This document shows, piece by piece, positions 1 to 43,911 of a stretch of 43,911 bases of DNA. The DNA is taken from assembly GCA_022792555.1 (NCBI GenBank), contig JAAWBF010000008.1, positions 1-43,911 of the forward strand, read 5' to 3'. A program made the translations under genes and the position numbers. This DNA is from Oscillospiraceae bacterium (GTDB lineage Bacteria; Bacillota; Clostridia; Oscillospirales; Oscillospiraceae). The notes beneath the pieces were generated by a model. The model was not told where the DNA came from, searched no databases, and saw nothing but the letters and a program-made list of their open reading frames with translations. Numbering within the stretch: the first letter of the stretch is position 1; each line of letters starts with the position of its first letter.

Positions 1-611
1 CCCCCCGCTCCGTTTCCCGCGTCAACCACCAGATGCAGGCCGTCCAGGGGCTTGTCCCCCAGGGCGCAGCCCTCCGTAATCTTTTGGCGCAGAAAGGCGG
101 CATAGCGGTCCATCAGCGGAATGGAAGCAGCGCCCTCTGTCCCGGTCTCCGCCCCGTCACAGCCGCAGGCCAGGGTCAGCAGAGCGGTAATATCCCCTTT
201 GTCCAGGCCGCCGGTCCGGGTGAAAAACTTCATGCCGTTGCGCTCTTTGGGCAGATGGCTTGCGGTAAGCATAATGGCGCCGTCAAAGCCAGTCTCCTCA
301 AACACCGTTCCCATAAACATGGCGGGGGTTGAGGCCAGACCGCAGTCCAGCGGTGTCCCGCCGGCCCACTGAATGCCCCGGAGGGCGGCCCCCTTGAGGA
401 CTGGGGCAGTCAGACGGCTGTCGTGGCCCACTCCGACCCATAGGGCATTCTCCTCCCGGCCAAGTCTTTGGGCCAGCCAGCGGACGAAGGCGGCGGCAAT
501 GGCAGCGGTCTCACGCTCGGTCAGATTGACTGGCTTCCCGCCTGGAACTTCCAGTGCGACCCCCCGCACATCACTGCCGTTTTGCAGGGAGAGAAGCGCT
601 TCTCTTTCCAT
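1..611 (-). CDS. phosphoglucomutase/phosphomannomutase family protein, partial
   Basis: Partial gene: the first about 203 residues are present and the rest runs off the left edge. It begins with ATG at 611, with GGGAGG 8 nt upstream. The phosphoserine loop reads TASHLPKERNGMKFF, with the phosphorylated serine near residue 118. The family interconverts hexose 1- and 6-phosphates through a phosphoserine. The loop has HLP where most alpha-D-phosphohexomutases have HNP; I believe HLP occurs in one branch of the family, so the exact sugar (glucose, mannose or glucosamine) cannot be assigned. Residues before the loop (about 40-110) carry the domain I core, including the GHDSR segment. The gene is transcribed divergently from tatD and has its own sigma-A promoter. 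Confidence 0.85.
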   Translation of the reverse strand, partial: MEREALLSLQNGSDVRGVALEVPGGKPVNLTERETAAIAAAFVRWLAQRLGREENALWVGVGHDSRLTAPVLKGAALRGIQWAGGTPLDCGLASTPAMFMGTVFEETGFDGAIMLTASHLPKERNGMKFFTRTGGLDKGDITALLTLACGCDGAETGTEGAASIPLMDRYAAFLRQKITEGCALGDKPLDGLHLVVDAGNGAG

Positions 612-646
612 GTAATATGCCTCCCAGTTCTACATTTTGTATGGCT

Positions 647-675
647 ATTGTATCACGCTGAACGGTTTGGTACAA
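647..675 (-). promoter_or_regulatory. sigma-A promoter of the phosphohexomutase gene
   Basis: Read on the minus strand: TTGTAC, 17-nt spacer, TACAAT. The start codon lies about 36 nt downstream of the -10 box. It faces away from the tatD promoter. Confidence 0.7.
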
Positions 676-734
676 TTGTTTTTAGAGAAAGCCGCCCGGC
701 AGATCCCCCGGAGAGGCCCCCATTCATTCCGTGG

Positions 735-762
735 TTGACAAACTGCGGGGGTCTGGTATACT
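735..762 (+). promoter_or_regulatory. sigma-A promoter of tatD
   Basis: TTGACA at 735-740 and TATACT at 757-762 with a 16-nt spacer, giving a very short leader before the GGGAGGAG ribosome site and ATG at 788. Confidence 0.75.
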
Positions 763-787
763 GGGAGAAAAAAGGGAGGAGAACCGT

Positions 788-1552
788 ATGCTCTTTGATA
801 CGCACGCTCATTACTATGATGAGGCCTTTGACGCCGACCGGGACCAGCTCCTCTCTGCACTGCCTGAGAAGGGGGTGGGCCTCGTGGTCTGTCCCGGCTG
901 TGATTTGGAATCCTCCCGGCAGAGTATCGCTCTGGCAGAGCGCTACCCGTATCTCTACGCCGCAGTGGGAATTCACCCGGAGAACCTGGAGGGGGTGACA
1001 AAGGCGGATCTGGACGAGCTGCGCACCCTGGCTGGCTGCCCTAAGGTCAAGGCCATCGGTGAGATCGGCCTGGATCATTACTGGGTCAAAACCCAGGAGT
1101 CCAGAGCCAATGCCAAGGATTTTTTTGACGCACAGCTCTCCCTGTCTGAGGAGCTGAACCTCCCCGCCATTGTCCACGACCGGGACGCCCACCGGGACTG
1201 TCTGGACATCGTCCGCGCCCACCCGAAGGCCAGAGGGGTCTTTCACTGCTTCGCCGCCAGCGGCCAGGATGCCAAGGTCTTGGTGGATCTCGGCTGGATG
1301 CTCTCCTTTACCGGGAATATTACCTTTCTCAATGCCCGGCGGGCCCCTGAGATCCTCTCCTGGCTGCCCATAGAACACATCATGATCGAGACCGACGCCC
1401 CCTATATGACCCCGGAGCCCTTCCGGGGCCGCCGGAACGACTCCGGATATGTCTATCGGGTCGCTGAGGCCATCGCCCAGATCAAGGGCATGGACCCGGA
1501 AGAGGTGGCCCATATTACGACTGAGAACGGCAAACGCTTCTTCTCTCTGTAA
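788..1552 (+). CDS. tatD: TatD-family metal-dependent hydrolase/DNase
   Basis: 254 aa, the usual length for the TatD family. ATG 788 is chosen over in-frame upstream codons because AGGGAGGAG precedes it and the protein then starts with the metal-binding DTHAH motif (His6, His8). The other metal ligands are visible: the Glu of IGEIGLD, the His of IVHDRDAH, the His of FHCFAASG and the Asp of IETDAPY. TatD proteins are TIM-barrel hydrolases with 3'-5' exonuclease activity; the physiological substrate here is unknown. The gene is monocistronic with its own promoter, followed directly by the pheST promoter. Firmicutes often keep tatD near tRNA-synthetase genes (such as metG), which fits this setting. 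Confidence 0.92.
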   Translation: MLFDTHAHYYDEAFDADRDQLLSALPEKGVGLVVCPGCDLESSRQSIALAERYPYLYAAVGIHPENLEGVTKADLDELRTLAGCPKVKAIGEIGLDHYWVKTQESRANAKDFFDAQLSLSEELNLPAIVHDRDAHRDCLDIVRAHPKARGVFHCFAASGQDAKVLVDLGWMLSFTGNITFLNARRAPEILSWLPIEHIMIETDAPYMTPEPFRGRRNDSGYVYRVAEAIAQIKGMDPEEVAHITTENGKRFFSL

Positions 1553-1608
1553 ACGCGGGTTTTCCGCCGGATACATCGCCAGTCAGATGTCAGCTGATAA
1601 AATAAATC

Positions 1609-1637
1609 TTGCAATTCTTCCGGATCTATGCTATACT
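1609..1637 (+). promoter_or_regulatory. sigma-A promoter of pheST
   Basis: TTGCAA at 1609-1614, 17-nt spacer, TATACT at 1632-1637. It lies just upstream of the T-box leader, so transcription would enter the leader within about 10 nt. Confidence 0.8.
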
Positions 1638-1644
1638 CTGAGCC

Positions 1645-1890
1645 TGTATAAACGCAGAGAATGGGAAAATAGCGTGATTTTGCACCAGCAGAGAGGGTCC
1701 GTCACCGGCTGAAAGCGGACCTGGGGGCAGCATGCTTAGTTCGCCCAGGAGCGGCCGTGGGGAAAGACGCGGACGGTTGCCAGCCGTTAAACGGGCAGGA
1801 GTGCGCATGAACATTCATGTGAAGCGTGGGTGGTACCGCGGAAGGCCGGCCTTTCGTCCCCGACTGGGGAGGGAGGGCTTTTTTGCTGTC
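1645..1890 (+). promoter_or_regulatory. T-box leader, tRNA-Phe-responsive
   Basis: The AGAGAG motif of stem I is at about 1690. A candidate specifier codon TTC (Phe) is at 1740-1742, in the 3' part of the specifier loop. The T-box core GGGTGGTACCGCG is at 1828-1840. Its TGGT bulge would pair with the ACCA end of uncharged tRNA-Phe, which has discriminator A. A terminator hairpin follows: GCCTTTCGTCCCC (about 1849-1861) pairs with GGGGAGGGAGGGC before a T-run at 1880-1885. Uncharged tRNA-Phe would stabilise the antiterminator and allow pheS and pheT to be read. Confidence 0.93.
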
Positions 1891-1947
1891 CTGGCATACT
1901 GCCCTCGATGCCATAAGGATTTTTTGGAGACAAAGGAGCTGCAAGGA

Positions 1948-2973
1948 ATGAAAGAAAAACTGGAACACATCCGGCAGGAGGCCTTGGCCGCTCTGGCGGA
2001 GACCAAGGCAGCGGCGGATGTGGAGACCCTGCGGGTCAAGTATTTGGGTAAAAAGGGGGAGCTCACCGCCCTGCTTAAGCAGATGGGCAAGCTCTCTCCA
2101 GAGGAGCGTCCGGTCATCGGCCAGGTGGCCAACGAGGTCCGGGAGGCGCTGTCCTCCGCCCTGGAAGCGCGCAAGCAGAGCATCGCTGACGCCCTGCTCA
2201 ACCAGCGTCTGGCGGCAGAGGCGGTGGATGTTACCATCCCCGGCACCCGTCCCGACCTGGGCCACAAGCACCCCATGTCTATCGCGCTGGATGAGCTCAA
2301 GGAGATCTTTATCGGGATGGGCTTCCAGATCGCAGAAGGGCCGGAGGTAGAGCTGGCCGACTACAACTTTACCAAGCTGAATACCTTGGAGAACCACCCC
2401 GCCCGTGAGTGGACCGATACCTTCTATATTGAGGAGGACTCCTCCCTGCTGCTGCGGACCCAGACCTCCCCCATGCAGGTGCGCACCATGGAGCGGCAGA
2501 AGCCCCCCATCCGGGTCATCGCCCCCGGCCGGGTGTACCGCAAGGACGAGGTGGACGCCACCCACTCCCCTATGTTCCACCAGGTGGAGGGGCTTGTGGT
2601 GGATAAAGGGATTACCATGGCCGATTTGAAGGGGACCCTCAACGCACTTGTAGAGGCCCTGTATGGCAAGGGCTCTAAAACCCGCTTCCGTCCCCATCAC
2701 TTCCCGTTCACCGAGCCCTCCTGCGAGGTGGATGTCCAGTGCCACGCCTGCGGCGGCGAGGGCTGCCGAATCTGTAAGGGCGAGGGCTGGATTGAGCTGC
2801 TGGGGGCCGGGATGGTCCATCCCAAGGTGCTCCAGGGAGTGGGGATTGACACCGATATTTACTCCGGCTTCGCCTTTGGCATCGGCGTGGAGCGCATGGC
2901 CATGCGCCGGTTCAATATCACCGATCTGCGCCTGATTTTCGAGAACGATCTGCGGTTCCTCAGCCAGTTCTAA
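1948..2973 (+). CDS. pheS: phenylalanine-tRNA ligase alpha subunit
   Basis: 341 aa, normal for bacterial PheS. ATG 1948 has AAAGGAGCTGCAAGGA in front; longer in-frame starts lie inside the T-box terminator and are rejected. The N-terminal coiled coil (about 1-90) is followed by the class II catalytic core. This includes motif 2 (PIRVIAPGRVYRKDEVDATH), the FRPHHFPFTEPS stretch and motif 3 near the end (FGIGVERMAMRRF). It forms the alpha2-beta2 enzyme with PheT and charges tRNA-Phe. A four-cysteine cluster (CHACGGEGCRICKGEGW) sits in the catalytic domain; many bacterial PheS have a version of this loop. Co-transcribed with pheT 69 nt downstream under T-box control. Confidence 0.97.
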   Translation: MKEKLEHIRQEALAALAETKAAADVETLRVKYLGKKGELTALLKQMGKLSPEERPVIGQVANEVREALSSALEARKQSIADALLNQRLAAEAVDVTIPGTRPDLGHKHPMSIALDELKEIFIGMGFQIAEGPEVELADYNFTKLNTLENHPAREWTDTFYIEEDSSLLLRTQTSPMQVRTMERQKPPIRVIAPGRVYRKDEVDATHSPMFHQVEGLVVDKGITMADLKGTLNALVEALYGKGSKTRFRPHHFPFTEPSCEVDVQCHACGGEGCRICKGEGWIELLGAGMVHPKVLQGVGIDTDIYSGFAFGIGVERMAMRRFNITDLRLIFENDLRFLSQF

Positions 2974-3042
2974 CGCGTGCGGCATCCTCGGAAGGACGGG
3001 GATAAGCCTGCGGATTGCCATGATAGGAAAGGACGAAACACG

Positions 3043-5436
3043 ATGAAACTTTCGAGAAATTGGCTGGCGGAGTTCGTGGAGGTCTCCGCCGGTGACAAGG
3101 AATACTGTGACGCGATGACCCTCTCCGGCTCCAAGGTAGAAGGGGTCGAGGTGGCCGGCGATGAAATAAAGCATGTTGTAATTGGCCAGGTGACCGCCAT
3201 GGAACGCCACCCGGACTCGGACCATATGTGGACCTGCCAGGTAGAGACGGGCTCCGGTCCCGTCCAGATTGTGACTGGGGCGCAGAATGTGAAACAGGGG
3301 GATTTCGTCCCTGTAGCGCTGGACGACTCCTGGCTCCCCGGCGGGGTCCATATCACGGCGGGCCGCCTGCGCGGTGTGGAGAGCAACGGGATGCTCTGCT
3401 CCCTCAAGGAGCTGGGCCTGACCACCCACGACTTCCCCTATGCCATTGAGGACGGTATTTTTATCCTCAGTGATGACCCCGATCTGGTAAAGGAAGGACT
3501 GACCCCTGGCCGCGATGTGGTTCCCCTGCTGGGGCTGGATGACCATGTGGTCGAGTTTGAAATCACCCCCAACCGGCCCGACTGCCTGAGCGTCATCGGC
3601 CTGGCGCGGGAGACGGCGGCCACCTTTGACCAGCCCCTCAAGCTCCACATTCCGGAGGTCCAGGGGAGCGGCGGCAGTGTGGACCAGCTCCTGGACGTAG
3701 AGATCGAGGACCCGGAGCTGTGCCCCAGATATACCGCCCGGATGGTACGCAATGTCAAAATCGCCCCCTCTCCTCTGTGGCTCCGCCAGCGGCTGCGCTC
3801 CTCCGGCGTGCGCCCCATCAACAACATTGTGGATATCACAAACTATGTCATGCTGGAATATGGCCAGCCGATGCACGCCTTCGATTTCTCCTGTGTAGAG
3901 GGGGGCAAAATCGTGGTCCGTACCGCCCAGGAAGGGGAGGTCATCCAGACGCTGGACGGCACTGACCGGAAGCTAGCTACCAATATGCTGTGCATCTGTG
4001 ACAGCCACAAGCCGGTAGGCGTGGCCGGCGTCATGGGAGGCGCCAACTCTGAGATCGAGGGCGATACCGCTATGGTGGTCTTTGAGTCGGCCAACTTCAA
4101 CGGGGTATCCATCCGCCGCACCGCCACCGCCCTGGGGATGCGCACCGACGCCTCCAGCCGGTACGAAAAGGGACTGGACCCCATGAACACCTACAAGGGG
4201 GTTCAGCGGGCCTGCGAGCTGGTAGAGCTGCTGGGCTGCGGCGAGGTGGTAGACGGAATGATTGACGTCATCGCCGCGGACCAGACCCCCAAAACCCTCC
4301 CCCTGGAGCCCGATAAGATCAACGCTCTGCTGGGGACCTGCATCTCTGAGGCGGATATGCGGGCCATGCTTCTCCGGCTGGGCTTTCCCCTGGAGGGGGA
4401 TACTGTGACAGTCCCCTCCTGGAGAAGCGATGTAGAGCACTACTCCGATCTGGCTGAGGAGGTCGCCCGGCTCTACGGCTATGACAAAATCCCCGCCACG
4501 CTGATGAGAGGGGAGACCACCCAGGGAGGACTGACGGAGCGCCAGAAGGCCGCCCAGCAGGCGGGTGCCCTGTGCCGCAGCATGGGATACAGCGAGATCA
4601 TCACCTACTCGTTCCTCTCCCCCGCCTGCTATGATAAAATCCATCTGGCCCCTGACGACGCTCTGCGCAAGTGCATCACCATCCTCAATCCCCTGGGAGA
4701 GGACACCAGCATCATGCGTACCACCGCTATTCCCTCCATGCTGGAGACCCTGGGCCGGAATTACAGCAATCAGAATAAGACCGCCCGCCTCTATGAGTTG
4801 GCCACCGTCTATCTCCCGGTCGAGGGCCAGACCCTGGCCAACGAGCAGCAGATGATCACCTTGGGCGCCTACGGCGGGGCGCTGGACTTCTTCTCCTTCA
4901 AGGGCGTGATAGAGGCCCTGCTGGCCGGGATGAATGTCAAGGGGGTCCAGTTCGAGCGGGGCGCCCAGGGACAGACCTTCCATCCGGGCCGCTGCGCGGA
5001 TATCCGGGTCAACGGCGTCCTCGTGGGAATCTTGGGACAGATCCACCCCCTCACCGCCCAGAGCTACGGCCTGGACTGCGCCTATGTAGCCCAGCTCTCT
5101 TTCCAGGCTCTCCTGGACCAGCGGGCCCCGGAGGCCCGGTATGTCCCCCTGCCCCGTTTCCCCAGCGTGCAGCGGGACATCGCTGTGGTGTGTGATCAAG
5201 CCGTCACGGTGGCCGCTCTGGAGGACTGCATCTCCAGGGGGGCCAAGGGCCTGCTCAAGGAGACCGAGCTCTTTGATATCTACACCGGCGCACCCATCCC
5301 AGCCGGGAAAAAGAGCGTGGCCTTCTCCCTCAAGCTCCGCGCCGACGACCGCACCCTCACCGACACCGAGGCCGATGAGGATGTCAAGTCCATCCTGGCC
5401 CTGCTGGAGCAGGAGCTGGGGGCCGTCCTGCGGTAA
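3043..5436 (+). CDS. pheT: phenylalanine-tRNA ligase beta subunit
   Basis: 797 aa, full length. ATG 3043 follows AGGAAAGGA; the start MKLSRNWLAEFV is typical of PheT. Domain order from the N terminus: B1, the EMAP-like tRNA-binding OB fold (about 40-150), B3/B4 editing domain (about 210-390; hydrolyses mischarged Tyr-tRNA-Phe), B5, the catalytic-like B6/B7 domain, and a C-terminal ferredoxin-fold anticodon-binding domain (from about 700, starting near YVPLPRFPSVQRDIAVV). It partners with PheS in the heterotetramer. No frame disruption seen. Confidence 0.97.
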   Translation: MKLSRNWLAEFVEVSAGDKEYCDAMTLSGSKVEGVEVAGDEIKHVVIGQVTAMERHPDSDHMWTCQVETGSGPVQIVTGAQNVKQGDFVPVALDDSWLPGGVHITAGRLRGVESNGMLCSLKELGLTTHDFPYAIEDGIFILSDDPDLVKEGLTPGRDVVPLLGLDDHVVEFEITPNRPDCLSVIGLARETAATFDQPLKLHIPEVQGSGGSVDQLLDVEIEDPELCPRYTARMVRNVKIAPSPLWLRQRLRSSGVRPINNIVDITNYVMLEYGQPMHAFDFSCVEGGKIVVRTAQEGEVIQTLDGTDRKLATNMLCICDSHKPVGVAGVMGGANSEIEGDTAMVVFESANFNGVSIRRTATALGMRTDASSRYEKGLDPMNTYKGVQRACELVELLGCGEVVDGMIDVIAADQTPKTLPLEPDKINALLGTCISEADMRAMLLRLGFPLEGDTVTVPSWRSDVEHYSDLAEEVARLYGYDKIPATLMRGETTQGGLTERQKAAQQAGALCRSMGYSEIITYSFLSPACYDKIHLAPDDALRKCITILNPLGEDTSIMRTTAIPSMLETLGRNYSNQNKTARLYELATVYLPVEGQTLANEQQMITLGAYGGALDFFSFKGVIEALLAGMNVKGVQFERGAQGQTFHPGRCADIRVNGVLVGILGQIHPLTAQSYGLDCAYVAQLSFQALLDQRAPEARYVPLPRFPSVQRDIAVVCDQAVTVAALEDCISRGAKGLLKETELFDIYTGAPIPAGKKSVAFSLKLRADDRTLTDTEADEDVKSILALLEQELGAVLR

Positions 5437-5478
5437 TAAAAAAATAGACGGTTTTTCCCTCTGTACCCTGCAAAAAGA

Positions 5479-5522
5479 ACGACACTTTTTCCCTCCCACC
5501 TTTTGGGGAGGGAAAAAGTGTC
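5479..5522. repeat. long palindrome downstream of pheT
   Basis: GACACTTTTTCCCTCCC and its reverse complement GGGAGGGAAAAAGTGTC flank a loop of about 10 nt. It belongs to the palindrome family described in the findings and could also aid termination of pheST. Confidence 0.7.
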
Positions 5523-5548
5523 AGACAGCTTGAAGATTGCGATAGTAG

Positions 5549-5571
5549 GACGGGAAGGACCGTCTTTTTTT
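5549..5571 (+). terminator. rho-independent terminator after pheT
   Basis: GACGG, loop GAAGGA, CCGTC, then seven Ts. Short stem but a good U-tract; likely ends the pheST transcript together with the larger palindrome before it. Confidence 0.6.
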
Positions 5572-5572
5572 A

Positions 5573-5907
5573 TTACTTGATCGCACTAATACGTTCCAAA
5601 ACCTCGTTCATAGCGTCGTAGATCTCCGCCCAGCGGTTCTGCATCTCCCGCAACGCGTCCGACCGCTTCTGTTCATTTTCCCGGCTGATGCTAATCGAAA
5701 TAAGTACAAGGACCATCTCCGCTAGGCCGCACGAGCATTGCCCATGTACCACACATTGGCTGGAATGTCAGTGAACTGACCGTCTATATAAGGATTGCTA
5801 CGGACGAAATTAGACAGGCCCGGTCCTGCGGTCAGCGCGCTGTAGGGCAGCAGGGCGCATACCAGTGTAAAACAGGAGCTCAGGCACACATCGCTGACAT
5901 CCCGATA
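5573..5907 (-). pseudogene. relic of an exported SLH-type protein
   Basis: Read leftward in one frame from about 5907, the DNA encodes a hydrophobic stretch resembling a signal peptide (CFTLVCALLPYSALTAG), then FTDIPANVWYMGNARAA and a TAG at 5722-5724. F-[ST]-D-[IV]-P-x-x-x-W-Y is the hallmark of an S-layer homology domain. The homology stops after about one third of a repeat. A second frame then encodes a 47-residue end (5573-5716) with a short hydrophobic start and a charged helix (ENEQKRSDALREMQ). The two pieces look like the two ends of a gene, or of two genes, joined by deletion and frameshift. No plausible start codon or ribosome site precedes it, and a terminator sits directly upstream on this strand. 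Confidence 0.5.
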
Positions 5908-5944
5908 AAAAGGGAGCAGGCAGCGGGATTACCGCTGCCTGCTC
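5903..5944 (-). terminator. terminator hairpin facing left
   Basis: Perfect 13-bp stem GAGCAGGCAGCGG / CCGCTGCCTGCTC with a 5-nt loop. On the minus strand it is followed by CCCTTTTT. It would stop any minus-strand transcript coming from the right, but no intact gene there needs it, so it may be a leftover of the decayed island. Confidence 0.65.
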
Positions 5945-6095
5945 GGAGGATTGGAGGATAGAATGAAAAGAAGTTGCTGTCTCTTGCAAGTATTATCATA
6001 CAGAGTCTTTGTTAAAAAAGGTAGTAAGACATGTTACAAAAGAATTAAATCTCACAAATTTTTGTACCTGCCGGTATAGAGCGGTGGGAGGACGG

Positions 6096-6440
6096 GCGCT
6101 TTGGACCAGACGCAGCAATCCGCCCTCCACCCCCTACGATTGGAAGCGGGAGCTGGAGCGGACAAAAAGGCTCCGGCTGGTTCTGGAGGAGAAAACGGTC
6201 CTCCGCTGGCACGATGAGGAGCGCTGGGCTGTCCTCCGCCCGCCTGGGGATCATTATCCCCGGTCCCCCATCTATTTTGCTCTGGGAGACTGGTCTGCTA
6301 TCGGGCGGATGCCCAGCCTGCGGAGCCTGACCATATCTGGGATCTGTGTCGAGGACTTCTCGTTTCTGTCCAGGTGCAAAAATCTACAGACCTTGTCCCT
6401 GTACAACACGAACTTTTCTGACTGCCGCCAGACTGTCAAA
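6096..6440 (+). pseudogene. leucine-rich-repeat protein fragment
   Basis: An open stretch encodes a piece with about two leucine-rich repeats: ...GRMPSLRSLTISGICVEDF followed by SFLSRCKNLQTLSLYNTNFSD. This is the [IL]-x-x-[LF]-x-x-L-x-x-L-x-[IL]-x-x-[NT] pattern of bacterial LRR proteins. Upstream is a charged region containing YDWKRELERTKRLRLVLEEK. The frame stays open to 6545, but beyond about 6440 it no longer looks like a repeat and it runs through the end of tadA on the other strand. A +1 shift near 6430 gives another short end (PLKKVLEESGTLRL, then stop). No convincing start or ribosome site is seen. Best read as a truncated relic. Confidence 0.5.
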
Positions 6441-6459
6441 TACAGACCTGAAAGGGGCC

Positions 6460-6903
6460 CTACCGCAGCCGCTGAAAAAAGTCCTGGAGGAGAGCGGCAC
6501 ACTCCGCCTCTAAAATGCCGCCATAGATCCGGGGATGGTGGTTGAAGCGCTCCTCAAAGAGGTTGAGGACTGAGCCGCAGCAGCCCGCCTTCTCGTCCCT
6601 GGCCCCGTAGTAGAGGGCGGGGATCCTGGCGTTTATGATCCCGCCGGCACACATGGGGCAGGGCTCCAGGGTAACATAGAGGGTAGTCTCCGGCAGGCGC
6701 CAGCCGCCCAGGGCGGTGCAGGCCGCTCCAATGGCCTCCAGTTCGGCGTGGGCCAGGGCATTTTTGCCTGTCTCCCGGCGGTTGCGGCCCCGGCCAATGA
6801 CCACGCCGTCTCGAACAATGACACAGCCCACCGGAACCTCTCCCTCGGCCAGGGCCTCCAGGGCCAGCTCCAGGGCCAGACGCATATACACCTCATGCTG
6901 CAT
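6460..6903 (-). CDS. tadA: tRNA adenosine(34) deaminase
   Basis: 147 aa. It deaminates A34 to inosine in tRNA-Arg(ACG), allowing one tRNA to read several Arg codons. The zinc site of the cytidine-deaminase fold is complete: HAELEAI (zinc His and proton-shuttle Glu) and PCPMCAGGI (two zinc Cys). ATG 6903 has AAAGGAGGA 8 nt upstream. The gene follows queG after 33 nt, so the two are probably co-transcribed. Both products modify wobble position 34, on different tRNAs. The C terminus overlaps the LRR relic on the other strand. The family also contains guanine deaminases, but the motifs and length favour TadA. Confidence 0.93.
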   Translation of the reverse strand: MQHEVYMRLALELALEALAEGEVPVGCVIVRDGVVIGRGRNRRETGKNALAHAELEAIGAACTALGGWRLPETTLYVTLEPCPMCAGGIINARIPALYYGARDEKAGCCGSVLNLFEERFNHHPRIYGGILEAECAALLQDFFQRLR

Positions 6904-6936
6904 ACCTGTGCGTCCTCCTTTTTGCTTGGTGTTTCC

Positions 6937-7773
6937 CTATAGGGGTCCCCGCTGCTCGCCTTGAAGGGCCAGATTCCGGCGCAGAACGGCGGGCCCCCGC
7001 CAGGCGAAGGCCCGATTGCCATAGGCCGCCCGAAAGGTCCGGTTGGTCAGGCCGTCCAATTGATCGGATGTCAGATAGTCCAATAAGTCGGTGGAGAATT
7101 CGGGCAGCTCGGTGTGCCTGGGCGCGCGGTTGTAAGGACAGGCCTTTTGGCAGAGATCACAGCCCCAGACGTAGGGATGGGCGGCGATACTAGCCTCCTC
7201 CTCTGGGGTAAGGGTTCCCTTTTTCTGGGTCAGGGCGGAGAGGCAGAGGCCAGGGCCGCCCTCCAGTGCACTGGAGGGACAGGCCGAGCGGCAGGCGCCG
7301 CAGTTTGGGCAGTCCGGGGCCGGGGGGACTGCCGGAAAGGACAACGGGGCGTCGGTGAGAATGGTCCCCAGAAAGACATAGCTCCCATAGGGGGGCAAAA
7401 TCAGCAGTCCATGCTGTCCGCGAATTCCCAGGCCGGACTGCCAGGCGATCTGACGCTCCGGCAGTGGGGAGTTGTCCGCCGACGGGAAAAAGGAATACGC
7501 AGGGTAATGTTCTTTTAATGTATTACAGATTATAGTGAGACGGCGCACTAGAACCAGGTGGTAGTCCTCCCCTCTGGCATAGAGGGACAGGTTTCCCGGC
7601 CGGTCCCCGGCGCAGTAGGGAAAGGCGGCGGACAGCACAGCAGAGGGGGCGGGACACAGTCCGTGGATGCGCTGGAGCACCGGGCCGTCCAGCAAGGGGA
7701 GCAGGGCGGAACAGGAGAGGCCGCCCCAGGCGGCGGCCCCTGCGGCGGCGAAGGCCGCGTCTAAATCTAACAT
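6937..7773 (-). CDS. queG: epoxyqueuosine reductase-like iron-sulfur protein
   Basis: 278 aa. QueG reduces epoxyqueuosine in tRNA to queuosine, using cobalamin and two 4Fe-4S clusters. The N-terminal two thirds match the DUF1730/QueG region (ADNSPLPER for the catalytic Asp segment, then GLGIRGQHGLL and FLGTILTD). Cluster cysteines are CPNCGACRSACP and CDLCQKACPYN. It lacks the C-terminal HEAT-like extension of the roughly 380-aa proteobacterial enzyme; shorter forms are usual in Clostridia. Its ATG overlaps the murE stop codon (ATGTTAG), suggesting translational coupling. Substrate assignment is by family; no other queuosine gene is in the window. Confidence 0.8.
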   Translation of the reverse strand: MLDLDAAFAAAGAAAWGGLSCSALLPLLDGPVLQRIHGLCPAPSAVLSAAFPYCAGDRPGNLSLYARGEDYHLVLVRRLTIICNTLKEHYPAYSFFPSADNSPLPERQIAWQSGLGIRGQHGLLILPPYGSYVFLGTILTDAPLSFPAVPPAPDCPNCGACRSACPSSALEGGPGLCLSALTQKKGTLTPEEEASIAAHPYVWGCDLCQKACPYNRAPRHTELPEFSTDLLDYLTSDQLDGLTNRTFRAAYGNRAFAWRGPAVLRRNLALQGEQRGPL

Positions 7774-9302
7774 CCGGCCCGCGGGTGGAGCCGGTTATAG
7801 CGCTCCAGAACGCCCTGAGCCAGCAGGCCGTCTGGAACACAGGGCTCAGGGCCGTTTTTCCGCTTCTGCACCTGCTCACAGCCCTTGCCCGCCAGAACCA
7901 CCACGGCGGGGGCGGTACACCCCAAAACGGCCGCGTCGATGGCCGCCTCCCGGTGAGGAATGACCGTCCAGGGCTTGCCGTAGGGGGCGAGGTAGGTGCC
8001 GATATCGGCGCAGATATCGGCCACCTCCTCCGGCCCTGGGTCATCCTCGGTGAGGAGGATCCGGTCGGCCAGCGCTCCGGCAGCCTGGCCCATCCCCGCC
8101 CGGCGGTCCAAGCCCTTGCCGCCGGTACAGCCGAAGAGGACGGTCAGCTCACAGCCGGGGTACTCGGTCCGCACGGTACGCAGAAGGGCCTGGAGGCTCA
8201 TCCCGTTGTGGGCATAGTCCACAATGACATTGACCTGTCCATCCTGACTGCAATAGTGTTCCATCCGGCCTGGGACCGCGGCGCGGGCCAGTCCCTGGGC
8301 CACAATTTGGGGTGGGATGCCGTAGAGCTCCGCCGCGGCGATAGCGGCCAGCGCGTTTTCCACATTGAACAGCCCTGGAATGGAGAGGGCCAGTTCCTGG
8401 GTCCAGTGCGGGGTACGGACCTGGAAGCGCAGAAGCTCTCCGTCTTTACGGATCTGACTGGCGTAGACCAGGGCACCGGCGTTTTGGGTGGAGAAGGTCA
8501 TCAGATTCGGACAGGCTTTGGCGGCCGCTAAGACCTCAGCAGACCGGTCGCTGTCCAGATTGACGCAGGCAGACGCCGCCTGACGGAAGATCAGGAGTTT
8601 GGACTGGAAGTAATCCTCCAGATCCGGGTGCTCTGACGGGCTGATGTGGTCCTCCCCCAGGTTCAAAAAAATTCCACAGTCCAGATCCACCCCAATCACC
8701 CGGCCATATTTCAGGGCCTGACTGGAGACCTCCATGGTGAGATACCCGGCCTCCACCGAGGCGGCGTGAAAGAGGTGCTCCTGGAGCTCCAGTGGTTCCG
8801 GGGTGGTGAGCTTGGCCGGGGCGCGGTAGACCCCATCGTCGGTGACAATGGTGGAGAGCAGAGCGCTCTCCCGGCGGCCCTGCTCCTCCAGCCACAGATC
8901 TAAAATGGATTTTAGAAAATAGGCGGTGGTGGTCTTCCCCTTGGTCCCCGTGATCCCCGTGATCCGCAGTTTACCGGAGGGGTGGCCATAGGCCAGATCG
9001 GCCATCAGTCCCATGGCGGCGCGGATATCCTTGACCTGGAGACAGGGGATCGGAGCCTCTGGATAGGGACGCTCGCTGACGTAGCAAAAGGCCCCCCGGC
9101 GGACGGCCTCCATTAAATATGCGACCCGAAAGGCCGCTCCCTTGCACAAAAAGAGGGTCCCTGGAATTACTTTTTGAGAGTGATAGGATACCAACGTCAC
9201 AGTCCGGGTCAGATCGGCCTCCAGAGGGGCGGCGCTGGCCAAAAGCTGGCGGCGGATCATCAGTTGGTAGTAGTCGCCCAGGGGCAGACGGGGCAGGTCC
9301 AT
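7767..9302 (-). CDS. MurE-like UDP-MurNAc-tripeptide synthetase
   Basis: 511 aa, three-domain Mur ligase. Residues 1-110 bind the UDP-sugar. GITGTKGKTTT (116-126) is the ATP P-loop. The central-domain STIVTDDG and TTPEPLELQ and the C-terminal DYAHNGMSL and FGCTGGKGLDRR are typical of MurE. The third amino acid is recognised by a short loop that reads DNPR in meso-DAP enzymes. Here it is DDPG (420-423), closer to the D[DN]P[NA] pattern of L-Lys enzymes. L-Lys or another diamine is therefore more likely than DAP (inference). ATG 9302 has GAGGG in front. It lies downstream of the D-Asp ligase and racemase genes, with a 149-nt gap holding two REP-like repeats. A second, housekeeping MurE elsewhere cannot be excluded. 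Confidence 0.85.
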   Translation of the reverse strand: MDLPRLPLGDYYQLMIRRQLLASAAPLEADLTRTVTLVSYHSQKVIPGTLFLCKGAAFRVAYLMEAVRRGAFCYVSERPYPEAPIPCLQVKDIRAAMGLMADLAYGHPSGKLRITGITGTKGKTTTAYFLKSILDLWLEEQGRRESALLSTIVTDDGVYRAPAKLTTPEPLELQEHLFHAASVEAGYLTMEVSSQALKYGRVIGVDLDCGIFLNLGEDHISPSEHPDLEDYFQSKLLIFRQAASACVNLDSDRSAEVLAAAKACPNLMTFSTQNAGALVYASQIRKDGELLRFQVRTPHWTQELALSIPGLFNVENALAAIAAAELYGIPPQIVAQGLARAAVPGRMEHYCSQDGQVNVIVDYAHNGMSLQALLRTVRTEYPGCELTVLFGCTGGKGLDRRAGMGQAAGALADRILLTEDDPGPEEVADICADIGTYLAPYGKPWTVIPHREAAIDAAVLGCTAPAVVVLAGKGCEQVQKRKNGPEPCVPDGLLAQGVLERYNRLHPRAGC

Positions 9303-9321
9303 AGGATTCCCTCATTTCTCA

Positions 9322-9399
9322 TAGGGGCCGCTGGGGACAGCGGCCCGCTGTAACATTGTGGTCAAGCGGAAACGGGCCGGTGAGGACACCGGCCCCTAC
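9322..9399. repeat. inverted pair of REP-like GTAGGGGCC repeats
   Basis: 9322-9348 begins TAGGGGCCGCTG and closes CAGCGGCCCGC. 9372-9399 is the same element reversed (ends CCGGCCCCTAC). Each is a palindrome, and together they form a larger inverted repeat around 22 nt. They fill the racemase-murE gap and may lower expression of the distal genes through RNA structure. See the findings for other copies. Confidence 0.75.
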
Positions 9400-9451
9400 A
9401 GGACAATAACATCGTTTTCTCCCCCTATTAAGGATTATTTTCTAGTACTTT

Positions 9452-10159
9452 CTAGACGGTGCGCAGGGGGTAGCCGCAGGCGGTAATACTCTCCTCGGCC
9501 AGGACTTCCATGGCGTCCAGATAAAAGGCGGGCAGGCTGTGCCACACCCGGAAGACGGACAGCTCGGTACAGGCCAAAACGGCCCCATCGCAGTGCTGGG
9601 CACGCAGGTGGCGGTCGATGGCGGCAAACTTCTCCCGGCTGCCCTGTTCCCCCCGCTTGATCTCGTCATAGATGATGTGCATCACCAGAGCTTGAAGCTC
9701 AGGAGCGGGAATCACGGGGGTGACGCCCAGGGCGGAGAGCTCCTGCTGGTAGAGTCCAGCCTGAATGGTCCCGTCGGTGGCCAGAATCCCAGCCCGCTTC
9801 CAGCCGGCCCTGGCCACTGTCCGGGCAGTGGCGCGGATCATATGGAGGATGGGGATCCCGATGGCCGCCTGGAGCCGGTCCACAAAATAGTGGGAGGTGT
9901 TGCAGGGGATGGCCAGAGCGGTACATCCGGCGGACTCCAGCAGTCTGGCGTCTGCCAGCAGACGGCCATAGCACCCGCGGGGGTCCCCCTGGAGGATGGC
10001 CTCCGTCCGGTCTGGGATGCTGGTGTCGCTGAAGATGAGGGTAGGCAGATGGTCTTGGTCCCGTGCGGCATCCGTCCGGTCCAGAATCCGCTGGTAAAAG
10101 ACCTGGGTGGCCTGGGGGCCCATCCCGCCCAAAATCCCAAGACGGGCGGCCCCGCTCAT
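9452..10159 (-). CDS. aspartate/glutamate racemase family protein
   Basis: 235 aa. Two catalytic cysteines are in place: AIPCNTSHY (near residue 83) and LACTELS (near 194), the signature of PLP-independent Asp/Glu racemases. The start MSGAARLGILGGMGPQAT has the aspartate-racemase GGMGP motif. ATG 10159 overlaps the stop codon of the upstream ATP-grasp gene as ATGA, so the two are translationally coupled. An in-frame upstream start at 10216 lies inside that gene and is rejected. By analogy with the Enterococcus faecium aslfm/racfm pair, it probably makes D-Asp for its neighbour. Glutamate racemase (MurI) is the alternative, but GGMGP favours aspartate. Confidence 0.85.
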   Translation of the reverse strand: MSGAARLGILGGMGPQATQVFYQRILDRTDAARDQDHLPTLIFSDTSIPDRTEAILQGDPRGCYGRLLADARLLESAGCTALAIPCNTSHYFVDRLQAAIGIPILHMIRATARTVARAGWKRAGILATDGTIQAGLYQQELSALGVTPVIPAPELQALVMHIIYDEIKRGEQGSREKFAAIDRHLRAQHCDGAVLACTELSVFRVWHSLPAFYLDAMEVLAEESITACGYPLRTV

Positions 10160-11364
10160 TGAGGCTTCTCCATGGAGCTGGCGTACCACTTGTACTGCCG
10201 GTGCTGAATACGCCACACCCGCAGCTTGTGGATCAGATTCCGGTCGGCGCTGTAGTACAGGGGGTTCACCGAGGCGCCGTTCCGGTCCAGCGTTTTCATC
10301 TCGGCGTGGAACCGGGACGGAATATAGTCATAGGCCACCTTCTTGGGGATGGCCCACCACAGATGGCGGTTTTTGGTGACAACCAGAGGCTGGGGGGTAT
10401 GCTCGATCCGGTCGGCCACCAGCAGCTTGGCCAGATTATACCCCGCGCCGGTGACATAGTAGTTGCTCCGCCCCTGGCGGCAGTTGATCTCAAAGGCCTT
10501 GAATTTGTTATCCCTGGGATCGAACTTGATGTCGAAGTTGGAAAAGCCCACAAAGTGAATCTCCTCCAAAAAGCGGCGGAAGGTCTCGCACAGAGCGGGT
10601 TCCTCTTCGGTGATAATCACCGCGTGATTGCCAATGCCGTGCCGGGTGTGCTCCTCTAAGAGCACATGGCCCAGACACATGAGGCGGACCTTGCCCTCCC
10701 CGTCAGAGTAACAGGTGAGTACCCGCATATTGGTGTCGTCACCGGGGATGAAGTCTTGGAGAATCAAGGAGTCCTCGTAGCCGTGGTCGTAGATTTCATC
10801 AATCACCTTGTCTACCTCTGCACGGGTCTGGAGGATGTAGGCTTTTTTCTGGGTGTCAAAGGGGTGGTCCCAGTAGGTGGCAGATTCGGCGGGCTTGACC
10901 ACAAAAGGACCGTCAAAGGGCAGTACAAAATCGTGCCCCATCCCCTTGTGGTAGACAAAGGTGGCGGGGTGGTCGATGCCGTATTGGTCGCACAGGGCAT
11001 AGAACCGCTCCTTGTGGATCAGGGCCTCCATCTGCTCTAGACTGATGTAAGGGGCGATGACATTTTTGGGATAGCGGGGCAAGTTGGCGGCAATAGAGGT
11101 CAGATAGTTGTCCCCGCAGCCCAAGACCAGAAGGGTTTTGTCAGCGAATTCCTGGGCGGCCTCCTCCACATTGCGCAGGACGACCGCGGGGTCGTCGTTG
11201 TTGGGGCGTACCCGGTAGTCGATAATCCCGCTGCCGTAACACACCCCGGAGGGGTACATCCCGTAGGCCACGGTTTTGATGCCGTAGGCCTCGTGAAAGG
11301 CCCGCGCCATGCTGTAAACATTGATGTCTGCCCCGAACAGGACGGGGACAAAGCTAGTTTCCAT
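10156..11364 (-). CDS. ATP-grasp ligase, probable D-aspartate ligase
   Basis: 402 aa. It resembles D-aspartate ligase Asl of E. faecium, which adds D-Asp to the side-chain amine of the third stem residue before cross-linking. The N terminus (FVPVLFGADINVYSMARAF) is the most Asl-like part. The ATP-grasp core shows FVVKPAESATYW, LILQDFIPGDDTNMRV and the metal-binding end FKAFEINCRQGRSNYY. ATG 11364 has GGGAG 9 nt upstream and overlaps the preceding small gene by 11 nt. Downstream it couples by ATGA to the racemase that would supply its substrate. Assignment is by sequence memory and context; another carboxylate-amine ligation is possible. Confidence 0.75.
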   Translation of the reverse strand: METSFVPVLFGADINVYSMARAFHEAYGIKTVAYGMYPSGVCYGSGIIDYRVRPNNDDPAVVLRNVEEAAQEFADKTLLVLGCGDNYLTSIAANLPRYPKNVIAPYISLEQMEALIHKERFYALCDQYGIDHPATFVYHKGMGHDFVLPFDGPFVVKPAESATYWDHPFDTQKKAYILQTRAEVDKVIDEIYDHGYEDSLILQDFIPGDDTNMRVLTCYSDGEGKVRLMCLGHVLLEEHTRHGIGNHAVIITEEEPALCETFRRFLEEIHFVGFSNFDIKFDPRDNKFKAFEINCRQGRSNYYVTGAGYNLAKLLVADRIEHTPQPLVVTKNRHLWWAIPKKVAYDYIPSRFHAEMKTLDRNGASVNPLYYSADRNLIHKLRVWRIQHRQYKWYASSMEKPQ

Positions 11365-11563
11365 GATTGACAGCTCCCTGAAAGGTGATTTCATACCACG
11401 CGTCCCCCAGAGGGGACACCTGTGCGGCGCAGACCGCCGCGAGATAATGGGCCTCCTCCGGGGTGAGCCGCAGCTCCCGCCGCAGGCGTGTCCCTCCCTC
11501 AAAGCAGGCCGAGATGCGCGCCTCCAGCTCCGGCCTGGGATCCAATTGGATGATGCTTGCCAT
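11354..11563 (-). CDS. small hypothetical protein upstream of D-Asp ligase
   Basis: 69 aa, not recognised. ATG 11563 has GGGAAAGGGGAGG just upstream, a stronger site than for the in-frame start at 11632. The sequence is acidic-amphipathic (DPRPELEARISACFEGG, then LRLTPEEAHYLAAVC) and has no signal peptide or membrane segment. Its end overlaps the start of the ATP-grasp gene by 11 nt, the tight packing of a co-translated unit. A role linked to the ligase is inferred from position only. Confidence 0.6.
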   Translation of the reverse strand: MASIIQLDPRPELEARISACFEGGTRLRRELRLTPEEAHYLAAVCAAQVSPLGDAWYEITFQGAVNHGN

Positions 11564-11584
11564 AGCGCCTCCCCTTTCCCGGCG

Positions 11585-11612
11585 CAGGGGCCGGTGTTCC
11601 CACCGGCCCGCC
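11585..11612 (+). repeat. REP-like GGGGCCGG repeat
   Basis: CAGGGGCCGGTGTTCCCACCGGCCCG is a copy of the family seen at 9322, 9372 and 41256. It sits in the short gap between rel and the small ORF. Confidence 0.7.
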
Positions 11613-11649
11613 CCTTGCTTGAACCCTGTCAACAGCTCCGCCGGACCGA

Positions 11650-13884
11650 TTAGCCAGTGGGCCGCTTGACCTGATAGACCCCCTGAATCTGTCCCAGCTT
11701 GTGGATCACGGTGGACAGTTCACCCTGGTTTTTGACCTCCAGCACCATGGACACGGCGGCGTAGCCGTCCGGCATGGATCGGGCGGACAGACTGGTGGTC
11801 TTGACCTTGACGGCTGACAGAGCCATAGTGACATCCAGGGCAAGGCCGTCCCGATCCTTGGCCGAGAGTTCCAGGGCGGTCTGGTAGACAGCAGGCTCTC
11901 CCTCTACCCAGGAGACCTTGACCCACCGGCCGGCCTCCTCTGGCCGGCGCTTTTCAAGAGCGCAGTTGGGGCAGTCCGCCCGATGAACCGATACCCCAAA
12001 GCCGCGGGTGATAAACCCGACCACAGAGTCTCCGGGGACTGGAGAGCAACACTTGGCAAACTTCACCAGGCAGTTTCCGAGGCCCTCCACAACGATGCCA
12101 GATTGGTCGTGTGTGTGGGTTTTCACCGTGGGGACTGCGGCGGGGGAGGCGGGCATGAGAATACTCTCGTTGGGCCCGACAGGGATTTTTTGGATGGCGG
12201 CCTTTTCGGCAGCCGCCTTCCCCAGGCGGACCACCTCGTCTTTCGCCCGGACCGCCGCCTTTTGGGCGCTCATACCGCCGTAGCCAATGGCGGCGTAGAG
12301 CTCGTCCAGAGAGCCGAACCGCATTTTTTTCAGCACGAAAGGCAGGGCCTCTTCATTGGTAATGGAGGTGAGATTGAGCCCCAGATGCTTGAGCTCAGAC
12401 TCAAAGGAGGACCGGCCTGTGGCGATATTCTCCTCCCGGCGCTCCTTTTTGAACCACTGGCGGATTTTGTTTCTGGCCTCATTGGATTTGCAGATTTTCA
12501 GCCAGTCCCGGCTGGGACCGTGGGCCGACTTGGAGGTGATGATCTCCACCACATCGCCGTTTTTCAGCTGGGTGTCAAAGGGGACCATCCGGTTGTTGAC
12601 CTTGGCCCCGGTCATGTGATTGCCCACGGCGGAGTGGATGTTATAGGCAAAATCAATGGGAGTGGCCCCGGCAGGGAGGTTGATCACATCCCCCTGGGGG
12701 GTGAAGACAAAGACTTCATCGGCAAAGAGGTCCACCCGCATAGTGCGGACAAACTCCTCGGCATCTATATCCTGCTGGCTCTCAATGAGCTTTCGGACCC
12801 ACTCAAAGGAGGCCTCGCTACCAAGCTTGGTATTGGCGATCCCCTGCTTATACTTCCAGTGGGCGGCGATGCCGTACTCCGCCGTATGGTGCATGGACCA
12901 AGTGCGGATCTGGACCTCAAAGGGGATGCCCTCCCGGCCAATCACGGTGGTGTGAAGAGATTGGTAGCCGTTGGGCTTGGGGGTGCCGATGTAGTCCTTA
13001 AACCGGCCCAGAACCGGCTTAAAGAGATCATGAATACAGCCCAGGACATTGTAGCACTCCGGAATATCGTCCACAATCACCCGAAAGGCGTACAGATCGA
13101 AGATCTCATCCATCGTCTTGCTTTGAGCATACATCTTCCGATAGATGGAATAGGTGTGCTTGACCCGGCCGTAGACATCGCAGCGGATGTGTTCCTCATC
13201 CAGCCTAGTCTGGATTCGCTTCTGGACGGCGGCCATAAATTCCTCATGGGCGGAGGAGCGGACCGCCAGTTCGTCGGAGATCTCCTTGTAGCCGATGGGG
13301 TCCAGATATTTGAGCGAGGTATCCTCCAGCTCCCACTTGATGCGCTGCATCCCCAGGCGGTGGGCGATGGGTGCGTAGATCTCCATGGTCTCCAACGACT
13401 TCTCCCGCTGCTTTTTGGGGGACTGGTAGCACATGGTGCGCATGTTGTGAAGCCGGTCACAGATCTTAATGAGGATCACCCGGATGTCCTTGGCCATGGC
13501 CATGAGCATCTTGCGCAGATTTTCCATCTGCTCCTCTTCCTTGGAGGTATACCGCACACGGGTGAGCTTGGTGACGCCTTCTACCAGGTCCGCCACCGGA
13601 CTGCCAAAGAGCTTGGCGATCTCGTCGTGGGTGGCGTCCGTATCTTCAATGGTATCGTGGAGGAGGGCGGCAATGATGGAGTCGGTATCCAGCTCCAGAT
13701 CGGCCACAATTTCCGCCACAGCCAGAGGGTGGGTCACATAGGGCGAGCCGTCCTTTCGCAGTTGTTCCGAGTGGGCGTTGTCGGCATAATTAAATGCCTC
13801 GTACAGGCGCTTGGTGTCTGCCGAGGGATTATATTCCTTCACTCTGGACTCCAGAGCCTGATAACGTTCCAAAATTGGGTCCAT
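11650..13884 (-). CDS. relA: bifunctional (p)ppGpp synthetase/hydrolase
   Basis: 744 aa, the Rel/RSH length. ATG 13884 has GGGAGG 7 nt upstream; a TTG at 13899 overlaps that ribosome site and is rejected. Order: HD hydrolase (THPLAVAEIVADL, LLHDTIEDT, CDRLHNMRT; all metal ligands present), synthetase (RFKDYIGTPKPNGYQSLHTT and FEVQIRTWSMH), TGS (about 390-450, starting FVFTPQGDVINLP), a helical/zinc-finger-like region with CCSPVPGD, and a C-terminal ACT domain. RFKDYI and an intact HD site indicate a bifunctional enzyme that makes and destroys the stringent alarmone. It lies 94 nt downstream of recJ on the same strand; rel next to recJ or dtd is common in Firmicutes. Confidence 0.95.
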   Translation of the reverse strand: MDPILERYQALESRVKEYNPSADTKRLYEAFNYADNAHSEQLRKDGSPYVTHPLAVAEIVADLELDTDSIIAALLHDTIEDTDATHDEIAKLFGSPVADLVEGVTKLTRVRYTSKEEEQMENLRKMLMAMAKDIRVILIKICDRLHNMRTMCYQSPKKQREKSLETMEIYAPIAHRLGMQRIKWELEDTSLKYLDPIGYKEISDELAVRSSAHEEFMAAVQKRIQTRLDEEHIRCDVYGRVKHTYSIYRKMYAQSKTMDEIFDLYAFRVIVDDIPECYNVLGCIHDLFKPVLGRFKDYIGTPKPNGYQSLHTTVIGREGIPFEVQIRTWSMHHTAEYGIAAHWKYKQGIANTKLGSEASFEWVRKLIESQQDIDAEEFVRTMRVDLFADEVFVFTPQGDVINLPAGATPIDFAYNIHSAVGNHMTGAKVNNRMVPFDTQLKNGDVVEIITSKSAHGPSRDWLKICKSNEARNKIRQWFKKERREENIATGRSSFESELKHLGLNLTSITNEEALPFVLKKMRFGSLDELYAAIGYGGMSAQKAAVRAKDEVVRLGKAAAEKAAIQKIPVGPNESILMPASPAAVPTVKTHTHDQSGIVVEGLGNCLVKFAKCCSPVPGDSVVGFITRGFGVSVHRADCPNCALEKRRPEEAGRWVKVSWVEGEPAVYQTALELSAKDRDGLALDVTMALSAVKVKTTSLSARSMPDGYAAVSMVLEVKNQGELSTVIHKLGQIQGVYQVKRPTG

Positions 13885-13978
13885 ACAGATACCTCCCAAT
13901 GGGGTCCCGCCGCCCTGCGTTCAACGGGCAGACAGTCTCTTCTTTTCTGCCCCAGACCCCAGAACAGGATGGGATCCC

Positions 13979-16057
13979 TCATTCCGGCATCCCATCCATA
14001 ATGGCGTGCAGACGCTTGAGTATATAGGATGCCTCCAGGTCCACCTTACCCTGAACCGGATTGAGGTCAATTTGCAGATGATCGGTGGTGCGGCGCAGGC
14101 GGATGAGGCCCCGCTCGTCAAAGACCTCCAGACACACCATAGTACGCATGACCGTCTCCCGCTGTCCGTAGGTCCGGGACAGGCTGCGGGACAGCCGCCG
14201 GGCGGTCTCCTCCAACGGGCCCTGACTGGTACGGCCCTTGAGGTAGCGCCACAGATTGACAAATTCCTGCCGGGTGGGCAGCATGGCCTGGGCCTCCTGG
14301 GGCGAGATGGGTTCCCCCCGGCTGAACTTTTCATAGAGGGCCTGTTCCGTTTCTGCCCGTGTCAGTGCAGAACGCATATCCGTAATCTGGAACTGGACCG
14401 AGCGCCAGCCTCGATACTCGTTTACCTGGGGGTAAAAGGCCACGTCTACCCGGTCCCCTTGGCTCAGGCCAGTGTCCGCCAAGGTGGCGGAGAAAAAGAT
14501 CGCGTCAAAGGACCGTCCCCCCGCCAAGAGTTTGAGCTTGAGATGCTTATTGCCGCCCACCTCGGCGGCAGAAGCGATCGTACAGCCCGACAGAGAGAAC
14601 ACCGGCTTGGGATTGCCCGCCCCATAGGGCTCTAACAGCTCCAGTGCCTCCACACCCTCCAGGGTGAGCAGGCCGGTGTCAGGAATTTCAGCGTCAATCT
14701 CCAGTGTAGAGACCATTCCAGCGCCTTCGGTGCGTTCGTTGACATAGTCGTTCATCCGCTGGCGGAAGGGGGCGATATTATCCTCTAAAATGGTAAAGCC
14801 GGCGGCCAGCTCGTGGCCGCCAAACCCCTCTAGCAGATCGGCGCATTCCTCCAGGGCGGCAAAGAGATTAAAGCCGCCGAAGGACCGGCAGGAGCCCTTC
14901 CCCTTTCCATCTTGGAGACAGATCATAAAAGTGGGGCAGGAATACCGCTCCGCCAGCCGGGAGGCCACAATTCCTACCACCCCCTGATGCCAGCCGCCGC
15001 AGGCCAAAACCAGGGCGTGCCGCTCCGCCGGGACCATATGCTCCGCCGCGGCCACACACTGGGTGTAGATCTCGGCCTCAATTGCCTGCCGCTCTCGGTT
15101 GAGGGTACACAGAGACTGGGCCAGCTCGGTGGCCCGGACTGGATCCTCGGTGAGGAAAAGCTCGGCAGCCAGAGCGGCACAGCCCATTCGGCCCGAGGCA
15201 TTGATTCGGGGGGCCAGAGTATAGCCGATGCTCCCAGAGGTCAGGGGGCGGGCGTCTAAGCCGGTCTCGTGGAGAAGGGCCCGCAGGCCGGGACGGCTGG
15301 TGTGCTTGATGCACGCCAGACCAAGATGGACAATGGCCCGGTTCTCCCCCACCACCAGCATCACATCGGCTACCGTCCCGATGGCCGCAAGGTCGGCGTA
15401 GGTCTGGAGGAGCTGCTCCCGGTTCTCCAAGCCGCCCAGAGCGAGTACCAGTTTAAGCGCGACACCGACGCCGGCCAGATGTTTAAACGGATAGGGGCAG
15501 TCCCGGCGGTGGGGGTCCACCACCGCAATCGCCTGAGGGAGCTCCTGCTTGCACTCGTGGTGATCGGTAATCACCACATCCACCCCCAGCGCGCTGGCAA
15601 AGGCGGCCTCCTCTATTGCGGTGATGCCGCAGTCCACGGTGACAATGAGGGAGACTCCCTCCCGCTGCAGCGTGGCGACCGCCTCCCGGTTAAGGCCGTA
15701 GCCCTCCTCCATCCGGTCGGGGATGTAGGGGATGACTGTCCCGCCCTGCGCCTTGAGATAGCTGGTGAGCAGACAGGTGGCAGTGATGCCGTCCACATCG
15801 TAATCCCCATAGACCGCAATGGTCTCTCCATCAGCCAGCGCCCGGTTAATCCGTGCCACCGCCAAATCCATGTCCTTCATCAAAAGGGGCTCCTGGAGCA
15901 GCTCCTGACCGGAGGCGAGAAAATCCCTAGCCTTCTCCACGGTATCCAGACCCCTGGCACACAGCACCAGTGCGGCGAGTGGAGGAACGCCCGCAGCTTC
16001 CAGAGCAGACTGCGCCTTGGTATCCGTAAAGGTCCGGTTCCAATGCTTATATTTCAC
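13979..16057 (-). CDS. recJ: single-stranded-DNA-specific exonuclease RecJ
   Basis: 692 aa. RecJ degrades single-stranded DNA 5'-3' in recombination and repair. DHH-family motifs are visible: YGDYDVDGITA, TVDCGIT, ITDHHE and NASGRMG. The DHHA1 domain has GWHQGVVGIVASRL and GGHELAAGF, followed by an OB-like C-terminal region. I place the start at GTG 16057 (begins VKYKHWNR): AAGGGGG stands 7 nt upstream, and RecJ proteins open with a KxW segment. An ATG at 16138 has no ribosome site and would sit about 6 nt from the predicted transcription start. First gene of the minus-strand run recJ-rel-wall cluster. Confidence 0.93.
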   Translation of the reverse strand: MKYKHWNRTFTDTKAQSALEAAGVPPLAALVLCARGLDTVEKARDFLASGQELLQEPLLMKDMDLAVARINRALADGETIAVYGDYDVDGITATCLLTSYLKAQGGTVIPYIPDRMEEGYGLNREAVATLQREGVSLIVTVDCGITAIEEAAFASALGVDVVITDHHECKQELPQAIAVVDPHRRDCPYPFKHLAGVGVALKLVLALGGLENREQLLQTYADLAAIGTVADVMLVVGENRAIVHLGLACIKHTSRPGLRALLHETGLDARPLTSGSIGYTLAPRINASGRMGCAALAAELFLTEDPVRATELAQSLCTLNRERQAIEAEIYTQCVAAAEHMVPAERHALVLACGGWHQGVVGIVASRLAERYSCPTFMICLQDGKGKGSCRSFGGFNLFAALEECADLLEGFGGHELAAGFTILEDNIAPFRQRMNDYVNERTEGAGMVSTLEIDAEIPDTGLLTLEGVEALELLEPYGAGNPKPVFSLSGCTIASAAEVGGNKHLKLKLLAGGRSFDAIFFSATLADTGLSQGDRVDVAFYPQVNEYRGWRSVQFQITDMRSALTRAETEQALYEKFSRGEPISPQEAQAMLPTRQEFVNLWRYLKGRTSQGPLEETARRLSRSLSRTYGQRETVMRTMVCLEVFDERGLIRLRRTTDHLQIDLNPVQGKVDLEASYILKRLHAIMDGMPE

Positions 16058-16150
16058 AGGCACACCCCCTTCTATTGTACCGCTATCACTTCTCAAGATG
16101 TGTACCGGTGATACCAAAATTTTACCCCATATTTTCATTCATAGACTTTT

Positions 16151-16179
16151 ATTATAGCAAATCCAACAGAAAGATACAA
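16151..16179 (-). promoter_or_regulatory. sigma-A promoter of recJ
   Basis: Minus strand: TTGTAT, 17 nt, TATAAT. Leader of about 87 nt to the GTG at 16057. Confidence 0.75.
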
Positions 16180-16253
16180 GGCTATTCCCAATATGTCCAG
16201 GGGATTTTTGTAGATTTGGTCATAAAGTGTTACAAAAAAGACATTGGCGCGGC

Positions 16254-16282
16254 TTGACACAGAGAAGCAGAGGGGGTATACT
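16254..16282 (+). promoter_or_regulatory. near-consensus promoter of the tyrosine phenol-lyase-like gene
   Basis: TTGACA at 16254-16259, 17 nt, TATACT at 16277-16282. The leader from about 16289 to 16493 contains the whole MITE-like element. Confidence 0.85.
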
Positions 16283-16323
16283 ATTTACACTTTAAACTGT
16301 TACAGCGCAAATTCATAAAGTAA

Positions 16324-16467
16324 GAACCTGTATTTATAACTGACGCCAGCACATTTGCTTGACGCTGCGAAGGCAAATTTTCGCAGGAATCCTTACAAGA
16401 AAATTTAATGCAGAGCGGCGGGAACTAGGCCCGTCCAGACGGCGCTTGAGATTGTGAATACAGGTTC
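16324..16467. mobile_element. 144-bp MITE-like element in a gene leader
   Basis: Ends in inverted repeats GAACCTGTATTTATAAC and, on the other strand, GAACCTGTATTCACAAT. It is flanked by a 3-bp duplication TAA (16321-16323 and 16468-16470). It has no ORF and an internal hairpin (CTGCGAA...TTCGCAG). This is the structure of a non-autonomous DNA transposon. The TNA-type duplication and ends starting GA would suit an IS5-like transposase, but that is inference. It lies between promoter and start codon of the next gene. Confidence 0.75.
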
Positions 16468-16493
16468 TAAGTGCTGGTCGAAGGAGTTTAACT

Positions 16494-17942
16494 ATGTCAA
16501 GTGTTACCTTTTTTCGCGGGGACACCCTCCCTTTGGAGATGCACAAGGTACGGATTGTGCAAAAGCTCAATCTGCCCAATATAGAGGAACGGGTTGCTCA
16601 TATTTCTAAAGCGGGCAACAATACCTTCCTGCTGCAAAACCGGGATGTCTTTTTGGACATGCTCACCGACAGCGGGGTCAACGCCATGAGTGACCATCAG
16701 CTGGCGGCTATGATGCGTGCGGACGACAGCTATGCTGGAAGCGAGACCTACACCCGCCTGTATGAGAAAATCCGTGAAATTTTCGGGATGGAGTACTTTC
16801 TCCCCGCCCACCAGGGCCGGGCCTGTGAAAACATTCTGGCGACCACCCTTGTCAAGCCGGGCGATGTGGTGCCCATGAACTTCCATTTTACCACAACAAA
16901 GTCTCACATCACCCGGATGGGGGGCAGTGTGGAGGAGCTGGTCATCGCCGAGGGACTCAAGCCGGAGAGCTCCCACCCTTTCAAGGGAAACTTTGATGTG
17001 GACCGCCTGCGGGCGCTGATTGAGCGGGTAGGCCCCGCACATATCCCCTTTGTCCGCCTGGAGGCGGGGACCAATCTCATCGGCGGACAGCCCTTTTCCC
17101 TCCAGAACGCCAAAGAGGTCACGGATCTGTGCCGTTCCTACGGCATTCTGACCGTCCTAGACGCCTCTCTGCTCCAGGACAACCTATACTTTATCAAGAA
17201 ACGGGAAGCTGCCTGCAAGGACATGAGTATCCGGGCGATTACCCGGTCCATGTCCGATATGGTGGACATCATCTACTTCTCCGCCCGAAAGCTGGGCTTT
17301 GCCCGCGGGGGCGGCATCTGTATGCGGGATGAGGCCCTATGTCTCAAGATGAAAGAGTATATCCCGCTCTTTGAGGGCTTTTTAACCTACGGCGGTATGT
17401 CGGTCCGGGAGATGGAGGCCATTGCTGTGGGCCTGGATGAGAGCATGGATGAGGACATTATCTCCCAAGGCCCGCTGTTCATTGAGTACATGGTCCAAGA
17501 GCTCCAGCGCCGGGGTATCCCGGTGATCACACCGGCGGGCGGCCTGGGCTGCCATCTGAACGCCTCGGAATTTGTCCCCCACATCCCGCAGTCCGAGTAT
17601 CCAGCCGGTGCGCTGGCGGCGGCCATGTATATCGCCGGCGGTGTGCGCGGCATGGAGCGCGGCACCATGAGCGAGCAGCGGGAAGAGGACGGCAGTGAGC
17701 GCTTCGCCGAGCTGGAGCTGCTGCGTCTCGCCCTGCCCCGCCGGGTGTTTACCCTGTCCCAGGTCATGTACGCGGTGGACCGCATTGACTGGCTCTATCA
17801 AAACCGCGCCCTTATCGGCGGTTTGAAGTTTGTCGAGGAGCCGGCGGTGCTGCGGTTCTTCTTTGGCCGTCTGGCCCCCACCTCCGAGTGGCAGGAGAAA
17901 CTGGCCGCAAAATTCCGGGCTGACCTGGGGGACAGTCTATAG
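16494..17942 (+). CDS. tyrosine phenol-lyase-like beta-eliminating lyase
   Basis: 482 aa, PLP fold type I, TnaA/TPL family. These enzymes split L-Trp to indole or L-Tyr to phenol, each giving pyruvate and ammonia. Conserved sites: DSYAGSE (Tyr80), HQGRACEN (Arg109), TNLIGGQP (Asn194), Asp223 and the PLP lysine in SARKLGF (Lys266). Three specificity positions resemble TPL rather than tryptophanase: FTTT (133-135, where TnaA has FFDTT), MERG (Arg389, TnaA has Ile) and LRFF (455, TnaA has His). A residue expected to contact PLP, Arg of DATR in TPL, is Leu226 here. ATG 16494 follows AAGGAG. Monocistronic: strong promoter, MITE in the leader, terminator after. TPL activity is likely but not certain. 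Confidence 0.7.
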   Translation: MSSVTFFRGDTLPLEMHKVRIVQKLNLPNIEERVAHISKAGNNTFLLQNRDVFLDMLTDSGVNAMSDHQLAAMMRADDSYAGSETYTRLYEKIREIFGMEYFLPAHQGRACENILATTLVKPGDVVPMNFHFTTTKSHITRMGGSVEELVIAEGLKPESSHPFKGNFDVDRLRALIERVGPAHIPFVRLEAGTNLIGGQPFSLQNAKEVTDLCRSYGILTVLDASLLQDNLYFIKKREAACKDMSIRAITRSMSDMVDIIYFSARKLGFARGGGICMRDEALCLKMKEYIPLFEGFLTYGGMSVREMEAIAVGLDESMDEDIISQGPLFIEYMVQELQRRGIPVITPAGGLGCHLNASEFVPHIPQSEYPAGALAAAMYIAGGVRGMERGTMSEQREEDGSERFAELELLRLALPRRVFTLSQVMYAVDRIDWLYQNRALIGGLKFVEEPAVLRFFFGRLAPTSEWQEKLAAKFRADLGDSL

Positions 17943-17962
17943 CATACAAAAATAGAGGAGGC

Positions 17963-17998
17963 GCGCCGTGGAAAAGTCCATTCCACGGCGCACTTTTT
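17963..17998 (+). terminator. terminator of the lyase gene
   Basis: GCGCCGTGGAA, loop AAGTCCA, TTCCACGGCGC, then ACTTTTTT: a perfect 11-bp stem with U-tract. Confidence 0.9.
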
Positions 17999-17999
17999 T

Positions 18000-18246
18000 G
18001 TGCTATAGTTAAGAGTATCGCATGCTTCAAAATTGCCGGCGCTGTTTTCCGCCTCCCCCGGAGTGGAAAACGATTGATTTCCATTATTTTGTAGAAAGTG
18101 CTTACCAGTGCGATCCAGCTGCAAGCAGCGGCTTGATTCGGTGTAGACAGATTGGTTAAGAGATATAACTCCCCGGCTTAAAACAGCACTTAATAAAGTG
18201 TCATATTTTTGACCCCTGACCGCGCCTATTTCTGGCAAGATTCCCC
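18000..18246. other. gene-free stretch before the lipoprotein gene
   Basis: About 250 nt between the lyase terminator and the lipoprotein promoter. No convincing ORF with a ribosome site, RNA gene or repeat was recognised. Confidence 0.5.
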
Positions 18247-18275
18247 TTGTCACAAACCTTTGTTTGTGCTATCAT
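18247..18275 (+). promoter_or_regulatory. promoter of the lipoprotein gene with palindrome in spacer
   Basis: TTGTCA at 18247-18252, 17 nt, TATCAT at 18270-18275. The spacer holds a perfect inverted repeat CACAAAC-CTTT-GTTTGTG (18251-18268) that touches the -35 box, a position typical of a repressor site. No partner regulator is encoded nearby. Confidence 0.6.
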
Positions 18276-18347
18276 AAGCCTTGGCATGTCGAACCGTACC
18301 AAGTAGATTCATGCTAAAATTATGAGTATGTGGAGGAATGATTTACC

Positions 18348-18761
18348 ATGAAAAAGCAACTCAGCCGTGCCCTTTTAGTGGTGATGGCCCTTTCCCTGGC
18401 TCTGTCCCTAGCCGCGTGCGGCAAGAAGTCCCTGGAAGACGCCGTCAACAACGACAAGGAAATTCAGAGCAGCATCGAAGAGCTCAAGACTGCCGCTGCT
18501 GCACAAAATATGACAATTGATGTTTACGCCGAGGGAGACGCCCTTCACTATGATTACATTCTCCCTCTGACTGTCACTGCAGAGGAGCTTGAGACCGCTC
18601 TGCCCCAGCTGCAGGTTATGGCAGACTCTCTGAAGGAGAGCCTGCAGGGTCTGGCAAATGACCTCAAGGGTGAGGTAAGCAACAGTACTGTCAAGATTGT
18701 TGTCACCTTCTATGATGAGGCCAAAACTGAGCTGCTGACTACCGAGATTGAAGCGGAGTAA
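18348..18761 (+). CDS. small secreted lipoprotein of unknown function
   Basis: 137 aa. Type II signal peptide: basic MKKQLSR, hydrophobic core, lipobox LAAC with the lipidated Cys at residue 24, then GKKSLEDAVNN. The mature part (about 114 aa) is acidic and mixed alpha/beta in pattern (DALHYDYILPL, later TVKIVVTFYDEAKTELL). It resembles small Firmicutes lipoproteins grouped as DUF4854, but I am not certain. ATG 18348 is preceded by TGGAGGAATG, with slightly long spacing (about 10 nt). Monocistronic, between its own promoter and terminator. Confidence 0.85.
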   Translation: MKKQLSRALLVVMALSLALSLAACGKKSLEDAVNNDKEIQSSIEELKTAAAAQNMTIDVYAEGDALHYDYILPLTVTAEELETALPQLQVMADSLKESLQGLANDLKGEVSNSTVKIVVTFYDEAKTELLTTEIEAE

Positions 18762-18863
18762 TCCAAGCAGTACATACCATCGGTTTTCTCCTGTCTCATG
18801 GTCAGCCCTAGGTCGTGTTGACAGCACAAAAGGGACCCCTGAGCAGGAAAAATGAAAAATTTA

Positions 18864-18908
18864 AGCGGAGTGGTGCAGTGAGAGCGGCACCACTCCGCTT
18901 TTTATTTT
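18864..18908 (+). terminator. terminator of the lipoprotein gene
   Basis: AGCGGAGTGGTGC pairs perfectly with GCACCACTCCGCT (13 bp, 10-nt loop), followed by TTTTATTTT. Confidence 0.9.
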
Positions 18909-19025
18909 GATGCACTTCCCTACAATTGATGTGTTTTCCCCGTCGTACATGCCGCTGCGGCAACTTTTTAACATAAACTAGCAAGAATTCTCCCGTCTCT
19001 ATAGGCAGTGAGATGAATAGCGCCA

Positions 19026-19055
19026 TTGACAAAACAGGGCATATTTCGCTATAGT
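19026..19055 (+). promoter_or_regulatory. sigma-A promoter of lysA
   Basis: TTGACA at 19026-19031, 18 nt, TATAGT at 19050-19055. The leader (about 80 nt) is too short for a lysine riboswitch, and none of its motifs is seen. Confidence 0.8.
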
Positions 19056-19141
19056 TAAGGGGTCAGCCGCGGGCCAACTGCGGGCAGGCCCCGGCTTGCG
19101 AAAAAGCAGGCACACAAAGCAATACAAAGGAGAGAAATTCG

Positions 19142-20407
19142 GTGTCAAATATGAAACAGCCCTTTGTCACGTTGGAGCAGCTCAAGGCTATCACGGAGCA
19201 GTTTCCCACCCCCTTTCACCTCTATGATGAGAAGGGCATCCGTGAAAATGCCCGGCGGCTCAAGGAAGCGTTTTCCTGGAACCCCGGCTTCAAAGAATAT
19301 TTTGCGGTCAAGGCCACCCCAAATCCGGCCATTATGAAGCTGCTGCATGAGGAGGGCTGTGGGATGGACTGCTCCTCGCTCACCGAGCTGATGCTCTCTG
19401 ACAAATGCGGCATCCGGGGCAGTGATATCATGTTCTCCTCCAACGACACGCCGGCGGAGGAATTTGTCCTAGCGGCCAAGCTGGGGGCCACCATCAACCT
19501 GGACGACTTTACCCACATCGACTTTTTAAAGGATACAATAGGTACCATTCCTGAGACCATTTCCTGCCGGTTTAATCCGGGCGGCACGTTCACTGCCGGG
19601 GCCTCTAAGGAGGGCTTTCAGGTGATGGACACACCGGGGGATTCCAAATATGGCTTTACCCGTCCTCAGCTGACCGACGGCTTTCAAAAGTTAATGTCCA
19701 TGGGGGCCAAGCACTTTGGAATTCACGCTTTCCTGGCCTCCAACACCCTGTCCAACGACTATTACCCCACCCTGGCCGGGGTGCTGTTCCGTACCGCCGT
19801 GGAGCTGCACCAGGAGATCGGCGCGGACATCCGTTTTATCAACCTCTCCGGCGGCGTAGGGATCCCCTACCGTCCGGGCGATCCGGCCAATGACATCGCC
19901 GTCATCGGGGAGGGGGTGCGCAGGCAGTATGAGGAAATCCTGGTCCCCGCTGGTATGGGAGACGTTGCCATCTATACCGAGCTGGGCCGCTTCATGCTGG
20001 GGCCCTATGGCTGCCTGGTAACGCGGGTGCTCCATGAAAAGCACATCCACAAGGAGTATATCGGGGTAGACGCCTGCGCCGCTAACCTGATGCGCCCCGC
20101 TATCTATGGGGCGTACCACCACATCACGGTTTCCGGGAAAGAGGACGTCATCTGCGACCACAAGTACGACGTCACCGGGTCTCTGTGTGAGAACAGCGAC
20201 AAGTTCGCTATTGACCGGATGCTCCCCAAAATTGACATCGGGGATCTGCTGGTCATTCACGACACCGGCGCCCACGGCTTCTCCATGGGCTACAACTACA
20301 ACGGACGCCTGCGCTCGGCGGAGGTCCTTCTCCAGACCGACGGTACCCCCCGCCTGATCCGCCGGGCAGAGACCCCAGAGGACTACTTCGCAACCCTACT
20401 CTTTTAA
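19142..20407 (+). CDS. lysA: diaminopimelate decarboxylase family protein
   Basis: 421 aa, PLP fold type III decarboxylase. LysA converts meso-diaminopimelate to L-lysine. The PLP lysine is in FAVKATPNP (Lys57); the phosphate-binding SGGVG is at 236-240; the catalytic Cys segment reads LCENSD (C349), where many LysA have CESGD. The substrate-side ELGRF replaces the usual EPGR, a variant whose effect is unclear. GTG 19142 is chosen over ATG 19151 because AAGGAGAG stands 9 nt before the GTG but too far from the ATG. Monocistronic. If the assignment holds, the cell makes L-Lys from DAP, relevant to the MurE-like ligase elsewhere in the window. Confidence 0.8.
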   Translation: MSNMKQPFVTLEQLKAITEQFPTPFHLYDEKGIRENARRLKEAFSWNPGFKEYFAVKATPNPAIMKLLHEEGCGMDCSSLTELMLSDKCGIRGSDIMFSSNDTPAEEFVLAAKLGATINLDDFTHIDFLKDTIGTIPETISCRFNPGGTFTAGASKEGFQVMDTPGDSKYGFTRPQLTDGFQKLMSMGAKHFGIHAFLASNTLSNDYYPTLAGVLFRTAVELHQEIGADIRFINLSGGVGIPYRPGDPANDIAVIGEGVRRQYEEILVPAGMGDVAIYTELGRFMLGPYGCLVTRVLHEKHIHKEYIGVDACAANLMRPAIYGAYHHITVSGKEDVICDHKYDVTGSLCENSDKFAIDRMLPKIDIGDLLVIHDTGAHGFSMGYNYNGRLRSAEVLLQTDGTPRLIRRAETPEDYFATLLF

Positions 20408-20864
20408 CCCATAACTAATAACCAAGATCAGTCTCTGCTTCCCCGCCCTAGGGGTGGGGACAGACTGCCGAAAAGCCTCGCAGAGTTCGTGCCCGCAGGC
20501 GCGAAAAAAGTCAAATTCGTTTTCCCCGGCGGCGTGTACGGCGGGGAAAACACATCTCGGCCCGCAGGTGTGCGTCCTGTACGCCAGAAGCGGACAGAGC
20601 GTGCATGCAGTCGGGCCGTAGCTTAACTCGAAAAAGTGCTTGTCACTTTTTCGACACGCTCGGAAACATTATTGTTTTTCAACTGTATTGACTAAAATAC
20701 GAAGTGGTTCCCTCCCCGAAGGCACAGGGGGAGGGAACCATTTTCTTTCGTTTCTGGTCAGGATTTCGTAAGAAAATTGACGGTTGGTTTTCCAAAACGC
20801 CGGGTTCTTTTCTGCTAAACTCAAAAGGAATACAGAGATAAGGAAAAGAATGGGGGCAGTATCC
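20408..20864. other. palindrome-rich intergenic region lysA-vanG
   Basis: No gene. At least four hairpins: CAGTCT...AGACTG around CCCC/GGGG (about 20430-20467, tail ACAGACTGCC), GTTTTCCCCG...GCGGGGAAAAC (20519-20551), TCGAAAAAGTG/CACTTTTTCGA (20628-20654) and TGGTTCCCTCCCC/GGGGGAGGGAACCA (20705-20740, then TTTTC; terminator-like). Several match palindromes elsewhere in the window. I found no clean promoter for the downstream vanG-type gene; TTGACG at 20777 lacks a good partner -10. Confidence 0.6.
20705..20746 (+). terminator. terminator-like hairpin before vanG
   Basis: Stem TGGTTCCCTCCCC / GGGGGAGGGAACCA with a loop of about 9 nt, followed by TTTTCTTT. Could end lysA read-through or attenuate the vanG-vanT transcript. 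Confidence 0.6.
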
Positions 20865-21913
20865 ATGAAGAAATCCACCCTTGCAGTGCTGTTCGGCGGC
20901 TGTTCCAGCGAGTACGCCATCTCCCTGCAATCCGCCTATGCGGTGATAACCAATTTAGACCGGGCGAAATACGACCTGGTTCTGCTGGGGATCACGCGGG
21001 ATGGCAGGTGGTACCGGTACACCGGAGATCTGGAGCACATCCACAAGGACACCTGGCATACCGATCAAACACACTGTATTCCGGCGGTGATCTCCCCGGA
21101 CCGAGACACGCACGGCCTGCTGTTCCTGTCTCAGGCGGGGCCGTCCTCTCTCCGGCTGGACGCGGCCTTTCCGGTGCTCCATGGCAAAAATGGAGAGGAC
21201 GGCACCGTACAGGGCCTATTGGAATTGGCCGGGATTCCCATTGTGGGGTGCGGCACGCTGTCCTCCGCCCTGTGTATGGACAAGGAGATCGCCCACCGGC
21301 TGGCCGCCGCCGAGGGAGTGGCGGTTCCCAGGGGGGTGGTGTTTCGCGCTGGAGCGAACCTGGACCTGCTCCCCGCCCTGACCCAGCCTCTGACCTATCC
21401 CCTGTTTGTAAAGCCCGCACGGGCTGGGTCCTCCTTCGGTGTCGGACGGGTGGAGTCCCCAGGTGTACTGGCTCAGGCGGTTGAGGAGGCGCTGCAGCAC
21501 GACAGCAAGGTCCTCATTGAGGAGGCCGTTCCCGGCTTTGAGGTGGGCTGTGCGGTGTTAGACGGCCCGGATCTCACGGTGGGCCGTGTGGACGAGATTG
21601 CGTTGGAACACGGCTTTTTTGACTTTGTGGAGAAGTACAATCTTGTCACCTCCCGGATCTATATGCCCGCACGGATCACCTTGGAGCAGGAACAGACTGT
21701 TCAGGCGGTGGCGGTGCGGCTCTATCGGGCCATGGAGTGTAGCGGCTTTGCGCGGGTCGACCTCTTCCTCACCCCGGAGGGAAAGGTCGTCTTTAACGAG
21801 ATCAACACGATTCCCGGCTTTACCGGCCATAGCCGTTACCCCAGCATGATGCAGGGCGCAGGGTTGGACTTCCCCTGTCTGCTGGATCGGATGACCGCTT
21901 GGGCTTTGCAGAG

Positions 21914-21917
<4 letters not shown>
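20865..21917 (+). CDS. D-Ala-D-Ser/D-Ala ligase, VanG type
   Basis: 350 aa, the length of VanG. D-Ala-D-X ligases make the C-terminal dipeptide of the wall precursor. Motifs: VLFGGCSSEYAISLQSA at the N terminus, HGKNGEDG, FVKPARAGSSFGV (ATP-grasp), the omega loop DFVEKYNLVTS and metal-binding VFNEINTIPGFT. EKY-x-L and the following IYMPARI resemble VanG/VanC-type D-Ser ligases. The adjoining serine-racemase gene supports D-Ser as second substrate (inference). ATG 20865 gives the family's MKKS-x-LAVLFGG start; ATG 20850 with AAGGA is a possible alternative. ATGA overlap with vanT. No vanXY or vanRS genes are adjacent. Confidence 0.85.
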
Positions 21918-24019
<2,102 letters not shown>

Positions 24020-24047
24020 TGGTTTCGGGAGGTATCCGCCGGGCAGG

Positions 24048-24094
24048 TTTATTTGCGTGTTTCCCCCGCCTCCAGCGGGGGAAACACAAATAAA
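24048..24094. terminator. palindrome after vanT
   Basis: Perfect 13-bp stem GTGTTTCCCCCGC / GCGGGGGAAACAC with a 5-nt loop, extended by TTTATTT/AAATAAA. No U-run on the plus strand, so it is a repeat-family palindrome that may also end transcription. Confidence 0.6.
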
Positions 24095-24164
24095 AGCTCT
24101 GAGATTGGGACACTCCTCTGTTTTGGGCGGGACAGCCCGGTCAATATTTTGTGAAAATTGTCAA

Positions 24165-24193
24165 TTGTATTGCAGCGGTGTTGCTGGTATACT
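24165..24193 (+). promoter_or_regulatory. promoter of the trpB2 T-box transcript
   Basis: TTGTAT at 24165-24170, 17 nt, TATACT at 24188-24193; the T-box RNA starts at about 24200. Confidence 0.75.
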
Positions 24194-24199
24194 ATCACC

Positions 24200-24500
24200 C
24201 AAGAAAACCGATGATTGAGCAGAGTAGGCACGGCATACACCCTTTTCAGAGAGCCGCAGGCGCTGGGATTGCGGTAGGGGAGACCGGGCTGAATGGACTC
24301 AGGAGGGCGGGCCGAACGCGGATGTTCCATCTCAGCCAGTAGAGCCCGACGGGGATTCCTGTCCGTTACCAGGGGAGCGTATGTGATAGCATACGGCAGA
24401 GGGGGCGCGCAAGCGTCAAACCGGGTGGCACCGCAGAAGTGATGAGCTTTTGTCCCGGCGAGATACCAGATGTATCCGCCGTGATGAGAGCTTTTTTTGT
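24200..24500 (+). promoter_or_regulatory. T-box leader, tRNA-Trp-responsive
   Basis: AGAGAG of stem I is at about 24249. Specifier TGG (Trp) is at 24294-24296 in the typical GAATGGAC context. The T-box GGGTGGCACCGC is at 24423-24434; its TGGC would pair with GCCA, the end of tRNA-Trp (discriminator G). The terminator stem AGCTTTTGTCCCGGCG (24445-24460) pairs with 24477-24492 with one mismatch and is followed by seven Ts. Specifier and T-box bases agree on Trp. Confidence 0.94.
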
Positions 24501-24605
24501 ACTCTCTCCACGGATATATCCGGCAGATATCCGTCTATGCGTCTGCTTTTCGGCCCGCAGAGCGGGCAGGGGAGCATTTGACGCCGTGATGAAAGGAGCG
24601 TTTTT

Positions 24606-25982
24606 ATGAACACGATTCCACACCGTATTTATCTGCGTGAGGACCAGATCCCGCGGCAATGGTATAACCTCCGGGCCGATATGAAGGAGAAGCCCGATCC
24701 CCTCCTCAATCCCGGCACCGGTAAACCCGTCACCCTAGAGGAGCTCACCCCTGTCTTTTGCGAGGAACTGGCCCGACAGGAGCTGGATAACGAGACCCGT
24801 TGGATTGACATCCCGGAGCCCGTGCTGGACTTCTACCGGATGTTCCGCCCCTCTCCCCTGATCCGGGCCTACGCCCTGGAGAAATACCTGGGGACCCCGG
24901 CCAGAATCTATTACAAGTTTGAGGGGAACAACACATCGGGCAGCCACAAACTCAACTCGGCGGCGGCCCAGGCCTATTACGCCAAGGCCCAGGGACTCAA
25001 AGGCCTGACCACCGAGACCGGCGCTGGCCAGTGGGGGACCGCGCTGGCCGAGGCGTGCTCCTTCTTTGGACTGCCTCTGACCGTATATATGGTCAAGTGC
25101 TCCTATGAGCAAAAGCCCTTCCGCAAGTCGGTGATCCAGACCTTTGACGCGGACATCATCCCCAGCCCCAGTGACACCACCAACGCCGGCCGGGCCATTC
25201 TGGCCGAGCACCCCGATACCACCGGAAGCCTGGGCTGTGCCATCTCCGAGGCGGTGGAAAAGGCGGTCTCCACCCCCGGTTACCGCTATGTACTGGGCTC
25301 GGTGCTCAATCAGGTTCTGCTCCATCAGAGCATTGTGGGCCTGGAGAGTAAGATCGCCATGGAGGAGATCGGCGAGTATCCCGACGTGGTCATCGGCTGT
25401 GCCGGCGGCGGCTCCAATCTGGGGGGCCTCATCGCGCCCTTTATGCAGGATAAGCTCACCGGTAAGGCCAACCCGGAGATCATTGCCGTGGAGCCCGCCT
25501 CCTGCCCCTCCTTCACCCGGGGCAAATATGCCTATGACTTCTGTGATACCGGCAAAATTACCCCTCTGGCCCGGATGTACACCCTGGGCAGCGGCTTTAT
25601 CCCCTCGGCCAGCCATGCCGGCGGCCTGCGTTACCACGGGATGGCCCCCATCCTCTCCAAGCTCTATCACGACGGCTATATGACCGCAATCTCGGTCAAT
25701 CAGACCTCCGTCTTTGAGGCGGCCACCCTCTTTGCCAAGCAGGAGACTATCCTCCCCGCCCCTGAGTCCGCCCACGCCATCCGCGGCGCCATCGACATGG
25801 CCCTCCAGTGCAAGGAGACCGGCGAGGCAAAGACCATCCTCTTTGGTCTGACTGGAACCGGCTACTTTGATATGACCGCCTACAACGCTTTCCTGGACGG
25901 CACTATGTCCAACCAGATCCCAACCGATGAGGAGCTGGCTGAGGGGCTCAAGGGTCTGCCCCAGATCCCCGGTATTCAATAA
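24606..25982 (+). CDS. tryptophan synthase beta-like protein, TrpB2
   Basis: 458 aa, longer than TrpB1 (about 400) and typical of TrpB2. It would condense indole with L-serine to L-Trp using PLP. The PLP lysine is in GSHKLNSA and the phosphate loop is GCAGGGSNLGG. TETGAGQWG carries the catalytic Glu. The extended N terminus (1-75) and the DFYRMFRPSPLIRA segment are TrpB2 features. ATG 24606 has AAAGGAGCG 6 nt upstream. No trpA or other trp gene is beside it, so it may use free or imported indole. The Trp T-box means it is expressed when tRNA-Trp is uncharged. A bidirectional terminator follows. Confidence 0.92.
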   Translation: MNTIPHRIYLREDQIPRQWYNLRADMKEKPDPLLNPGTGKPVTLEELTPVFCEELARQELDNETRWIDIPEPVLDFYRMFRPSPLIRAYALEKYLGTPARIYYKFEGNNTSGSHKLNSAAAQAYYAKAQGLKGLTTETGAGQWGTALAEACSFFGLPLTVYMVKCSYEQKPFRKSVIQTFDADIIPSPSDTTNAGRAILAEHPDTTGSLGCAISEAVEKAVSTPGYRYVLGSVLNQVLLHQSIVGLESKIAMEEIGEYPDVVIGCAGGGSNLGGLIAPFMQDKLTGKANPEIIAVEPASCPSFTRGKYAYDFCDTGKITPLARMYTLGSGFIPSASHAGGLRYHGMAPILSKLYHDGYMTAISVNQTSVFEAATLFAKQETILPAPESAHAIRGAIDMALQCKETGEAKTILFGLTGTGYFDMTAYNAFLDGTMSNQIPTDEELAEGLKGLPQIPGIQ

Positions 25983-26003
25983 AGCATATCGTTTTATAAC
26001 AGC

Positions 26004-26050
26004 AAAACCGCTCAGTCACCGCCCTATAGGCGGGGACTGAGCGGTTTTTT
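26004..26050. terminator. bidirectional terminator between trpB2 and the efflux gene
   Basis: AAAACCGCTCAGTC...GACTGAGCGGTTTTTT: a 14-bp stem with A-run and T-run on the two sides, serving both converging genes. Confidence 0.92.
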
Positions 26051-27254
26051 ATCCCTTGTCATAGCGGCGGGTGGTGAGAAAGCACAGGAGGCCCGCTGCC
26101 GCCATCAGCAGGCCGGAGCCGGCAAACCACCGGCGCACGCCGGCCGCTTCACTGATTGGACCAGCCAGCACCAGCCCGATTGGGGTTGCTAGGGTCATCG
26201 CCGTTGTGAGTAGAGAGAGGACCTTTCCCATCTGTTTTGGGGCGACTGTCTCCTGGATATGGGCGACGAGGGGCACATTGAAGAAGGTGCCAGAGGCGCC
26301 CATCACCAGACAGCAGACGGCAAACCCCCAAAAGCCCTCTGGCGGCAAAATTCCCCCCGCGAAGGCCGCCAGACCCAATGCGCCAATGGCAGAGGCGATC
26401 ATCAGGAAGCGCCGCTTCATGCTTCCCCACAGCCCCATCGCCAGGGAGGAGAGAAGGAGCCCGCCGGAAAAGACGCACTCCACCACTGCATTGTGCCACG
26501 CGCCCCCCTGGTAGTGGACCCGCACCAGCAGCGGGAAGAGTGCGCCTAACGGCATATAGAGGACGCTTGCGGCGAGGATGGGAAAGAAAGCGGCCATCAG
26601 GGGTTTGTTATCCCCCATGGCGCGAATCCCCTGCTGGAGATCCGCCCACAGGTGCTGTTTTTCTCTCTGAGGCGGGATCTCCGGGATAGTCACCATCAGT
26701 AGGCACACAATGGCAAAGGCGGCCCCTGCGATATCCACCAGCATAATTGGCGCAAGGGGCAGGCGGGCCATGAGCAGTGCGCCCAGGGCGGGGCCAAGGA
26801 GGGTTGAGATCGAGACAATCAGGTTTCCCCAGCCTCCGGCCTTTGCCAGTAGCTCCGGGGGGACCAGCATGGGAATGGCGGCCTGCATAGCCGGGGCGTG
26901 AAAGGTATTCCCCACCCCCCGGACAAAGAGCATCAAAAAGACAAACCAGATCGGCGGCCATCCGGGCTGAAGAAAGGCGGCCCCCAGTGCAGCGCTGGAG
27001 AGAGCCACCAGAGCATCGGCAGCCATCATAACCGTTCGGCGGGGATACCGGTCGATCCAGACGCCTGCAAAGGGGCCCAGCAGCAGATTGGGCAGAAAGG
27101 AGGCGATGGTTGCCGCTGTAAGGGTGATAGCAGACTCTGTCTGGACGGTCAGCCACCAGATGATGGCGAATTGAACGGCTGCAGATCCCAAAAGAGAGAA
27201 CGCCTGTCCTGTATAGATCAAGAAAAACATACGCTTCCAGTTGGATCGCTGCAT
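26049..27254 (-). CDS. MFS efflux transporter, Mef-like
   Basis: 401 aa with about 12 membrane helices. The N terminus NWKRMFFLIYTGQAFSLLGSA, the GPFAGVWIDRYPRRTVM loop (MFS motif A) and the FxSGxLL segment after helix 7 (CVFSGGLLLSSLAMGLWG) strongly resemble macrolide-efflux Mef proteins. Substrate is unproven; many chromosomal homologues are of unknown function. ATG 27254 has AAAGGAG 7 nt upstream; an in-frame ATG at 27291 with GAGGA is an alternative giving 12 more residues. A terminator of the upstream minus-strand gene lies only about 60 nt before this start, and I saw no promoter in between, so expression may depend on read-through. Confidence 0.85.
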   Translation of the reverse strand: MQRSNWKRMFFLIYTGQAFSLLGSAAVQFAIIWWLTVQTESAITLTAATIASFLPNLLLGPFAGVWIDRYPRRTVMMAADALVALSSAALGAAFLQPGWPPIWFVFLMLFVRGVGNTFHAPAMQAAIPMLVPPELLAKAGGWGNLIVSISTLLGPALGALLMARLPLAPIMLVDIAGAAFAIVCLLMVTIPEIPPQREKQHLWADLQQGIRAMGDNKPLMAAFFPILAASVLYMPLGALFPLLVRVHYQGGAWHNAVVECVFSGGLLLSSLAMGLWGSMKRRFLMIASAIGALGLAAFAGGILPPEGFWGFAVCCLVMGASGTFFNVPLVAHIQETVAPKQMGKVLSLLTTAMTLATPIGLVLAGPISEAAGVRRWFAGSGLLMAAAGLLCFLTTRRYDKG

Positions 27255-27313
27255 AACATACTCCTTTTCCTTTTTCACGGAAGAACCCATGTGTCCATCC
27301 TCGCTTGAGCAGA

Positions 27314-27342
27314 CAAAAAAGCGGCCGCCGAAAGGTGGCCGC
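27314..27342 (-). terminator. terminator after fumarase beta, before the efflux gene
   Basis: Minus strand: GCGGCCACC, TTTC, GGCGGCCGC (one mismatch), then TTTTTT. Confidence 0.85.
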
Positions 27343-27360
27343 GCCAGGGATGGGAAGCGC

Positions 27361-27912
27361 TTATATTTGCCGGTATTGGGCAGGGCCCAGCTCGTAGAGA
27401 CTGGCGCCGGCGGCGTCAATGGCCACCGTCAGCGGCAGGTTTTGCACCTCCATCTGCTTGACCGATTCACAGCCTAGGTCTTCAAAGGCGATTACCTGGG
27501 CGCTCTGGATACAGCGGGCGATCAGTGCACCTGCGCCGCCTACAGCTGCAAAGTAACAGGCCCCATTGCGAACCATGGCCTCTATCACCTCTGGCCCGCG
27601 CACCCCCTTGCCGATCATGGCAGCCATGCCCAGGTCCAGCAGGCGGGGGGTGAAGGGGTCCATCCGGCTGGAGGTTGTGGGTCCGCAGGCGCCTACCGCC
27701 ATGCCCTGTTGGCCTGGTGTAGGTCCGGCGTAGTAGATCACTGCGTCCCGCAGGGGAAAGGGGAGGGGTTCTCCCTGATCCAGCAGAGAAAAAAAGCGCT
27801 TATGGGCGGCGTCCCTGGCGGTGTAGATGGTCCCGCTGAGAAGCACGCGATCTCCCACCTGAAGGGTTGGTATGGCCGGGCGCAGCTCCTGTGCCAAAAG
27901 ATGGTACTCCAT
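27361..27912 (-). CDS. class I fumarate hydratase/tartrate dehydratase beta subunit
   Basis: 183 aa. In two-subunit class I hydro-lyases the alpha subunit holds the 4Fe-4S cluster and the beta subunit closes the active site. Features of beta: LQVGDRVLLSGTIYTARDAAHKR, YYAGPTP, GPTTSSRMD, MIGKGVRGPEV and the AVGGAGAL segment. ATG 27912 has AGGAG 7 nt before it and starts 3 nt after the stop of the DivIVA-like gene. The expected alpha gene is not adjacent and not in the window, so this is an orphan beta, functioning with an alpha encoded elsewhere or in another role. A terminator follows. Confidence 0.85.
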   Translation of the reverse strand: MEYHLLAQELRPAIPTLQVGDRVLLSGTIYTARDAAHKRFFSLLDQGEPLPFPLRDAVIYYAGPTPGQQGMAVGACGPTTSSRMDPFTPRLLDLGMAAMIGKGVRGPEVIEAMVRNGACYFAAVGGAGALIARCIQSAQVIAFEDLGCESVKQMEVQNLPLTVAIDAAGASLYELGPAQYRQI

Positions 27913-27915
27913 GGC

Positions 27916-28668
27916 CTAGCTCCTGGTCCCAGAGGCTTTGGCATCTTTCTTGGAATGGGCAGATGCGCTGTCCTTATCTGCAACGGCCTTTGAACTGCTG
28001 CCCTGGCTCAGGGTCTGCTGAAACTGCTCCACCAGGATCTCCAGCGCCAAATCCTGATCGACAAAGACACCGGACAGGCCCTGGAGGTTGCCCTGAATCA
28101 GCTCCAGTTCTCCAGCAGTACGGGTGATGGTGGCGTCTATCTCGGCCCGCAGATGGCTGTATTCCGCCTTGGAGGTCTGAATCCACTGCTGCAGCTCGTT
28201 TTTCATGCCTTGGATTTTCTCCTGGGCGGCCAGCTCCACCAGCTTGGCCCGGTGATGGGCCTCCAACTCGATTCCAGCTGTGCGGTCCTTGACGCTCTCG
28301 TAGGCTTCCGCTGCCGGCTCCACCTTGGCCAGGCGTTCCTCCAGCTCCAGCACCTGCATCTCCAACCCTTCCCGGCGGGTCTGCTCCTGAGCCAGTGCGG
28401 CCTGGGCCTTCATTAGGGCCGCCTCGGCTTCGGAGAGACACTTGTCCCGATCTGCCAGCTGTTGTTCCAGACCCGCCTTGGCCTCCTGGTCAGCGGTGGT
28501 CTGCTCCTCCAAGGCCATCCGCTCCCGGATTGCCTCGTCCCGCTCCCGCTCGGCGGTCTCCAACCGTCCGGCCTGCTCCCTGGTCATCAGCTCTATGTAA
28601 TCCAGGACATCCTGCTTGTGAAACCCGCCTAATGTGGCGGTCCGAAATTGCAGCTCCACAGGATTCAT
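27916..28668 (-). CDS. DivIVA-like coiled-coil protein
   Basis: 250 aa. The first 35 residues (FRTATLGGFHKQDVLDYIELM) match the DivIVA-type N-terminal motif F-x(5,6)-GG/GY-x-x-x-[DE]V-x-x-[FY]-[IL], which inserts into curved membranes. Residues 35-200 form long coiled coils rich in Glu, Ala, Gln and Lys. The end (about 215-250) is Ser/Lys/Ala-rich and probably disordered. Members act in septum placement, polar growth or sporulation; the role here is unassigned. ATG 28668 has AAGGAGGTA, an excellent site. First gene of a two-gene unit with the fumarase beta gene. Confidence 0.75.
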   Translation of the reverse strand: MNPVELQFRTATLGGFHKQDVLDYIELMTREQAGRLETAERERDEAIRERMALEEQTTADQEAKAGLEQQLADRDKCLSEAEAALMKAQAALAQEQTRREGLEMQVLELEERLAKVEPAAEAYESVKDRTAGIELEAHHRAKLVELAAQEKIQGMKNELQQWIQTSKAEYSHLRAEIDATITRTAGELELIQGNLQGLSGVFVDQDLALEILVEQFQQTLSQGSSSKAVADKDSASAHSKKDAKASGTRS

Positions 28669-28748
28669 CGCGGATACCTCCTTATTCTCAGTTCACGGCA
28701 TCGCAGCCAGACGAAGCGAATGGCGTATAAATTGGCCGCACTGCGGCC

Positions 28749-28777
28749 ATTATACCACAGCTTTGGGCAGGATACAA
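28749..28777 (-). promoter_or_regulatory. promoter of the DivIVA-like gene
   Basis: Minus strand: TTGTAT, 17 nt, TATAAT. Confidence 0.85.
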
Positions 28778-28823
28778 CGTTTTGCTTTGCAGGGAAGTGC
28801 CCGCCGTGAAGATTTTTTTTGCG

Positions 28824-28852
28824 GATTTCCCCCGCCGGAGGCGGGGGAAATC
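28824..28852. repeat. perfect palindrome with GTGTCAG tail
   Basis: GATTTCCCCCGC, loop CGGAG, GCGGGGGAAATC; followed by GTGTCAG. Same style as the palindromes near 24057, 43056 and 43150. It separates the DivIVA-like promoter from the recombinase gene and may terminate the latter. Confidence 0.7.
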
Positions 28853-28924
28853 GTGTCAGCAATGTTGAGGATTACTATAAAATGTGGACATCGGCCCGTT
28901 CCCTTGAGACATGCCGGGCCGCCT

Positions 28925-29638
<714 letters not shown>

Positions 29639-29644
29639 TTAATT

Positions 29645-29673
29645 GTTTTCCCCACTCTGAGGAGAGGGAAAAC
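29645..29673. repeat. palindrome beside the second MITE
   Basis: GTTTTCCCC...GGGAAAAC with an inner CTC/GAG pair, followed by AGACG. Member of the palindrome family; directly precedes the MITE-like element. Confidence 0.6.
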
Positions 29674-29681
29674 AGACGTTA

Positions 29682-29841
29682 GAGCCTGTTCAGTATCTCA
29701 ATGTGTGCGGATTATCGGAAGATTTTTTGCCTTCCAAGGCAAAAAATCACAGAAATACTTTGTGTATTTCAAGGTTTTTTAACGCCGTCAGGGCGGAAAA
29801 TTCACCGTCAAGACGTGCACAGGGAGATGCTGAACAGGCTC
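29682..29841. mobile_element. 160-bp MITE-like element at a stop codon
   Basis: Terminal repeats GAGCCTGTTCAGTATCTC and, on the other strand, GAGCCTGTTCAGCATCTC (17 of 18). They are flanked by the duplication TTA (29679-29681 and 29842-29844). No ORF. Internal hairpins GATTTTTTGCCTT/AAGGCAAAAAATC and GAAATAC/GTATTTC. The right-hand TTA is the complement of the TAA stop of the transglutaminase gene, so the element abuts that stop codon. Confidence 0.8.
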
Positions 29842-32106
29842 TTAGTATAATCCATAGCCATAGCGGAAGAGGAGCCGGCGCGGCGGGGGGAGCTTGGCGT
29901 CGATCTCCGCAGCCTGGGTGTGAACCCAAGAGAGGATGGCGTCCAGCTCCTCCGGGGTGAGGGTATGCTGGCTGAAGGCGGCTTTTTGGGCGAGCTCCTG
30001 GAGATGGTCGGGACAGACGCCGCCCCAGGGCAGGAGGGCCTGGAGATACTGGTAGGCGGCGATGGCGGCCCGATTGGGGTCGGTGTTGGAAAATTGTCTG
30101 ATCCTGCGCCTACGGGCCAGAGCACGGCGCAGGGGGAGCCCAGCAATACAGGCCAGAAGAGCCAGCGGAATGAGCCACAGCAGGCGGCTGGGATCTACCT
30201 GACCCAGTCCGCCGGCCTGGGGGGTGGGAGAGGGGGTGGGCGGAGCAGAGGTTCCCGGTGTGGAGGTGGGGGCCACTTGAGCAGAGGGGGCAGGGGTGGC
30301 CTCCGGCGTGGGGGAGGGATTGCCGCTCTCCCCTGCGATTGGGGTCAGATCCACAGGATACCAGCCGTAGCCGTCCAGATAGACCTCGGTCCAGGCGTGG
30401 GCGGCGGAGTCCAGGACATCCACCCGTCCAGAGGTAGGAATGTCGGTCATATAGCCGCTGACATACCGGGCGGGGTAGCCGAACATCCGAAAGAGGAGGG
30501 TGGAGAAGGTGGCATAGTGCATGCAGTAACCCTGCTTGCTCTCATTGAGGAAGTAGTCCAAAAAGTCCGCCTCCTCTGGGGTACGGGGGGTGTCCTGGCT
30601 GTAGGTGGTGGTGCTGGACAGACATGCCTGAAAAAACTGAACAAGAAAAACCAAATCTCGGACGGGCTGGGGGAGATTGCTGTCCTCCGGTTCGACCGCG
30701 AATAGAGCGGGATTTTCATGGGTGATGCGGTACAGCCAGCCTAAAATCGTCTCCCGATCCGCCTCAGAGATGCTGGAGTAGTTCTGACGGGCGAAATTCC
30801 GGTATATCTGTTCAGCCTGGGCGGCCTGACCGGTCAGAGGGGTAAACGTGCCGTCCAGCAGCCCGTCCGGCTTGTAGTAAACGGTGTGGGTCTGAATACT
30901 CCGGTCCCGCGCCAGGTAGCTGTCATAGACGAATTGCGCCCCCCGGACCTGTTCGGGGGTGGTGACAAGCTGATAGGGGGTGTAGACACAGCCTCCGGGG
31001 GCGTTTACCACTTCAACGGTGATCGGGTGGTAGGGGGAGCCGGGGTTGGTGAGGGAGGGAAAATTCAAGGGCTGATACCCTAAAAGGGGGTCGTCGCCTT
31101 CCGCTTGAAACAACGGGAGATAGGCGTCCTCGGCCAGGGGCTCCCAGCCAGAGCCGGTGTAGGTCCCGGCGGCGTGGCCCCGCAGATAGAGTTTTCCCCG
31201 CACCTCGCTCTGAACCCGGAGCATGGTCCGCCCGTTGAAGTGGAGGGGACCCGCGTTGGACAGATCCACCGATTGGGATCCTCCCGCGGCAGTAAAGTCC
31301 AGGAGCTTGGGTCCGGCAAAGCCGCCGGCGCCGGAAAACCAGGCGCCCAGATCGCCGCTCCAGAGGAGCAGACGGTCCAGCGCGTCCACGGCCCAGCGGG
31401 GCTGCTGATACTGAGCCTGGGGGAGGGCCGCCGTTAGAATTAAGAGGAGCAGTCCGGTGGCGGGAAGGGTAATCAGGGCCAGCTTTGCGCCCCCTGTCCG
31501 GTCCTGCCGGGCGGCCAGGGAGGGGAGCAGGAGGGTACACCACCCGGCGATTAACAGTATGAGGGGGAACCAGGCGGGGGTGATGGTCAGACACAGGGCG
31601 GGAATCAAGATGGGAAAGGTGAGCCAGAAGGCCAGCCAGACAGAGCGCACCCGGCAGACGGCCCACCCAAGCAGGAAGGCCAGGGCGGCGGCCAACGCGC
31701 CCAGATAGAGGGTGACAGCCTGGAGCCACTCCTGGCGGGAGCGCACGGCAAGGGGATAGATGGTCTCCAAGAAGGAGAAATCCTGGGCGAACCGGTTGAC
31801 CAGGGTACAGCGGACGGACACCTCTCCCAAGCTGAGATAGGGCCACAGCCGCCACACGGCCAGGCCGCACAGGGGGAGCAGCACCCCCAGCGCTGCCAGA
31901 CAGTGCCTGCCCCTGGGCAGGGAGAAGACGGTCAAAAAGACCAGGGCTGTGATCAGGCAGGCGGCCAGCAGGGGGTAGGTATGGGCCTCAATCTGAAATG
32001 CCGAGATAAAGGAGAACAGGGCGCCGCACAGCAGGACCAGCAGGACCAGCCCGTCAGCCAGGAGGATTGCAGGGGTTCGCCGCAGGGGCGGGCGGGATTT
32101 TTTCAT
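29842..32106 (-). CDS. membrane transglutaminase-like protein (TgpA type)
   Basis: 754 aa. About six to seven N-terminal membrane helices (20-235), an extracytoplasmic region, a transglutaminase core (about 470-600) with Cys in SKQGYCMHYATFSTLLFR, His in AAHAWTEVYLDG and Asp in WYPVDLTP, a Pro/Ser/Thr-rich linker (about 605-650), a further membrane helix (LLWLIPLALLACIAGL) and a cytoplasmic tail. The triad is complete, so it may be an active cross-linking or peptidase-like enzyme; the substrate is unknown. ATG 32106 overlaps the DUF58 stop (ATGA). Third gene of the moxR-DUF58-tgpA operon. A MITE-like element begins right at its stop codon. Confidence 0.88.
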   Translation of the reverse strand: MKKSRPPLRRTPAILLADGLVLLVLLCGALFSFISAFQIEAHTYPLLAACLITALVFLTVFSLPRGRHCLAALGVLLPLCGLAVWRLWPYLSLGEVSVRCTLVNRFAQDFSFLETIYPLAVRSRQEWLQAVTLYLGALAAALAFLLGWAVCRVRSVWLAFWLTFPILIPALCLTITPAWFPLILLIAGWCTLLLPSLAARQDRTGGAKLALITLPATGLLLLILTAALPQAQYQQPRWAVDALDRLLLWSGDLGAWFSGAGGFAGPKLLDFTAAGGSQSVDLSNAGPLHFNGRTMLRVQSEVRGKLYLRGHAAGTYTGSGWEPLAEDAYLPLFQAEGDDPLLGYQPLNFPSLTNPGSPYHPITVEVVNAPGGCVYTPYQLVTTPEQVRGAQFVYDSYLARDRSIQTHTVYYKPDGLLDGTFTPLTGQAAQAEQIYRNFARQNYSSISEADRETILGWLYRITHENPALFAVEPEDSNLPQPVRDLVFLVQFFQACLSSTTTYSQDTPRTPEEADFLDYFLNESKQGYCMHYATFSTLLFRMFGYPARYVSGYMTDIPTSGRVDVLDSAAHAWTEVYLDGYGWYPVDLTPIAGESGNPSPTPEATPAPSAQVAPTSTPGTSAPPTPSPTPQAGGLGQVDPSRLLWLIPLALLACIAGLPLRRALARRRRIRQFSNTDPNRAAIAAYQYLQALLPWGGVCPDHLQELAQKAAFSQHTLTPEELDAILSWVHTQAAEIDAKLPPPRRLLFRYGYGLY

Positions 32107-33119
32107 GGATGCGCCCCTCCTTCCGAGCGGTCTGATTCTTCGGAGAGGTGAACACGGCGGACCGATCCCGCTTCGTCTACCGGCTGAGGTGGGAGATCCA
32201 GCATAGACTTGCCTTCTAAGGGGGCGGGCGAGGCGCACAGCTCGGTCAGACAGGCCAGCAGGGTCCGCTCACTGTCCACTGGATGGGTGGCAATCTGACC
32301 GTCTGGACGGGCCCATTGGACAAAATGAGACCTCCCCTGCTGGATGAGCTGGTGAGAGACAGCATACAGCCGGTCCAAGGTGCGGTCCAGATCCTCCGGG
32401 GTTCCAAAGAGATCCAATGTGAGCACCAGAGAAACAGAGGGAGGCTCCAGGGTCTCCCGGACAATGAGCTCGTCCCGTTTGGAGGAGAGCTTCCAGTGGA
32501 CTGCACGGATGGGGTCCCCCGGCCGGTAGGTCCGCAGGTCATAGTCCTCTCCCGGCCCGCCGCCAGGGCGGGGCCGTAGACCGGTTCCATCCCGAACACC
32601 GCCGTTGACAGGGGGCGGAGGCGGGACGTCCGCTGGGATGGGGAGGACCAGCATCTGGGCAGGGGGCGGGACGGGTAGGCGCCGGGTAAAGAGCCCCAGC
32701 AGATCGCAGATCTTGGGCTGCTGAAGGGTGCAGTAGAGCAGCCCGCAGTGCTCCACGGCGGCGTGCTCCGTGGACCTGTGGCCTTGGGAGGCACCGGTCA
32801 GTGTGCGGCGCAGGACGGCATGTCCGCCGGTGAGCCTGTTCTCCTCTCTGAGTCGGTAGGTCAGCCGGGCCAGGGGGAGACGGGTGGGATTTTCCACCGT
32901 CACCACCCACCGGCAGGGGGTCCCGCGGGGGGTTCCGGCGGTCTCCGGGGACAGAGAGATCCGGCAGCCCAGCAGGCCGGGCAGACTGAGCAGCAGGGAG
33001 AAGAGGGGGAAGATCAACACCAGGATCAGGACAAAATGAGAGAGGTAATCCGTAAAGCAGATCTGAAAGAAGAGGGCGGCGATCAGGGCCATCCCGTAGG
33101 CAATTCGGCGGCGCAGCAT
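32103..33119 (-). CDS. DUF58 domain protein
   Basis: 338 aa. Two N-terminal membrane helices (about 8-50), then a soluble region with the DUF58 signature: RTYRPGDPIRAVHWKLSSKRDELIVRE (about 205-230), followed by a von Willebrand-A-like part. DUF58 proteins are encoded with MoxR ATPases and transglutaminase membrane proteins in many phyla; the joint process is not well defined. ATG 33119 (MLRRRIAY) sits 7 nt after the moxR stop, with GTGAGG just upstream. The in-frame start at 33182 would overlap moxR and is rejected. ATGA overlap with the next gene shows tight coupling. Confidence 0.88.
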   Translation of the reverse strand: MLRRRIAYGMALIAALFFQICFTDYLSHFVLILVLIFPLFSLLLSLPGLLGCRISLSPETAGTPRGTPCRWVVTVENPTRLPLARLTYRLREENRLTGGHAVLRRTLTGASQGHRSTEHAAVEHCGLLYCTLQQPKICDLLGLFTRRLPVPPPAQMLVLPIPADVPPPPPVNGGVRDGTGLRPRPGGGPGEDYDLRTYRPGDPIRAVHWKLSSKRDELIVRETLEPPSVSLVLTLDLFGTPEDLDRTLDRLYAVSHQLIQQGRSHFVQWARPDGQIATHPVDSERTLLACLTELCASPAPLEGKSMLDLPPQPVDEAGSVRRVHLSEESDRSEGGAHP

Positions 33120-33126
33120 AGGGGCC

Positions 33127-34059
33127 TCACTGAATCTGGGGGGCTGGAGTGGCCCGTAAAATCTCTTTGAGAGGATGGGCATCCGGAATCGCCTCGGCCT
33201 GCGGCATGAAAATCAGCCGGTGGGAGACAGTGTCCCGAAAGACCCGGCGGACGTCCTCTGGGATCACATAGTCCCGGCCCATCACAAATGCCATCGCCCG
33301 GCCCATGGCCGCCACCGCCAGGGTGGCACGGGGACTGGCCCCCTGGAGAATCAGAGGGTGATCCCGCGTGGCCCCCACCAGACGGATGATGTACTCGGCT
33401 ACCGGATCCCCCAGATAGACCTGCTCTACCTGGTTTCTCAGCGCCTCCAGGGCCTGGTGATCCATCACCTGGCACACTTGGTCCAGTGGATTGCCCTGCT
33501 GCTTGCGGCGCAGCAGCTCCAGCTCGTGCTCCGGCTTGGGGTAGCCGATGGACAGGCGGATCATGAACCGGTCCAGCTGGGAGTCAGGGAGCAGCTGGGT
33601 CCCGGAGGCCCCCGCTGGATTTTGGGTGGCGATGACCAGAAAGGGCTGGGGAACCGGATGGGCGATCCCGTCCACCGTCACCTGGCCCTCCTCCATAGCC
33701 TCCAGCAGGGCGGACTGGGTGCGGCTTGTGGCCCGGTTGAGCTCGTCGGCCAGGAAGAGGTTGCACAGTACCGCCCCCGGCTGATACTCCATGGTTCCGG
33801 TCTCCCGGTTGAAGATGGAAAACCCGGTGACGTCTGAGGGCATCACATCTGGGGTAAACTGAACCCGGCGGTATTCTAGGGCCAGGGCCTTGGAAAAGGC
33901 CAGGGCCATGGTGGTCTTGCCCACCCCAGGGATATCCTCCAATAAAATGTGGCCGCGAGCCAGGATGGCCAGCAGTACTTTGGCAAGCAGGTCGTCCTTG
34001 CCCACCACGGCCTTTTGTACCTCAGCCACCACCGCAGCGGCTAATTTTGTCTCGTCCAT
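33127..34059 (-). CDS. MoxR-family AAA+ ATPase
   Basis: 310 aa. Walker A GVGKTT in ILLEDIPGVGKTTMA (about 40-55), Walker B LFLADELNRA, sensor 1 ATQNPAG, arginine-finger region LDRF and the C-terminal lid with GASPRATLAV. MoxR ATPases act as chaperone-like factors that mature or activate partner proteins, here probably the DUF58 and transglutaminase products. ATG 34059 follows GGGGG; the in-frame start at 34107 has a weaker site. First gene of a three-gene operon with a sigma-A promoter; a 27-nt palindrome stands in its leader. Confidence 0.92.
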   Translation of the reverse strand: MDETKLAAAVVAEVQKAVVGKDDLLAKVLLAILARGHILLEDIPGVGKTTMALAFSKALALEYRRVQFTPDVMPSDVTGFSIFNRETGTMEYQPGAVLCNLFLADELNRATSRTQSALLEAMEEGQVTVDGIAHPVPQPFLVIATQNPAGASGTQLLPDSQLDRFMIRLSIGYPKPEHELELLRRKQQGNPLDQVCQVMDHQALEALRNQVEQVYLGDPVAEYIIRLVGATRDHPLILQGASPRATLAVAAMGRAMAFVMGRDYVIPEDVRRVFRDTVSHRLIFMPQAEAIPDAHPLKEILRATPAPQIQ

Positions 34060-34088
34060 CAAATGCCCCCTATCTACTGTTTTAGCGT

Positions 34089-34115
34089 GTTGAAAAAGTG
34101 CTTGCACTTTTTCGA
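34089..34115. repeat. AAAAAGTG palindrome in the moxR leader
   Basis: GTTGAAAAAGTG-CTTG-CACTTTTTCGAC, nearly the same as the palindrome at 20628-20654 (TCGAAAAAGTG/CACTTTTTCGA) and followed by AGTCTGATC. It lies between the moxR promoter and start codon. Confidence 0.7.
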
Positions 34116-34161
34116 CAGTCTGATCTACTGTTGTTGTTTTGCCGGCTGTTCTATCCCTGCT

Positions 34162-34189
34162 ATTGTACCAGACATCAGAATTCTGTCAA
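34162..34189 (-). promoter_or_regulatory. promoter of the moxR operon
   Basis: Minus strand: TTGACA, 16 nt, TACAAT. Confidence 0.75.
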
Positions 34190-34417
34190 CGAAAAAGTGG
34201 GGCAAAGGCATGTCTGCTTCATACTGCAAGGGAACAGGTCAGTGGGGGCACCAACCCGCCGTGCTGAACAGAAAGACTCTTCTTCAAGCGGTGTGTAGGG
34301 CGGGAAAATATATTACGTTTATTTGACGATGGTGGGCAGGAAAGGTTCCATCCAGATTCCTCCGAGTGTTTCGGTGGATTTTGTACGGTTTTTGTAACAA
34401 AAAATGACACCTACCTC
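34190..34417. other. divergent intergenic region moxR / rimP
   Basis: About 230 nt between the two divergent promoters with no supported gene; short ORFs here lack ribosome sites. No RNA gene recognised. Confidence 0.5.
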
Positions 34418-34446
34418 TTGCCAGTGAAGCAGTTTTGTGGTATGAT
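34418..34446 (+). promoter_or_regulatory. promoter of the rimP-nusA-infB operon
   Basis: TTGCCA at 34418-34423, 17 nt, TATGAT at 34441-34446. The leader is about 135 nt. Confidence 0.8.
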
Positions 34447-34477
34447 ACTTCAAGATTAGAAAAGGAAGCTGACTTGA

Positions 34478-34502
34478 GAGTGGGGTACGCCCCGCTCTTT
34501 CT
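34478..34502 (+). terminator. leader hairpin, possible attenuator of rimP operon
   Basis: GAGTGGGG-TACG-CCCCGCTC followed by TTTCTT, 30 nt into the transcript. It could give early termination that NusA might modulate; this is speculation from structure only. Confidence 0.45.
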
Positions 34503-34588
34503 TATTGAAAAAAACGCTTGAGAAACCGGAAGAACCCCATCCCCGTAGCTGTGGAGTATGGAGTCCTTGCCCGGCCGGAGGGAATACA

Positions 34589-35044
34589 ATGGCAAAGGTA
34601 ACAGAGGTAGCAGCCCAGCTGGCCGCACCGGTAGTCGCGCAGAAGGACTGTACCCTTTGGGATGTGGAGTATGTAAAGGAGGCGGGGACCTGGTATCTCC
34701 GGCTGTATATTGACAAAGAAGGCGGTGTGTCCATCGATGACTGCGAGTCGGTCAGCCGGGCGGTCAGTGACCTGCTGGACGAGGTCGACCCCATTGAGGG
34801 GAGCTATACCTTTGAAGTCTCGTCGGCTGGAGCCGACCGGGTGCTGCGCAAGCCGGAGCATTTCGCGCAGATGATGGGCAGAGAGATAGAGGTCCGTCTC
34901 TACCGGCCCATTGAGGGACGCAAGGACCATGTTGGGGTGCTCGCCAGCTATGACGGCGGGGATGTCAGCGTGGAGACCTCCGCAGGGCGTGTGGTGTTTG
35001 CCAAGAAGGAGATCGCCCAGGTACGGCTGTATGTACGATTTTGA
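34589..35044 (+). CDS. rimP: ribosome maturation factor RimP
   Basis: 151 aa. RimP assists 30S subunit assembly. N-terminal alpha/beta domain with LWDVEYVKEAGTWYLRLYIDKEGGVSIDDC and VSRAVSDLLDEVDPIEGSYTFEVSSAG (the family core), then a C-terminal SH3-like domain. Start ATG 34589 has GGAGGGA 6 nt upstream; the longer in-frame ORF from 34505 is rejected. First gene of the conserved rimP-nusA-rnpM-ylxQ-infB operon. Confidence 0.95.
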   Translation: MAKVTEVAAQLAAPVVAQKDCTLWDVEYVKEAGTWYLRLYIDKEGGVSIDDCESVSRAVSDLLDEVDPIEGSYTFEVSSAGADRVLRKPEHFAQMMGREIEVRLYRPIEGRKDHVGVLASYDGGDVSVETSAGRVVFAKKEIAQVRLYVRF

Positions 35045-35103
35045 TGGCTGCGGGCGGTCAACCCGCCTGCAAAACCAGTATTGAGAACGAGGGGACGGTA
35101 GCT

Positions 35104-36357
35104 ATGCCGAGGAAAAACAGCAAGGCGCAGAAGTCAAACGAGCTGGACGGAGCAGAATTTTTTGCCGCCATTGCGATGATTGAGCAGGAGAAGGGAATTC
35201 CCAAATCCTATATGGTAGAGAAGATCACCCAAGCGCTGGTCTCGGCCTATAAGCGGGATCATGAGGGCGCGGGAGACAATGTCATTGTGGAGGCCAACGA
35301 GGAAAAGGGCGAGGTCCGCATGTTCATTAAAAAGGACGTGGTGGAGACGGTTGACAACCCCTGTACCGAGATGAGCCTGGAGGAGGCGCGGGAAAAGCTC
35401 CCACACGCACAGCTGGGGGATATACTGCGCATTGAGATCAAGCCCCGAAACTTTGGCCGTATTGCCGCCCAGACTGCCCGCCAGGTAATTATCCAGGGGA
35501 TGCGGGAGGCCGAGCGGGGGATGATCTACGATGAGTTTAACTCCAAGGAGCATGAGATTTTAACCGGGCTTGTCACCCGGATTGACCCCCGTTCCGGAGC
35601 GGTAAGTCTGCGGATCGGCTCCGGCGGGGAGAGTACCGAGGCCTTTTTGGCCCCAGGTGAGCAGGTCCGGGGGGAGTCCTACCGGGAGGGCGACCGGCTC
35701 AAGGTCTATGTGGTGGAGGTCCGCCGCTCCACCAAGGGTCCCCAGGTTCTCATCTCCCGCACCCATCCCGGTCTAGTCAAGCGGCTGTTTGAGCTGGAGG
35801 TGCCGGAGATCTACGACGGCACGGTGGAGGTCAAGTCCATCGCACGGGAGGCGGGCAGCCGAACCAAGCTGGCCGTCTGGTCGGCGGATCCCAATGTAGA
35901 CGCCATCGGCGCCTGTGTAGGTCCCAGGGGTCAGCGGGTAAACAATATTGTAGAGGAGCTCAAGGGGGAAAAGGTGGACATCATCAAATTCTCCGAAGAC
36001 CCCGCCGACTACATCGCCGCAGCCCTATCTCCCGCCAGCGTCCTGAGCGTAGAGACCCTGGACGAGGGCAAGAGCTGCCGGGTGGTGGTCCCTGATGACC
36101 AGCTCTCCCTGGCCATTGGCAAGGAGGGGCAGAACGCCCGCCTGGCCGCCAAGCTCACCGGCTATAAAATTGACATCAAGCCCGCCTCTGCCCCCAGTGA
36201 GCGTTTGACATCTCCAGCGGAGGAGGAGAGCGATCTGCTCCTTTTGGAGGAGGAGGACGAGGTGCTGGAAGAGGACGATATCGCTGTAGCGGAAGAGCCC
36301 GCCGTGGCCGGAGCTGTGCCGGAAGAAGTGGAAGAGGCTGCGGAGGCACAGGAATAA
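35104..36357 (+). CDS. nusA: transcription termination/antitermination factor NusA
   Basis: 417 aa. N-terminal RNA-polymerase-binding domain ([19 protein letters not shown] to about 130), S1 domain (about 135-200, [18 protein letters not shown]), KH1 and KH2 ([22 protein letters not shown] and [21 protein letters not shown]). It ends in an acidic tail of about 60 residues instead of the acidic repeats of proteobacterial NusA. ATG 35104 is chosen over the ORF start at 35041; GAGGGG lies about 10 nt upstream. It modulates pausing, termination and antitermination, and couples transcription to translation. Confidence 0.96.
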
Positions 36358-36388
36358 CGGAACGAGTGTCGAAAGGGGGGTGACTGCG

Positions 36389-36661
36389 GTGCCGAAAAAA
36401 ATACCCATGCGTCAGTGTGTGGGCTGCCGGGAAATGAAGCCAAAACGGGAGTTGATTCGGGTGGTCCGCTCACCAGAGGGAGAGGTCTCCCTGGACTTTA
36501 AGGGCAAGAAGCCGGGCCGGGGGGCCTATGTGTGCCCCAGTCCGGAGTGTCTCAAGCGGGCGCGGAAGGCCAAAGCGCTGGAGCGAGCCTTTTCCGCCCC
36601 CCTGCCTCCTGAGGTCTATGAGGCTCTGGAGGACCAGATACAAAGGGGGGAGGACTTGTGA
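36389..36661 (+). CDS. rnpM: RNase P modulator RnpM (YlxR)
   Basis: 90 aa. YlxR family: MRQCVGCREMKPKRELIRVVR, then GRGAYVCPSPECL. YlxR of gram-positive bacteria has been reported to bind RNase P RNA and modulate it, and is named RnpM. I choose GTG 36389 (VPKKIPMRQC): GAAAGGGGGG is about 8 nt before it, whereas the GTG at 36380 overlaps that ribosome site. The stop overlaps the next start as GTGA. Confidence 0.92.
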   Translation: MPKKIPMRQCVGCREMKPKRELIRVVRSPEGEVSLDFKGKKPGRGAYVCPSPECLKRARKAKALERAFSAPLPPEVYEALEDQIQRGEDL

Positions 36662-37083
36662 ACCATATGCTCCACCTGCTGGGCATCGCCCGGAAGGCGG
36701 GGAAGGTAGAGGTGGGAGAGGCCCCAGTCGGCGCCGCCGTCCAGAGCCGTAAGGCCAAGCTGATCGGGCTGGCCGCCGATGCATCGGACAACAGCGTCCG
36801 GCGGGCTGGGCACTTTGCCCAGATCGGAGGCTGTCCCTTGGCAGTTCTCCCCTTTGATAAGGCCCAGACCGGCAGGGCTGTGGGCTGTCAGCTGTGCGCC
36901 ATGCTGGCGGTTACGGACGCGGGCCTGGCCGCTGCGATAGCCAGGAGCCTGGCCCAGAGCGATCCAGAGCAGTACGGTCCCATGGCTGAGACTCTGGATC
37001 AGGCTGCCGCCCGTGCCCAGCGCCGGCAGAAAAAGGCCAGAAACCGCGCCGGACCTGGCGCCCGCCGGTACGAGAAGACATGA
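36658..37083 (+). CDS. ylxQ: L7Ae-like RNA-binding protein YlxQ
   Basis: 141 aa. L7Ae/L30e fold: [40 protein letters not shown] is the family core, which binds kink-turn RNA. A basic, probably disordered tail ([19 protein letters not shown]) adds about 35 residues. GTG 36658 overlaps the rnpM stop (GTGA), with GGGGAGG 5 nt upstream, so translation is coupled. ATG 36667 is a weaker alternative. Role in ribosome-related RNA binding is inferred from family and operon. Confidence 0.9.
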
Positions 37084-37110
37084 AAGAAAACCGTTTGAGA
37101 GAAGGAAACA

Positions 37111-37230
37111 ATGGGCTTGTTCCAATCAGAAAGCACAGCGATCTGTGTGCTCCAGCGCTTTTGGAGCTGTCACGCCGTGTTTTCTGATTGGCCCAAGCCC
37201 CACAGTGGAGGTGGCTCATTTGATCAATAA
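37111..37230 (+). CDS. 39-codon upstream ORF before infB
   Basis: ATG 37111 is preceded by GAAGGAAAC, 5 nt spacing. The frame runs 39 codons and stops at TAA 37228-37230, overlapping the first codons of infB in another frame. The peptide starts [14 protein letters not shown] and ends in HSGGGSFDQ; it matches no family I know. It covers the hairpins at 37122-37191, so ribosomes on it would melt that structure and could re-initiate at the infB TTG. A leader-peptide role is inference; chance is possible. Confidence 0.4.
37122..37191 (+). promoter_or_regulatory. branched RNA structure in the infB leader
   Basis: Outer stem CCAATCAGAAA (37122-37132) / TTTCTGATTGG (37181-37191), 11 perfect pairs. 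Inside are GCACAG/CTGTG(T)GC (37133-37150) and CTCCA/TGGAG (37150-37166). This makes a junction of three stems between ylxQ and infB. Confidence 0.6.
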
Positions 37231-39667
37231 ATATCGTGTCCATGAGGTGGCCAAAGACTTTGGGAAAAATTCCAAGGAGATCGCTGACATTCTGACCCAG
37301 TACGCAACCGCACCCAAGAATCATATGCAGGTGCTGGAGGACAGCGAGCTCTCCCTCATCTTCGATTACCTTACCCAAAAATACCCTGTGGAGAACATGG
37401 AGAGCATTTTCGCCGACGTCTACCACGAGCCCAAGCCTGCGCCCCAGAAGCCCCAGCAGAAGCCGGCCCAGAATCAGGTACAGGGCCAGCAGCAAAACCG
37501 CGGCCAGGGGCAGAAGGGCCAGCGTCCGGCTGCCGCCCAGCCCAGCCAGCCCCCCAAGCAGAAGAGCGGCGGACAGGGCGGTCAAGCCAGCCAGCCGGCC
37601 CAGAACCATCCAAACAATCAAGCGGGTCAAGCCAACCAGAGCAGTCAGCCTGCCCAGCAGCCCGCCCGGCCCGCCAGCCGGATCCCCGCCAAAAAGGTGG
37701 TGGACACCCGCAAGGGCGGAGACGTGAATCTGGCCAAGTACGACGAGCGGCTGGAGACCTTGGCCGCCGGGAAGACCACCCAGATGCAGGCTGGGAAGCA
37801 GAAGTTCCAGGGCCGCAACAACCAGCGCCGGGGGGGCGGCTACCAGGGCAGCAAGCGCCGCCAGGAGGAGCAGGAGAAGATGCGCCGCCTCCAGGCCGAG
37901 ATCGCCAAGAAGAATCCCCTCAAGGTGCTCATTCCCGACGAGATTGGGGTGGGCGAGCTGGCCTCCCGGATGAAGAAGACCGGGGCCGAGGTGGTCAAGC
38001 AGCTCATGAAAAACGGCGTTATGGCCTCCATGTCCGATGTGATCGACTTTGATACCGCCGCCATTATCGCTGAGGACCTGGGCTGTAAGGTGGAGAAAGA
38101 GGTCATCGTTACAATTGAGGAGCGGCTGATCGATACCACCGTAGATAAGGAAGAGGATCTCAAGCCCCGGGCCCCTGTTGTGGTGGTCATGGGCCACGTC
38201 GACCACGGCAAGACCTCCCTGCTGGACTATATCCGCAACTCCAATGTGGCCTCCGGAGAGGCGGGCGGAATCACCCAGCACATCGGCGCCTATCAGGTCA
38301 AGATCAACGACCAGCCTATCACCTTCCTGGATACGCCGGGCCACGAGGCCTTTACCGCTATGCGGGCCAGAGGCGCCATGATCACCGATGTAGCCATCCT
38401 GGTGGTGGCTGCCGACGACGGCATCATGCCCCAGACGGTGGAGTCCATCAACCACGCTAAGGCGGCCAAAATTCCTATCATTGTGGCCATCAACAAGATG
38501 GATAAGCCGGAGGCCAACCCGGACCGGATCAAACAGCAGCTCACCGAGTACGAGCTGGTTCCGGAGGAGTGGGGCGGCGAGACCATCATCTGTCCTATCT
38601 CCGCCAAGACTGGCCAGGGGATTGATACCCTGCTGGAGATGGTAGTCCTCACCGCCGAGATGAAGGAGCTCAAGGCCAACCCCAACCGCACCGCCCATGG
38701 CGCGGTGATCGAGGCCCGGCTGGACCGTGGCCGCGGCCCTGTGGCCACCCTGCTGGTCCAGAACGGCACCCTGCATCAGGGAGATGTGATCATCGCCGGT
38801 ACCGCCGTGGGCCGGGTGCGCGCCATGACCAACGCCAAGGGGCAAAAGCTCACCGAGGCCGGCCCCTCTGTGCCGGTGGAGATCATCGGCATGAGCGAGG
38901 TCCCAGACGCGGGCGACGACTTCCACGCCGTGGCCGATGAGCGTATGGCCCGTGAACTGGCCGGACAGCGCAAGCATGAGCAGAAGACCGCTGCCGCCGG
39001 TCCGATGAATCAAAAGGTGAGCCTGGAGGACCTGTTCTCCCAGATTAAGCAGGGGGAGATGAAGGAGCTGGCCATCATCGTCAAGGCGGATGTCCAGGGC
39101 TCCGCCGAGGCCGTCAAGGCCAGTCTGGAGAAGCTCACCAACGAGGAGGTCCGGGTGCGGGTGATCCACTGCGCCGTGGGCGCCATCAACGAGAGCGATG
39201 TCATGCTGGCCAGCACTTCCAACGCCATCATTGTGGGCTTCAACGTCCGCCCGGACAACAACGCCAAGGACAGCGCTGCCCGCAGCGGGGTCGATATGCG
39301 GATGTACCGGGTGATTTATGACTGCATCGACGAGATCGAGGCCGCCATGAAGGGTATGCTGGCCCCAAAATTCAAGGAGGTGGAGCTGGGCCGCGTGGAG
39401 GTCCGGGAGGTCTACAAGATCACCGGCGCCGGCATTGTGGCGGGCTGCTATGTCACCGACGGCAAGGTCATGCGCAGCGCCCAAATCCGCCTGCTTCGGG
39501 ACAACATTGTCATCCACGAGGGAGCTATCGGCTCTCTGCGCCGGTTTAAGGATGACGTAAAGGAAGTGGCCCAGGGCTACGAGTGTGGTATCTCCATTGA
39601 AAAATACAGCGACATCAAGGTAGGCGATGTGATCGAGGCCTTCGTGATGGAGCAAATCGAAGTATAA
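37220..39667 (+). CDS. infB: translation initiation factor IF-2
   Basis: 815 aa. I start at TTG 37220 (then [13 protein letters not shown], the standard IF-2 opening) because GGAGGTGG lies 7 nt upstream; the ATG at 37013 is inside ylxQ. Order: N-terminal helical domain (1-60), a long Gln/Pro/Ala-rich linker (about 75-160), IF2N, and the GTPase with [14 protein letters not shown] (G1), GGITQHIG (G2), DTPGHEAF (G3), NKMD (G4) and SAKTGQG (G5). Domains II, III and the fMet-tRNA-binding C terminus follow. A structured leader with an overlapping short ORF precedes it. Confidence 0.95.
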
Positions 39668-39733
39668 CACACGAAACCGGTGTTTTCCCCTCCCCACGTG
39701 AATGGGACAGCGGAGAACACAGAGGAGAACTGA

Positions 39734-40093
39734 ATGGCAAAAAATCGAATTGGCCGTATCAACGAGGAAATCCAGCGGGAGCTGTCCGCCCTCATCCGCA
39801 CCGTGAAGGACCCACGCGTTCAGGGGCTCGTCTCTATCACCGCAGTGGAGACCACCGCCGATCTGCGCTATGCTAAAATCTATGTCAGTATCTTGGACCA
39901 GGCAGGGGGGGATCAGGTGATCAGAGGGCTCAAATCGGCGGGTGGTTACCTGCGGCGGGAGCTGGGCCGTGCCCTCTCTCTGCGTTACACCCCTGAACTG
40001 ATCTTTGAGCGGGATCAGTCCATCGACAAAGGAGCCCATATTCTCAGCATCCTGGAGGGGCTGGGAAGCCCGGATGACGAAAACCAGGCTTGA
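39734..40093 (+). CDS. rbfA: ribosome-binding factor A
   Basis: 119 aa. RbfA binds the 30S subunit and helps process the 16S 5' end. Typical start RIGRINEEIQRELSALI, then KDPRVQGLVSITAVETTADLRYAKIYVSI and the C-terminal SLRYTPELIFERDQSIDKG. ATG 39734 follows AGAGGAGAA. It keeps its classic place after infB, 66 nt downstream. Confidence 0.96.
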   Translation: MAKNRIGRINEEIQRELSALIRTVKDPRVQGLVSITAVETTADLRYAKIYVSILDQAGGDQVIRGLKSAGGYLRRELGRALSLRYTPELIFERDQSIDKGAHILSILEGLGSPDDENQA

Positions 40094-40099
40094 TGAATT

Positions 40100-40215
40100 A
40101 CCTGTTGGGGTGAGCTTCGACCGCCTGTGTCTGCGGCGATAACCCAACAGGTGGGGCCGCCCCTACGGCAAGAACAACCTGCCCAGGCCTTCGACCGCCC
40201 AGACGGGCGGTCGAA
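40100..40215. repeat. stem-loops and REP-like sequence between rbfA and nrnA
   Basis: ACCTGTTGGG (40100-40109) pairs with CCCAACAGGT (40143-40152). GGGGCCGCCCCTAC (40153-40166) resembles the REP family in reverse. TTCGACCGCCC-AGAC-GGGCGGTCGAA (40190-40215) is a perfect 11-bp hairpin. No U-run, so read-through within the operon is expected. Confidence 0.65.
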
Positions 40216-40244
40216 CACGCTTTGCGGAGAAGAGAGAGGTTAGA

Positions 40245-41195
40245 ATGGACGGAAAAGAGCTGGCCGCCCTGTTGCGCGCCCAAGATCGTATTTTAATTCT
40301 CACCCATAAGCGCCCTGATGGGGACACCACCGGCTGTGCCGCGGGGCTGTGTCTAGCCCTGCGGCAGCTGGGGAAGCAGGCGTGGGTGCTCCCGAACGAG
40401 GATATCACCCCCATTTTTGCCCCCTACCTGGAGGGACTGCTCCTCCCAGCAGAGACGGAACCGGCTTTTGTAGTCTCGGTAGATATCGCGGGGCGCAGTT
40501 TGTTCACCCCGGCGGGACAGGTCTGGCTGGAGCGGGGGATCGATCTGGCCATCGACCATCACCCGTCTTACGAGGGCTTTGCCAAGGAGAGCTGGGTAGA
40601 GCCAGGCCGGGCGGCCTGCGGCGAGCTGATTTTGGAGCTGGCTCAGGCCCTGGGACCGATGACCCCTGAGATTGCAACCCCCCTCTATGTGGCCATCGCC
40701 ACTGATACCGGGTGCTTTGCCTACAGCAATACCACCCCTGCCACCCACCGGGCAGCCGCCCTGCTGATGGAGACCGGGATCGACACTGCCACCCTCAACA
40801 AGCGCCATTTCCGCACCAAGAGCTGGAAACGGATTCAGCTGGAGTGCAGCCTGCTGCAAGAGCTGGAGCTTCATGACGGAGGCAGAGTCGCTTTGGCGGC
40901 TATCTCCCTGGCTCTGATGGACCGGCTGTCCGCCACCAGCGCCGACCTGGAGGATGTGGCCTCCCTGGTGGGACAGGTGGAGGGGGTGGAGACCGCCGTG
41001 ACCATCAAGGAGCAGAGGGATGGAAGCTGTAAGCTCTCGGTGCGCACCAGCGGAGGGCTCAACGCCAACAAGGTCTGCGCCCTGCTGGGGGGCGGCGGAC
41101 ACGCCGCCGCATCCGGCTGTATGATTACCGGAAGTATAGAAACGGCGAAAAATACCATTTTGGAGGCCATTCATACGGTACAGGCCCAGAGCTGA
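40245..41195 (+). CDS. nrnA: DHH-family oligoribonuclease/pAp phosphatase NrnA
   Basis: 316 aa. NrnA degrades very short RNA oligomers and dephosphorylates pAp. DHH motifs: THKRPDGDTTG, VSVDIAG, LAIDHHPS and AIATDTGCF; DHHA1 end with LGGGGHAAASG. ATG 40245 follows AGAGAGAGG, an average ribosome site. Position between rbfA and truB is common in Firmicutes. Confidence 0.93.
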   Translation: MDGKELAALLRAQDRILILTHKRPDGDTTGCAAGLCLALRQLGKQAWVLPNEDITPIFAPYLEGLLLPAETEPAFVVSVDIAGRSLFTPAGQVWLERGIDLAIDHHPSYEGFAKESWVEPGRAACGELILELAQALGPMTPEIATPLYVAIATDTGCFAYSNTTPATHRAAALLMETGIDTATLNKRHFRTKSWKRIQLECSLLQELELHDGGRVALAAISLALMDRLSATSADLEDVASLVGQVEGVETAVTIKEQRDGSCKLSVRTSGGLNANKVCALLGGGGHAAASGCMITGSIETAKNTILEAIHTVQAQS

Positions 41196-41199
41196 ACCG

Positions 41200-41285
41200 A
41201 GGCCGCCCGCCTAGGATAAAAACGCTATCAGGCGGCCTTGATCAAAACTGTGTCCGTAGGGGCCGATGTCCTCATCGGCCCACAT
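41200..41285 (+). repeat. hairpin and REP-like repeat between nrnA and truB
   Basis: AGGCCGCC (41200-41207) pairs with GGCGGCCT (41231-41238) around a 23-nt loop. GTAGGGGCCGATGTCCTCATCGGCCCAC is split here as the REP core at 41256-41283. A purine/pyrimidine palindrome (TTTCCCTCTCCCC/GGGGGAAA) follows at about 41311-41334. The 200-nt gap has no gene. Confidence 0.7.
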
Positions 41286-41395
41286 TGGCCCACAGACAGC
41301 AGTCAATGGGTTTCCCTCTCCCCAGAGGGGGAAAAGCAGTACCAGCAATTTATAGAGCCTGCTATTGGATCAGACGAAAACGGGGGGATGCCGCA

Positions 41396-42274
41396 ATGGC
41401 CAGTGGAATTCTTGTGGTGGACAAGCCGGAGGGCTGGACCAGCCATGACGTGGTGGCGAAGGTCCGCCGTCTGTTTGGGGAACGGCGGGTGGGCCACAGT
41501 GGCACGCTGGACCCCATGGCCACCGGCGTTCTGCCCGTCTTTTTGGGGCGGGCAACCCGGGCGGTCTCCTTTGCGGTTGACAGCGAAAAGGAGTATATCG
41601 CCGGATTACAACTGGGTGTTATCACGGATACCCAGGATACCACCGGGACCATTCTGGAGACGCGGCCAGTTTCTGTGGGACGAAAGGAACTGGAGGCGCT
41701 GCTGCCCCAGTTCCGAGGGGAACAGATGCAGCGCCCGCCTATGTACTCAGCCATCAAACAAAACGGAAAAAAGCTCTATGAGCTGGCGCGGGCCGGGCAA
41801 GAGGTGGAGCGCGCCCCACGCCCTGTCACTTTCTATACCCTGGAGCTGCTGGAAGGGGAGGGACAGTCCCAATGGGGGCCGGTATTCACCCTCCGGGTGC
41901 GCTGCTCCAAGGGGACCTATGTGCGCACCCTCTGTCACGATATTGGGCAGGCGCTGGGCTGCGGCGGGGCTATGTGCGCCCTGCGGCGCACCCATGCGGC
42001 GGGGTTCGGCCTGGAGCAGGCGGTTACCATGGAGACTCTGATGGAAGCGGAGGACCGGGCCGCCTTTCTTCTGCCGGTGGACACCTGCTTCCAGCAGTAT
42101 CCCGCCTTGACGGCCAGCCGGCAGGAGGAGCGGAAGATCCACAACGGGATGGCCTACCCCTGTCAGGCAGAGGAAAAACGCTATCGGGTCTACGGCCCAG
42201 AGGGCGGATTTTTGATGCTGGGGGAAGTGCACCAAGGGCGCATGGAGACTGTAAAGAGCTTTTTTGAGGTTTAG
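41396..42274 (+). CDS. truB: tRNA pseudouridine(55) synthase TruB
   Basis: 292 aa. Makes pseudouridine 55 in the T-arm of tRNAs. Catalytic Asp in VGHSGTLDPMATGVLPV; also LVVDKPEGWTSHDVV at the start, KEYIAGLQLG, and the RPPMYSAIK and SKGTYVRTLCHDIG motifs. ATG 41396 has CGGGGGG 8 nt upstream; the longer ORF from 41285 overlaps the repeat region and is rejected. The end overlaps or closely abuts ribF. Confidence 0.95.
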   Translation: MASGILVVDKPEGWTSHDVVAKVRRLFGERRVGHSGTLDPMATGVLPVFLGRATRAVSFAVDSEKEYIAGLQLGVITDTQDTTGTILETRPVSVGRKELEALLPQFRGEQMQRPPMYSAIKQNGKKLYELARAGQEVERAPRPVTFYTLELLEGEGQSQWGPVFTLRVRCSKGTYVRTLCHDIGQALGCGGAMCALRRTHAAGFGLEQAVTMETLMEAEDRAAFLLPVDTCFQQYPALTASRQEERKIHNGMAYPCQAEEKRYRVYGPEGGFLMLGEVHQGRMETVKSFFEV

Positions 42275-42290
42275 GAAGTGGGGATCGGAT

Positions 42291-43052
42291 TTGAAGGAGA
42301 CAGATAAGCGGGGCAAAGTGATTGCCCTGGGGTTTTTTGATGGGGTTCACATTGGACACGGCGCACTGTTGCGCCAGGTGGGAGAGGTAGCCAGCCAACT
42401 GGGAGCCGTTCCCGCTGCGTGTACCTTTGACACCCACCCGGAGAGCCTCATCCGCAACAGCCCTACCCCACTGCTCACCACACCCGCCGTCCGGGCAGAG
42501 CTGATGCGCCGGTATTATGGTATTCAAGAGGTCATCATCGTCCACTTTGACCAGCGGATGATGCGGATGCCTTGGCGGGAGTTTGTCACCGAGTTTTTGG
42601 TCCGGGAGCATCAGGCGGTCCATCTGGTGGCAGGGCACGATTTCCACTTCGGCTATAAGGGGGAGGGCAGTCCGGAGCGGCTGGTCAGCCTCTGCCAGGA
42701 GTTGGGCCTGGGCTGTGATATCATTCCAAAAGTAGAGCGGGAACACATTACTGTCTCCTCTACCTATGTCCGCTCTCTGGTGGCCCAGGGGGAGTTAGAG
42801 CGGGCCGCCGCCTTTTTGGGCCATCCGCATACCTTGGAAGTGACCGCGGAGCCAGTCCCCGGCGGTCTGACGCTGGGGCTCTCTGTTCAGGAGCTCCGGC
42901 CTGCGCCCGGCCGGTATGAGGGCCGGCTTACAGTTGGGACACATACCTGCCCTGTGGATATCTGTGTGACAGACACCATTACCTGCCAGACAAAGGAGAC
43001 CCTTACCGGGACGGCATTTTTAGAGCTGCTGCGCCGGAATACAGGTTCTTGA
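42291..43052 (+). CDS. ribF: RibF-like FAD synthetase with degenerate flavokinase part
   Basis: 253 aa, shorter than normal RibF (about 310). The FMN adenylyltransferase domain (1-180) is intact: ALGFFDGVHIGHGALLR, TFDTHPES, AGHDFHFGYKGEG and VSSTYVRSLVAQGELERA. The riboflavin-kinase domain that follows is weak. The GxGRGLGFPTAN motif that binds ATP and metal is absent, and the protein stops early at LLRRNTGS. It may thus make FAD from FMN but not FMN from riboflavin (inference). TTG 42291 is chosen for GTGGGG 7 nt upstream; TTG 42264 inside truB is possible. The last codons coincide with a MITE end (see findings). Last gene of the operon. Confidence 0.8.
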   Translation: MKETDKRGKVIALGFFDGVHIGHGALLRQVGEVASQLGAVPAACTFDTHPESLIRNSPTPLLTTPAVRAELMRRYYGIQEVIIVHFDQRMMRMPWREFVTEFLVREHQAVHLVAGHDFHFGYKGEGSPERLVSLCQELGLGCDIIPKVEREHITVSSTYVRSLVAQGELERAAAFLGHPHTLEVTAEPVPGGLTLGLSVQELRPAPGRYEGRLTVGTHTCPVDICVTDTITCQTKETLTGTAFLELLRRNTGS

Positions 43053-43055
43053 ATT

Positions 43056-43088
43056 GTATTCCCCCTCCCCTTCGGGGAGGGGGAATAC
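43056..43088 (+). terminator. strong palindrome ending the rimP-ribF operon
   Basis: Perfect 15-bp stem GTATTCCCCCTCCCC / GGGGAGGGGGAATAC with a 3-nt loop, 4 nt after the ribF stop. It lacks a U-tract. A related, less perfect copy follows at 43100-43128. Confidence 0.65.
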
Positions 43089-43181
43089 GGATAGACTACC
43101 TCCCCCGCCCCTTCGGGAAGGGGGAATACGACAGACTGCCATAAGCGCTAAATTCCCCCGCCCGTATGGGCGGGGGAATTT
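43089..43181. repeat. tandem palindromes downstream of ribF
   Basis: After the first palindrome comes ATAGACTACC, then TCCCCCGCCCC/GGAAGGGGGA, then ACAGACTGCC (43131-43140), then a perfect 14-bp stem AAATTCCCCCGCCC-GTAT-GGGCGGGGGAATTT (43150-43181). The palindrome plus AGACT(A/G)CC unit is repeated in tandem. Confidence 0.75.
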
Positions 43182-43198
43182 GTTTATGCCGTATGTGC

Positions 43199-43911
43199 TT
43201 ACCAGATCTGGACCCGGTCGGCGGGGTCTAAATACATGCCGTCTTCCGGCTGGATGTCATAGGTCTCGTAAAATTCCGCAAAGTTCTGAAGGACCCGGTT
43301 GACCCGCAGCTTGGAGGGGGCGTGGTAGTCCACCTGGGCCAGGTAGGCATAGGTGTCCCGGTTGGTGGTAAAGCACCAGGTGGAGGCGAGCCCCTCAAAG
43401 ACGGTCTTATAGTCGGGCTCCTCCGCCTGACCCTCCAGCTGTAGGACGCAGGCCATGGCCCCCAGATCGGCGATGTTCTCCGTGATGGTGAGCGCGCCGT
43501 TGCAGGTGACGCCGGGGATGACCTCCACCCCGTCATAGAGGGCGACCACCTTATCACAGAGTTTCTGGAACGCGGCGTAATCCTCCGCAGTCCACCAGTC
43601 GGCGGCGTTGCCGTTCTTGTCGTACTTGGACCCGCTGTTGTCAAAGGCGTGGGAGATCTCGTGGGCAATGACGTAGCCGATCCCGCCCAGGTTCTGGGCA
43701 GAGGGCGCGTCCACATCATAGAGGGGGGCCTGGAGAATCCCGGCTGGGAAGTTGATGCTGTTGGACAGGGGGTCATAGTAGGCGTTGACCATATAGGCGG
43801 GCATCTGCCAGGTATTTTTATCGACCGGCTTGCCCTGATGGCTGATGTCCTGGGCGCGGCTGGCCTGGAGGAGCGAGATGACATTGTCCAGATAGGTGCC
43901 GCCCTGGCCGG
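43199..43911 (-). CDS. M13-family (neprilysin-like) metallopeptidase, partial
   Basis: C-terminal about 236 residues; the N terminus lies beyond the right edge. M13 (PepO/neprilysin) zinc peptidases cleave peptides up to about 40 residues. The zinc site is complete: HEISHAFD (two His and catalytic Glu) and ENIADLGA (third ligand Glu and the Asp). NAYYDPLSNSINFPAGILQAP, a substrate-binding segment, precedes it. The end is ADRVQIW rather than the CxVW of mammalian enzymes. ATG 43804 is internal, not the start, because the frame continues with M13-like sequence (TYLDNVISLLQASRAQD) to the edge. Confidence 0.93.
   Translation of the reverse strand, partial: GQGGTYLDNVISLLQASRAQDISHQGKPVDKNTWQMPAYMVNAYYDPLSNSINFPAGILQAPLYDVDAPSAQNLGGIGYVIAHEISHAFDNSGSKYDKNGNAADWWTAEDYAAFQKLCDKVVALYDGVEVIPGVTCNGALTITENIADLGAMACVLQLEGQAEEPDYKTVFEGLASTWCFTTNRDTYAYLAQVDYHAPSKLRVNRVLQNFAEFYETYDIQPEDGMYLDPADRVQIW

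Follow-up and report, generated by a model that had tools for sequence, protein, structure and literature searches.

The analysed window, a stretch of 43,911 nucleotides from a Clostridia relative of Pseudoflavonifractor, contains a gene of the tyrosine-phenol-lyase/tryptophanase family, between whose promoter and start codon lies a MITE; a second member of the same element family is located elsewhere in the window (Table 1). The original prediction had described here, from upstream to downstream, a consensus promoter, a 144-bp element with a TAA duplication, and the ribosome site of the lyase gene, all of which we found as described. The proposed 17-nt inverted ends were correct with respect to the existence of the repeat but not to its length: An inverted-repeat search reports 17 nt with 88% agreement, which includes one base from each TAA copy, whereas the true element ends comprise 16 nt (GAACCTGTATTTATAA / GAACCTGTATTCACAA) and differ at two positions, both of which are G-U in RNA. 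In a scan of positions 15900-16700, the sole further promoter-like site was weaker and on the minus strand; no plus-strand promoter was found in this region inside or downstream of the element, nor was a terminator found there.

Table 1. Features of the lyase leader and position of the second family member in the window
Feature	Position	Strand	Remarks
Sigma-70-type promoter of the lyase gene, TTGACA-17-TATACT	16254-16282	+	11/12 consensus match
Conserved leader motif CTTTAAACTGTTACAGCGCAAA	16290-16311	+	aligned with L058 and L141
Target-site duplication TAA, left copy	16321-16323	+	
144-bp MITE	16324-16467	+	A-type ends; by alignment, a copy of the ~160-bp hairpin family with internal deletions
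Left terminal inverted repeat GAACCTGTATTTATAA	16324-16339	+	
Right terminal inverted repeat GAACCTGTATTCACAA	16452-16467	-	
Target-site duplication TAA, right copy	16468-16470	+	
Ribosome-binding site AAGGAG	16481-16486	+	
Tyrosine-phenol-lyase/tryptophanase-family gene	16494-17942	+	closest to solved tyrosine phenol-lyases; start ATG
Second family member, full-length, 160 bp	29682-29841	+	B-type ends; model R1, 102 bits

Among solved structures, the tyrosine phenol-lyases are the best matches of the encoded protein (E 2e-107). Its scores are below the curated equivalog cut-offs for both tyrosine phenol-lyase and tryptophanase; therefore, its substrate can be assigned only tentatively. The second family member is flanked by a TTA duplication (29679-29681 and 29842-29844), whose right copy is at the same time the stop codon of a minus-strand ORF (29842-32238).

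Several lyase orthologues in relatives are directly preceded by T-box leaders (L108:3728-3957, L064:3644-3898, L067:3702-3937, and further ones in L139, L140, L046, L142, L143, and L123). Three of these T-boxes are above the Rfam threshold, the T-box motif occurs in 16 of 112 loci, and in the leaders inspected the specifier position is UAC (tyrosine). A tyrosine T-box on a lyase that is normally regarded as degradative could mean that the enzyme synthesizes tyrosine in these organisms. Downstream of one orthologue, an azaaromatic (yjdF) riboswitch is found (L064:5941-6035).

Insertion downstream of the lyase promoter

With at most one mismatch, the 16-nt end sequence has 46 forward and reverse matches in the genome, versus 2 for a reversed-pattern control; because of this excess and the matching flanks, the end repeat is beyond chance. 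Pairing of left and right ends gave 16 distinct elements, whose lengths range from 36 to 259 bp and which fall into two end classes, A (GAACCTGTATTCACAA) and B (GAGCCTGTTTAAAATCT). Identical 3-bp TNA flanks accompany 15 of these 16 copies; the duplications are TAA, TTA, TCA, and TGA. According to a crude ORF caller, none of the 16 elements is placed inside a gene, several start where the upstream gene has its stop codon, and for several the distance from the element end to a following start codon is 27-69 bp. As intergenic, stop-adjacent, and pre-start positions are common among the copies, the placement in the lyase leader is typical for the family. The interpretation of the element as a MITE, which was part of the original prediction, agrees with all of these properties: It is shorter than about 500 bp, has paired terminal inverted repeats and a TAA duplication, is too short to encode a transposase, and belongs to a multi-copy family with matched TNA flanks, of which the covariance model R1 described below detects 26 copies in this genome.

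Comparison with relatives, as called for in the original prediction, revealed element-free orthologues in two genera. The closest lyase orthologue (85% identical) is that of Pseudoflavonifractor sp. 524-17 (L058 = L138 of G321); upstream of it we found TTGACG-17-TATAAT followed by CTTTAAACTGTAAAAGCGCAAAGTATTAAAGTA, for which the window counterpart is CTTTAAACTGTTACAGCGCAAATTCATAAAGTA. The orthologue of G328 (L141; 73% identical) is preceded by TTTACA-17-TAAAAT and a related block. In both cases, the promoter position relative to the leader motif and the 17-nt spacing are kept, which means that the occupied and the empty sites have the same flanks. If the window flanks are joined at one TAA, the alignment to each of the two relatives beats 1000 of 1000 shuffles. 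The 22-nt leader motif occurs exactly once in each of the genomes G000, G321, and G328, always at the lyase promoter, and the reversed-pattern control gave 0 matches; the motif probably serves the lyase gene as an operator or a leader signal. It belongs to a 31-nt block (16290-16320), directly 3' of which the element is located; this block includes a CTTTA...TAAAG dyad. Note that these nearest empty sites originate from other genera and that the own genus is represented by one genome.

Judged by its sequence context, the element is a genuine insertion. That it could be a chance palindrome, for which one might adduce only that the nearest empty sites lie outside the same species, is refuted for practical purposes by the multi-copy family, the matched duplications, and the empty sites in two genera.

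The hairpin family and its ends

In an alignment with full-length copies, the window element turns out to have lost the greater part of its left arm and also some of the apical hairpin; compared with its nearest relative in the own genome, the 259-bp copy, it lacks about 115 bp. By this alignment, the window copy is an internal-deletion derivative of a hairpin MITE of ~160 bp; neither the internal deletion nor the very large family had been recognised in the original prediction. A single long hairpin is common to ten full-length A-type copies, which come from eight genomes; in this hairpin, 94% of the cells are paired and two-sided changes occur in 27 of 59 pairs; the covariation score is 0.376, versus 0.187 for shuffled and at most 0.120 for slid alignments, and none of 500 shuffles reached it. 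Based on these ten copies, we built the covariance model R1, whose E-values are rough owing to a short calibration. The window element matches R1 with 50.9 bits over model positions 1-162. Outside the own genome, R1 matched 40 of 99 relatives, which represent many different families of the order; at class level, 30 of 196 genomes had a match. An alignment of 19 copies, almost all of which are outside the training set, was generated without the use of structure: The core is 91% paired, 25 of its 29 pairs show two-sided changes, and the covariation score amounts to 0.616, versus 0.200 (shuffled) and at most 0.212 (slid); on none of five measures was the score reached by a shuffle.

The internal loops, which centre on AAGGC, CGCA-G, CAAG, and AACGCA, show hardly any variation among copies having unrelated ends. 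On average, conservation is higher in unpaired than in paired core columns, a difference which is not significant (p = 0.08); a strictly defined text motif of the loops lacked the flexibility to be useful, matching 19 of 81 copies. At gathering scores, Rfam has no match in the window, and a full-length copy gave only far-sub-threshold hairpin matches. Likewise, no relevant account of the family was found in the open-access literature on Oscillospiraceae or Faecalibacterium. Judged against these two sources, what is new is the element family, that is, a hairpin core conserved throughout the class, which combines interchangeable ends with a widely variable sequence and is absent from Rfam. Two variants were seen in addition. 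In some copies, an additional hairpin (CCAGCACAGCTATGCTGGGCTGGGGG...) is inserted, which is common to elements with different ends (L002:1505-1763, L003:1504-1753, L006, L010). In L254, L256, and L262, copies that consist of the core alone (about 100 nt; positions 32-133 of the model) occur as pairs in opposite orientation, 13-18 bp apart and apparently without IS5-type ends.

Among the IS5-type elements, the IS1031/IS427 groups generate TNA duplications and the IS5 group generates YTAR duplications. Members of the family show both types: TNA duplications are found in G000, G030, and part of G055; G026 and G046 have 4-bp YTAR-like duplications (TTAG, TTAA, CTAA) and one extra G at the element ends. 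On the basis of duplication type and of group definitions taken from general knowledge, we take the family to belong to the IS1031/IS427-like and IS5-like groups. In G321 and G271 (L202, L205), the C-terminus of an IS5-type transposase directly abuts a B-type end, which is followed by a TNA flank; the transposase of G321 has a PF13586 match. Further IS5-type transposases abut C-type ends in G418, G287, and G312. For A-type ends, no transposase was found, and the own genome (86% complete) has no match to PF01609 or PF13586; a search of L204-L233 recovered no autonomous IS copy with both ends. Locus L207, a candidate for an A-type transposon, was rejected, as it consists of a MITE beside a transposase remnant whose own end is of B-type. 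These neighbourhoods and duplications suggest that the window copy is of IS5-type as well.

Predicted consequences for the transcript and possible purpose of the fold

According to the original prediction, the transcript has to carry the whole element, which could affect RNA stability or translation. Because the scan revealed no other promoter from which transcription could start downstream of the element, the lyase transcript should indeed include it. An IS5-type, non-autonomous MITE would have inserted at a TAA located 3' of the leader motif and 5' of the lyase ribosome site, so that the original promoter would now transcribe through the element and the leader would be longer by 147 nt. The element alone folds at -49.7 kcal/mol (z = -4.2). 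When the entire leader is folded, the probabilities of the first 16 end pairs range from 0.94 to 1.0, and the predicted end stem has a length of 16-18 bp. For four 3' cut-offs, the ribosome site and the start codon are predicted to be equally accessible with and without the element; as in all of these folding predictions, proteins and co-transcriptional effects are left aside. Therefore, no change in translation start is expected, and this part of the original prediction is not supported computationally. In the RNA, the inverted ends would pair and turn the insert into a closed side module. Because the ends are predicted to pair with a probability near 1 and the ribosome site and start codon stay as exposed as before, a neutral, self-folding insertion, which is tolerated and leaves translation start nearly unaffected, is the most likely outcome.

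An effect on RNA stability is possible by analogy. Like a Correia element, the end stem might expose the mRNA to cleavage by RNase III or another nuclease and thus alter lyase expression; the predicted stem is located in the leader, and there is a published case in which a MITE downstream of a promoter is cleaved at its ends (PMC10969869). However, due to the internal deletions, the stem is a few base pairs shorter here than in full-length members, and cleavage need not alter protein output. Altered lyase expression is rather unlikely in our view; hairpin cleavage could cause a modest change in mRNA half-life.

In order to interpret the conserved fold, the placement of the copies has to be considered. 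In six genomes, 70 of 81 copies are intergenic, as determined with the crude ORF caller, and where the neighbour genes are co-directional, their direction agrees with that of the element 17 times and is opposite to it 22 times. The lack of an orientation bias speaks against a sense-strand regulatory RNA; a use at the DNA level in mobility, or harmlessness upon transcription from either strand, are better readings.

Conserved internal loops are more than an inert insert needs and count against a plain neutral-insert explanation. With its covarying stems and the conserved loops AAGGC, CGCAG, CAAG, and AACGCA, the core of ~100 nt could be a class-wide structured module, which different transposon specificities carry through Clostridia and whose fold has a positive function, either as mobility hairpin DNA or as RNA; we regard this as conceivable rather than probable. 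Alternatively, the fold may be kept as single-stranded or cruciform DNA that is recognised by the transposase or a host protein during transposition or replication of the element. The structure and the loops are constant while terminal sequences and duplication type vary between lineages, and placement is independent of orientation, which would fit such a role; yet IS5-type DDE transposases are not known to need an internal hairpin, and this proposal is a tentative one.

The compensatory changes might also result from gene conversion between the arms, with one arm serving as correction template, and not from selection. Template switching readily occurs in long imperfect palindromes; however, such a correction would erase mismatched internal loops, which are among the best conserved positions, and we consider this origin improbable. 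Even more doubtful is a regulatory RNA module acting in sense orientation in leaders, which was raised by the conserved loops: The covarying stems and conserved loops of class-wide copies are compatible with it, as is the finding that the model scores one strand about twofold higher than the other, but the orientation counts set it back, and the window copy has kept only part of the apical hairpin and little of one arm.

Taken together, we think it probable that the lyase leader harbours a near-neutral insertion of an IS5-type MITE, which derives by deletion from a ~160-bp hairpin family spread through Clostridia. The stems and internal loops of this family would be kept by selection on the folded nucleic acid, and the fold would most likely serve the multiplication of the element rather than the regulation of host genes. 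The lyase insertion provides a clear-cut natural example of a mobile hairpin in a leader, in which promoter, gene-specific motif, and ribosome site are intact. The family is of greater weight than this single insertion, given its maintained pairing, conserved loops, and interchangeable IS5-type ends; with dozens of copies per genome across an abundant class, it becomes testable whether MITEs need an internal fold to spread or merely tolerate it.

Relation to known systems

The insertion itself is a new case of an already known arrangement. In the mtrCDE leader of Neisseria gonorrhoeae, a Correia element is located just downstream of the promoter and is carried in the transcript; cleavage by RNase III and binding of IHF have been shown (PMC10969869). 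Correia elements (NEMIS/CREE) and the window element are both hairpins with terminal inverted repeats, situated downstream of a promoter and, by prediction for the window element, within the transcript. However, the window element is not a Correia element: Its sequence is unrelated by inspection, its ends are different, no promoter was found inside it, and its host belongs to Clostridia and not to Neisseria. ERIC and REP/REPIN sequences of Enterobacteria and Pseudomonas are likewise dispersed intergenic palindromes with a conserved fold; in contrast to these, the family described here has target duplications and IS5-type ends and is not enterobacterial, and no RAYT (Y1) partner was encountered. 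With IS5-family MITEs it has in common the 3-bp TNA or 4-bp YTAR duplications, ends of GRRCCTGT-type or GGAAGC-type, and IS5-type transposase genes that abut related ends in relatives. It differs from them in that no autonomous element with A-type ends was found and, moreover, in that one hairpin core occurs with several end types, which simple deletion derivatives of a single IS would not usually show.

Follow-up and report, generated by a model that had tools for sequence, protein, structure and literature searches.

A probable IS1031-type MITE in the stop codon of a tgpA-like gene carries a predicted strand-specific fold also seen in MITEs whose ends differ

Results

Genes and features at the tgpA locus

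The window, i.e. the whole stretch of 43,911 nucleotides of Oscillospiraceae bacterium contig JAAWBF010000008.1 analysed here, contains on its minus strand a gene for a TgpA-like protein with TgpA_N and Transglut_core domains. Ahead of this gene (hereafter tgpA) lie a DUF58 gene and a gene for a MoxR-type AAA protein; a resolvase gene follows it, with a terminator-like hairpin standing between tgpA and the resolvase gene. The relevant features are the following.

29579-29625, minus strand: terminator-like hairpin downstream of tgpA
29679-29681: left target-site duplication, TTA
29682-29841, plus strand (the strand with the more stable RNA fold): MITE of 160 bp
29682-29699, plus strand: left terminal inverted repeat, GAGCCTGTTCAGTATCTC
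29719-29806, plus strand: structured core, limits approximate, common to MITEs with other terminal repeats
29752-29770, plus strand: apical hairpin of the core, GAAATAC TTTGT GTATTTC
29824-29841, minus strand: right terminal inverted repeat, GAGCCTGTTCAGCATCTC as read on that strand
29842-29844: right target-site duplication, TTA, which is the TAA stop of tgpA on the minus strand
29842-32106, minus strand: tgpA-like gene; start uncertain, longest open reading frame to 32238
16324-16467, plus strand: second member of the superfamily, 144 bp, ends GAACCTGTATT, target-site duplication TAA on both sides

The outermost 12 nucleotides of the 160-bp element are GAGCCTGTTCAG (29682-29693) and CTGAACAGGCTC (29830-29841), and without mismatch GAGCCTGTTCAG occurs at only two places in the window, the two ends of this element. 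A repeat search returned the element as an inverted repeat of 51 nucleotides, 73% complementary, spanning 29681-29842. RNA folding gave z = -12.2 for its plus strand and z = -9.4 for the minus strand including the flanking triplets. Terminal inverted repeats, a target-site duplication, small size and the lack of a transposase gene in the list of open reading frames are all properties of a MITE. According to the preliminary description, a MITE-like element had inserted precisely in the stop codon of tgpA, and this holds: the element is flanked by TTA, and the right copy is the in-frame TAA.

The 144-bp MITE lies between a recJ-like gene and a gene for a beta-eliminating lyase, and is probably the element that was counted as the first one in the preliminary description. 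It is matched at 54.4 bits by the covariance model R1 described below. Two further repeats were seen elsewhere in the window, a 36-nucleotide inverted repeat (86% complementary; 18928-18963 and 20521-20556) flanking a decarboxylase gene (PF02784/PF00278) and a hairpin-like repeat of 30 nucleotides present three times within 43060-43182 (TCCCCC...GGGGGAATACG).

Copies, target rule and class of the element

The MITE is dispersed in its own genome, with 27 blastn matches (a number that counts the query and reverse-strand matches) and 43 matches to the covariance model; copies are fewer than these matches, as a single copy may have been matched on both strands. Two near-full-length sister copies in the same genome are 86-87% identical. 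Pairs of family-type ends with an identical T-N-A on both sides delimit 45 two-sided elements, of which 38 measure 160-162 bp. Boundaries of the kind proposed for the window element thus recur in many copies, contrary to the refuting outcome named in the preliminary description. To these come 37 one-sided insertions with TNA at contig ends, one of which (L210) is probably the end of an autonomous IS. The 45 elements were drawn from 78 inverted-repeat pairs; the other 33 lack a TNA duplication, many of them being chance pairs, but some (L118, L148, L151) being genuine copies in which one triplet has changed. The target preference reads TC-TNA-GA, with C adjoining the triplet in 79 and T before that C in 70 of 126 flanks. 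An end-pattern search matched 23 of 400 genomes of the family, of which, judged by reading, 13 carry genuine elements with ends of this type or of a sister type, and 10 have chance matches in coding sequence. Many contigs of genome G030 (e.g. L248-L276) start or stop inside a copy of the element, and the repeat seems to break this assembly.

A scan of viral contigs with a 17-base end returned 20 stretches. One of them, L196, has both ends 868 bp apart with TTA on either side, and these ends are nearly those of the window MITE. It contains two overlapping open reading frames with DUF4096 and DDE_Tnp_1 domains, for both of which the best NCBIfam model is IS5 family transposase, the first scoring below the cut-off and the second just above it. 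Four further stretches have one such end with T-N-A, some being cut by the contig end. Fragments related to the first reading frame of L196 (OrfA) were found in G348 (90%) and in G030 (21 residues, at a contig end). The genome that harbours the window, 85.8% complete, has neither a PF01609 match nor a relative of L196 OrfA, and seven PF01609 matches in four of seven genomes have no window-type ends in their loci.

Because of the TNA duplication, the sister copies of 86-87% identity and the 868-bp IS5 element with nearly the same ends, the window element can most likely be classed as an IS1031-type MITE (IS5 family), the subgroup being assigned from ends, duplication and Pfam/NCBIfam models. 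An IS5-type transposase would then move it in trans.

The stop codon of tgpA and the C termini of its homologues

The reading frame of tgpA closes with GGA TTA TAC TAA, the TAA being positions 29842-29844. In an alignment covering all 27 distinct homologue loci, 17 proteins end at the same column as the window protein, among them nine of the ten loci newly added from the best family matches, and 21 end within one residue of it. The remaining six end 2, 3, 4, 5 and 22 residues later and 3 residues earlier; in all, ten homologues end at another column. A terminator-like hairpin is seen by eye at most about 60 nucleotides from the stop codon in many of the homologues; at the window gene the MITE stands between the stop codon and the downstream hairpin, which would be tgpA's own terminator.

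An empty site was not found at the nucleotide level: the genomes covered include no second member of the genus, and among 250 genomes of the family the closest TgpA is 44% identical in protein sequence. In two loci from uncultured Pseudoflavonifractor MAGs the TgpA homologues reach 33-40%.

How often stop codons are hit

Read on one of its two strands, every T-N-A triplet gives TAA or TGA. Among 76 insertions outside genes, the duplicated triplet is an in-frame TAA or TGA stop in 14, with 10.1 expected (P 0.052; with flank weights again 10.1, P 0.035). If five TAG stops completed by the first G of the element are included, a stop is kept at the boundary in 19 of the 76, with 11.2 expected (P 0.001) or, flank-weighted, 12.3 (P 0.0025). 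In the first 40 elements 9 of 34 insertions were at a stop, as compared with 4.2 expected (P 0.006). Expectations were drawn from nearby TNA sites and genes were called with a simple home-made codon-usage caller; sites inside genes, left out of these counts, numbered 6 of 40 in the first set and 6 of 82 in the larger one. Further in-frame stop insertions were called in the same genome at L016, L018 and L027. The one at L027 (1485-1520 of G000:C116) is a 36-bp remnant, barely more than the pair of terminal repeats. It is flanked by TGA on either side and occupies the in-frame TGA that ends a called gene.

Two things make stop-codon insertions common: T-N-A always contains a stop triplet in one of its two readings, and most insertions within genes are lost. 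The excess over expectation in the counts that include TAG, and in the first 40 elements, could suggest a further, active preference for stop codons or 3' ends of genes on the part of the transposase or the element. We consider this unlikely: the excess is small for in-frame TAA and TGA alone, copies within one genome are not independent, the gene calls are home-made, and selection against insertion near promoters would produce the same pattern. We read the stop insertions as the outcome of the TNA rule and of tolerance, with an extra preference that is weak at most.

A predicted conserved fold inside elements with different ends

MAFFT aligned 58 element rows end to end despite several end types, and 37 non-redundant elements were picked from them by hand (one of the 58 rows repeats the window element). 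This alignment, A1, has 35 internal pairs that lie outside the terminal repeats. They are paired in 88.1% of cells, and 27 of the 35 have changed on both sides. The covariation score is 0.507, as against 0.204 in shuffles that do not keep relatedness and 0.08-0.13 when the pairing is slid. RNA folding favours the same strand in all 37 copies, by 20 kcal/mol on average, and with DNA parameters the same strand is favoured in 36 of 37, by 7.7. Internal G.U pairs outnumber A.C pairs 168 to 32, mostly owing to six pairs; outside these six, G.U and A.C occupy 49 and 27 cells, in 18 and 17 of 29 pairs, respectively. The unpaired stretches CAAGG, GCA and AACGCAG are conserved in place. With respect to the gene the structured strand has no orientation bias: among the 13 stop insertions that are two-sided and 150 bp or longer, it is in the mRNA in 4 cases and the other strand in 9. 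Rfam gave no match at gathering score in the window, and for the MITE itself only miRNA families below their gathering scores.

Covariance model R1 matches 26 of 60 genomes of the order at E <= 0.001. Of its matches, 43 lie in the window's own genome, where 49 of 505 candidates were scored, and others lie in eight further families of the order. At E <= 1e-6 it matches 26 of 118 genomes of the class; both counts of genomes include the own one. Over 22 other loci with 191,093 bases in total it scores 13.2 bits at best (E 0.31). The matches carry dissimilar end sequences. Of 78 matches, 64 were used, the 14 left out being reverse-strand, partial or overlapping matches, the window element and L390. 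At the boundaries drawn by the model a duplication flanks 30 of these 64 rows (TA in 16, TNA in 11, and TTAG, CTAG and AA in one each), and none is seen there in the other 34. The 32 elements not contained in A1, aligned alone, have 50 pairs, paired in 88.4% of cells and with double changes in 48, at a G.U to A.C ratio of 100 to 42. For 15 class-wide elements, 27 pairs are paired in 90.8%, 23 with double changes, at a ratio of 36 to 4. The R1-matched strand is the more stable one in 64 of 64 rows and in 19 of 20 class-wide places, which were picked by hand from the list of R1 matches; since R1 chose both elements and strand, sets found with it lean towards the fold.

Two variants were seen. 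At L348-L351 (G039, from another family of the order) only the structured core, positions 39-125 of the model, is matched, near contig ends. A sister type at L009 (1460-1619) and L120 (1501-1662) has the ends GAGTCTG/GAGCCTG..TTTGAAAAC and is flanked by CTA and TAG, and its target looks like CTAG or TA rather than TNA.

Discussion

We propose that the TAA stop codon of tgpA already existed when a non-autonomous, 160-bp element of the IS1031 type (IS5 family) inserted into it. A 3-bp staggered cut at TNA would have led to duplication of the triplet, the gene-side TTA would keep serving as the stop, and the change would be confined to the region outside the reading frame, where the sequence following the stop moved 163 bp away. 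Read-through mRNA of tgpA would carry the less stable strand of the MITE. We hold this account, with an unchanged protein, to be very probable; its pre-insertion allele and an unaffected protein in vivo are inferred. Speaking against it are the own genome's lack of PF01609 matches and OrfA relatives, the failure to find an empty site at the nucleotide level in the genomes covered, the ten homologues that end at another column, and the 33 inverted-repeat pairs without a TNA duplication.

As the target duplication reads TAA in frame, TAA must have stood there before the insertion. The preliminary description had suggested that the duplication restored or provided the stop codon; the duplicated triplet does keep a stop, but this stop was not provided by the insertion. 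It had also left open whether the original C terminus was the same or longer, and here the proposed alignment of TgpA C termini favours the former, given the 17 of 27 homologues with the same end. Truncation of a longer TgpA by a stop that arose with the insertion is thus highly improbable, even though such elements do carry stops at their border (TAA, or TAG via the first G) and some homologues run on, five of the 27 by 2 to 22 residues and one by a single residue. A longer original C terminus is rejected on the grounds of the duplicated in-frame TAA and the homologue C termini, and the insertion most likely left the TgpA protein unchanged. The very stable predicted hairpin of the MITE might suggest a role as transcription terminator for tgpA. 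This, too, is improbable, if less so than truncation: a terminator scan found no terminator-like site inside the MITE and a strong one at 29579-29625, and the stable strand is in the minority in the mRNAs of genes with a two-sided stop insertion.

While the insertion mechanism is ordinary, the surprise is the conserved strand-specific fold across MITE types, which the aligned sequences predict for elements with different ends. The fold may act as RNA, and our best guess is that the core is a structured RNA cargo. The main competing explanation holds that palindrome correction between the arms and shared descent, rather than selection on RNA or single strands, keep the covarying fold. Template switching can homogenise long inverted repeats, all copies have common ancestry, and outside the six G.U-rich pairs the numbers of G.U and A.C are closer. 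Against palindrome correction speak the conserved unpaired stretches, which keep their place. Moreover, simulated drift that kept the palindrome gave strand differences of -5.5 to -8.8 kcal/mol (sd 6-7) when run to 60% identity, with 30-42% of the runs below -10 kcal/mol (55% when run to 70%), as compared with a mean of -20 and 34 of 37 copies below -10 for the real elements of A1. We regard this explanation as possible, though the less probable side of the question. About as tentative is the broader idea that the core is a mobile structured RNA of Clostridia, in which one strand-specific fold of roughly 100-160 nucleotides would be combined with many dissimilar ends and would not be tied to a single target rule (TNA, TA, perhaps CTAG/TTAG), the cargo being conserved while ends are exchanged.

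The Correia/NEMIS elements of Neisseria differ from the window MITE in their ends and target rule. They are described as MITEs of about 107 and 155 bp (PMC2229807). ISLrh, a member of the IS1031 subgroup of the IS5 family, is reported to have TNA 3-bp repeats, a frameshifted transposase and a length of 857 bp (PMC12016507). By our own count its published ends, GAACCTGTCTAGTATCT, agree with the left end of the window MITE at 14 of 17 positions (PMC12016507); L196 resembles it in its two overlapping reading frames, whereas the window MITE lacks a transposase. BOX, RUP and SPRITE of Streptococcus pneumoniae are likewise short repeats present in many copies, for which extensive RNA structure is predicted, and RUP is thought to be moved in trans by IS630-Spn1 (PMC3049150, PMC2229807). 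They occur in other hosts, and the target of RUP is TA; transcription of BOX has been demonstrated (PMC3049150, PMC2229807), whereas the present family is known from its sequence. MITEAba12 is reported to be of constant length (90% of copies 113 bp), with ISAba12 as the proposed mover in trans; unlike the window MITE it has 9-bp duplications, and no covarying core is described in the available part of that report (PMC6382973). MITE transcripts that form stable stem-loops are known in general (PMC10969869). No description of a clostridial MITE family of the present kind was found in searches of an open-access library.

An element that duplicates T-N-A always copies a stop triplet on one strand and can therefore occupy a stop codon without cost to the protein. 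If one covarying fold persists across many genera while the ends change, it would be the inside of these elements, not the ends, that is under selection. If true, gut Clostridia would have an additional class of structured RNAs that are mobile.
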